From positions 1-33,516 of the forward strand of contig SFCB01000022.1 of assembly GCA_004367505.1 (NCBI GenBank): a stretch of 33,516 nt of DNA, given 5' to 3'. Of the stretch, positions 1 to 33,516 are shown one piece after another (position 1 is the stretch's first letter; the number at the start of each line of letters is the position of its first letter). A model generated the notes under the pieces. That model saw only the letters and a program-made list of their open reading frames with translations, was not told the origin of the DNA and did no database searches. Made by a program: the position numbers and the translations under genes. The stretch comes from Chloroflexi bacterium OHK40 (GTDB taxonomy: Bacteria > Chloroflexota > Chloroflexia > Chloroflexales > Chloroflexaceae).

Positions 1-165
1 GCGTCTCAGGGGGATCGCCCGCCCCACCGGGGCGTCTCAGGGCGATCGCCCGCCCCACCGGGGCGTCTCAGGGCGATCGCCCGCCCCACCGGGGCGTCTC
101 AACAGGATGGCGATGGCGCACCATCCCCACCGGGGTGCCTCAGGGAGATCGCACGCTCCACCGGG
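1..165. repeat. Tandem 31-bp repeats with a GGGCGATCGCCC palindrome
   Basis: Units begin at 1, 32, 63, 94 and 135. Units 1-3 are 31 bp and differ at about one base. The fourth (94-134) is 41 bp and diverged in its centre, and the fifth (135-165) is 31 bp with several substitutions. Each starts with a form of GCGTCTCAGG and ends with CCACCGGG. Units 2 and 3 hold the perfect palindrome GGGCGATCGCCC. There are no spacers, and a 31-bp period does not preserve a reading frame, so this looks extragenic. The array probably continues to the left of the window. It lies just upstream of the ABC permease gene. Decay increases toward the gene. Confidence 0.85.
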
Positions 166-210
166 GTATCTTTCCAGTGATGGCCCACCAGGCAGGAGAC
201 GACACTGAGC

Positions 211-1116
211 GTGAACACAGTACAAGCTGCTTCCGAAACGCTCGCGCTGCCACGGCAGCGCCGCACGCCACGCTGGCTGCGCAGCCTGCTACGTAACGGT
301 GTGGGTCTGCTCGGCCTCTCGATCGTGGTTGGGGTGGTGCTGGTGGCCATCGCCGCTCCTCTGCTCGCGCCGCACGATCCGGCGCGGATCAACGTGCGTG
401 CGCGCCTGCTGCCCCCAGCCTGGTTGGCCGACGGCGACCCGCGCCACCTGCTCGGCACCGACCAACTCGGCCGTGATGTGCTGAGCCGTCTGATCGACGG
501 TTCCCGCGTATCGGTGGTAGTCGGCGTACTCGGCGTTGCGATCTCGGTGCTCGTCGGGGTGACGATCGGGCTCGTGAGTGGCTACGTTGGTGGGCGGCTG
601 GACGGGCTGATCTCCCGAGCCGTCGACACGTTTATGGCCATCCCTTTCATCATCCTCGCCCTGGCGGCGGTCGGCTTCCTCGGCCCCGGGCTCACCAACC
701 TGATCATCGTCCTTGGCCTCACCGGCTGGGTTACCTTCGCCCGAGTCGTGCGTGGCGAGGTGCTCTCGGTGAAGACGATGGAGTTTGTGACGGCCGCGCG
801 TACGATCGGTCAGCGCGGCTGGCGAATCGCTCTCTTTCACGTACTGCCCAACGTCGCCGCGTCGATCATCGTGCTCGCCACCCTGCAGATCGCGACGGTC
901 ATCATCGCCGAGTCGTCCCTCAGCTTCCTTGGCATGGGCGTCCAGCCACCCACGATCACCTGGGGCACTATGCTCGCCGAGGGGCGCAACCACCTGGCCA
1001 CCTCCTGGTGGCTCGCGACCTTCCCTGGTGTGGCGATCAGTATCACCGCCCTCGGCTGCATCCTGATGGGCGACTGGCTTCGCGACGTGCTAGACCCCCG
1101 GCTGCGGCAGGGGTAG
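211..1116 (+). CDS. ABC transporter permease, DppC/OppC family (peptide or opine import)
   Basis: Inner-membrane subunit of an ABC importer for peptides, opines or related amides; it would pair with a DppB-type permease and Dpp/Opp-type ATPases, none of which is in the window. The 301-residue length suits DppC. A membrane segment lies at about residues 33-52, followed by the family's LLGTDQLGRDVLSR signature at about 81-94. Several more hydrophobic segments follow. The EAA loop that docks the ATPase is at about 191-214 (EFVTAARTIG then LFHVLPN). The start is GTG at 211, with AGGAG at 194-198 as ribosome binding site. The gene is followed after 105 bp by hyuB on the same strand, so the imported substrate may be a cyclic amide, hydantoin or small peptide; that link is inference. 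Confidence 0.92.
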   Translation: MNTVQAASETLALPRQRRTPRWLRSLLRNGVGLLGLSIVVGVVLVAIAAPLLAPHDPARINVRARLLPPAWLADGDPRHLLGTDQLGRDVLSRLIDGSRVSVVVGVLGVAISVLVGVTIGLVSGYVGGRLDGLISRAVDTFMAIPFIILALAAVGFLGPGLTNLIIVLGLTGWVTFARVVRGEVLSVKTMEFVTAARTIGQRGWRIALFHVLPNVAASIIVLATLQIATVIIAESSLSFLGMGVQPPTITWGTMLAEGRNHLATSWWLATFPGVAISITALGCILMGDWLRDVLDPRLRQG

Positions 1117-1221
1117 GTCGCGGCCCGCTGCGGTGCTCGTTACGCCTGAGGGCGCTCGCCGTAACTACGGGCTCATCGACAAATCCGCCGACCGCCAGGT
1201 TCCATTCACGGAGACGACCTG

Positions 1222-2856
1222 ATGACAACCCTCGACCCGATCACCCTCGAGATTCAGTGGCAGCGGCTCGTCACCATCGCCGACGAGATGGACAACGCTA
1301 CCATCCGCGCCTCCTTCTCCACAATCGTCGGCGAGAGCCACGATTTCGGCTGCATCATCATGGATGCGCAGGGCTCGGCGATCGCCCAGGCTCAGTTCAG
1401 CCCGCCCCAGTTCTGCACCATGCTCCCAATCACCACTGGCCACATGCTGCGGCGTTTCCCCGCCGAGATGCTCCAGGACGGCGATGTGCTGATCACCAAC
1501 GACCCCTGGATCGGCTCGACCCACCTGCCCGACTACAACCTCGTTACGCCGATGTTCCGCAAGGGCAGGGTGGTGGCCTTCCTCGGCACCGTTGCCCACG
1601 TCTCGGACGTGGGCGGCCACCTGGGGGACCTGGAGGCCTACGATGTCTTCATGGAAGGCATCCGGGTGCTGCCAGCGAAGTTCTACAAGGCTGGCGCGCC
1701 CAACGAGGAGCTGATCGAGATCATCGAGGCCAACTGCCGCGTGCCGGAAAATGTGCTGGGCGACCTGCGGGCGATCGTCGGGACCCACCGCATGGCGATC
1801 AAGCAACTCCACGAGTTTATGGACGACTACGGCCTTGACGACCTCGTGGAGCTCTCGCAGACCATCCAGGATCGTTCCGAGGCCGCGCTGCGCCGGGCGA
1901 TCAGCGAACTGCCCGACGGCGTCTACACTCACGAGGTGACGGGCGACGGCTATCTGACCCCCTTCACCCTCAAGGTGGCGATCACCATTCGCGGTTCGGA
2001 GATGCATTTCGACTTCGCGGGCAGCTCGCCCCAGCAATGGGATGCGGCGATCAATGCCGCCTGGAACATGACGTACGCCACCTCAGTCTACCCGATCAAG
2101 TGCATGCTCGTGCCCCACGTGCCCAACAACGATGGCCTGGTACGCCCCCTCAGCGTGGTGGCCCCCGAGGGTTCGATTGTCAATTGCACCTTCCCGGCCC
2201 CGGTGAAGGCCCGCGCCAAGGTGATGAAGCACATTCCCCCACTGATCTTCGGGGCGCTGGCGCCCCTGCTGCCGAAGGAGACGATCGCTGCGGCGGGTGG
2301 TATCTTTCCTTTCCACTTCAACGGCGAGGACCCGCGTTTCGGTCGCTTCAATGTCCACGTGCTCCCCCACGGCGGCATGGGCGCCATGTTCGACGCCGAC
2401 GGCCATCCGCCCGTGGCCTACCCACACAACAGCACGGTTACGCCCGCCGAGATCACCGAGCTTCGCTCGCCAGTGCTGATGCTCAGCAAGCGGCTATTGC
2501 CCGACTCGGGCGGGCCAGGCCGGCGTCGCGGCGGGCTCGGCGTGGAGTATGTGCTCAAGTGTGTGGCCGAGAAGCCGATCACCCTGACGATCAGGCCCGA
2601 TCTGCTACGTAATCCGGCGCCCGGCCTCTTCGGTGGGCTACCCGGAGCCCCGGGGGCGGTCTTCCTCAACGGTGAGCGAATTGAGCGTTTTACCCCGATC
2701 ACCTTCCGGCCCGGCGATCTCTGCGTGCTGCAGGTGCCAGGGGGAGGTGGCTATGGGCCGCCACACGAGCGCGAGCCCGAGTTGGTGCGTGCCGATGTGC
2801 GGCAGGGCTTCGTGACGCCCCAGGCGGCCCGCGCAATTTATGGCGTGGAGGTCTGA
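1222..2856 (+). CDS. hyuB: Hydantoinase B / 5-oxoprolinase family subunit (HyuB)
   Basis: Subunit of an ATP-dependent hydantoinase, oxoprolinase or acetone-carboxylase-like enzyme, which opens cyclic amides such as N-methylhydantoin or 5-oxoproline in the cytoplasm. The 544-residue length and N-terminus (ITLEIQWQRLVTIADEM) are typical of HyuB. Other family blocks are visible: IGESHDFG-like at about residues 35-44, ITNDPWIGSTHLPDY at about 91-105, VAHVSDVGGHLGD at about 126-138, and the glycine-rich end VPGGGGYGPP. The start is ATG at 1222, preceded by GGAG. The ATP-binding partner HyuA is not encoded downstream, where the next genes run the other way, so it must lie upstream of the window or elsewhere. 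The substrate cannot be told from sequence. Confidence 0.92.
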   Translation: MTTLDPITLEIQWQRLVTIADEMDNATIRASFSTIVGESHDFGCIIMDAQGSAIAQAQFSPPQFCTMLPITTGHMLRRFPAEMLQDGDVLITNDPWIGSTHLPDYNLVTPMFRKGRVVAFLGTVAHVSDVGGHLGDLEAYDVFMEGIRVLPAKFYKAGAPNEELIEIIEANCRVPENVLGDLRAIVGTHRMAIKQLHEFMDDYGLDDLVELSQTIQDRSEAALRRAISELPDGVYTHEVTGDGYLTPFTLKVAITIRGSEMHFDFAGSSPQQWDAAINAAWNMTYATSVYPIKCMLVPHVPNNDGLVRPLSVVAPEGSIVNCTFPAPVKARAKVMKHIPPLIFGALAPLLPKETIAAAGGIFPFHFNGEDPRFGRFNVHVLPHGGMGAMFDADGHPPVAYPHNSTVTPAEITELRSPVLMLSKRLLPDSGGPGRRRGGLGVEYVLKCVAEKPITLTIRPDLLRNPAPGLFGGLPGAPGAVFLNGERIERFTPITFRPGDLCVLQVPGGGGYGPPHEREPELVRADVRQGFVTPQAARAIYGVEV

Positions 2857-3043
2857 TCTGAAAAAGCCGATAGCCAATGCGCGGCCGCTGTTCATCCGCG
2901 CCCCCAGGCCAGGGCTCCGGTAGATGCCCGCGTGTTCTGTCCGCCTGTGAGCCCCTGGGCGGGCGCACTGCCCCCTGTCGCCATGCAGCGACGGATCCGG
3001 GCATTGTTGGCCGTGACGAGGCGCGCGGGCCAGCCGGGCAGAG

Positions 3044-3721
3044 CTACACCACCCGGCGCAGCTCCGCCCGCCAGATCTGGCGCCCACGGGCTTCCCAGCG
3101 GCGGTGATAGTGCGACTTCACGAGCTCGGTGGTTGTGGCCGACCACTCGTCGGGCGGCGTGAGACGCAGGCGTGGCGCGGCTGGGAGCAGCGCGTGCAGC
3201 TCGGCGTACAGCGCCTCCTGGTCAGTCAGCACGCTGAGGATGCCGCCGGGCGCGAGGCAGCGCTCCATCTGGGCCAGCAGCTCGGGGGATATCAGCAACT
3301 GCTTGCGCTGGCGGTTGCGGAGCAGGGGCGCGGGGAAGTGCAGATAGGCCGCCTGGAGCGCGCCGTCCGGCACCTTGCGGTACACCAGGCGCGCATCGGC
3401 CTGGAGGAACTTTATATTTGTCAGGCCCCGGGCTGCCGCCGTCTCCACCGCGCGCCACAGCGGCTTGGCCACAATGTCCAGGCCGAGCACATTCGTGGTC
3501 GGGCGGAGCGCCGCGATCGCGCAGGCCAGTTCACCCGTGGCGCATCCGATATCGAGCTCAAGGGGCCAGTCATTCCCGAAGAGGCCCGGTGAGCTCGCTG
3601 GCGGAAACTGCTCGGGCGCCGCGTAGAGATCGCGTGCCGTCCAGCTCAGGAAATAGCGACCGGCCAGCTCAGGTGGCGGCGGCGCCACCTTTAGCCGCGC
3701 CGGGTATCGTCCTCGTCCCAT
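3044..3721 (-). CDS. trmB: TrmB-like tRNA (guanine-N7)-methyltransferase, atypical active site
   Basis: SAM-dependent methyltransferase of the TrmB family, which makes m7G46 in tRNA. The 225-residue length fits. The SAM-binding motif is ELDIGCATGE (residues 55-64), followed by LGLDIVAK (79-86) and an acidic ADARLV segment (108-113). The family block normally written FPDPWxKxRHxKRR is here HFPAPLLRNRQRKQLL (128-143). The usually essential Asp is Ala131 and the Trp is Leu133, although the basic stretch is partly kept. The C-terminal segment (TTTELVKSHYHRRW) also departs from the canonical TKFE-type motif. ATG at 3721 has AGGAG just before it, inside the 10-bp gap after the acetyltransferase stop, so the two genes form an operon. 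It may have a changed specificity or be a paralogue of a standard TrmB elsewhere. Confidence 0.8.
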   Translation of the reverse strand: MGRGRYPARLKVAPPPPELAGRYFLSWTARDLYAAPEQFPPASSPGLFGNDWPLELDIGCATGELACAIAALRPTTNVLGLDIVAKPLWRAVETAAARGLTNIKFLQADARLVYRKVPDGALQAAYLHFPAPLLRNRQRKQLLISPELLAQMERCLAPGGILSVLTDQEALYAELHALLPAAPRLRLTPPDEWSATTTELVKSHYHRRWEARGRQIWRAELRRVV

Positions 3722-3731
3722 GGGCTCCTAC

Positions 3732-4211
3732 TCAAAGCTCCCGCAGTAGCTCGATCTCGTCGCGGATAGGAATACCGTTGGCGGCCACCGGCGGGATGGC
3801 GGGCTTGATCGTGGCGCGCGCCCGGTCCACCGCGCCGGGGTTCACGCCGATGATGCGGAAGCCGCGCCGCTGATAGAAGCCGAGCGCTCGCAGGTTGTCG
3901 TTGGTCGTAATGAGTTGTAGCCACATGCAGCCGGCCGTTCGGGCCGCCTCAGCCACAGCCTCCAGCAACGCACCGCCGACCCCCTGGCCCTCCCGCAGGC
4001 TGTCGAGCGAGAGCAGTTCACAGGCCGCCCCGGCCACGGTGTAGGTTGCCAGCCCCACGACCGTGCCCTCGTCGATTGCGGCGAAGCCGGCGTGCTCGGC
4101 AGGGCGCCAGAGCTCGCCCCGTAGCGCCATCGTCTCATCGCCCCAGTGCTCGCGGATCCATGCCGCCACCCAGGGCCTGTCGTCGGGGGTGAGCGCGTTG
4201 ATCGTGGCCAT
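3732..4211 (-). CDS. GNAT-family N-acetyltransferase
   Basis: Predicted acetyl-CoA-dependent N-acetyltransferase of 159 residues, a single GNAT domain. The acetyl-CoA pyrophosphate-binding motif is REGQGVGGALL (about residues 82-92), followed by the helix AVAEAARTAGC and the strand-loop WLQLITTNDNLRALGFYQRRGF, which is the GNAT motif B ending. The frame stays open upstream across the tRNA gene. I place the start at ATG 4209-4211 because GAGGAG precedes it at good spacing and because the upstream frame would translate tRNA and terminator sequence. It is the first gene of a two-gene unit with the TrmB-like gene, which follows after 10 bp. The substrate is unknown. Confidence 0.88.
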   Translation of the reverse strand: MATINALTPDDRPWVAAWIREHWGDETMALRGELWRPAEHAGFAAIDEGTVVGLATYTVAGAACELLSLDSLREGQGVGGALLEAVAEAARTAGCMWLQLITTNDNLRALGFYQRRGFRIIGVNPGAVDRARATIKPAIPPVAANGIPIRDEIELLREL

Positions 4212-4322
4212 CGTCGCCACTCCTCGCCCGCGCGAGGGGCTTGCCATTGCGGAGCGATGGCGTGGAGGTACCCGCCCACGGGCGGGCGTCGCGCGGGCGT
4301 GGCATAGAGATCTGCGCCTATG

Positions 4323-4345
4323 AAAAAGCGGCGCATACGCGCCGC
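4323..4345 (-). terminator. Intrinsic terminator of tRNA-Arg(TCG)
   Basis: On the minus strand, immediately after the encoded CCA of the tRNA, GCGGCGC and GCGCCGC form a perfect 7-bp stem with a 4-nt GTAT loop, followed at once by five T residues (4323-4327). This is a textbook Rho-independent terminator, so the tRNA is probably a single-gene transcript separate from the GNAT-trmB unit. Confidence 0.88.
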
Positions 4346-4349
4346 CTGG

Positions 4350-4426
4350 TGGCGGGCCGAGAGGGATTCGAACCCCCGACACCTAGTTCCGAAGACTAGT
4401 GCTCTAATCCACTGAGCTATCGGCCC
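4350..4426 (-). tRNA. tRNA-Arg (anticodon TCG)
   Basis: Read on the minus strand. The acceptor stem GGGCCGA (4426-4420) pairs with TCGGCCC (4360-4354). The D-arm reads GCTCAGTGGATTAGAGC. The anticodon stem CTAGT/ACTAG encloses the loop CTTCGGA, giving anticodon TCG. The T-arm contains GGTTCGAATCC. The discriminator is G and the CCA is encoded. Length is 77 nt. It decodes CGA by Watson-Crick pairing and possibly CGG by wobble. Confidence 0.96.
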
Positions 4427-4437
4427 ACGCCGCCGAT

Positions 4438-4466
4438 AGTCTAGCATAGCCGGCCTCGAATTGCAA
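4438..4466 (-). promoter_or_regulatory. Sigma-70 promoter of tRNA-Arg(TCG)
   Basis: On the minus strand a -35 element TTGCAA (4466-4461) and a -10 element TAGACT (4443-4438) are separated by 17 bp. The -10 lies 11 bp before the mature tRNA 5' end. Placement and spacing are right for a housekeeping sigma factor; the -10 matches the consensus only partly. Confidence 0.65.
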
Positions 4467-4568
4467 CGCGCCCCATAGGGCCGGGTGTGCCGCAAGCTAG
4501 ACGTTCATGTCCCTGGCGCACGGCGCCGCGATGCAAAGAGGCGGTATCGGCTCCTGGCTCGCCGCATC

Positions 4569-5546
4569 TTAGAGTGTTCGCCGGAGCCCCTCCTCGATGC
4601 TGATCCGCGGGCCGTAGCCAAAGTCGCGCTGGGCCGCCGCGTGGCTGAACCAGTGGGAGCGGGCCATCTGCCGTACCATCATGCGCGTCAGCGGCGGCAT
4701 ATGCGGCATGCCGAGGGCCCCGTAGAGCAGCTCCAGCCCTTCGGCGAGGCGCAGTGCGGTGCCCTCGGAGATCCGTCGGCGCACGGGCGGCAGTCCCGCT
4801 CGCCCCAGCACCTCGTTGATGAACGCCCAGAGGTTCACCGGTCGCTCCTGGCCGATGAAGTAGGCCCGGCCCCGCAGCGCCGAGCGCTCGCCCAGCGCGT
4901 CGGCGGCAAGCAGGTGGGCCTCGGCGCAGTTCTCGACATAGGTGATGTCTACCATGTTCGTGCCATCGCCGATCTGTACCAGCCGGCCGGCGCGGGCCCG
5001 GGCAAGCAGCCGGGGGAAAAGGTGCGGGTCCCGGGGGCCCCAGACCAGATGGGGGCGGATGGCCGTCGTTGCGATTGCTGTGCGGCCCAGGACGTAGCGC
5101 TCCGCTAGCGCCTTCGTCTGCGGGTAGGGCGAGAGGTAGCGCGGGGGGAAGGGCTGCGACTCGTCGGCCCCGGCGATATCCTCCTCGCCGATTGCGACCG
5201 ATGGCGTGGACGTGTAGACCAGCTTCGGCACCCCGGCCCGCTCGGCGGCCCGCACCACCCGCTGGGTGGCCGAGACGTTCTGGCGGTAAAATTCATCGTA
5301 GGGACCCCAGAGCGGCGCTGCCTTGGCCGCCACATGGAAGACGACGTCTACGCTCCGCATGGCCGTGGCCAGCGAGTTGGCCGCGTCCGGGGTGGCTAGA
5401 TCCGCCCGCACACACTCTACGCCAAGGGCCCGTAGCTCGGGGTAGTCGCCGCGCCCCACTGCCCGCACCCGGTCGCCCCGGGCGAGCAGCTGTTCCACGA
5501 TGGAGCGACCAATAAAGCCGTTTGCGCCGGTTACAAGCGTCAGCAT
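4569..5546 (-). CDS. oleD: OleD: NAD(P)H-dependent 2-alkyl-3-ketoalkanoate reductase
   Basis: Extended short-chain dehydrogenase/3-beta-HSD-like enzyme of 325 residues. In the olefin pathway OleD reduces the OleA product, a 2-alkyl-3-keto acid, to the beta-hydroxy acid. The Rossmann motif TGANGFIG is at residues 6-13. The catalytic set is Ser113 (YTSTPS) with Tyr141 and Lys145 (YPQTK). The start ATG 5544-5546 follows the oleC stop by 7 bp, with an AGGGGTGAG-like binding site inside the end of oleC. It is the last gene of the oleB-oleC-oleD unit. Alone it could pass for a sterol-dehydrogenase or epimerase relative; the two neighbours make OleD the best reading. Confidence 0.88.
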   Translation of the reverse strand: MLTLVTGANGFIGRSIVEQLLARGDRVRAVGRGDYPELRALGVECVRADLATPDAANSLATAMRSVDVVFHVAAKAAPLWGPYDEFYRQNVSATQRVVRAAERAGVPKLVYTSTPSVAIGEEDIAGADESQPFPPRYLSPYPQTKALAERYVLGRTAIATTAIRPHLVWGPRDPHLFPRLLARARAGRLVQIGDGTNMVDITYVENCAEAHLLAADALGERSALRGRAYFIGQERPVNLWAFINEVLGRAGLPPVRRRISEGTALRLAEGLELLYGALGMPHMPPLTRMMVRQMARSHWFSHAAAQRDFGYGPRISIEEGLRRTL

Positions 5547-5553
5547 GGCGCGC

Positions 5554-7305
5554 TCACCCCTTCAGCTGCTGGCTTGCCCACACCGCCAGGATCTCGCGGA
5601 AGATCTTGGCGTTGTGGCGGATGTCCACCGGTAGCGACGGGTGGAGCAGGATTCGTGCGATCTTCGCCGTCATCGGGGTGCGGGCGCCCATCGACCGCAG
5701 TTCGCCGATCAGCCGTTCGCGCGCCGCCCGGTCCCGCAGGATGGCTCGATCGCTGGGCTCGACCACGAGTACTGGCTCGCGGTATCGCCCTCTTCCAGGA
5801 TCTGTGCCTGCCCCTGGCCCATCCCGGCCCGTCGGAATGCCCACCAGCGCGCTCCGCGCGACCTGCGGGTGCTGGTTGAACAGGAGTTCCACCGGCTCGG
5901 TGTAGAGGGTCCCCTCCGGGGTCTCCACCCGCTGGCTCTTGCGGCCGTAGAACCAGAGCCGGCCCTGATCGTCGAGGTAGCCCAGGTCGCCCATCCGGTG
6001 CCACACCTGATCGCCGTCGGGGATCTTTGCCAGGGTGGTGGCCTCGGGGCGGCCAACGTAGGTCTTCGTCACGGAGGGGCCGCGCACGCAGATCTCGCCG
6101 ATCTGGTTGGGCGGCAGAGCCAGGGAGTCGTCCCAGCGCGCGATCGGTTCGTCGCTCACGGGGATGATCCGCAGCGTTACCTCAGGGGCAGGCCAGCCCA
6201 CACAGGTGCCCGCGAGCGGGTCGGGGGCCGCGCGCCCTTGCTGTCGCTCCGCAATGGCCGCAAGCACCTCGCGCCCGCTGATCGAACTGACCGGCAGGGC
6301 CTCTGTGGCGCCGTAGGGCGTATGCGTGTCGGCCTCCGGGCTGAGGATCTGGCGGAAGCGCTCGTGCAAATCGGCTGGCACGGGGGCGCCGGCCATGAGC
6401 ACGCGGCGCAGGGTGGGAAGCTGTATGCCGCGCTCCAGACAGTGGGCCGTCACCTTGCGCCAGATCGCCGGCGAGCCAAAGGTTGACGTAACGCCCTGGG
6501 CGTTGATGAAGGCCACCACGGCGGCCGGGTCGCAGGCGGCTGGCCGGGTGGGGTCGATCGGCGGAATGGCCGAGGTGCAGCCGAGGGCCACATTGAAGAG
6601 GGCAAAGAGCGGAAAGGCCGGCATCTCCACTTCGCCGGGCTCAATCGCGAAGAGCGCGCGTAGCTGCCGCACCTGGGCCTCGAACATGCCGTGCTCATAG
6701 AGCACCCCCTTCGGCACGCCGGTGCTCCCGGTCGTGAAGATGATTGCGGCGGGCGCGTCGGCGGCCAGGGGCTCCAGAGGGTAGGGCGTGTTCAGCGGCA
6801 CGCTCAGGTCGGCCAGGTTGACGTCGCCAAGCGGCACGAAGCGCGAGCCGACATTCACGCGGCGGCGCACGCTCCGGAAGGCGCCGCGAAAGACGAGCGC
6901 GGCCAGTTGGGCCCGTGGCACGCCGATCATGGCCTCCGGCGCGCACTCGGCGATGCACTGGGCCAGGTTGCGCCGGCCCATCGCGGGGTCGATCAATACG
7001 GGCACGGCGCCGAGCTTGAGCAGCGCGAAGGTCAGGCTGATCAGCGGGAGGCCCGCCGGGACCATCGAGAGCACCCGCGTGCCCGGGGCAATACCGTAGG
7101 CCCGCAGGCCCCAGGCGTAGCGGTCGCTCACGCGGTCGAGCTCGGCAAAGCTCAGCCGGCGATAGATCACCTGCCCGGATCGGTCGTGGCCCTCGCCGGC
7201 CACCACAGCTACCTGCGTGGGCCGCTCGCGGGCCATACGTGGGAGGTAGCGGGCGATGTTCGCGCTGCCCACTGCGGGGGCCGGGAGAGGCGCAATCTCA
7301 GGCAT
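5554..7305 (-). CDS. oleC: OleC: AMP-dependent beta-lactone synthetase
   Basis: ANL-superfamily adenylating enzyme of 583 residues. OleC converts 2-alkyl-3-hydroxy acids to beta-lactones using ATP. The P-loop-like motif TTGSTGVPKG is at residues 191-200 and YGATEA at 331-336. RMGDLGYLDDQGRLWF (437-452) covers the ribose-binding Asp, and the hinge follows in YGRKSQRV. The C-terminal lysine region reads VDIRHNAKIFRE, with Lys567. VDIRHNAKI is a sequence I recognise from OleC proteins rather than from ordinary acyl-CoA ligases. ATG 7303-7305 is preceded by GGAG at good spacing. It begins 39 bp after oleB ends and stops 7 bp before oleD. Confidence 0.9.
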   Translation of the reverse strand: MPEIAPLPAPAVGSANIARYLPRMARERPTQVAVVAGEGHDRSGQVIYRRLSFAELDRVSDRYAWGLRAYGIAPGTRVLSMVPAGLPLISLTFALLKLGAVPVLIDPAMGRRNLAQCIAECAPEAMIGVPRAQLAALVFRGAFRSVRRRVNVGSRFVPLGDVNLADLSVPLNTPYPLEPLAADAPAAIIFTTGSTGVPKGVLYEHGMFEAQVRQLRALFAIEPGEVEMPAFPLFALFNVALGCTSAIPPIDPTRPAACDPAAVVAFINAQGVTSTFGSPAIWRKVTAHCLERGIQLPTLRRVLMAGAPVPADLHERFRQILSPEADTHTPYGATEALPVSSISGREVLAAIAERQQGRAAPDPLAGTCVGWPAPEVTLRIIPVSDEPIARWDDSLALPPNQIGEICVRGPSVTKTYVGRPEATTLAKIPDGDQVWHRMGDLGYLDDQGRLWFYGRKSQRVETPEGTLYTEPVELLFNQHPQVARSALVGIPTGRDGPGAGTDPGRGRYREPVLVVEPSDRAILRDRAARERLIGELRSMGARTPMTAKIARILLHPSLPVDIRHNAKIFREILAVWASQQLKG

Positions 7306-7344
7306 GCTCGCTCCATCCAGGGGACGAGAGGGTCTTGTCCCACA

Positions 7345-8244
7345 TCAAACCGATCCGGCGAGGAAGCGCGCCACGCGGGGCACAAGCTCCTCGTGGGCGT
7401 CCTCGAGCACATAGTGCCCCGCGTCGTCAAAGCGGACGGCGGCGGCCTCGGGGAAGCGTTGCAGCCACCCGGATAGGAAGTGATCGGAGAAGCACCAGTC
7501 ACGCCCACCCCAGAGGATGAGCAGCGGGTGCCGGCGCAGCGCCGCCAGCTCGCGGTCGATCCCATCTACCACCGGCCACGTTGGGTGGGCCGGGGTCATC
7601 GGAATGTCGCGCACAAAGCGCTGGATGGCCACCCGGCTCGACCAGTTCCGGTAGGGCAGCAGGTAACCACGGCGCACCTCGGCGGGCATCGGGCGCTCCA
7701 CGGCCATCAGGGTGGCGCCGACGGCGAAGCCGTTCAGCCCGCGCACGAGCAGATCGCCGAGCAGGGGTGGGCGACAGACGGCGATGCGTAGCGGCAGGCG
7801 GGGGGAGAGGAAGGCGGCGCTGTTGAGCACCACGATCCGGCGCACAAGTTCCGGGTGCGCCGTCGCCCAGCCCATCCCGATCGCGCCTCCCCAATCGTGG
7901 ACCACCAGGTCCACCGGCCCGAGCTGCAGGGCGTCGAGCAGGGCGGTAAGGTTCGCGATGTGGGTGCTGAGGGTGTAGAGGTAGTCCTGGGGCTTGGCGG
8001 AAAGCCCGCAGCCCATGTGGTCCGGCGCGATCACCTGGTGGCGCGGGCGGAGCGCCGCAATCAGGCGGCGGTAGTAGAACGACCAGGTAGGGTTGCCGTG
8101 GAGCAGCACCACCGGCGGCCCGGCCCCCTCATCGACGTAGCTCAGCGTACCGCCAGCCAGAGGCAGCGTCGCGGTGTGAAAAGGGTAGAGCTGGCGAATC
8201 GGCGCCAGATCGTCGGCGGCCGGGGTGTCGGTCGTCTCCTGCAT
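7345..8244 (-). CDS. oleB: OleB: alpha/beta-hydrolase, beta-lactone decarboxylase
   Basis: Alpha/beta-hydrolase of the haloalkane-dehalogenase type, 299 residues. In the Ole pathway OleB decarboxylates the beta-lactone made by OleC to give the internal alkene. Visible: oxyanion motif LLHGNPTW (about residues 47-54), nucleophile Asp117 in VVHDWGGAIG, acid Asp249 in WGGRDWCF, and base His277 in DDAGHYVLED. An Asp nucleophile instead of Ser separates it from ordinary esterases. I use ATG 8242-8244, which has AGGA five bases upstream and lies about 24 nt past the predicted transcription start. A TTG at 8259 would add five residues. It is first in the oleB-oleC-oleD unit. Confidence 0.87.
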   Translation of the reverse strand: MQETTDTPAADDLAPIRQLYPFHTATLPLAGGTLSYVDEGAGPPVVLLHGNPTWSFYYRRLIAALRPRHQVIAPDHMGCGLSAKPQDYLYTLSTHIANLTALLDALQLGPVDLVVHDWGGAIGMGWATAHPELVRRIVVLNSAAFLSPRLPLRIAVCRPPLLGDLLVRGLNGFAVGATLMAVERPMPAEVRRGYLLPYRNWSSRVAIQRFVRDIPMTPAHPTWPVVDGIDRELAALRRHPLLILWGGRDWCFSDHFLSGWLQRFPEAAAVRFDDAGHYVLEDAHEELVPRVARFLAGSV

Positions 8245-8275
8245 GCGGGTCCTGCGCAAGGTGGTGGCCGCCGCT

Positions 8276-8284
8276 AGTATAGCA
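8276..8284 (-). promoter_or_regulatory. Extended -10 promoter of oleBCD
   Basis: On the minus strand TGC followed by TATACT (8284-8276) forms an extended -10 element. I find no convincing -35 hexamer at 16-18 bp, which is tolerated by extended -10 promoters. Transcription would start near 8269, giving a leader of about 25 nt before the oleB ATG at 8244. Confidence 0.6.
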
Positions 8285-8400
8285 CGGGCCAGGAGCAGTT
8301 CCGCTGGAGCGCAAGCCCTTCGCCACCGGGTACGCGAGCGGGGGAGGCGCGACGGAGGGGAGCCGGGAGCGGCGCGGACCTGCCTCCCCCAACCGCGTGC

Positions 8401-8547
8401 TCACCCCATCCGACGCAACTCCCGCTCAGTCTCGATCTTCGCCTCGTCGAGCTCCATACCCATCCCCGGAGCCGTAGGCACGGTGATCATACCGTCCACC
8501 GGCATCGACCCGGTGATGTGGCGCAGGCGCACGTTCGTGATCCGCAT
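8401..8547 (-). pseudogene. Internally deleted remnant of an enolase-superfamily gene
   Basis: A 48-codon frame reading MRITNVRLRHITGSM at its start and PTAPGMGMELDEAKIE near its end. The first 15 or so residues resemble the N-terminus of mandelate-racemase/galactonate-dehydratase-like enolase-superfamily enzymes. The last 25 resemble their C-terminal strand and tail (VPxxPGLGxELDE). These two ends are normally separated by over 300 residues, including the metal-binding Asp/Glu/Glu set, all missing here. GGAG lies 8 bp before ATG 8545-8547. The simplest reading is a large in-frame internal deletion, with the fusion point near residues 16-20. A real microprotein is possible but has no visible catalytic capacity. 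Confidence 0.6.
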
Positions 8548-8694
8548 CGCTGGCACTCCGTTGTCATGTGCAGGAACCGGGAACCAGGCATTTGGAGGAG
8601 CCACTGCCCTCAGTGTATGCCGGGAGTCAAGCGCCCCCCGCGCACACAACGAACCCATGCACATCTCTCTGCCCCCTGCCCCTCTCCGCTGCGA

Positions 8695-9717
8695 TCAGTG
8701 GAGCCGGCGGGCGCCAGAACGGAGCTTCGCCGCGTGTCGGAAGAAGTGGACCATCAGCCGGCTTGCGGAGGGGCCAGCCGGGTCGGTGTACGTTCCGGCG
8801 GGATCGCCCCCCGGCCAGCTATGGCCCATCCCCTCCACCAGATACCGGCACATCACCAGCGCCCCGTGACGGTCGCGGTACAGCTCTTCCCGAAACGGGT
8901 GGCCCCGTCGTGGCACAACCCGCCTGGCGCTGGTGGGGAGAGGCCCCGCTCCGGCTGCACTGGCCCCGGGCACACTCAGGCGATGAAGGTCGGCCCACTG
9001 GCGGATGAGCTGGGTGCTGTTCTCCGGCGCCACCACTTCGTCCGCCGTTCCTTGAAAGACAATCAGGGGTAGTACCGGTCGGGGAGACAGTCCGGCAGCC
9101 ATGCGTGCTGCGAGCAGATTCGCCGGCGAGGCCCCTGAGCGCATGGCGGCGAGGGCGCCGAAGGGCGAGCGGGCGGCGCCGTACGGCACTCCGGCGCACA
9201 CCCCGACGGCGGCGAAGCGCTCCGGGTAGCTCACAGCGAGGGACACGGCCATGCATGCCCCGGCCGAGAGCCCGGCGACGAAGATCTGCTCCCGGTCGAT
9301 GGCGTAGGATTGCGCGAGATGATCGACAAGTGCAACCAGGGTGGCCGGCTCGCCGCGCCCGCGCACCTGGTTCTCCGGGCGGAACCAGTTCCAACAGCGG
9401 CGCGGGTTGGCGCTCGCTGGCTGCTCGGGGTAGAGCACGAACCAGCCCTGCTCCTCGGCAAGCTCGTCCATCCCTGTCCCCGCCGCGAAGTCGTCAGGGT
9501 CCTGGGTGCAGCCATGGAGCATCATCACGAGCGGGCGCGGGTGGTGGGGGCGGTAGCGCGAGGGGACGAAGAGGCGGTAGCGTCGTTGCTGATAGGTGTC
9601 GGAATGGGTAGTACCGGCGGTCTGCCCACGTAGCGTATCGATCATCTGCCGCCAGAGGTTGTGGAAGCGCAGGGGGCACCTCGCAGACACGTGTTCGCTT
9701 GTTCGCTCGCTTTGCAT
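8695..9717 (-). CDS. PHB-depolymerase-family esterase (PhaZ/LpqC-like)
   Basis: Alpha/beta-hydrolase of 340 residues in the polyhydroxybutyrate depolymerase/feruloyl esterase family. Family blocks run in order: LHGCTQDPDDFAAGTGMD (about 68-85), LYPEQ (95-99), CWNWFRPENQVRGRGEPA (108-125). The lipase box GLSAGA has nucleophile Ser151. The acid is Asp226 in GTADEVV and the base His299 in EGMGHSWPGG. No signal peptide is evident, so it could act inside the cell on stored polymer or oligomers; the family also includes esterases with other substrates. Start: ATG 9717 is used but lacks a clear ribosome binding site, and ATG 9645 (24 residues shorter) is an alternative. There is no obvious link with the olefin genes. 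Confidence 0.85.
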   Translation of the reverse strand: MQSERTSEHVSARCPLRFHNLWRQMIDTLRGQTAGTTHSDTYQQRRYRLFVPSRYRPHHPRPLVMMLHGCTQDPDDFAAGTGMDELAEEQGWFVLYPEQPASANPRRCWNWFRPENQVRGRGEPATLVALVDHLAQSYAIDREQIFVAGLSAGACMAVSLAVSYPERFAAVGVCAGVPYGAARSPFGALAAMRSGASPANLLAARMAAGLSPRPVLPLIVFQGTADEVVAPENSTQLIRQWADLHRLSVPGASAAGAGPLPTSARRVVPRRGHPFREELYRDRHGALVMCRYLVEGMGHSWPGGDPAGTYTDPAGPSASRLMVHFFRHAAKLRSGARRLH

Positions 9718-10041
9718 CGTAGCGCCGTGAGTGACGCTGGGGTTACGGCCAGGCCGCTGGCGCGGCAATCTTCTGCGCGGAGCGCAACTATCCCGCTGGC
9801 CACCCGGCAGGGACCGGTTGCGGATGCCTACGGGCAGGCTCTCCGCCGCGCGACAGCCTTCCCGTTGCTATGGCAGCCCTCACAGCCGGGGATCGCGTCG
9901 CCCACGAGGAGTGCGCCGAATGTGGTTGGCCCAAAAACGGAGCACCCGCAGCCGTGGTATGGCTACGGGCGCCGCGAGCGGTTGAGCGTTTCAATATGGC
10001 TGGGTGAGGCTTCAGGGCGCCTCAACCGCCAGGAACGCAAC
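9718..10041. other. 324-bp intergenic region, no gene recognised
   Basis: Between the esterase start and the 3' end of tRNA-Arg(CCG). A plus-strand frame is open through much of it and into the tRNA complement, but the translation shows no recognisable motif, so I treat it as chance in GC-rich DNA. After the tRNA, on the minus strand, TGAGGC and GCCTCA (within 10004-10024) could pair, but no T-tract follows. I could not define a promoter for the esterase. Confidence 0.5.
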
Positions 10042-10118
10042 TGGCGACTCCGAGTGGGCTCGAACCACCAACCTACAGCTCCGGAGGCTGTCGCTCTATC
10101 CAATTGAGCTACGGAGTC
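10042..10118 (-). tRNA. tRNA-Arg (anticodon CCG)
   Basis: Read on the minus strand. The acceptor GACTCCG (10118-10112) pairs with CGGAGTC (10052-10046). The D-arm reads AGCTCAATTGGATAGAGC. The anticodon stem ACAGC/GCTGT encloses CTCCGGA, giving anticodon CCG. The T-arm contains GGTTCGAGCC. The discriminator is G and the CCA is encoded. Length is 77 nt. It reads CGG only, complementing the TCG tRNA at 4350-4426. Confidence 0.96.
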
Positions 10119-10129
10119 GTGTCGCCGAG

Positions 10130-10158
10130 AGTATACCGCAGGGCCGGGTGTGTGTCAA
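10130..10158 (-). promoter_or_regulatory. Consensus sigma-70 promoter of tRNA-Arg(CCG)
   Basis: On the minus strand a perfect -35 TTGACA (10158-10153) and -10 TATACT (10135-10130) are separated by exactly 17 bp, with the -10 about 11 bp before the tRNA 5' end. This is the clearest housekeeping promoter in the window and shows that the local primary sigma factor uses standard hexamers. Confidence 0.88.
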
Positions 10159-10317
10159 TTGGCCCTGAACCAGGGGGTGTGGCGTAAAATCCTGCAACCC
10201 CGTGCCCTGGTACGGTCTTCCCACGCACGCGGGAACCCAGCGCACCTCGCTGCTCATTGCTGCTGAGGGTGGTATTGAATACAGGCGACGATTTCCGCAT
10301 TTAGCAAAGAGACGGCT

Positions 10318-11208
10318 ATGCGCCTCCTGGGCCGAGTACTCCTCTGGTCGCTGTTGTTCGTTGTCACCCTGATGGCGCTGGTCGCTGCTTCGATCCCGGT
10401 CGATGCCATGCTGGGCCGTGGCCGTGTGGCCGCCCTCACCAATACGACGATCCCGGGCGTGGGGGACACGGAGGTGCGCGCCTATGTAGCTCGCCCCGAG
10501 GGTAGCGGCCCCTGGCCCGCCGTGGTGATGATCCACGAGTTCTGGGGCCTGCGGGAGGAGATCATCGGTAAGGCCGATGCCCTGGCCCGGGAGGGCTACC
10601 TGGTGGTTGCGCCGGATACGTTCCGGGGCGGTAGTACCAGCTGGCTGCCCCGCGCGATCGCCTTTGTTGCCACAACCCCCGTTGAACAGATCAACACCGA
10701 TCTCGACGCCGTCTTCGCCTGGCTCGCCGATCAGCCCGATGCGCTCACCGGCAAGGTCGCGGTGATAGGCTTCTGCTATGGCGGGCGCGCCGCGCTGCTC
10801 TATAGCCTCCATAACCCCGACGTTGCCGCTACCGGGATCTTCTACGGCATGGTTGAGACGACCCCCGAGCAGCTCGCCGCTCTGCGCGGGCCGGTGCTCG
10901 GGATCTTCGGTGGTGCCGATACTTCCATCCCGCTCGAAGAGGTGTTTACTCTGGAGGCGAACCTCAACGCGGCCGGTGTGCCGAATACCATCTCGATCTA
11001 CGAGGGCCAGCCCCACGCTTTTGTGGGTAGCATCGAGGAGATCCGCCAGGGCGGCCCTCAGCAGCAGGCCTGGAACGAGTTGCTCGCCTTTCTCGACGCG
11101 GCGCTTACTGGCGCGGCGTCGCCTGCTGGCCGCGCGGCGCCGCCCGGCCTGCCTGATGCAACCACCGCGCTCGGAGCCTTGCACCACTGGTTCGTCTGCG
11201 GGCTCTAG
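10318..11208 (+). CDS. Membrane-anchored or exported dienelactone-hydrolase-like protein
   Basis: Alpha/beta-hydrolase of 296 residues. Residues 1-30 form a hydrophobic membrane anchor or uncleaved signal. The hydrolase domain has the dienelactone hydrolase triad: Cys153 in GFCYGG, Asp201 in GGADTSIP and His233 in GQPHAF. Glu74 sits in MIHEFWGL, which in dienelactone hydrolase activates the Cys. The enzyme therefore probably hydrolyses an ester or lactone outside or at the membrane; the true substrate is unknown. An alanine/proline-rich tail of about 35 residues follows the domain. The ribosome binding site is weak (AAGAGA). The stop TAG (11206-11208) overlaps the stop of the convergent exonuclease gene in the palindrome CTAG. 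Confidence 0.87.
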   Translation: MRLLGRVLLWSLLFVVTLMALVAASIPVDAMLGRGRVAALTNTTIPGVGDTEVRAYVARPEGSGPWPAVVMIHEFWGLREEIIGKADALAREGYLVVAPDTFRGGSTSWLPRAIAFVATTPVEQINTDLDAVFAWLADQPDALTGKVAVIGFCYGGRAALLYSLHNPDVAATGIFYGMVETTPEQLAALRGPVLGIFGGADTSIPLEEVFTLEANLNAAGVPNTISIYEGQPHAFVGSIEEIRQGGPQQQAWNELLAFLDAALTGAASPAGRAAPPGLPDATTALGALHHWFVCGL

Positions 11209-12020
11209 AGCAGCTCAACCAGCTCGATCTTTGCTAGCGCAAAGGCCCGGAAATCCTGCCGGAGTTCGCAGTAGGCCCGCAGGTAGATGCCGCTTGTCTC
11301 GACGCTCAGGTAGAGCGGGCGTACTGTGCGGCTGATCGGCCCGGGACTGCTGCGCGAGTGGTAGAGGATCCGTAGCGCCCGCCCTTCCGCCATGGCCTGG
11401 GCGATCAGCGGGGGTGGCTCGGGCTCTGGCGTCCCCGGGGCCAGGCCTCGTTCAAGCCGCAGTGCCGCGCCCAGGGTGGTCACCCCGAGTTCGGCCATCA
11501 GCGTGCAAAGCCGTCCGAAGAGCGCCCGGGTGGTGAGCACGTCGTCCATCGCCCGGTGGGTGGGCGGCGGAAGGCCCAGTTCAGCCGCGAGCGCGCCGAG
11601 GCTATAGGAGCGCCGGCGCAGGAGCCGACGCGACAGCGTGAGCGTGTCGAGCACGGGGCCGCCGAGGCCGGGCCGGCCGAGCGCGCGCAGTTCGGCGTCG
11701 AGGAAGGCCAGATCGAAGCGCACGTTATGGCCAACCAGCGCTGCGCCGGCCGCCAGCGACTCCACTGCCGGCGCCAGCGCGGCAAAGGGCGGGGCGGCGG
11801 CGAGCAACTCGTCGCGCAGGCCGTTCACCCGGGCCGCCTCCGGGTCGAGCAGCCTGCCGGGGTTCACCAGGCTCTCCAGCCGGCTGAGCTCGGCGCTATC
11901 GAGGGTGCGCAGCAGGGCCACCTCGGCCACCCGGTGGCCCGCCCGTGGGTCCAGCCCCGTCGTCTCCAGGTCGAGGAAGAGCAGCGGAACGTCGGCGAGC
12001 GGAAGGTCGCCGTGGATCAC
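11205..12020 (-). CDS. DEDDh 3'-5' exonuclease fused to a C-terminal WYL domain
   Basis: A 271-residue two-domain protein. Residues 10-175 are a DnaQ/RNase T-like exonuclease. The motifs are Exo I LDLETTG (Asp17, Glu19), Exo II GHNVRFDLAFLD (His98, Asp103) and Exo III HRAMDD (His155, Asp159), so all DEDDh metal and catalytic residues are present. After a proline-rich linker, residues 205-271 look like a WYL domain: LRILYHSRSS, then RTVRPLYLSVETSGIYLRAYC, then FRAFALAKI. WYL domains bind nucleic-acid or nucleotide ligands and regulate several defence systems. GTG start at 12020 overlaps the stop of the upstream SH3b gene by 4 bp (GTGA), so translation is coupled. It may process nucleic acid ends under ligand control; that is inference. 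Confidence 0.87.
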   Translation of the reverse strand: MIHGDLPLADVPLLFLDLETTGLDPRAGHRVAEVALLRTLDSAELSRLESLVNPGRLLDPEAARVNGLRDELLAAAPPFAALAPAVESLAAGAALVGHNVRFDLAFLDAELRALGRPGLGGPVLDTLTLSRRLLRRRSYSLGALAAELGLPPPTHRAMDDVLTTRALFGRLCTLMAELGVTTLGAALRLERGLAPGTPEPEPPPLIAQAMAEGRALRILYHSRSSPGPISRTVRPLYLSVETSGIYLRAYCELRQDFRAFALAKIELVELL

Positions 12021-13270
12021 GGGGCCACCGGCACGGCCGCGGCGACCTCGGCGGGGATGCCGAGCAAGTCGGCGGGCACCCAGCCGGTGATCTCGCGCAC
12101 ATTGGTGGCCTGGTACCAGTCGCCAGCGCTGGTGCGCTGCAGCAGTTCTACCACCTCACCCTGGTTCACCCGGTCGAGTTCGGTACTGGCAGTATCGGGG
12201 CGTTCGTAGAGCGGGCCGTTGACAAAGACGGTCACAATGCTGGCCACAGGGACGTCGGCCGGGATCTGGCTCGCGTCGAGCAGCGTGACGCTCACCCACC
12301 CCAGTTCATCGCGCACCGTGCGCACGCGGTACCACTCGCCGTTGGGCGTGCGTGCCAGCACCTGCACCTGCTCGCCAGCATTGATCCCGCCCACCACGTT
12401 ATCGGCGGCAATCAGCGGTAGCCGGCGCACATTGCCGCCGTTCCCCACGCCCACGGCGGGGCCGCTGGGCAGTTCGGGGGCGGCGGTTGGTGCCGGGGTT
12501 GCCGCTGCCTGCGTGGCGGTGGGCGCGGCCGTCGCGTGCGCGGCGGTAGGCACGGCGGTAGGCGCGGCGGTGGGCGCGGCGGCGGCCCGGCCGTAGAAGC
12601 TGTCGGCGATCCGGTTCACCTCGGGCACCTGCAACTCCACCTCGGCGCTCACCACGCCTTCGGGGCCACGCACCACCACCGTGTAGCGCCGGCCCTCGGT
12701 AGGTTGCGGCGCACCGTCGGCGCGGCGGGCCTCGATCTCGGCGCGGTTCCGGCGTACCGTGGCCCTCGCCGTCTCCGGGTTCAGCCAGGGGAAGGGTTGC
12801 CCGTCTTCCAGCAGTTCGGCCGTCACGACGGCCCCGTCCTCAAGGCCGCTCGTCTCCACATCGATCCCAATCGTCAGTGGCTCAGCACGGTTCACCACCG
12901 CGTCGGTGACGGTAAGCTCCAGCGGCACCAGTGGCGGAGGCGGGCCTGCCGTCTGGGTGGCGGGCGGCAGCAGGGTGAGCACCAGCGCCACTAGGCCCAG
13001 GAGCGCCAGGATGGGCACCAGCACCGCCAGGAGCTTGCCCGCCAGCGAGAGCCGGGCGAAGCGCTCCCGCCATCCGCTTGGCTCTTCGTCGATCGGCAGC
13101 GAGGTGTAGTCGATCGGCCCGCCCAGGCTCATCCCCGCCGACTCCGGCGGAGAAGCCTGGCGCCGGCGCATGTTTCGGACCAGTAGCACCACGACCACCA
13201 GTACGATGATCACGGCGACGATCAGCCCGATGACGATGGCAGAGTCGAGCTGGCTGAGCAGGTCTTGCAT
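12017..13270 (-). CDS. Membrane protein with two extracytoplasmic SH3b domains
   Basis: 417 residues from ATG 13268-13270. A membrane helix is at about 11-31, followed by RNMRRR, and a second at about 79-101. A beta-rich segment follows (about 110-235), then an Ala/Pro/Thr-rich low-complexity linker with repeats of the APTA type, about 235-275. Two bacterial SH3-like domains follow, at about 285-345 and 350-405, each ending with GWV (LGWVSVTLL and TGWVPADLL). SH3b domains commonly bind cell-wall peptides. The start is favoured over an upstream TTG because that codon lies in the promoter. No enzyme domain is visible. It is translationally coupled to the exonuclease-WYL gene, an unexpected pairing for a probable envelope protein. 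Confidence 0.82.
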   Translation of the reverse strand: MQDLLSQLDSAIVIGLIVAVIIVLVVVVLLVRNMRRRQASPPESAGMSLGGPIDYTSLPIDEEPSGWRERFARLSLAGKLLAVLVPILALLGLVALVLTLLPPATQTAGPPPPLVPLELTVTDAVVNRAEPLTIGIDVETSGLEDGAVVTAELLEDGQPFPWLNPETARATVRRNRAEIEARRADGAPQPTEGRRYTVVVRGPEGVVSAEVELQVPEVNRIADSFYGRAAAAPTAAPTAVPTAAHATAAPTATQAAATPAPTAAPELPSGPAVGVGNGGNVRRLPLIAADNVVGGINAGEQVQVLARTPNGEWYRVRTVRDELGWVSVTLLDASQIPADVPVASIVTVFVNGPLYERPDTASTELDRVNQGEVVELLQRTSAGDWYQATNVREITGWVPADLLGIPAEVAAAVPVAP

Positions 13271-13322
13271 GGACGCAGTATTCCTTCCTGAGACTGCCTC
13301 GGCCCCTGGAGGCATCCCCTCT

Positions 13323-13351
13323 ATAATATGACAACCGCTGCGGTTCTGCAA
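13323..13351 (-). promoter_or_regulatory. Sigma-70 promoter of the SH3b/exonuclease-WYL unit
   Basis: On the minus strand a -35 TTGCAG (13351-13346) and -10 TATTAT (13328-13323) are separated by exactly 17 bp. Transcription would start about 45 bp before the chosen ATG (13270). It excludes the upstream TTG as a start codon. Confidence 0.72.
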
Positions 13352-13430
13352 GCGGCACAGCGCCTAGATCGGCCTGGAGGTGTAACCGATTTCGTTCCGC
13401 CCTTCGGCCCAGCCCAGGGCCAGGGGGCTG

Positions 13431-13439
13431 TGGTATAAT
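13431..13439 (+). promoter_or_regulatory. Extended -10 promoter, probably for metG
   Basis: TGG followed by a perfect TATAAT (13434-13439) gives an extended -10 element on the plus strand. No good -35 is present at 17 bp. Transcription would begin near 13446, leaving a leader of about 300 nt before metG. The leader holds a possible 33-codon reading frame and a GC hairpin just before the metG start. Confidence 0.62.
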
Positions 13440-13477
13440 CCCTCACAGGTTCCCGCGCCTGCTCGGAGCACCCGCCC

Positions 13478-13579
13478 ATGGATCGCCGGCCACTTCCACA
13501 GCCCGACGATACCCGCCTCACCTCCCCCTGGCACTGGTGCGGCCTGCTCCTCAATGCCCGTGGCTTCATGCGCGGCTGA
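13478..13579 (+). CDS. Possible 33-residue leader ORF upstream of metG
   Basis: ATG at 13478 is preceded by GGAG (13465-13468) at 9-bp spacing. The frame runs 33 codons (MDRRPLPQPDD... to FMRG) before TGA. It lies about 32 nt after the predicted transcription start in the otherwise empty metG leader. The peptide has no recognisable domain. It contains Met only at positions 1 and 31, so it is not an obvious methionine-sensing attenuator. It may be chance. Confidence 0.25.
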   Translation: MDRRPLPQPDDTRLTSPWHWCGLLLNARGFMRG

Positions 13580-13753
13580 CGCCACCAGAGCCGAAGGCAG
13601 ACGAGAGGCCGGTCCGTTCGGGTAGAACCTGCTTCCGCCGGCGCGCTCCACCACTCTTCTGCCAGCACGCTCACCCGCTCGCCTTCCCTGCCGACCCTTT
13701 TGCAGTCTGTCGTATGCTAGCCGGCACGCTGCGTGCTGGATTGAGGTGCGTCT

Positions 13754-15550
13754 ATGCCTGAGCATATTCTCGTAGCCGTCGCCTGGCCCTATGCCAACGG
13801 CCCACGCCATATCGGCCACGTCGCTGGTTTCGGGGTGCCCTCGGATATCTTCGCCCGCTACCAGCGCCTGCGCGGCAACCATGTGCTCATGGTCTCCGGT
13901 ACCGATGAGCACGGCACGCCGATCACCATCGCCGCCGATAAAGAAGGCCTCACCCCGCGTGAGGTCGCCGATCGCTACAATAAAGTGATTGGCGACGATC
14001 TCTACAACCTCGGCCTGAGCTACGATACCTTCACCCGTACGACGACGGCCAATCACTACCGGGTGACGCAGGATCTCTTCAAGACGCTGTATGAGCACGG
14101 CTACATCCTGCGCAAAGAGACCCTGGGCGCCTTCTCGGCGAGCACGGGCCGCACGCTCCCCGACCGCTATATCGAGGGCACCTGCCCGATCTGTGGCTAT
14201 GGCGAGGCGCGCGGCGATCAGTGCGATAACTGCGGCAATCAGCTCGACCCGGTGGATCTGATCAACCCCCGCTCGAAGATCGACGGGAGTGTCCCGGTCT
14301 TCAAGGAGACGGAGCACTTCTTCCTCGACCTGCCGGCCTTCGCCGAGCAACTGCGGGCCTGGATCGAGCGTCAGGAGCACTGGCGGCCGAACGTGCGCTC
14401 CTTTTCGCTCAATTTTATTAAGGAACTCAAGCCCCGCGCCATCACCCGCGATCTGGAGTGGGGTGTGCCCATCCCACTCCCCGAGTACGCGGACCGCGAC
14501 GATAAGAAGATCTACGTCTGGTTCGACGCGGTGATCGGCTACCTCTCAGCTAGCATCGAGTGGGCCCAGAACCGTGGCACGCCTGATGCCTGGCGCGAAT
14601 GGTGGCAGAACCCGGCTGCCCGCCACTACTACTTCATGGGCAAGGATAATATCGTTTTCCATACGGTGATCTGGCCCGCCCAGTTGATCGGCTACGGGAA
14701 GGGCGGGGTCTATGGTGGGGCGGCGGTGGGCTCGCCTTATGCCGCCCCGCTTCAGTTGCCCTATAACGTCGTCAGCAGCGAGTTCCTGACCATGGAGGGC
14801 AAGAAGTTCTCCAGTAGCCGTGGCGTGGTGATCTACGTCAACGACTTCCTCAGCCGCTACGACCCGGACCCGCTGCGCTATTTTCTCACGATCGCCGGCC
14901 CCGAAAGCCAGGATACCGACTTCACCTGGGCTGAGTTCGTGCGCCGCAACAACGATGAGCTCGTGGCCACCTGGGGCAACCTCGTCAACCGGACGCTGAC
15001 CAATGTCTACCGGAACTTCGGCAGCGTGCCCGCGCCCGGCTCCCTCACCCCGGGGGATACCGCGCTGATCGCGGCGGTGGAGGGCGGCTTTGCCACGATC
15101 GGGGAGCTCCTCGATGCCGCGCGCTTCAAGGCGGGGCTGAGCGAGGCGATGCGCCTGGCGGCGCTGGTGAACAGCTACCTCAGCGAGCAGGAACCGTGGA
15201 AGGTGATCAAGTCGGATCGTGAGCGGGCCGCGACGATCTGGTATGTGGCGCTGCGCTGTGTGGCCAGTCTGCGCGTGATCTTCACGCCCTTTCTGCCGTT
15301 CAGTAGCCAGCGCCTGCACGAGTACCTGGGCTACGATGGCTACATCGCCGGGCCGCTGGAGTTCCGCGAGTATACCGAGGAGCACGGCCAGTCCCACCGG
15401 GTGCTCACGGGTGACTACACCACCTGGGTGGGCCGCTGGGAGCCGGCAACGCTGCCGGTGGGCCAGGTCCTGCGTGAGCCCAGGCCCCTCTTTAAGAAGC
15501 TCGATGAGCAGGTGGTTGAGGAGGAGTTGGCGCGGATGGGCGCCGGCTGA
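13754..15550 (+). CDS. metG: Methionyl-tRNA synthetase
   Basis: Class Ia aminoacyl-tRNA synthetase of 598 residues that charges tRNA-Met, essential in the cytoplasm. The HIGH motif is HIGH at 19-22, within [12 protein letters not shown]. The zinc knuckle in the connective domain has Cys144, Cys147, Cys157 and Cys160. The KMSKS-equivalent loop is KFSSS (351-355). A helical anticodon-binding domain follows, with NLVNRTL and the SEQEPW segment. The protein ends shortly after [13 protein letters not shown], so the C-terminal EMAP/tRNA-binding domain of some MetG proteins is absent. ATG 13754 has GAGG upstream. A hairpin (13721-13728 with 13732-13739, one wobble pair) directly precedes the ribosome binding site. 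I see no T-box-like sequence in the leader. Confidence 0.97.
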
Positions 15551-15581
15551 GCCGGGAGGCGGGCCGGCCAGGGATGGGAAC

Positions 15582-15613
15582 GGGCCGCTGCATCGCAGCG
15601 GCCCGCCCCTTTG
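15582..15613 (+). terminator. Hairpin terminator after metG
   Basis: GGGCCGCTGC (15582-15591) and GCAGCGGCCC (15595-15604) form a perfect 10-bp stem with a 3-nt loop. GCCCCTTTGTT follows. The T-tract is weak, but the position, 31 bp after the metG stop and before a convergent gene, fits termination. Confidence 0.65.
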
Positions 15614-15639
15614 TTCAACTGTGTGCCGGCACCGCAAGC

Positions 15640-16233
15640 TCAGCCGGCTGCGGTCGCGGTCGGTGCCTGAGCAGGCCGCTCGACCTTCCAGGGTACACCC
15701 AGGTAGCGAAGGAGGAAGTAGTCGAGGCCGTAGTAGCCGGCGACCTTCCAGGCGAGCATCAGCACCACCGCGATGACGAAGAGCAGGCCGTTGGTGCTGG
15801 CCGAGCCGGCCATGATGAAGTTCCAGTTCATAAAGGCGCCAAAGAATGCGGCGATGCCAACAAAGGCGCCGACGATCAGCGCGATACCGACCAGGATTTC
15901 GCCGTAGACGACGAGTTTGGCGAACCAGGTGTACGACTCGGTGTCAAGCAGGAACTGGATAAAGCTGCGGTACCAGTCGAACGCGATCGGCGGCCGGCCC
16001 GTCTCCGGGATGCTCACGGCGCGCTGCCAGTAGCCCTGCAAGGCCTCGCCCGTGCCAACCCACTTGACGTCGCCGACCTTGTGCAGTCCCGCGTCGAGCC
16101 ACGCCCAGCCCAGGTAGACCCGGAGGATCACGAAGAGCCACGCGAACCTGGTGGTGTTGAATAGTGCGTGGGCGAATGGTGGATCGGAGATGGCGACTTC
16201 ACCCTTCTCGGTGATAAGCTGCTGGCGAGCCAT
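15640..16233 (-). CDS. DoxX/DoxD-family membrane protein
   Basis: 197 residues with about four membrane segments: WLFVILRVYLGWAWLDAGLHKV (about 32-53), two in FAKLVVYGEILVGIALIVGAF to GAFMNWNFIM (about 103-141), and LLFVIAVVLMLAWKVAGYYGL (about 149-169). The first segment's GWxWLxAGLxK and the later MNWNFIMAGSASTN are typical of the DoxX family related to DoxD, the small subunit of thiosulfate:quinone oxidoreductase. No DoxA partner is adjacent, so a role in thiosulfate oxidation is unproven. Other family members act in redox balance or have no known role. ATG 16233 has a strong AAGGAGG. It stands alone and converges on metG. Confidence 0.85.
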   Translation of the reverse strand: MARQQLITEKGEVAISDPPFAHALFNTTRFAWLFVILRVYLGWAWLDAGLHKVGDVKWVGTGEALQGYWQRAVSIPETGRPPIAFDWYRSFIQFLLDTESYTWFAKLVVYGEILVGIALIVGAFVGIAAFFGAFMNWNFIMAGSASTNGLLFVIAVVLMLAWKVAGYYGLDYFLLRYLGVPWKVERPAQAPTATAAG

Positions 16234-16749
16234 GGTCTGCCTCCTTGCCGATGGCCTCCGATCTGGAAATCCCAGAGCGGTTCGGTTTCACGTGATAAAC
16301 GATACCAGCAATCGGCGATGCTGTGAGAGAAGCGCCAGCAACCCCGTGTTACGGAGCCTTCCCTCGCGCGCAACTTTTCCTGGCCCTCTGTGACATTCTC
16401 TTAACCGCCCCCTTACCATGCGCAAACCCCTGGCAATCGCATGGCTCCTGCGCATGGTGTGGATTGCTGCTGTACAAATTGAACAAGTGCTGCTATACTC
16501 CTTTGTGCCGAAGATCGCATCAGTGCGGCACATCTCTGCTCTGGCCCGGCCCGGCCCGTATGCTACGCCAGTGTAGCCATGATGGTTTGGCACAGAGTCT
16601 TCCTCACATTGCCCTATAGCAGTCCTATCTGAAGTTGTGAGTCCAGCACTATGTGGCCGTATGGCGATTCCTGGCTCCTGGTTGTCGGTTCTCCGTTCTG
16701 GTGGGGGTGCTATAGCTCCGGTGGTTGCCGCAGCTTTTGAGGAGGTGTT
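16234..16749. other. 516-bp intergenic region between divergent genes
   Basis: It separates the DoxX gene (-) from the YbaY-like gene (+) and is less GC-rich than its surroundings. It contains one good plus-strand promoter (16471-16499). A short inverted repeat, GCTAC and GTAGC, spans 16562-16577. I found no convincing protein-coding frame. The roughly 240-nt leader between the promoter and ATG 16750 could hold regulation, but I recognise no riboswitch. Confidence 0.5.
16471..16499 (+). promoter_or_regulatory. Sigma-70 promoter upstream of the YbaY-like/sortase genes
   Basis: A -35 TGTACA (16471-16476) and -10 TATACT (16494-16499) are separated by 17 bp. It is the best promoter match in this gap. 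It would give a leader of about 240 nt for the gene at 16750. Confidence 0.55.
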
Positions 16750-17265
16750 ATGAAACTCGTCCGCGCAGCGCTCGCCCTGGTGGTTGCCACCGTGCTGCTG
16801 GCGCTCCCCACCCTGGCCAGTGCGCAGGCCGCTGCCGTCTCCGGCACGCTGACCTACCGCGATCGCGTCGCCCTGCCCGCGAATGCTGTGGTGACCGTGC
16901 AGATCGCGCAGATTCAGTCCGGTGGCCCCAACCTGGTTGTCGCTGAGCAGCGCTTTACCACCAATGGCGCCCAGCCGCCCTTCCGCTATAGCCTCACGTA
17001 CGACCCGGCGCGGATCGATCCGAACCGCCAGTACACGGTGCAGTCGAACATCAGTGTCGGGGGGCAGGTGCGCTTCACGACGAATTCGATCTACCGGGTG
17101 ATCACCGGCGGTGCGCCAACTCAGAATGTGAACCTTGTTCTCGTCGCCGTCGGGCGCCTGCCCAATACGAGCGGCGGCGCGCTGCCCCTGGTTGTGGCCG
17201 GCACTGCGCTTGTCGCCGCCTTCGGGGTGTTCGCCGTGCGTCGCCTGGGGCTTGCTCGTTCCTAG
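16750..17265 (+). CDS. Exported YbaY/YscW-like protein with LPxT-type sorting signal
   Basis: 171 residues. A signal peptide spans 1-25 (MKLVRAALAL... ending ASA, cleavage before Gln26). The mature part, about 28-135, is a YbaY/YscW-type beta domain: VSGTLTYRDRVALPANAVVTV, then VVAEQRF, YDPARIDP and YTVQSNISVGGQVRFTTNS. The C-terminus carries LPNTSGG (137-143), a hydrophobic stretch (about 145-163) and the basic tail RRLGLARS. That is the order of a sortase sorting signal, though with Ser where LPxTG has Gly. A sortase gene follows after 265 bp, so this is its likely substrate. The role of the domain is unknown; in YbaY it lies in an outer-membrane lipoprotein. ATG 16750 has GAGGAGG. Confidence 0.85.
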   Translation: MKLVRAALALVVATVLLALPTLASAQAAAVSGTLTYRDRVALPANAVVTVQIAQIQSGGPNLVVAEQRFTTNGAQPPFRYSLTYDPARIDPNRQYTVQSNISVGGQVRFTTNSIYRVITGGAPTQNVNLVLVAVGRLPNTSGGALPLVVAGTALVAAFGVFAVRRLGLARS

Positions 17266-17530
17266 CGTTCTGAGTGTGTGCCAGGCGTGTAGCCGACCAG
17301 CGCGGACACGCTGACCATCCGGAGGCTCTGCGCGATCACGCCGGAGCCTCCACCCCCGGTGAGCCGCCCCACTGGCCGCCTGCGGGGCTGGAGCGAGCCG
17401 GTGCAGGCCGCCTTCGCTGGGTAGAGCCCGGGTGGGGTGTGTGAGATGGCCGGACTCTCCGATGCCACCATCCGGCGCGCTCAGCGTGGCGAGTCGCTGG
17501 CATGCGCCGGAATCGCGCTCTTGAGATCCT
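17266..17530. other. 265-bp gap with hairpin and a possible HTH remnant
   Basis: GGAGGCTC (17321-17328) and GAGCCTCC (17344-17351) form an 8-bp inverted repeat without a T-tract, a possible attenuator between the substrate and the sortase. From 17446 one frame reads MAGLSDATIRRAQRGES, which resembles the recognition helix of an XRE-type HTH. It meets a stop upstream in its own frame and runs into the sortase gene in another frame. If real, it is a decayed fragment. Confidence 0.4.
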
Positions 17531-18736
17531 ATGGCTCTGCGTCGTTCTTCCCGCCACGTGGCCCTGATCGTCGCGCTCCTCACACTGGCCGCCTGGTGGG
17601 TTGCCGGCCTGGCCGTGGCTGCCCCGCTGCGCCAGTCGGTTGCTCCGGCCTGTTTTCCGGAGACGGGCTACTGCACGGGCGGGCGCATCCGCGAGGTCTG
17701 GGAGCAGGGTGGTGGCTTGCCCGTGTTTGGCTTCCCGATCACCTCATTGCAGGAGGAGTTGATCGAGGGGCGGCCACGTATGGTGCAGTGGTTCGAGCGC
17801 GCTCGTCTGGAGCTGCACCCCGAGCAGCCGCCTCCGTACGACGTGCTCGTCGGCCGGGTGGGTGCTGAGCTGCGCGCCGCTGGTGAGCGCCCCAGCTTCG
17901 CCACCGCGATGCCCGGTGACTGTCGCTTCTTCGCGGAGACGGGCCAGAGCCTCTGCGGGCCCTTCCTCGATGCCTGGCTCTACGGCGGTCGCCCGCTCGA
18001 TGGCGATCCAGCCGTGAGTGATGCGGAGAGCCTGGCTCTGTATGGCTTTCCGCTCGGCCCCCCTCGTACCGAGCGGCTGAGCGATGGCCGGGCCTACGTG
18101 GTGCAGTGGCTGGAGCGGGCCCGCTTCGAGCTTCACCCCGAGCTCGACGGGATGGTGCTTCGGGGGCTGCTTGGCCGCGAGCTGGCGCCTGTCGCGGTCG
18201 ATCCGCCCGGCACACCATGGCCTGGCGAGGCGCCCCCTGTCGCCGCGCCTCCGCCCGCGCCTCCTCCGCCGCAGCCCGCGACACTGCCGGCAGAGGCCCC
18301 GGCCCGCCTGGTGATCGCCGCGATCGGACTCGATACGCCTACCATCCCGGTTGGCGCCGACGAGTTCGGCGCGTTCATTGTGCCGAACCACGAGGTGGGC
18401 TGGTACCTGCACAGCGCCGTTCCCGGCCAGGGCGAGAATATCGTCTTCTGGGGGCACGTACTGCCCTTCCTCTCAGCCCCTGAGCGGCCCGCGCCCTTCG
18501 CTCGCCTGCACGAGCTCACCCCCGGCGCCGAGTTGCTGATCTACGATCAGACGGGCGCACCCCATCGCTATGTCGTCACCCAGCAGATCCGCGCCATGCC
18601 CGAGCAGGTAGAGTATGTGCTGGCCCAGGGACGCGAACTCGTCACCCTCGTCTCCTGCATCGGCGAGGGGGTCGTTGTGGGCGGCAGTATCGTTGACTAC
18701 AGCGAGCGGCTGATCACCATCGCGGAGCCGCGCTGA
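17531..18736 (+). CDS. Sortase with two N-terminal repeat domains
   Basis: Membrane-associated transpeptidase of 401 residues. Residues 1-31 are a signal or anchor. Two copies of a 75-80-residue repeat follow (about 37-117 and 132-215), each with F(A/P)ETG, a Cys, GFP(I/L), VQW(F/L)ERAR and a (L/F)ELHPE segment, closing with LGR or VGR. A proline-rich linker (about 217-245) leads to the sortase domain. Catalytic residues are His309 in VFWGHVLPF, Cys376 in TLVSCIGEG and Arg393 in YSERLI. The TLVSC motif and short domain suit a class E/F-like sortase; I cannot fix the class. The repeats may bind cell wall; I recall similar ones in exported Chloroflexota proteins. The start ATG 17531 has only a weak GAGA site. 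Confidence 0.88.
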   Translation: MALRRSSRHVALIVALLTLAAWWVAGLAVAAPLRQSVAPACFPETGYCTGGRIREVWEQGGGLPVFGFPITSLQEELIEGRPRMVQWFERARLELHPEQPPPYDVLVGRVGAELRAAGERPSFATAMPGDCRFFAETGQSLCGPFLDAWLYGGRPLDGDPAVSDAESLALYGFPLGPPRTERLSDGRAYVVQWLERARFELHPELDGMVLRGLLGRELAPVAVDPPGTPWPGEAPPVAAPPPAPPPPQPATLPAEAPARLVIAAIGLDTPTIPVGADEFGAFIVPNHEVGWYLHSAVPGQGENIVFWGHVLPFLSAPERPAPFARLHELTPGAELLIYDQTGAPHRYVVTQQIRAMPEQVEYVLAQGRELVTLVSCIGEGVVVGGSIVDYSERLITIAEPR

Positions 18737-18747
18737 GCGCACAAAAT

Positions 18748-18780
18748 GGGGGCGGGGTTCGCAACGCGAACCCCGCCCCC
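18748..18780 (-). terminator. Perfect 15-bp hairpin between sortase and sigma factor genes
   Basis: An inverted repeat GGGGGCGGGGTTCGC (18748-18762) and its exact complement (18766-18780) with a 3-nt loop. On the minus strand it is followed by ATTTTGT, giving a good terminator for the sigma gene. On the plus strand there is no T-tract, but the stem may still stop sortase transcripts. The hairpin resembles the one at 20202-20238 in sequence layout. Confidence 0.82.
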
Positions 18781-18793
18781 GCGTCTGGCTGCC

Positions 18794-19927
<1,134 letters not shown>

Positions 19928-20510
19928 CGGCCCCGACTCCTCTGTGACAGACTCGTTCTGTGTGACCATCCTCGTCCCCAGGAACCCTTGACTGCGACCA
20001 GGTCGGGCTGCACGACGTGCATTTACATAATACACGTACTGTCAAGCGTTTCCCGCCGTAGATGCTGAGCGTGTCCACCCTCGCCCCGTTTCGCCAGGTT
20101 ACGATGCTTCATCGTACCGCTATGAGAGAACTAAGGGGGCCGGAGCAGACGTTTTGCCCGCTCTGGCCCCTCGCGTGAGCGTGTGCTGCCCCGGTGGCAC
20201 GAAGATGGGGCCGAGTTTGCGCACTCAAACCCCATCTTAATACACACAATGGAGGGACGCGGTCGTGGCACCCCATTAACTTTGCCGGTTGGTACTATAG
20301 CATTATGCAACGGTTAAAGTCAACCCCCCGGCCAGGCTGTTCTGGCGCCAGGGCCAGGATTTCAGCTCTTGTTCAGATTCTCACAAGCACTTCTGCTCCT
20401 TCCCGGTGGCTGCGGTTTGCGGGTACAATCTGGTGGGTGGCACTTTTCGCCCATGGGTCGTCTGCCACACACGTGCGGTACAGGCTGCCGATGCAAGGAG
20501 TGAACCCTCC
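19928..20510. other. 583-bp region upstream of rpoD with four successive hairpins
   Basis: It lies between divergent rpoD (-) and the PPOX gene (+). Hairpins: ACGATG/CATCGT (20101-20115), an 11-bp stem with one wobble pair (20136-20146 with 20160-20170), a weaker GTGCTGCC/GGTGGCAC stem (about 20182-20199), and AAGATGGGG/CCCCATCTT enclosing GAGT/ACTC (20202-20238). A TTGACA on the minus strand (20045-20040) could be an rpoD -35, but I found no matching -10 at 16-18 bp. A TACAAT at 20424-20429 may be a -10 for the PPOX gene. No protein gene is visible. The hairpin series could be a small RNA or stacked terminators. Confidence 0.5.
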
Positions 20511-20900
20511 ATGATCCTCAGCGATACGCGGCGGGAGTTTCTCGCAGGCCGCCATTACGGTGTTGTTGGGACCCTCAACGCCGATGGCAGCATCCATCAG
20601 ACGGTCGTCTGGTTCGTGCTCGACGGCGACCAGATCCGCTTCAGTATCGGCGCGGGCAGCGTGAAGGCTCGGAATCTGCGCCGTTCCCCGACCATCGCGC
20701 TGACCGTCGAGGATGGCCCCCGTTACCTGACGTTGAGCGGTACTGCCGTGGTGGAGCCAGCCGATCCGGCCTTGCGCCGCCGCCTCGCCGAGCGTTACCT
20801 TGGCCCTGAGCGGGTGGATGAGTGGCTCGCCCGGCGCCCTGATGCCCCCCGTGCTTCGGTGCGCATGACGATCACGCGCGCCTATGGCCAGGGGATCTGA
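20511..20900 (+). CDS. PPOX-class (pyridoxamine-oxidase-fold) flavin/F420-dependent protein
   Basis: A 129-residue split-beta-barrel protein of the pyridoxamine 5'-phosphate oxidase superfamily. It begins with TRREFLAGRHYGVVGTLNADGSIHQTVVWFVLDGDQIRFSIGAG in the usual order: GTLNxDGxxH/P, then a VWF strand, then an IRFS strand. KARNLRRSPTIALTVED follows, the strand and loop that bind the flavin phosphate. The sequence is closer to the small F420- or FMN-using reductases than to PdxH, since the PLP-binding residues of PdxH are not apparent. ATG 20511 has AAGGAG ten bases upstream; the open frame continues further up but without coding character. It precedes the allantoate amidohydrolase gene by about 130 bp, a link without proof. 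Confidence 0.85.
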   Translation: MILSDTRREFLAGRHYGVVGTLNADGSIHQTVVWFVLDGDQIRFSIGAGSVKARNLRRSPTIALTVEDGPRYLTLSGTAVVEPADPALRRRLAERYLGPERVDEWLARRPDAPRASVRMTITRAYGQGI

Positions 20901-21029
20901 TCGGCGCCTGGCTTCCGTTCTCGTCGCTATGCCGGACCCGCTCGCTGTACCCACGATTCGCGTTCGACACGTCGGCCACAGCAGCACGCTCCGCTCTCGC
21001 AGATGTGACCGGAGGAGGATGGTGCTGCG

Positions 21030-22346
21030 ATGGCGACTCGATGCCTGGCCACGATCGCTGTCGAGGCCAAGCCTGTGGAGCCACTCCCGCCCATGACGAC
21101 CACCGCCATTGTTCACGATCTGGCCGCCACCGTGATGGCCCGCTGCGACACGCTCGGCGCGATCAGCGAGGAGGAGGGCCGGCTCACCCGGCGCTCGTAT
21201 ACGCAGGCGATGCGTCGCGCCAACGACCAGGTGGCCGCCTGGATGCGCGCCGCCGGTATGGATGTGCGCGAGGATCCGGCCGGGACGCTCCTGGGCCACT
21301 ACGCCGCTAGCAAGCCTGGTGCTCCCACGCTGCTGCTCGGCTCGCACCTCGATAGCGTGCGTGACGCCGGCCGCTACGACGGGCCGCTCGGGGTGCTCGT
21401 CGGCCTCGCCGCCGTCGAGCAGCTAGGGTGCGTGGGTCGTCGCCTGCCCTTCGCCGTGGAGGTGGCCGCCTTTGCCGACGAGGAGGGGCTGCGCTTCGGC
21501 CGTTCCTACCTCGGCAGCATGGCGTTTACCGGCAGCTTCCCTCCCGCGCTGCTTGAGTTGCGTGATCCCGATGGGGTGCGCCTCGCCGATGCGATCGCCG
21601 CCTTCGGGGGCGACCCGGCCCGGCTCGGCGCCGCCGCTCGCCGGCCAGAGGACCTGCTCGCCTACCTTGAGGTGCATATCGAGCAGGGGCCGCAGCTCGA
21701 GGCCCGTAACCTCCCGCTCGGCGTGGTGAGCGCCATCGCCGGGGCCACCAGGGCGACGCTGCGATTCGGCGGGACTGCCGGACACGCCGGCACCGTGCCG
21801 ATGGAGCTGCGCCACGACGCGCTCTGCGCCGCCGCCCAGACCGTGCTGATCGCCGAGGAGCTCGCCCGCGCCACTCCCGGCCTGGTGGCCACGGTGGGCC
21901 AGATCGCCGCCTTGCCCGGCGCCGGCAACGTCATCCCCGGCGTCGCCACGATCAGCCTCGATGTGCGCCACCAGCACGACCCGGCCCGCATCGCCGCCGT
22001 GGACGAGTTGCGCGCTCGCGCCCAGGCCGCCGCCAGCGCCCGTGGCGTGACCCTGGCCTGGGAGGAGCTCCAGAGTACCAGCGCGGTGCCGATGGCGCCT
22101 GGCCTCCGGGCGCGCCTGGCCCGCGCGATCGCGGCGGGCGGCCATACGCCCCTGGAGCTGCCAAGCGGTGCCGGCCACGATGCCGCCGTGCTGGCACGCT
22201 TCACCGACGCCGCCATGCTCTTCGTGCGTTGCCGGGGCGGCATCAGCCATCATCCCGCCGAAGCCGTGGATGTGGCCGATGTCGCGGCGGCGATCGCGGC
22301 GGTGGGGCGCTGGATTGACGATCTTGCTGGAGAGCCGTACCCGTGA
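21030..22346 (+). CDS. allC: M20-family allantoate amidohydrolase (or N-carbamoyl amino acid hydrolase)
   Basis: Cytoplasmic dinuclear-metal amidase of 438 residues. Metal ligands: His106 and Asp117 in GSHLDSVRDAGRYDGPLG, and Glu151/Glu152 in FADEEGLRFGRSYLGS. His in YLEVHIEQGPQLE and the C-terminal ISHHPAE are also present. The dimerisation domain begins near GGTAGHAGTVPM. In the ureide pathway it turns allantoate to ureidoglycine, CO2 and ammonia. The adjacent allantoinase gene favours this over N-carbamoyl-L-amino acid hydrolase, which shares all these motifs. ATG 21030 has a strong GGAGGAGG, but homologues I recall begin near the second Met, so ATG 21093 (21 residues shorter) is a real alternative. 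The stop overlaps the allB start by 4 bp. Confidence 0.87.
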   Translation: MATRCLATIAVEAKPVEPLPPMTTTAIVHDLAATVMARCDTLGAISEEEGRLTRRSYTQAMRRANDQVAAWMRAAGMDVREDPAGTLLGHYAASKPGAPTLLLGSHLDSVRDAGRYDGPLGVLVGLAAVEQLGCVGRRLPFAVEVAAFADEEGLRFGRSYLGSMAFTGSFPPALLELRDPDGVRLADAIAAFGGDPARLGAAARRPEDLLAYLEVHIEQGPQLEARNLPLGVVSAIAGATRATLRFGGTAGHAGTVPMELRHDALCAAAQTVLIAEELARATPGLVATVGQIAALPGAGNVIPGVATISLDVRHQHDPARIAAVDELRARAQAAASARGVTLAWEELQSTSAVPMAPGLRARLARAIAAGGHTPLELPSGAGHDAAVLARFTDAAMLFVRCRGGISHHPAEAVDVADVAAAIAAVGRWIDDLAGEPYP

Positions 22347-23701
22347 CACACTACGATCTGCTGATCCGCAATGGGACCGCAGTGACCCCCGCTGGTCCGC
22401 TCGCCGCCGACCTGGCGGTGGCTGATGGTCAGATTGTTGCTCTGGCTCCCGAGTTGGCGGGCTCGGCCACCGAGGAGCTCGATGCGTGTGGCCTGCACCT
22501 GTTGCCTGGACTGATCGATGCCCACGTGCACTTCAACGAGCCTGGCCGCGCCGACTGGGAGGGATGGGCAACTGGCGCCGCCGCGCTCGCCGCCGGGGGT
22601 GGCACCCTGGCCTTCGAGATGCCCCTCAACGCCAGCCCGCCCACCCTCGACGGCCCGAGCTTTGACCTGAAGCGCCAGGCCGCCGAGGCGCAATCCTGTG
22701 TCGATTTTGCCCTCTGGGGCGGCCTGGTGCCGGGCGATCGCGACCGGCTCGACGAGCTGGCCGCCCGTGGCGTGATCGGCTTTAAGGCTTTTCTGTCGCA
22801 AAGTGGTACCGCCGACTTCCCCGCTGCCGACGACCTGACCCTTGTCGAGGGGATGGCGCGGGCCGCTCGCCTGGGGCGTATCGTTGCCGTGCATGCCGAG
22901 AGCGACGCGCTCACCTCCGCGCTTACGCGGCGCGCCGTGGCTGCCGGGCGCCTGGGTGTACGCGACTATCTGGCCTCGCGGCCCGTGCTCGCGGAGCTGG
23001 AGGCGGTGCAGCGGGCCATCCTGTTCGCCGCCGAGACAGGCTGCCGGCTGCACCTGGTCCACCTCAGTTCTGGCCGCGCCGTGGCGCTCGCCGTTGAGGC
23101 CCGTGCCCGGGGCGTTGACGTGAGCTGCGAGACATGTCCCCATTACCTTGTCTTTACCGAGGAGGATGTGGAGCGCATCGGCGCGGCTGCCAAGTGCGCG
23201 CCGCCCATCCGCTCTGGCGCCGAGCAGGCGCAGCTCTGGGCGCACCTCGCCGCTGGCGCGATCGATATCGTTGCCTCGGACCACTCGCCCGCCCCGGCCA
23301 GCATGAAGGGCCCCACACCCACCGGTTTTTTCGGGATCTGGGGTGGGATTGCCGGGGTCCAGTCCACGCTGGCGCTTCTGCTCAGCGAGGGCTACCACGG
23401 CCGTGGGCTCGATCTCGGGCGCATCGTCGCCGTAACGGCGGGGCGCGTGGCCGAGCGCTTTGGCCTGGCTGGGCGCAAGGGCGTGCTCCTTCCCGGCGCC
23501 GATGCCGACATCGCCATCGTGGATCTCGGGGCCAGGTGGGAGCTGCGGCGCGACGATCTCCGCGACCGGCACCGGCTCAGCCCTTACGTGGGCCGGAGCT
23601 TGCGCGGGCGCGTGGTGCGCACTATCCGCCGGGGGCAGACGATCGCGCGCGAGGGCGAACCTGTACCCGGCGCCGGTGGGCGGCTGATCACGCCGCTATA
23701 G
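22343..23701 (+). CDS. allB: Allantoinase
   Basis: Cyclic amidohydrolase of 452 residues that opens allantoin to allantoate, supplying the substrate of the preceding enzyme. It has the full binuclear-metal set of the dihydroorotase/hydantoinase superfamily: His61 and His63 in DAHVHFNEPG, the carbamylated Lys148 in GFKAFLSQSG, His184 in AVHAE, His240 in LHLVHLSS and Asp313 in ASDHSP. HFNEPGR and the SDHSPxP block favour allantoinase over dihydroorotase or hydantoinase. The GTG start at 22343 overlaps the upstream TGA by 4 bp (GTGA), so translation is coupled. Its end overlaps the convergent redoxin gene by 6 bp. No urate oxidase or glyoxylate genes are in the window. Confidence 0.92.
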   Translation: MTHYDLLIRNGTAVTPAGPLAADLAVADGQIVALAPELAGSATEELDACGLHLLPGLIDAHVHFNEPGRADWEGWATGAAALAAGGGTLAFEMPLNASPPTLDGPSFDLKRQAAEAQSCVDFALWGGLVPGDRDRLDELAARGVIGFKAFLSQSGTADFPAADDLTLVEGMARAARLGRIVAVHAESDALTSALTRRAVAAGRLGVRDYLASRPVLAELEAVQRAILFAAETGCRLHLVHLSSGRAVALAVEARARGVDVSCETCPHYLVFTEEDVERIGAAAKCAPPIRSGAEQAQLWAHLAAGAIDIVASDHSPAPASMKGPTPTGFFGIWGGIAGVQSTLALLLSEGYHGRGLDLGRIVAVTAGRVAERFGLAGRKGVLLPGADADIAIVDLGARWELRRDDLRDRHRLSPYVGRSLRGRVVRTIRRGQTIAREGEPVPGAGGRLITPL

Positions 23702-24172
23702 CACGCACTGATGATCGATCGCCGTAAGCCAGTTGATGATCGCGTCGACCGGGGGCAGTGGCGGCGCCGTGAGTGTCCACTGGGCGCGCAGGACGGCATA
23801 GCGATCAAGAATGAACACCCCGATCACCGCCCCGTCGGGCAGGAAGCGCCGGGCGGCCTCACCTCGGGGGTCGAGCAGCAGCGGGAAGGGCAGATCCAGC
23901 GCCGCCCGCAGCCCGTCGGCGTGCGCGCCAGGATCGGTGCACACAGCCAGGACCTCGCCGTCGGCTGCGCGAATGGCCTGGTACTGTTCCTTCAAGTGCT
24001 CGAGGTAGGAGCGGGCGGGCAGATCCACGCACGGGAGGAAGAGCAGGGCGAGATGGCGCCGGGCGCGGTAGCTGCTGCGGCGCACCTCGCCACCGCTCAC
24101 CGACGGCAGGGTAAAGTTCGGGGCCACGGCGCCGGGCTCGAGCCGGGGGAGGGTGGTATTCGTGTCGCTCAC
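23696..24172 (-). CDS. AhpC/TSA-like redoxin-fold protein without a clear peroxidatic Cys
   Basis: A thioredoxin-fold protein of 158 residues. LEPGAVAPNFTLPSVSGGEVRRSSYRARRHLALLFLP has the usual peroxiredoxin start, and the fold continues through EVLAVCTDPGAHADGLRAALDLPFPLLLDPRGEAARRF and GVFILDRYAVLRAQW. In peroxiredoxins the FxP strand is followed by xDxTxxC. Here it reads FLPCVDLPARSYL, so the position expected for Cys is Arg and the one nearby Cys sits just after the Pro. Peroxidase activity is therefore doubtful. The start is taken as GTG 24172, which has GGAG six bases upstream; ATG 24184 would add four residues and lacks a binding site. It is divergent from the cation ATPase gene. Confidence 0.8.
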   Translation of the reverse strand: MSDTNTTLPRLEPGAVAPNFTLPSVSGGEVRRSSYRARRHLALLFLPCVDLPARSYLEHLKEQYQAIRAADGEVLAVCTDPGAHADGLRAALDLPFPLLLDPRGEAARRFLPDGAVIGVFILDRYAVLRAQWTLTAPPLPPVDAIINWLTAIDHQCVL

Positions 24173-24223
24173 AGGCCACTCCATCGCCAGGGCTGCCTAT
24201 ACGGGCAGCGCGCCGGGTATCAG

Positions 24224-24366
24224 GCGACGAGGGTTCCGGCGAGTGCGGAGCGGGGGGCGCGCTCGCCGGCCGCCGTCACGGGTCCCTCGTCGCAGCATCG
24301 GCTTCAGCAAGCCCTGTGCCAGCGGTAGGGGTAGCAGGCATGGTAGCATAGCGGGTATCTGCCTGC
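24224..24366 (+). promoter_or_regulatory. Structured leader region upstream of the P-type ATPase
   Basis: Within the 317-bp gap 24173-24489. GCGACGAGGG (24224-24233) and CCCTCGTCGC (24284-24293) are exact complements. They enclose a second exact pair, CCGGCGAG (24236-24243) and CTCGCCGG (24262-24269), making a two-tier stem. A third pair, GCAGGCA (24334-24340) and TGCCTGC (24360-24366), follows about 120 nt before the ATPase start. A smaller GCTGCC/GGCAGC hairpin lies at 24192-24209. The arrangement fits a structured 5' leader. The strand is assigned from the ATPase; no riboswitch consensus was confirmed, and no clear promoter was found. Confidence 0.45.
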
Positions 24367-24489
24367 GAGCCCTGCTCCCAAGAGTGCCACAACCATCGTT
24401 CGGGCATCGGCGCGGGGCCTGGCGTGGTGTGTCGAGGCGGTACCGGACGCGCAACCCGGTTCCATAGGACAACGCACGAAGGAGTTCTG

Positions 24490-27303
24490 ATGACCGTCGC
24501 GCCGATCGAACGGGAGGCCGCCTACAGCGTGCCCGTCGCCGAGATGCTGGCCAGGCTGGAGGTTCGCCCGGAGGTCGGGCTCAGCGCCGAGGTTGCCGCC
24601 GAGCGGCTGGCGCGGGTAGGGCGGAACGAGCTCCCCGAGGAGCCGCCCACGCCCGCCTGGGTGCGCTTTCTGGCCCAGTTTCGCGACCCGCTCACCGGCC
24701 TGCTGATCGCCGCAATCGTGATCTCCTTCATCGCCTGGCTGATCGAACGCGAGGAGCCGGTGCCCTTCGAGGCGATCACGATCCTCGCGATCGTGCTGCT
24801 CAATGGCGTGCTCGGCTTCGTCCAGGAGAATCGCGCCGAGCAGGCGGTAGCCGCGCTCCGCGCCCTCTCCTCGCCCCACGCCCGGGTGTTGCGCGATGGC
24901 CGCCAGCAGCAGATCCTCGCCGCCGAGCTCGTGCCCGGCGACATCTTGCTTGTCGAAGAGGGTGACAGCATCCCCGCCGACGCCCGCGTGATCGAGTCGA
25001 TTGCCCTGCGGGTGGCCGAGTCGGCGCTCACCGGCGAGAGTGCCAGTGTAGGGAAGGATAGCGCGCCACTCGACGGCGACGTTCCCCTGGCCGAGCGCAG
25101 CAACATGCTCTTTGCCGGCACCACCGTGGCCTCGGGCCGGGGGCGCGCCGTGGTTGTAGCAACCGGTGCCGCCACGGAGATCGGCAAGATCGCCGGCTCG
25201 CTGCAGCAGACCGAAGACGAAGAGACGCCCTTGCAGCGTGAGCTTGGCCGGGTGGGCCGGCTACTCGGCATCGCGGTGATCGCCATCGCCGTGGTGATGA
25301 GCGCGACGATCGTCCTGGTGAGCGGCGTGCGCCGCCTGGGGGAACTGGTAGACGTGCTGCTGCTCGGCGTGAGCCTCGCGGTGGCCGCCGTTCCCGAGGG
25401 GCTGACGGCCATCACCACGATCGTGCTCTCCCTGGGCATGCAGCGCATGGCGCGCCGCAACGTGATCGTGCGCAAGCTTTCGGCCGTCGAGACCCTCGGC
25501 TCTACCACGGTGATCTGCTCCGACAAGACCGGCACCCTCACCCGGAACGAGATGACGGTCCGCGTGATCGTGACGGCGAGCGGGCGGGCGGAGCTGACCG
25601 GGATCGGATACGAGCCCGAAGGCGAGCTCCTGCAGAACGGGCGGCCCGTGGCCGATCCCGGCCTGGTGGAGGAGATCCGCAAGGCGCTGCGCGCCGCCGC
25701 CCGCGCCAACAACGCCCGGCTGGTTCAGGAGGACGGTCGCTGGACGATCCAGGGCGACCCGACCGAGGGCGCGTTGCTGGTGGCCGCCCGCAAGCTGGCT
25801 CTCAGCGACGAGGAGCTCGAACGTCGCTTCCCCCGCGTCGGCGAACTGCCCTTCAGCTCCGAGCGCAAGCTGATGAGCACAGCCCACGCCGACCAGCAGA
25901 AGGATCGGCTGATCGTCTTCGCCAAGGGCGCGCCCGACATCCTGCTCTCACGCTGCACCCACGAGCGGGTGGGGGCGAACGACGAGGTGCGCCCGCTCAC
26001 CGACGAGCGTCGCCAGGCGATTCTGGCCGCCGTGGAGGAACTGGCCGACGAGGCCCTGCGCACGCTTGGCCTGGCCTACCGCACCCTGGAGCGCGACGTG
26101 GTGAGTGGCGAGCTGCGCGAGGATGTGGAGCAGGAGTTTGTCTTTCTGGGCGTGGTGGGCATGATCGACCCGCCCCGCCCCGAGGCCAGAGACGCGGTGG
26201 CCGAGGCCCGGACTGCCGGGATCAGGCCGATCATGATCACCGGCGACCATCCCCGCACGGCCGCAGCCATCGCCGCCGAGCTGGGAATCAGCCCGGCGGG
26301 GGTGGGCGCGGTGACGGGTAGCGAGCTGCAGCGCCTGGATGACGACGAGCTGCGGGCGCTGGCGCGGGAGCGCTCGGTCTATGCTCGCGTCGCCCCGGAG
26401 CACAAGCTGCGGATCGTACGGGCGCTCAAGGCCGAGGGCGAGATCGCGGCGATGACCGGCGACGGCGTCAACGACGCGCCGGCGCTCAAGGCCGCCGACA
26501 TCGGCGTGGCGATGGGGATCACCGGTACTGACGTGAGCAAAGGCGCCGCCGACATGGTGCTCACCGACGATAACTTCGCCTCGATCGTGGCGGCGGTGGA
26601 GGAGGGGCGCTCGATCTTCGCCAACATCCAGAAGTTCCTGCGCTACCTGCTCTCGTCCAATATCGGCGAGGTGCTCACCATGTTCGGCGGCGTCGTCCTG
26701 GCCGGCATGATCGGCCTCGTGCCCGAAGAGAGCTCACTGGTCGTGGTCCCACTGCTTGCCACCCAGATCCTCTGGATCAACCTGCTGACCGACTCGGGGC
26801 CAGCGCTGGCCCTGGGGCTGGAGCCCGCCGACCACGACGTGATGCTGCGCCCGCCACGTGACCCACGAACGCCAGTGATCACCGGGCGCATGTGGTTCAA
26901 CATCGTCCTGGCTGGGCTGATCATGGCGCTGGGTACGCTTGGTGTGATGGACTGGGCGCTCCCCGGGGGGCTGCTCGCGGGGAGTGGCAGCCTGCGCTAC
27001 GCCCAGACGATGGGCTTCACTACCCTGGTGCTCTTCCAGCTCTTCAACGTCTTCAACGCCCGCTCCGACGAGCACAGCGCGTTCCGCAAGCTCTTCAGCA
27101 ACCGCTGGCTCTGGCTGGCCGTCGCGCTCTCCCTGCTCCTGCAGGTCGCAGTCGTCTACACGCCGGTGCTGCAACAGGCCTTTCGCACGACCGCGCTCGC
27201 CCCCGGCGACTGGCTGGTGTGCGCGGCGGTGGCGAGCAGTGTGCTCTGGCTCGTGGAGCTGCGCAAGTGGTTCGCGCGCTACGCCGGCATGCGGCACCAG
27301 TGA
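24490..27303 (+). CDS. P2-type cation ATPase (Ca2+ or Mn2+ transporter)
   Basis: Membrane pump of 937 residues, PMR1/SERCA-like. The N-terminal cation-ATPase domain is at about 8-75. The actuator motif TGES is at 181-184. The fourth membrane segment has PEGL at Pro302. The phosphorylation motif SDKTGTLT has Asp345, and the hinge is GDGVNDAP (657-664). Transport ligands typical of Ca2+/Mn2+ pumps are visible: Glu303 in segment 4, Asn724/Glu727 in SSNIGEVLTMF of segment 5, and Asn764/Asp768 in INLLTDSGPA of segment 6. The pattern fits one-site Ca2+/Mn2+ pumps better than Na+/K+ or heavy-metal ATPases. ATG 24490 has AAGGAG directly upstream, and the open frame above it is rejected. A structured leader precedes it. 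The next gene starts 158 bp on. Confidence 0.93.
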   Translation: MTVAPIEREAAYSVPVAEMLARLEVRPEVGLSAEVAAERLARVGRNELPEEPPTPAWVRFLAQFRDPLTGLLIAAIVISFIAWLIEREEPVPFEAITILAIVLLNGVLGFVQENRAEQAVAALRALSSPHARVLRDGRQQQILAAELVPGDILLVEEGDSIPADARVIESIALRVAESALTGESASVGKDSAPLDGDVPLAERSNMLFAGTTVASGRGRAVVVATGAATEIGKIAGSLQQTEDEETPLQRELGRVGRLLGIAVIAIAVVMSATIVLVSGVRRLGELVDVLLLGVSLAVAAVPEGLTAITTIVLSLGMQRMARRNVIVRKLSAVETLGSTTVICSDKTGTLTRNEMTVRVIVTASGRAELTGIGYEPEGELLQNGRPVADPGLVEEIRKALRAAARANNARLVQEDGRWTIQGDPTEGALLVAARKLALSDEELERRFPRVGELPFSSERKLMSTAHADQQKDRLIVFAKGAPDILLSRCTHERVGANDEVRPLTDERRQAILAAVEELADEALRTLGLAYRTLERDVVSGELREDVEQEFVFLGVVGMIDPPRPEARDAVAEARTAGIRPIMITGDHPRTAAAIAAELGISPAGVGAVTGSELQRLDDDELRALARERSVYARVAPEHKLRIVRALKAEGEIAAMTGDGVNDAPALKAADIGVAMGITGTDVSKGAADMVLTDDNFASIVAAVEEGRSIFANIQKFLRYLLSSNIGEVLTMFGGVVLAGMIGLVPEESSLVVVPLLATQILWINLLTDSGPALALGLEPADHDVMLRPPRDPRTPVITGRMWFNIVLAGLIMALGTLGVMDWALPGGLLAGSGSLRYAQTMGFTTLVLFQLFNVFNARSDEHSAFRKLFSNRWLWLAVALSLLLQVAVVYTPVLQQAFRTTALAPGDWLVCAAVASSVLWLVELRKWFARYAGMRHQ

Positions 27304-27410
27304 GTCAGAGCAGGCGCGGGGCACACCGCGTCCATGCGCATACAACCGGCAGATGGTTCTCGTTGCCGAGAGAGATCCAATCGGACGCATGCTTCGCAAC
27401 GTTCTGTGAC

Positions 27411-27426
27411 GGCTCCGAACGGAGCC
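27411..27426 (+). repeat. Inverted repeat GGCTCCG-AA-CGGAGCC
   Basis: Exact 7-bp complements separated by two bases, 35 bp before the ferritin-like gene start and just upstream of its GAGGAGG site. There is no T-tract. It could be an operator or an mRNA hairpin near the start of this gene. The function is unknown. Confidence 0.45.
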
Positions 27427-27461
27427 TATGGAACGAGAGCGTATGTTGAGGAGGATCTCGA

Positions 27462-28190
27462 ATGACTGAGCGCAACCTGAGCCTGATCTCGCGGCGTGGC
27501 CTGCTGAAGGGCGCGGCCGGTATGACCGGGGGCCTCGCCGCTGCGAGCTTCGCCGGCCTCTTCGGGATCAAGGCCGCCGAGGCCGCCCACGATCGCATGG
27601 ACGATGCGCAGACGATCGTCAACCTTGCCGCCACCGCCGAGACGCTGGCCACCACCTTCTACTACGCGGCGCTCACGGCGGCCCAGTTCGAGGTGAGCGC
27701 CGAGGATGTGGCCTACCTCAAGCTGGCGCTTGATGCCGAGAAGTACCACCTGGACTTTCTGGTCTCCAATGGCGGCGCGAGCCTGACCCGGCAGTTCTAC
27801 GTGCCGGCCAACCTGCTGAGCGATCCGGCGCTCTTTGTGCAGGTGGGCGCCAACGCCGAGACGGCCTTCGTGGGCGCGTATCTGGCGGCCACCCGCCGCT
27901 TCGCCGAGCTGGGCGTGCCACGCCTGGCGGCCACCACGGCCCAGCACGCATGCAGCGAGGCCCAGCACCTGGCCCTCATCCGCGAGATTGGTGGCTTCGC
28001 GCCGAACAACCTGGCGCTACCCCTGCCGATCTACTACAACGTCTCCGACGCGGTGCCGACCCTCGCGCCCTTCCTGCAGGGTGGCCAGGGCTTCATCGGG
28101 CCGGTGACTGCCCCGACCGCCGCTCAGATCACCGCCGTCCTCGGCGGGGTGAAGTCCGACCCGACCAAGCCGTTCACGGCGGTGTTCTAG
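27462..28190 (+). CDS. Tat-exported ferritin-like domain protein
   Basis: 242 residues. A twin-arginine signal is at the N-terminus (SRRGLLK at 10-16, hydrophobic core to about 35, likely cleavage after AEA near 42). The mature part is a four-helix ferritin-like domain of the kind found in a family of secreted bacterial proteins. Helices start at DAQTIVNLAATAETLATTFYYAAL and EDVAYLKLALDAEKYHLDFL, with later helices at NAETAFVGAYLAATRRFAEL and ACSEAQHLALIREIGG. The carboxylates and His (Glu in TAETLATTF, Glu and His in DAEKYHLDF, Glu and His in CSEAQHLAL) are placed as in di-iron helices, but metal binding is inference. ATG 27462 has GAGGAGG. It precedes the ECF sigma/anti-sigma pair. Confidence 0.85.
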   Translation: MTERNLSLISRRGLLKGAAGMTGGLAAASFAGLFGIKAAEAAHDRMDDAQTIVNLAATAETLATTFYYAALTAAQFEVSAEDVAYLKLALDAEKYHLDFLVSNGGASLTRQFYVPANLLSDPALFVQVGANAETAFVGAYLAATRRFAELGVPRLAATTAQHACSEAQHLALIREIGGFAPNNLALPLPIYYNVSDAVPTLAPFLQGGQGFIGPVTAPTAAQITAVLGGVKSDPTKPFTAVF

Positions 28191-28206
28191 GCCGCCCGAC
28201 GACGCG

Positions 28207-28225
28207 CCAGGCCCATGAGGCCTGG
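28207..28225 (+). terminator. Possible hairpin terminator after the ferritin-like gene
   Basis: CCAGGCC (28207-28213) and GGCCTGG (28219-28225) form a 7-bp stem with a 5-nt loop, 17 bp after the stop codon. The following GGCGTTCGCTTC has no run of T, so it may be a weak or Rho-assisted stop, or only a transcript-end hairpin. Confidence 0.4.
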
Positions 28226-28317
28226 GGCGTTCGCTTCGGAGTTGAACCACGAAGCGCACTCTGAAGAGCGCCGGAGGGGTCGCGCCACACCGCTCCCTTC
28301 GGCGCTCGATCGTACCA

Positions 28318-28348
28318 TTGCAACGCCCGGCCGTCACCTATGTATAAT
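28318..28348 (+). promoter_or_regulatory. Possible promoter of the ECF sigma/anti-sigma pair
   Basis: A perfect -10 TATAAT (28343-28348) has TTGCAA (28318-28323) upstream at a long 19-bp spacing. An ATG overlapping this -10 (28340) is then unlikely to be the sigma start, which favours GTG 28397. No obvious ECF-type GGAAC/CGTC autoregulatory promoter was seen. Confidence 0.5.
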
Positions 28349-28396
28349 GTGACAGCACCTCAGCTGCAGCCGCGGCTAGCAGAAAGATCGCACCGG

Positions 28397-28987
28397 GTGA
28401 GCCAGACCATTCCGACCGTGCGCGCCAACCTGGGCGCCCTGCGTGACGACGAGTTGCTGGCCCTCGTCGCGCGCCACGACGAAGGGGCCCTGGGCGTGAT
28501 CTACGACCGCTACAGCGGCCTCGTCTACACGATTGCCCTGCGTATCACCGGCGACCGCCAGACGGCCGAGGAGGTGATGCAAGATGTCTTTCAGGGGGTC
28601 TGGCAGACGGCCGGAAGCTACCAGGCAGGGCGTGGCGCCTGTGCGGCCTGGCTGATCGGCATCGCGCGCCACCGCGCGATCGACGCCACCCGCAGCCGTC
28701 GCGAGCGCGCCCGGGCCCGCGAGCAGACGATTGAACAGGGGGCGGTGCTGGAAACTGCCGGCGGCACCGATCCCGAGCTGAGCGACCTGGATGTGCGCGA
28801 GGCGGTGCGCGCGGCCCTGGATGCCCTGCCGCCCGCCCAGCGTCAGGCCGTTGAGCTGGCCTACTACGGCGGCCTGACCCGCGTAGAGATCGCCGAACGC
28901 CTCGGCGAGCCCATTGGCACCGTGAAGACGCGGCTGCGCCTGGGCCTGCTGAAGCTGCGTGATCTGCTGCGGCCTCTCGCGGAGTGA
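28397..28987 (+). CDS. ECF-type RNA polymerase sigma factor
   Basis: Group IV sigma factor of 196 residues from GTG 28397. Region 2 spans about 24-95: ALGVIYDRYSGLVYTIALRI, DRQTAEEVMQDVFQGVWQTA, and AWLIGIARHRAIDATRSRR. Region 4 spans about 138-192: LPPAQRQAVELAYYGGLTRVEIAERL, then PIGTVKTRLRLGLLKLRDLL. No extra domain is present. The frame is open up to ATG 28340, which would add 19 residues but overlaps a -10 element. The RskA-type anti-sigma gene starts 12 bp after the stop. The pair probably forms a SigK/RskA-like envelope-stress switch; the signal and regulon are unknown, and the ferritin-like protein just upstream is a candidate member. Confidence 0.92.
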   Translation: MSQTIPTVRANLGALRDDELLALVARHDEGALGVIYDRYSGLVYTIALRITGDRQTAEEVMQDVFQGVWQTAGSYQAGRGACAAWLIGIARHRAIDATRSRRERARAREQTIEQGAVLETAGGTDPELSDLDVREAVRAALDALPPAQRQAVELAYYGGLTRVEIAERLGEPIGTVKTRLRLGLLKLRDLLRPLAE

Positions 28988-28999
28988 AGCGATACGACA

Positions 29000-29797
29000 A
29001 TGCAGCCTGAACCATCCGACGAGATTACTGACCTGTTGGTCGCCTATGCCCTCGGGGTCCTCGAGGCCGAGGAGATGCAGCGTATCGGTCGCCTGCTCGA
29101 CGAGCGGCCCGAGTTGCGGCCCAGCCTGGCCGAGCTTCAGGCGACGGCGGGCCTGCTCCCCTATGGGTTGCCCCTCGCTGCCCCTCCCGCCGATCTGCGC
29201 CAGCGCACGCTGGACCACGCCGTCGGTCGGGCGCCCCGTGCGCCCTCTGCCGGCGCGGCCAACGCGGGGCGCCGGCTGCGTGGCTGGCTCTACGCGCTTG
29301 GCGGCCTGGCAGCGGCGGCCCTCGCGGCGCTGGCCTTCACCCTTGCCGGACTCGGCAGCGCCCGCGCTGAGCTTGCCGCCACTCGCGAGCGGCTCGCCCA
29401 GGTTGAGCAGCAGCTTGCGCTCGCCGAAGGCCAGCTCGCCGCCGTGCTCACCGAGCAGTCCCAGCTAGCGCAGGCTGTTGTCGGCGCCGATAGCGTGAGC
29501 GCGCTGGAGGGGGCTGGTGGTCTGGCCACCGCCCTGCAGTCCGCCGATGGCGAGGTGGTCATAGCGGCCCGCTTGCCGCCCCTGGCCGCCGACCAGGTGT
29601 ACCAGTTGTGGGTGATCGCTGGCCAGAGTGCTCCGGTGAGCGGTGGAACCTTCACGGTTGACAGCGAGGGCTACGGGGTGATCGCCCTGGGCCCCGGCGC
29701 CGCCCCCTCCGGCGTAACCCTTGCCGTGACCGCCGAGCCGGCGCCCGGTAGCCCCGGCCCAACCACGCCCATCCTCGTCTCCGGGCAGTTGTCTTGA
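29000..29797 (+). CDS. RskA-type membrane anti-sigma factor
   Basis: 265 residues. The N-terminal anti-sigma segment (about 5-75, DEITDLLVAYALGVLEAEEMQRI) lacks the zinc-binding HxxxCxxC pattern, as in RskA-type factors. One membrane helix is at about 97-118. A coiled-coil-like stretch rich in Ala, Glu, Gln and Leu follows (about 121-160). The extracytoplasmic RskA domain is at about 165-265, with DQVYQLWVIAGQSAPVSGGTF and the closing PGPTTPILVSGQLS. It would hold the neighbouring sigma factor at the membrane until proteolysis. The ATG at 29000 has only a distant GGAG, so coupling to the sigma gene 12 bp upstream is likely. Confidence 0.9.
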   Translation: MQPEPSDEITDLLVAYALGVLEAEEMQRIGRLLDERPELRPSLAELQATAGLLPYGLPLAAPPADLRQRTLDHAVGRAPRAPSAGAANAGRRLRGWLYALGGLAAAALAALAFTLAGLGSARAELAATRERLAQVEQQLALAEGQLAAVLTEQSQLAQAVVGADSVSALEGAGGLATALQSADGEVVIAARLPPLAADQVYQLWVIAGQSAPVSGGTFTVDSEGYGVIALGPGAAPSGVTLAVTAEPAPGSPGPTTPILVSGQLS

Positions 29798-29865
29798 GTT
29801 CAGGGGCGGACACCAGGTCTGGTCGGAACTGCGGTTCACGGCGTTGGGACGTGCTGCAGGCCCTC

Positions 29866-29923
29866 ACCCCCGTTTTCGCGGGGGCAGGCCTCTGTCCCCC
29901 TCTCCCGCTCGCGGGAGAGGGGG
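29866..29923. repeat. Paired GC palindromes, possible dispersed extragenic repeat
   Basis: Two hairpins lie side by side. CCCCCG/CGGGGG has a TTTTCG loop (29867-29884). CCCCCTCTCCCGC pairs exactly with GCGGGAGAGGGGG (29896-29923), 13 bp with almost no loop. The motif CCCTCTCCCGC...GCGGGAGAGGG looks like a family of dispersed bacterial palindromes of REP or MITE-remnant type. No second copy is in the window. It may also end transcription after the anti-sigma gene. Confidence 0.55.
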
Positions 29924-30042
29924 ACGCTGCTCGTCAGGATGCGACACATCGCCGATAGAACACGGGTTCTGTCGGCTCCCAAACCCATGCTGGAGCGCCC
30001 ATCAGGGGAAGAGGGATCTGGCGCCTGTTGCTCCCAATGGCG

Positions 30043-30885
30043 TCACTGGTAGTTGTGATGCCGGGCCAGGAAACCGAGCAGTACCCCGTGAAAGGCTCGT
30101 GGCGCCTCGACCTGCGGGAAGTGGCCACAGCGCGGTATGGTGATGAGATGGGCGCCGGGGATGGCGGACCGCGCGGCCTGCCCGCTCGAGGCCAGTGGGA
30201 AGATCCGGTCCTGCTCGCCCCAGATCAGCAGGCAGGGTGCGCGTAGCTCGCCGAGGCGGGCGCGCATGCCGGTACGCGCGAGGTCGGTGGCGTCGTAGCG
30301 GCGGCTGAGGGCCATGAGCGCGCGGCGGTTCTCCCGGCCCTGGAGGGCGGCGCGCCCCCGCGCAAGCGCCGTGGTGCTGAGGTGGCGCTCGGGTTCGAAG
30401 AATGCGGCCGTGAGCATGGCCCGCACGACCATCGGGCGAGCCGAGAGCCAGAGCAGTGCTGCCCCAAGCACCGGCCAGCCACCGGCCCGGGTGAGCGGCG
30501 AGGCCTCGGCGAAGCCATCGCTTGCCACCAGGGTGAGGCTCGCCACGCGGTGGGGGTGCTGGAGCGCCAGCGCCAGCGCGTACTTACCACCCATCGAGTG
30601 GGCCACCAGGCTTGCCCGCTCCTCCCCGAGCGCGTCCAGCAGGCCCGCGTAGAGGTCGGCCAGCAGCGCCAGGGAATAGGGCGCGTTGGCCGGCTTGTCG
30701 GAGCGCCCGAAGCCGAGGCTATCGACGGCCAGGGCCCGGTAGCCCGCCTGCGCAAGGAGCTCCCCGGTAGGTCGCCAGTCTTCGGCGGAGCCGGCGAAGC
30801 CGTGGAGCAGGAGTACCGCCGGACCATGGCCTGCCTCGAGCATGTGGAGCCGGTAGCCACCAACCGTCACGAATCGACTCTGCAT
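30043..30885 (-). CDS. Alpha/beta-hydrolase (serine type)
   Basis: 280 residues from ATG 30883-30885, which has GGAG five bases upstream. The frame continues far upstream across the intergenic region but without coding character. The oxyanion motif LLLHGFAGS is at about 25-33. Nucleophile Ser97 lies in AHSMGGK, acid Asp226 in GEQDRIF and base His255 in CGHFPQVE. The cap domain is in the middle (about 120-200). VDSLGFGRSDKP is the usual strand-turn of epoxide hydrolase and meta-cleavage hydrolase relatives. Ser as nucleophile distinguishes it from OleB in this window. The substrate is unknown. It is divergent from the helicase-like gene, with 182 bp between. Confidence 0.85.
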   Translation of the reverse strand: MQSRFVTVGGYRLHMLEAGHGPAVLLLHGFAGSAEDWRPTGELLAQAGYRALAVDSLGFGRSDKPANAPYSLALLADLYAGLLDALGEERASLVAHSMGGKYALALALQHPHRVASLTLVASDGFAEASPLTRAGGWPVLGAALLWLSARPMVVRAMLTAAFFEPERHLSTTALARGRAALQGRENRRALMALSRRYDATDLARTGMRARLGELRAPCLLIWGEQDRIFPLASSGQAARSAIPGAHLITIPRCGHFPQVEAPRAFHGVLLGFLARHHNYQ

Positions 30886-31067
30886 AGGTCTCCACTTCCC
30901 GATTGCGCGTCTGCCGGGATGGGTTGCCGTGCCCGGCGCGGGTAGAGCCACCGCGAGCGACCGCCGCCTTGGCAGGACGTTACATCTCGCTCGCTCGGGG
31001 TGGGCAGGTATGCCTATGCTACAATAAAATCTGCCCTGTGCGCGCCGTGCCACAGGAGGCGTAGCCC

Positions 31068-33516
31068 ATGAGCGATCTCGTCGAGGCCCTGCACAACCTG
31101 GCCCGTGAGCGCAGCCGGGGCGGCCCGAGCCCACTGATCGCCGTGCGCAGCCTGGCCGCCCGCGAGGGATCGCGCATCAGTCACCTTGGCATCAGCCAGC
31201 AGCTCGCTCAGGCCTGGGTGAGCGTTACCGGCGAGCCGTTCCGTCCCCACCAGTCGCTCGGGCTGGCGGCCATGCGCCGTGGCGAGCCGCTAGCCCTGGT
31301 GGGGGGGCTCGCTGCCCGCCAGTCGCTGCTTCTGCTCGCGGTGGAGGTGCTGCGGGCCGAGGGCGCTGCCACCGCCCTTCTGCTGGCCCCCGATGAGTCT
31401 GCCGCCGCCGCGCTGCGCGGTGAGCTACAGCGCCTCTTCGCGGCCCTGGGCGAGCCGCTGCGCGCGGGCCTGGCCTGTGGCCCCGAGGCCCGGCTGGCGA
31501 TCGGCGCGCAGGTGGTGGTGAGCACCCCCGCCGCCCTCCACGAGCGCCTGCTCCGCCACCACGCCCGGGCGTGGGCGAGTTTCTGGCCGCGCCTGCGTCT
31601 GTTGCTGGTCATCGATGCCCATTGTTACGATGGGCTCGGCATTGCTCACGTGGGCTGGCTGTTGCTCCGGGCCCGGCGCCTGTGCGCCCCTGTCCACCCG
31701 CCTCGGGTTGCGGCGACGGTGGCTCCGGTGGCGGCCTTCGAAGAGGGTCTGGCGCTGCTCTCCGGCGAGGCATGGCGCGTGGTGCCGGCCAATGATACGC
31801 CACGGCCCCGCAGCGCCGTAGCCCTCTGGCGCTCCACCGCCGACCAGCCCCGCGAGGCGGTGGCTGTGGCCCTCGGTCTCGCTCGCGCCGGCGCCAGGGC
31901 CCATATCGTCTGCGCGCCCTTCGAGGCGCCACTGCTCCGCGCGCTTGTTGGCCCCGACATGCCGGCGGTGACGGTCGGGCCGACTCCGCTTCCAGCCTCG
32001 GCCCAGATCCTGCTCGGGGTTGGGGTGGCGCGCCACCTGCGCGCCTGTAGCGACAGCGCGGCGCTTACGGTGCTCGTTCTTGGCGATGACCCCGCTGAGC
32101 GGACCCTGGCCCGGCTCGCCGCCCAGGGTGCTGAGCCGATCCCGCTCCTCGATGGCCCGCCCGCCGCGTGGGTGGTCGCGCCTGGCAACGCCTATCTCGC
32201 CGCCCAGCACCTCGTCTGTGCCGCCTCCGAGCTGCCGCTCGCCGCCGCCGAGGTGGCCGCCTGGGGCGTCGAGTCGATCGTCGAGCGCCTTGTGCTGCAC
32301 GGTCAGCTCGTGCGGCTCCCGGGGCCTGAGCCCGCCTGGCAACCTCTCCCGACCGGGAACGATCCCTACGGCCTCTTCGATCTGCGATCGGCCGGCGCCG
32401 ACCCCGTTCGCATCCGCGATGATCAGGGGACGCCCCTCGGGACCCTCGATCTCCCCGCCTTCGACCGCTGGGGCTTCGCCAGTGCCTCTCTGCCGCCTGT
32501 GCGCGGCGGCTTCCGTGTGCTCGGCCGGGATGAGGAGGGGCTCGAGCTGACCATCCGGGGCGCACCCGATGCCCGGCGCACCATGCCACTGCGCCGCTGC
32601 GCCGTGCGTGTGCGCGACCAGCGCGAGTCGCGCCGGCTGCGGGGCCGTGAGGTGGCCTGGGGGCGCGTGGTAGTGGAGGAGGAGGTCTACGGCTACCGCG
32701 AGGTCTCGCCTGGCAACGCTCCGGTCGAGCGGGTGATCAGCCCGCCCCTGAGCGCGAGTTGGAGCGCGCCAGCGCTCTGGGTAGAGCTCCCGGCGGCGGC
32801 GAGCGCCGGCGGCCAACTGGCAGGCTGGTCGCTCGTGATCGCCCTGCAACTTCAGGCGCTCTGTACCGTGAGCGACCTTGTGCCCGTCTACGACGATGAA
32901 GCGCGGCGGATCTACTTCGTCGACGCGCAGTCCGGCGGCAACGGCCTGGCGGCCTGGCTCTTCGCCGAGCTCGAAACAGTGCTGCCGATCGCCTACGATG
33001 TGGCCCTCGACTGCCGGGCCGACCCGTTGCTGGAGCCGCTCGCCCGTGCCGATAAGGACTGGCTCCTGGCGTTGCTCGCGGAGCAGGCACCTGGCCCGCC
33101 CCCGGCGGTTCCACCGTCGCGCCCGGCCACTGTGGCGGAGGAGCCCGCCAGCCCCGAGCCACGCCGCGATGCGCCGGAACCACCCGCAAGCCAGCGGCGT
33201 GCCGATCCGCCCGTTGCCAGGCGCGATCCTACTGCGCCGGCGGGCGCGCCGCGCCGGGCCGAAACCGCCACGCCTGGGACGCCTCCCCCGAGCCGAGGGC
33301 AGGATGGGCGCCCGCCTGAGCGCCGTGAGCCCTCCGCTCCGCGTGGCCGCCCGCGCCGGGTCGAGCCCACCCGGTCCCACGGGCGAACGGGAGCGCCGGC
33401 GCAGCCCCCCCTCCCGATTGAGCCCGTACCGCCGCCAGAGCCCGCTGCGCCGCGTCCGACGGCCATACCATCGGTTGCGCCGGCCCGCCCCGAGCCTCCC
33501 GGTGCTGCCCACGACC
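31068..33516 (+). CDS. Catalytically degenerate MrfA/YprA-like DUF1998 helicase homologue, 3' end cut by window
   Basis: Open from ATG 31068 (AGGAGG upstream) through the window end, at least 816 codons. The order follows DEAD/DEAH helicases of the MrfA/YprA type. A FRPHQ Q-motif is at 58-62. The Walker A position reads GGLAARQS (79-86) instead of GTASGKS, with the Lys lost. VVSTPAALHERLLRHH (about 152-167) matches motif Ib. Motif II is VIDAHCYDG (181-189), where MrfA-type proteins have VIDELHTYRG, so the catalytic Glu is gone. The expected arginine-finger motif is not seen. YLAAQHLVCAASELPL (about 376-391) and the DUF1998 core with VDAQSGGNG (618-626) remain, but its Cys cluster is reduced to one Cys (649). 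From about 674 the protein is Pro/Arg/Ala-rich and disordered. Probably a non-hydrolysing DNA-binding or scaffold protein. Confidence 0.8.
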   Translation, partial: MSDLVEALHNLARERSRGGPSPLIAVRSLAAREGSRISHLGISQQLAQAWVSVTGEPFRPHQSLGLAAMRRGEPLALVGGLAARQSLLLLAVEVLRAEGAATALLLAPDESAAAALRGELQRLFAALGEPLRAGLACGPEARLAIGAQVVVSTPAALHERLLRHHARAWASFWPRLRLLLVIDAHCYDGLGIAHVGWLLLRARRLCAPVHPPRVAATVAPVAAFEEGLALLSGEAWRVVPANDTPRPRSAVALWRSTADQPREAVAVALGLARAGARAHIVCAPFEAPLLRALVGPDMPAVTVGPTPLPASAQILLGVGVARHLRACSDSAALTVLVLGDDPAERTLARLAAQGAEPIPLLDGPPAAWVVAPGNAYLAAQHLVCAASELPLAAAEVAAWGVESIVERLVLHGQLVRLPGPEPAWQPLPTGNDPYGLFDLRSAGADPVRIRDDQGTPLGTLDLPAFDRWGFASASLPPVRGGFRVLGRDEEGLELTIRGAPDARRTMPLRRCAVRVRDQRESRRLRGREVAWGRVVVEEEVYGYREVSPGNAPVERVISPPLSASWSAPALWVELPAAASAGGQLAGWSLVIALQLQALCTVSDLVPVYDDEARRIYFVDAQSGGNGLAAWLFAELETVLPIAYDVALDCRADPLLEPLARADKDWLLALLAEQAPGPPPAVPPSRPATVAEEPASPEPRRDAPEPPASQRRADPPVARRDPTAPAGAPRRAETATPGTPPPSRGQDGRPPERREPSAPRGRPRRVEPTRSHGRTGAPAQPPLPIEPVPPPEPAAPRPTAIPSVAPARPEPPGAAHD

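Follow-up and report, generated by a model that had tools for sequence, protein, structure and literature searches.

The protein encoded at the end of a contig of Chloroflexi bacterium OHK40 is almost certainly a selected pseudohelicase, which keeps the predicted fold of the DNA-repair helicase MrfA (YprA) after the loss of its catalytic motifs and which, throughout the order Chloroflexales, is fused to a C-terminal Tudor domain. Because the parts needed for ATP use are gone and the C-terminal domain is of a kind with which other repair proteins grip RNA polymerase, the protein resembles a motor that has been converted into a permanent adaptor.

The window, i.e., the whole stretch of DNA analysed here, is an entire contig (C94) of 33,516 bases, and the pseudohelicase frame, whose 816 codons contain no stop, runs past its end (Table 1). 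Reading the gene beyond position 33516 had been proposed in an earlier note on this DNA, and an orthologue profile search located the missing end at the start of another contig of the same genome (C34), where 103 codons and a stop read 'PEVLPNAAAMVARLRRMREQRQ...EPRFAPGDTIVCTPYGRGEVVSSRVEDGRELLVVQFDEHGELTIDAAVSAARL...'. On the grounds of the family architecture and of its position at a contig end, this reading frame is most plausibly the 3′ end of the window gene, and thus C94 probably adjoins C34, the assembly being split within the Pro-rich linker. The same low-complexity linker is a break point in several other draft assemblies, and the gene of one relative (G032) only appears broken, owing to runs of N in the scaffold. 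Next on C34 comes a convergent gene for a PIG-V-type mannosyltransferase.

Table 1. Features of the pseudohelicase gene and of the genes preceding it in the window.
Feature	Position	Strand	Basis or remark
Ferritin-like protein with twin-arginine-like leader	27462-28190		Directly before the ECF sigma factor gene
ECF sigma factor, then anti-sigma-K (RskA_C) protein	28340-29797	+	
Divergent alpha/beta hydrolase	30043-31134	-	Long ORF overlaps the pseudohelicase start
Shine-Dalgarno AGGAGG	31054..31059	+	8 nt before the ATG; direct sequence reading
Pseudohelicase gene, 5′ 816 codons	31068..33516	+	Open frame from ATG; 3′ end probably on another contig (G000:C34:3-314)
RecA1-like domain, ~residues 45-245	31200..31802	+	AF2 model and MrfA match
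Lost Walker A site, GGLAARQ replacing TATASGK	31302..31322	+	Aligned to 24 active relatives; Lys in 0/47
Motif Ib remnant TPAALH, still present	31524..31541	+	Clade retention: P 79%, H 94%
Lost motif II site, IDAH replacing DEAH (residues 182-185)	31611..31622	+	Asp 0/47, Glu 13%
Shortened RecA2-like domain without motif VI, ~residues 246-360	31803..32147	+	GRAGR deleted in 46-47/47; predicted fold
Winged helix (HRQ1/MrfA type), including CAASELPL	32178..32357	+	Pfam PF22982, E 5.3e-6
Canopy, counterpart of MrfA OB-CON-DUF1998; zinc cysteines gone, GGxG retained	32358..33083	+	MZB E 2.9e-4 at residues 592-649; MrfA alignment to residue 671
Pro/Arg-rich linker, running off the contig	33084..33516	+	Composition; orthologue length variable; weaker constraint

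All four landmarks that the earlier note had named along with a helicase/DUF1998 layout are present in the protein (FRPHQ at residues 58-62, STPAALHERLLRHH at 152-165, CAASELPL at 384-391, and VDAQSGGNG at 618-626), and a profile search for the DUF1998/MrfA family, which it had suggested as a check, matched TIGR03817, MrfA and the HRQ1 winged helix. TIGR03817 ('helicase/secretion neighborhood putative DEAH-box helicase'), which represents the active Chloroflexota paralogues, is the nearest curated sequence family (E 2e-31, 109 bits, below the curated cut-off of 874.1 bits), while MrfA in the PDB was matched with E values of 3.5e-13 by the single sequence and 1.1e-41 by the family profile. The Pfam winged helix WHD_HRQ1 (PF22982) scored 27.8 bits, above its gathering score of 27; the MZB domain (PF09369) scored 21.9 bits in the window protein, below the gathering score of 24.2, and one orthologue (L042) passes with 24.7. 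Judged from these comparisons of sequence, the protein resembles the MrfA/YprA family beyond chance.

The predicted structure points the same way. An AF2 model of residues 1-690, built from 35 orthologues, reached a pLDDT of 91.7 and a pTM of 0.91, and MrfA chains occupied the first four places in Foldseek (best E 3.8e-37). The top match, 6znp (Z 31.5), aligned over 618 of the 690 residues at 7.0 Å rmsd, and superposition on 6zns gave 3.7 Å over 561 residues. The model, for which a comparison with MrfA had also been proposed, thus matches over its whole length, RecA-like domains included, and the architecture RecA1-RecA2-winged helix-OB-CON-DUF1998 is present in the predicted fold with a shortened RecA2. 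Two RecA-like domains, the winged helix and the GGxG-loop canopy are therefore common to the pseudohelicase and MrfA/YprA, the Bacillus subtilis DUF1998 helicase (6znp, 6znq, 6zns). Unlike MrfA/YprA, the pseudohelicase lacks Walker A, DEAH, motif VI and the zinc cysteines, has a shorter RecA2, and possesses an additional linker, helix and Tudor domain; unlike TIGR03817, it is catalytically dead, falls far below the family cut-off and forms a separate clade.

Loss of the Walker A lysine, the motif II glutamate, motif VI and the C-terminal zinc cysteines, as claimed from the window protein alone, was seen again when it was aligned with active relatives: the lysine is replaced by R84, DEAH by IDAH, motif VI is deleted and the MZB cysteines are absent. 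The loss extends to the whole clade. Regular expressions for Walker A (GK[ST]), DExH, motif VI and the four-cysteine zinc cluster each matched 0 of 70 orthologue sequences, a set that includes close relatives, and no orthologue with intact motifs was found among them; identical expressions matched 24, 18, 24 and 22 of the 24 active relatives, respectively. A residue census of 47 dead representatives against these 24 active relatives identified 135 near-invariant columns in the active set, 62 of which are kept in less than 10% of the dead sequences and 42 in at least half. Neither the Walker A lysine nor the DEAH aspartate occurs in any of the 47, the DEAH glutamate is found in 13%, and GRAGR is deleted in 46-47 of them; motif III (SAT) and motifs Ia, V and VI are lost as well. 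The dead sequences retain the HQ that precedes Walker A, motif Ib (PxxxH), H194, R201 and R204 of RecA1, N374, the winged-helix AxExP and the canopy GGxG. The zinc cluster is also missing from Dpd YprA members, according to a 2025 survey of YprA-family helicases (PMC12458937).

Matches to the protein were detected in 58 of 61 genomes (its own and those of relatives), at least one of which (G030) matched only via an active paralogue, the end of its dead gene being located on another contig. Of 400 sampled Chloroflexota genomes, the 40 Chloroflexales all gave matches, scoring 640-1002 bits, and the 360 genomes outside the order stayed at or below 149 bits; named genera with matches include Oscillochloris, Chloroploca, Viridilinea, Roseiflexus and Kouleothrix. 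The pseudohelicase is single-copy, and the dead sequences lie on one side of a branch as one group (SH-aLRT 100). In rooting with other YprA-type proteins long branches meet, and one outgroup sequence (L197), taken in the wrong frame, made a long branch. Most simply, ATP binding, hydrolysis and zinc binding were lost once, before Chloroflexales diversified.

Since active paralogues occur in the same order, the protein might pair with an active MrfA-type paralogue (TIGR03817), either as its inactive subunit or as a dominant-negative brake. However, a full-length TIGR03817 protein is absent from most Chloroflexaceae, from every sampled member of the Herpetosiphonaceae but one and from the window's own genome, and the dead protein is kept there, persisting where the active paralogue has been lost. 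This weakens a heterodimer with the paralogue, which we consider quite improbable. A separate observation on the active proteins is that in G030 a Ser/Thr protein kinase domain is fused in frame, N-terminal to an active MrfA-type helicase (L063:2347-5844).

The earlier note had argued that an open frame devoid of every catalytic part suggests a selected new role rather than decay, and had named a dN/dS well below 1 as a check. By the NG86 method, in which the high-dS pairs are near saturation, the core (first 700 codons) has a dN/dS of 0.03-0.25 over six genera: 0.13-0.15 in Chloroploca, 0.15-0.22 in Oscillochloris, 0.05-0.17 in Chloroflexus, 0.12-0.17 in Roseiflexus, 0.03-0.04 in Herpetosiphon and up to 0.25 in the sixth genus. 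The active paralogues, used as a comparison set, gave 0.06-0.13, and the tail 0.07-0.56. In addition, 28 near-invariant residues are specific to the clade, seven of which are Trp. It is because of this low core dN/dS and these newly invariant residues that decay is not accepted here, and the argument for a selected new role holds, with open frames found order-wide. A decaying pseudogene would agree with the disappearance of every catalytic motif, but in view of full-length frames across the order, the dN/dS values and the new invariant residues it has next to no chance of being correct; a recent pseudogene is ruled out by the open frames throughout the order together with the dN/dS.

What had been described as a long disordered tail is only in part so, as the Pro/Arg-rich stretch is present but proves to be a linker to a further folded domain past the contig end. 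It is followed by a conserved helix (DAxAMxARLRRxREQRE) and then by the Tudor domain, which occurs in 46 of 51 complete orthologue ORFs, is absent from all active relatives and belongs to the most strongly conserved regions of the protein. The C-terminal region was modelled as a helix plus a small beta barrel (pLDDT >90). Single-sequence Pfam searches gave DUF3553 and PcrA_UvrD_tudor, both sub-threshold, and thus profile and fold comparisons were needed. When the C-terminal family was compared with Chloroflexota PcrA tails, hhalign returned 97.7%, an E value of 2.5e-12 and 35% identity. In Foldseek, the PcrA Tudor (5dma) and the UvrD C-terminus with an RNA polymerase lobe (7egs) lead, followed by the UvrD Tudor (6yi2), CdnL and the UvrD C-terminus with UvrB (7egt), with E values of 1e-3 to 5e-3 for a domain of ~50 residues; CarD, Mfd, PHF1 and chromodomains likewise match. 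Weaker phylum-wide matches of the C-terminal profile lie mostly at the C-terminal ends of frames of 700-900 aa, and 9 of the 10 fetched are UvrD/PcrA-like (four were typed, each with PcrA TIGR01073 as its best match). These comparisons establish that the domain is homologous to the RNA polymerase/UvrB-binding C-terminus of PcrA/UvrD. A Tudor fold in C-terminal position behind a flexible stretch is common to both (5dma, 7egs, 6yi2); unlike in PcrA/UvrD, the domain is here joined to an SF2 pseudohelicase and not to an SF1 helicase.

The retention of motif Ib and of the predicted canopy fold might suit a nucleic-acid-binding clamp that has no protein partner of importance and whose tail is incidental. 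A Tudor domain so highly conserved and nearly universal in complete copies argues against such a protein, which is improbable. The linker itself varies several-fold in length, the part after residue 670 ranging from ~170 to 650 residues. The interaction role that had been attributed to the Pro/Arg-rich tail is backed, but by the C-terminal Tudor domain: owing to its fast evolution and variable length, the tail looks more like a tether than an interaction element. Degenerate repeats such as GEPPAPVRQELTGPPGG and REPPVREPPAR are observed in the linkers of L042, L052, L037, L020 and L038.

The Tudor domain of PcrA/UvrD binds RNA polymerase beta and UvrB via a TGE hairpin, the helicase interaction motif being [VIL]-D-x-x-T-G-E-[VIL]-[VILT], and four RNA polymerase-contact residues, His681, Trp684, Lys712 and Leu714, were mutated in the PcrA study (PMC5397179, PMC8318588). 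A DPLTGE hairpin of this motif is present in UvrB of the window's own genome and of three relatives; G029 and G053 fit the motif exactly, and in G000 and G042 its first residue is Phe. A loosened pattern finds similar TGE or TGD sequences in RpoB. In a mapping by spacing, an invariant Cys would take the place of His681 and a hydrophobic residue that of Lys712, while the aromatic and aliphatic character of the Trp684 and Leu714 positions appears to be kept. Since His681 and Lys712 are replaced, the PcrA-type contact may not be conserved and the partner could differ.

Tudor folds are known to have many binding partners. A pseudohelicase scaffold whose Tudor domain has a partner different from RNA polymerase and UvrB, e.g., a clade-specific protein, would account for these replacements, for the resemblance to a promiscuous set of folds (CarD, Mfd, PHF1 and chromodomains) and for the lack of a conserved neighbour, yet the best matches in both sequence and fold are all bacterial Tudors that bind RNA polymerase or UvrB, and we regard it as unlikely, though with an appreciable chance. 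We tentatively favour a pseudohelicase adaptor that works without ATP, using its Tudor domain to dock on RNA polymerase or UvrB and holding an MrfA-shaped core on a flexible leash, a mechanism that, taken in full, falls just short of an even chance. An ancestral MrfA/YprA-type helicase would have lost ATP binding, hydrolysis and zinc binding with its whole fold retained; the Tudor domain would dock, as in PcrA/UvrD, on a beta-hairpin of RNA polymerase beta or UvrB; and the tether would let a rigid core that needs no ATP extend to nucleic acid in the vicinity or to a further factor of repair or transcription. The protein may thus be no motor but a structural clamp, or a platform for recruitment, in transcription-coupled genome maintenance. 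While the catalytic loss, the order-wide selection and the family-wide Tudor fusion can be read from the sequences and the MrfA fold from the model, we infer the docking partner, the reach of the linker and a core that acts structurally on nucleic acid or protein.

No conserved operon pointing to a pathway was found among the neighbours of the orthologue loci, and this reading was dropped, as the downstream genes are not common across families: they encode enoyl-CoA hydratase, carboxyltransferase, inositol phosphatase, SSB or a BTAD protein, depending on the family. The sole recurring neighbour is a divergent alpha/beta hydrolase upstream, in several genera of family f1; in the window its ORF overlaps the pseudohelicase start, and thus the true hydrolase start is probably further in. 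In one f4 genus, a same-direction gene follows within ~35 bases (L046:7181-7864, L049:4725-5438); its product was typed as a single-strand-binding protein in L046 and has its homologue in L049, which hints at a role on DNA. In Chloroflexus, a BTAD plus HEAT-like-repeat protein is encoded downstream, abutting or overlapping the pseudohelicase (L051:7063-8097, also L038 and L050).

YprA-family proteins are central to anti-phage systems such as DISARM, Dpd, Druantia and ARMADA, and Dpd members share the loss of the zinc cluster (PMC12458937). A defence component of this sort is nevertheless very improbable here: no PADLOC model was matched, which led to its rejection, no recurring defence genes or nucleases adjoin the gene, and its single-copy, order-wide conservation is unlike that of mobile defence islands. 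As described in that source, DrmB of DISARM is likewise a YprA-family part without its own ATPase, but this canopy module, encoded apart from the helicase, has no RecA domains and works with active DrmA. Utp25, a eukaryotic helicase-like protein also termed a pseudohelicase (PMC9539457), belongs to another pathway (ribosome assembly) and another lineage, the likeness being one of description and not of sequence.

A Tudor fusion goes unmentioned in the 2025 survey (PMC12458937), as does, in its available part, a dead member of this kind. A literature search of partial coverage found no description of this pseudohelicase family. Pseudokinases and pseudoproteases are well known; to our knowledge, a bacterial pseudohelicase that keeps the complete helicase fold and occurs across a whole order is unusual. 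By one tether it unites two modules otherwise found in different repair helicases. As the pseudohelicase appears to occur in Chloroflexus and Herpetosiphon, both of them standard organisms, its partner and phenotype are directly testable. That it is a Chloroflexales-specific, ATP-independent transcription or repair factor, in which a dead MrfA helicase with a PcrA-type Tudor domain rides RNA polymerase (or UvrB) as a structural adaptor, can be advanced with doubt somewhat outweighing confidence. If true, the MrfA platform and canopy would be useful without ATP, and the order may possess a lineage-specific link between transcription and repair.
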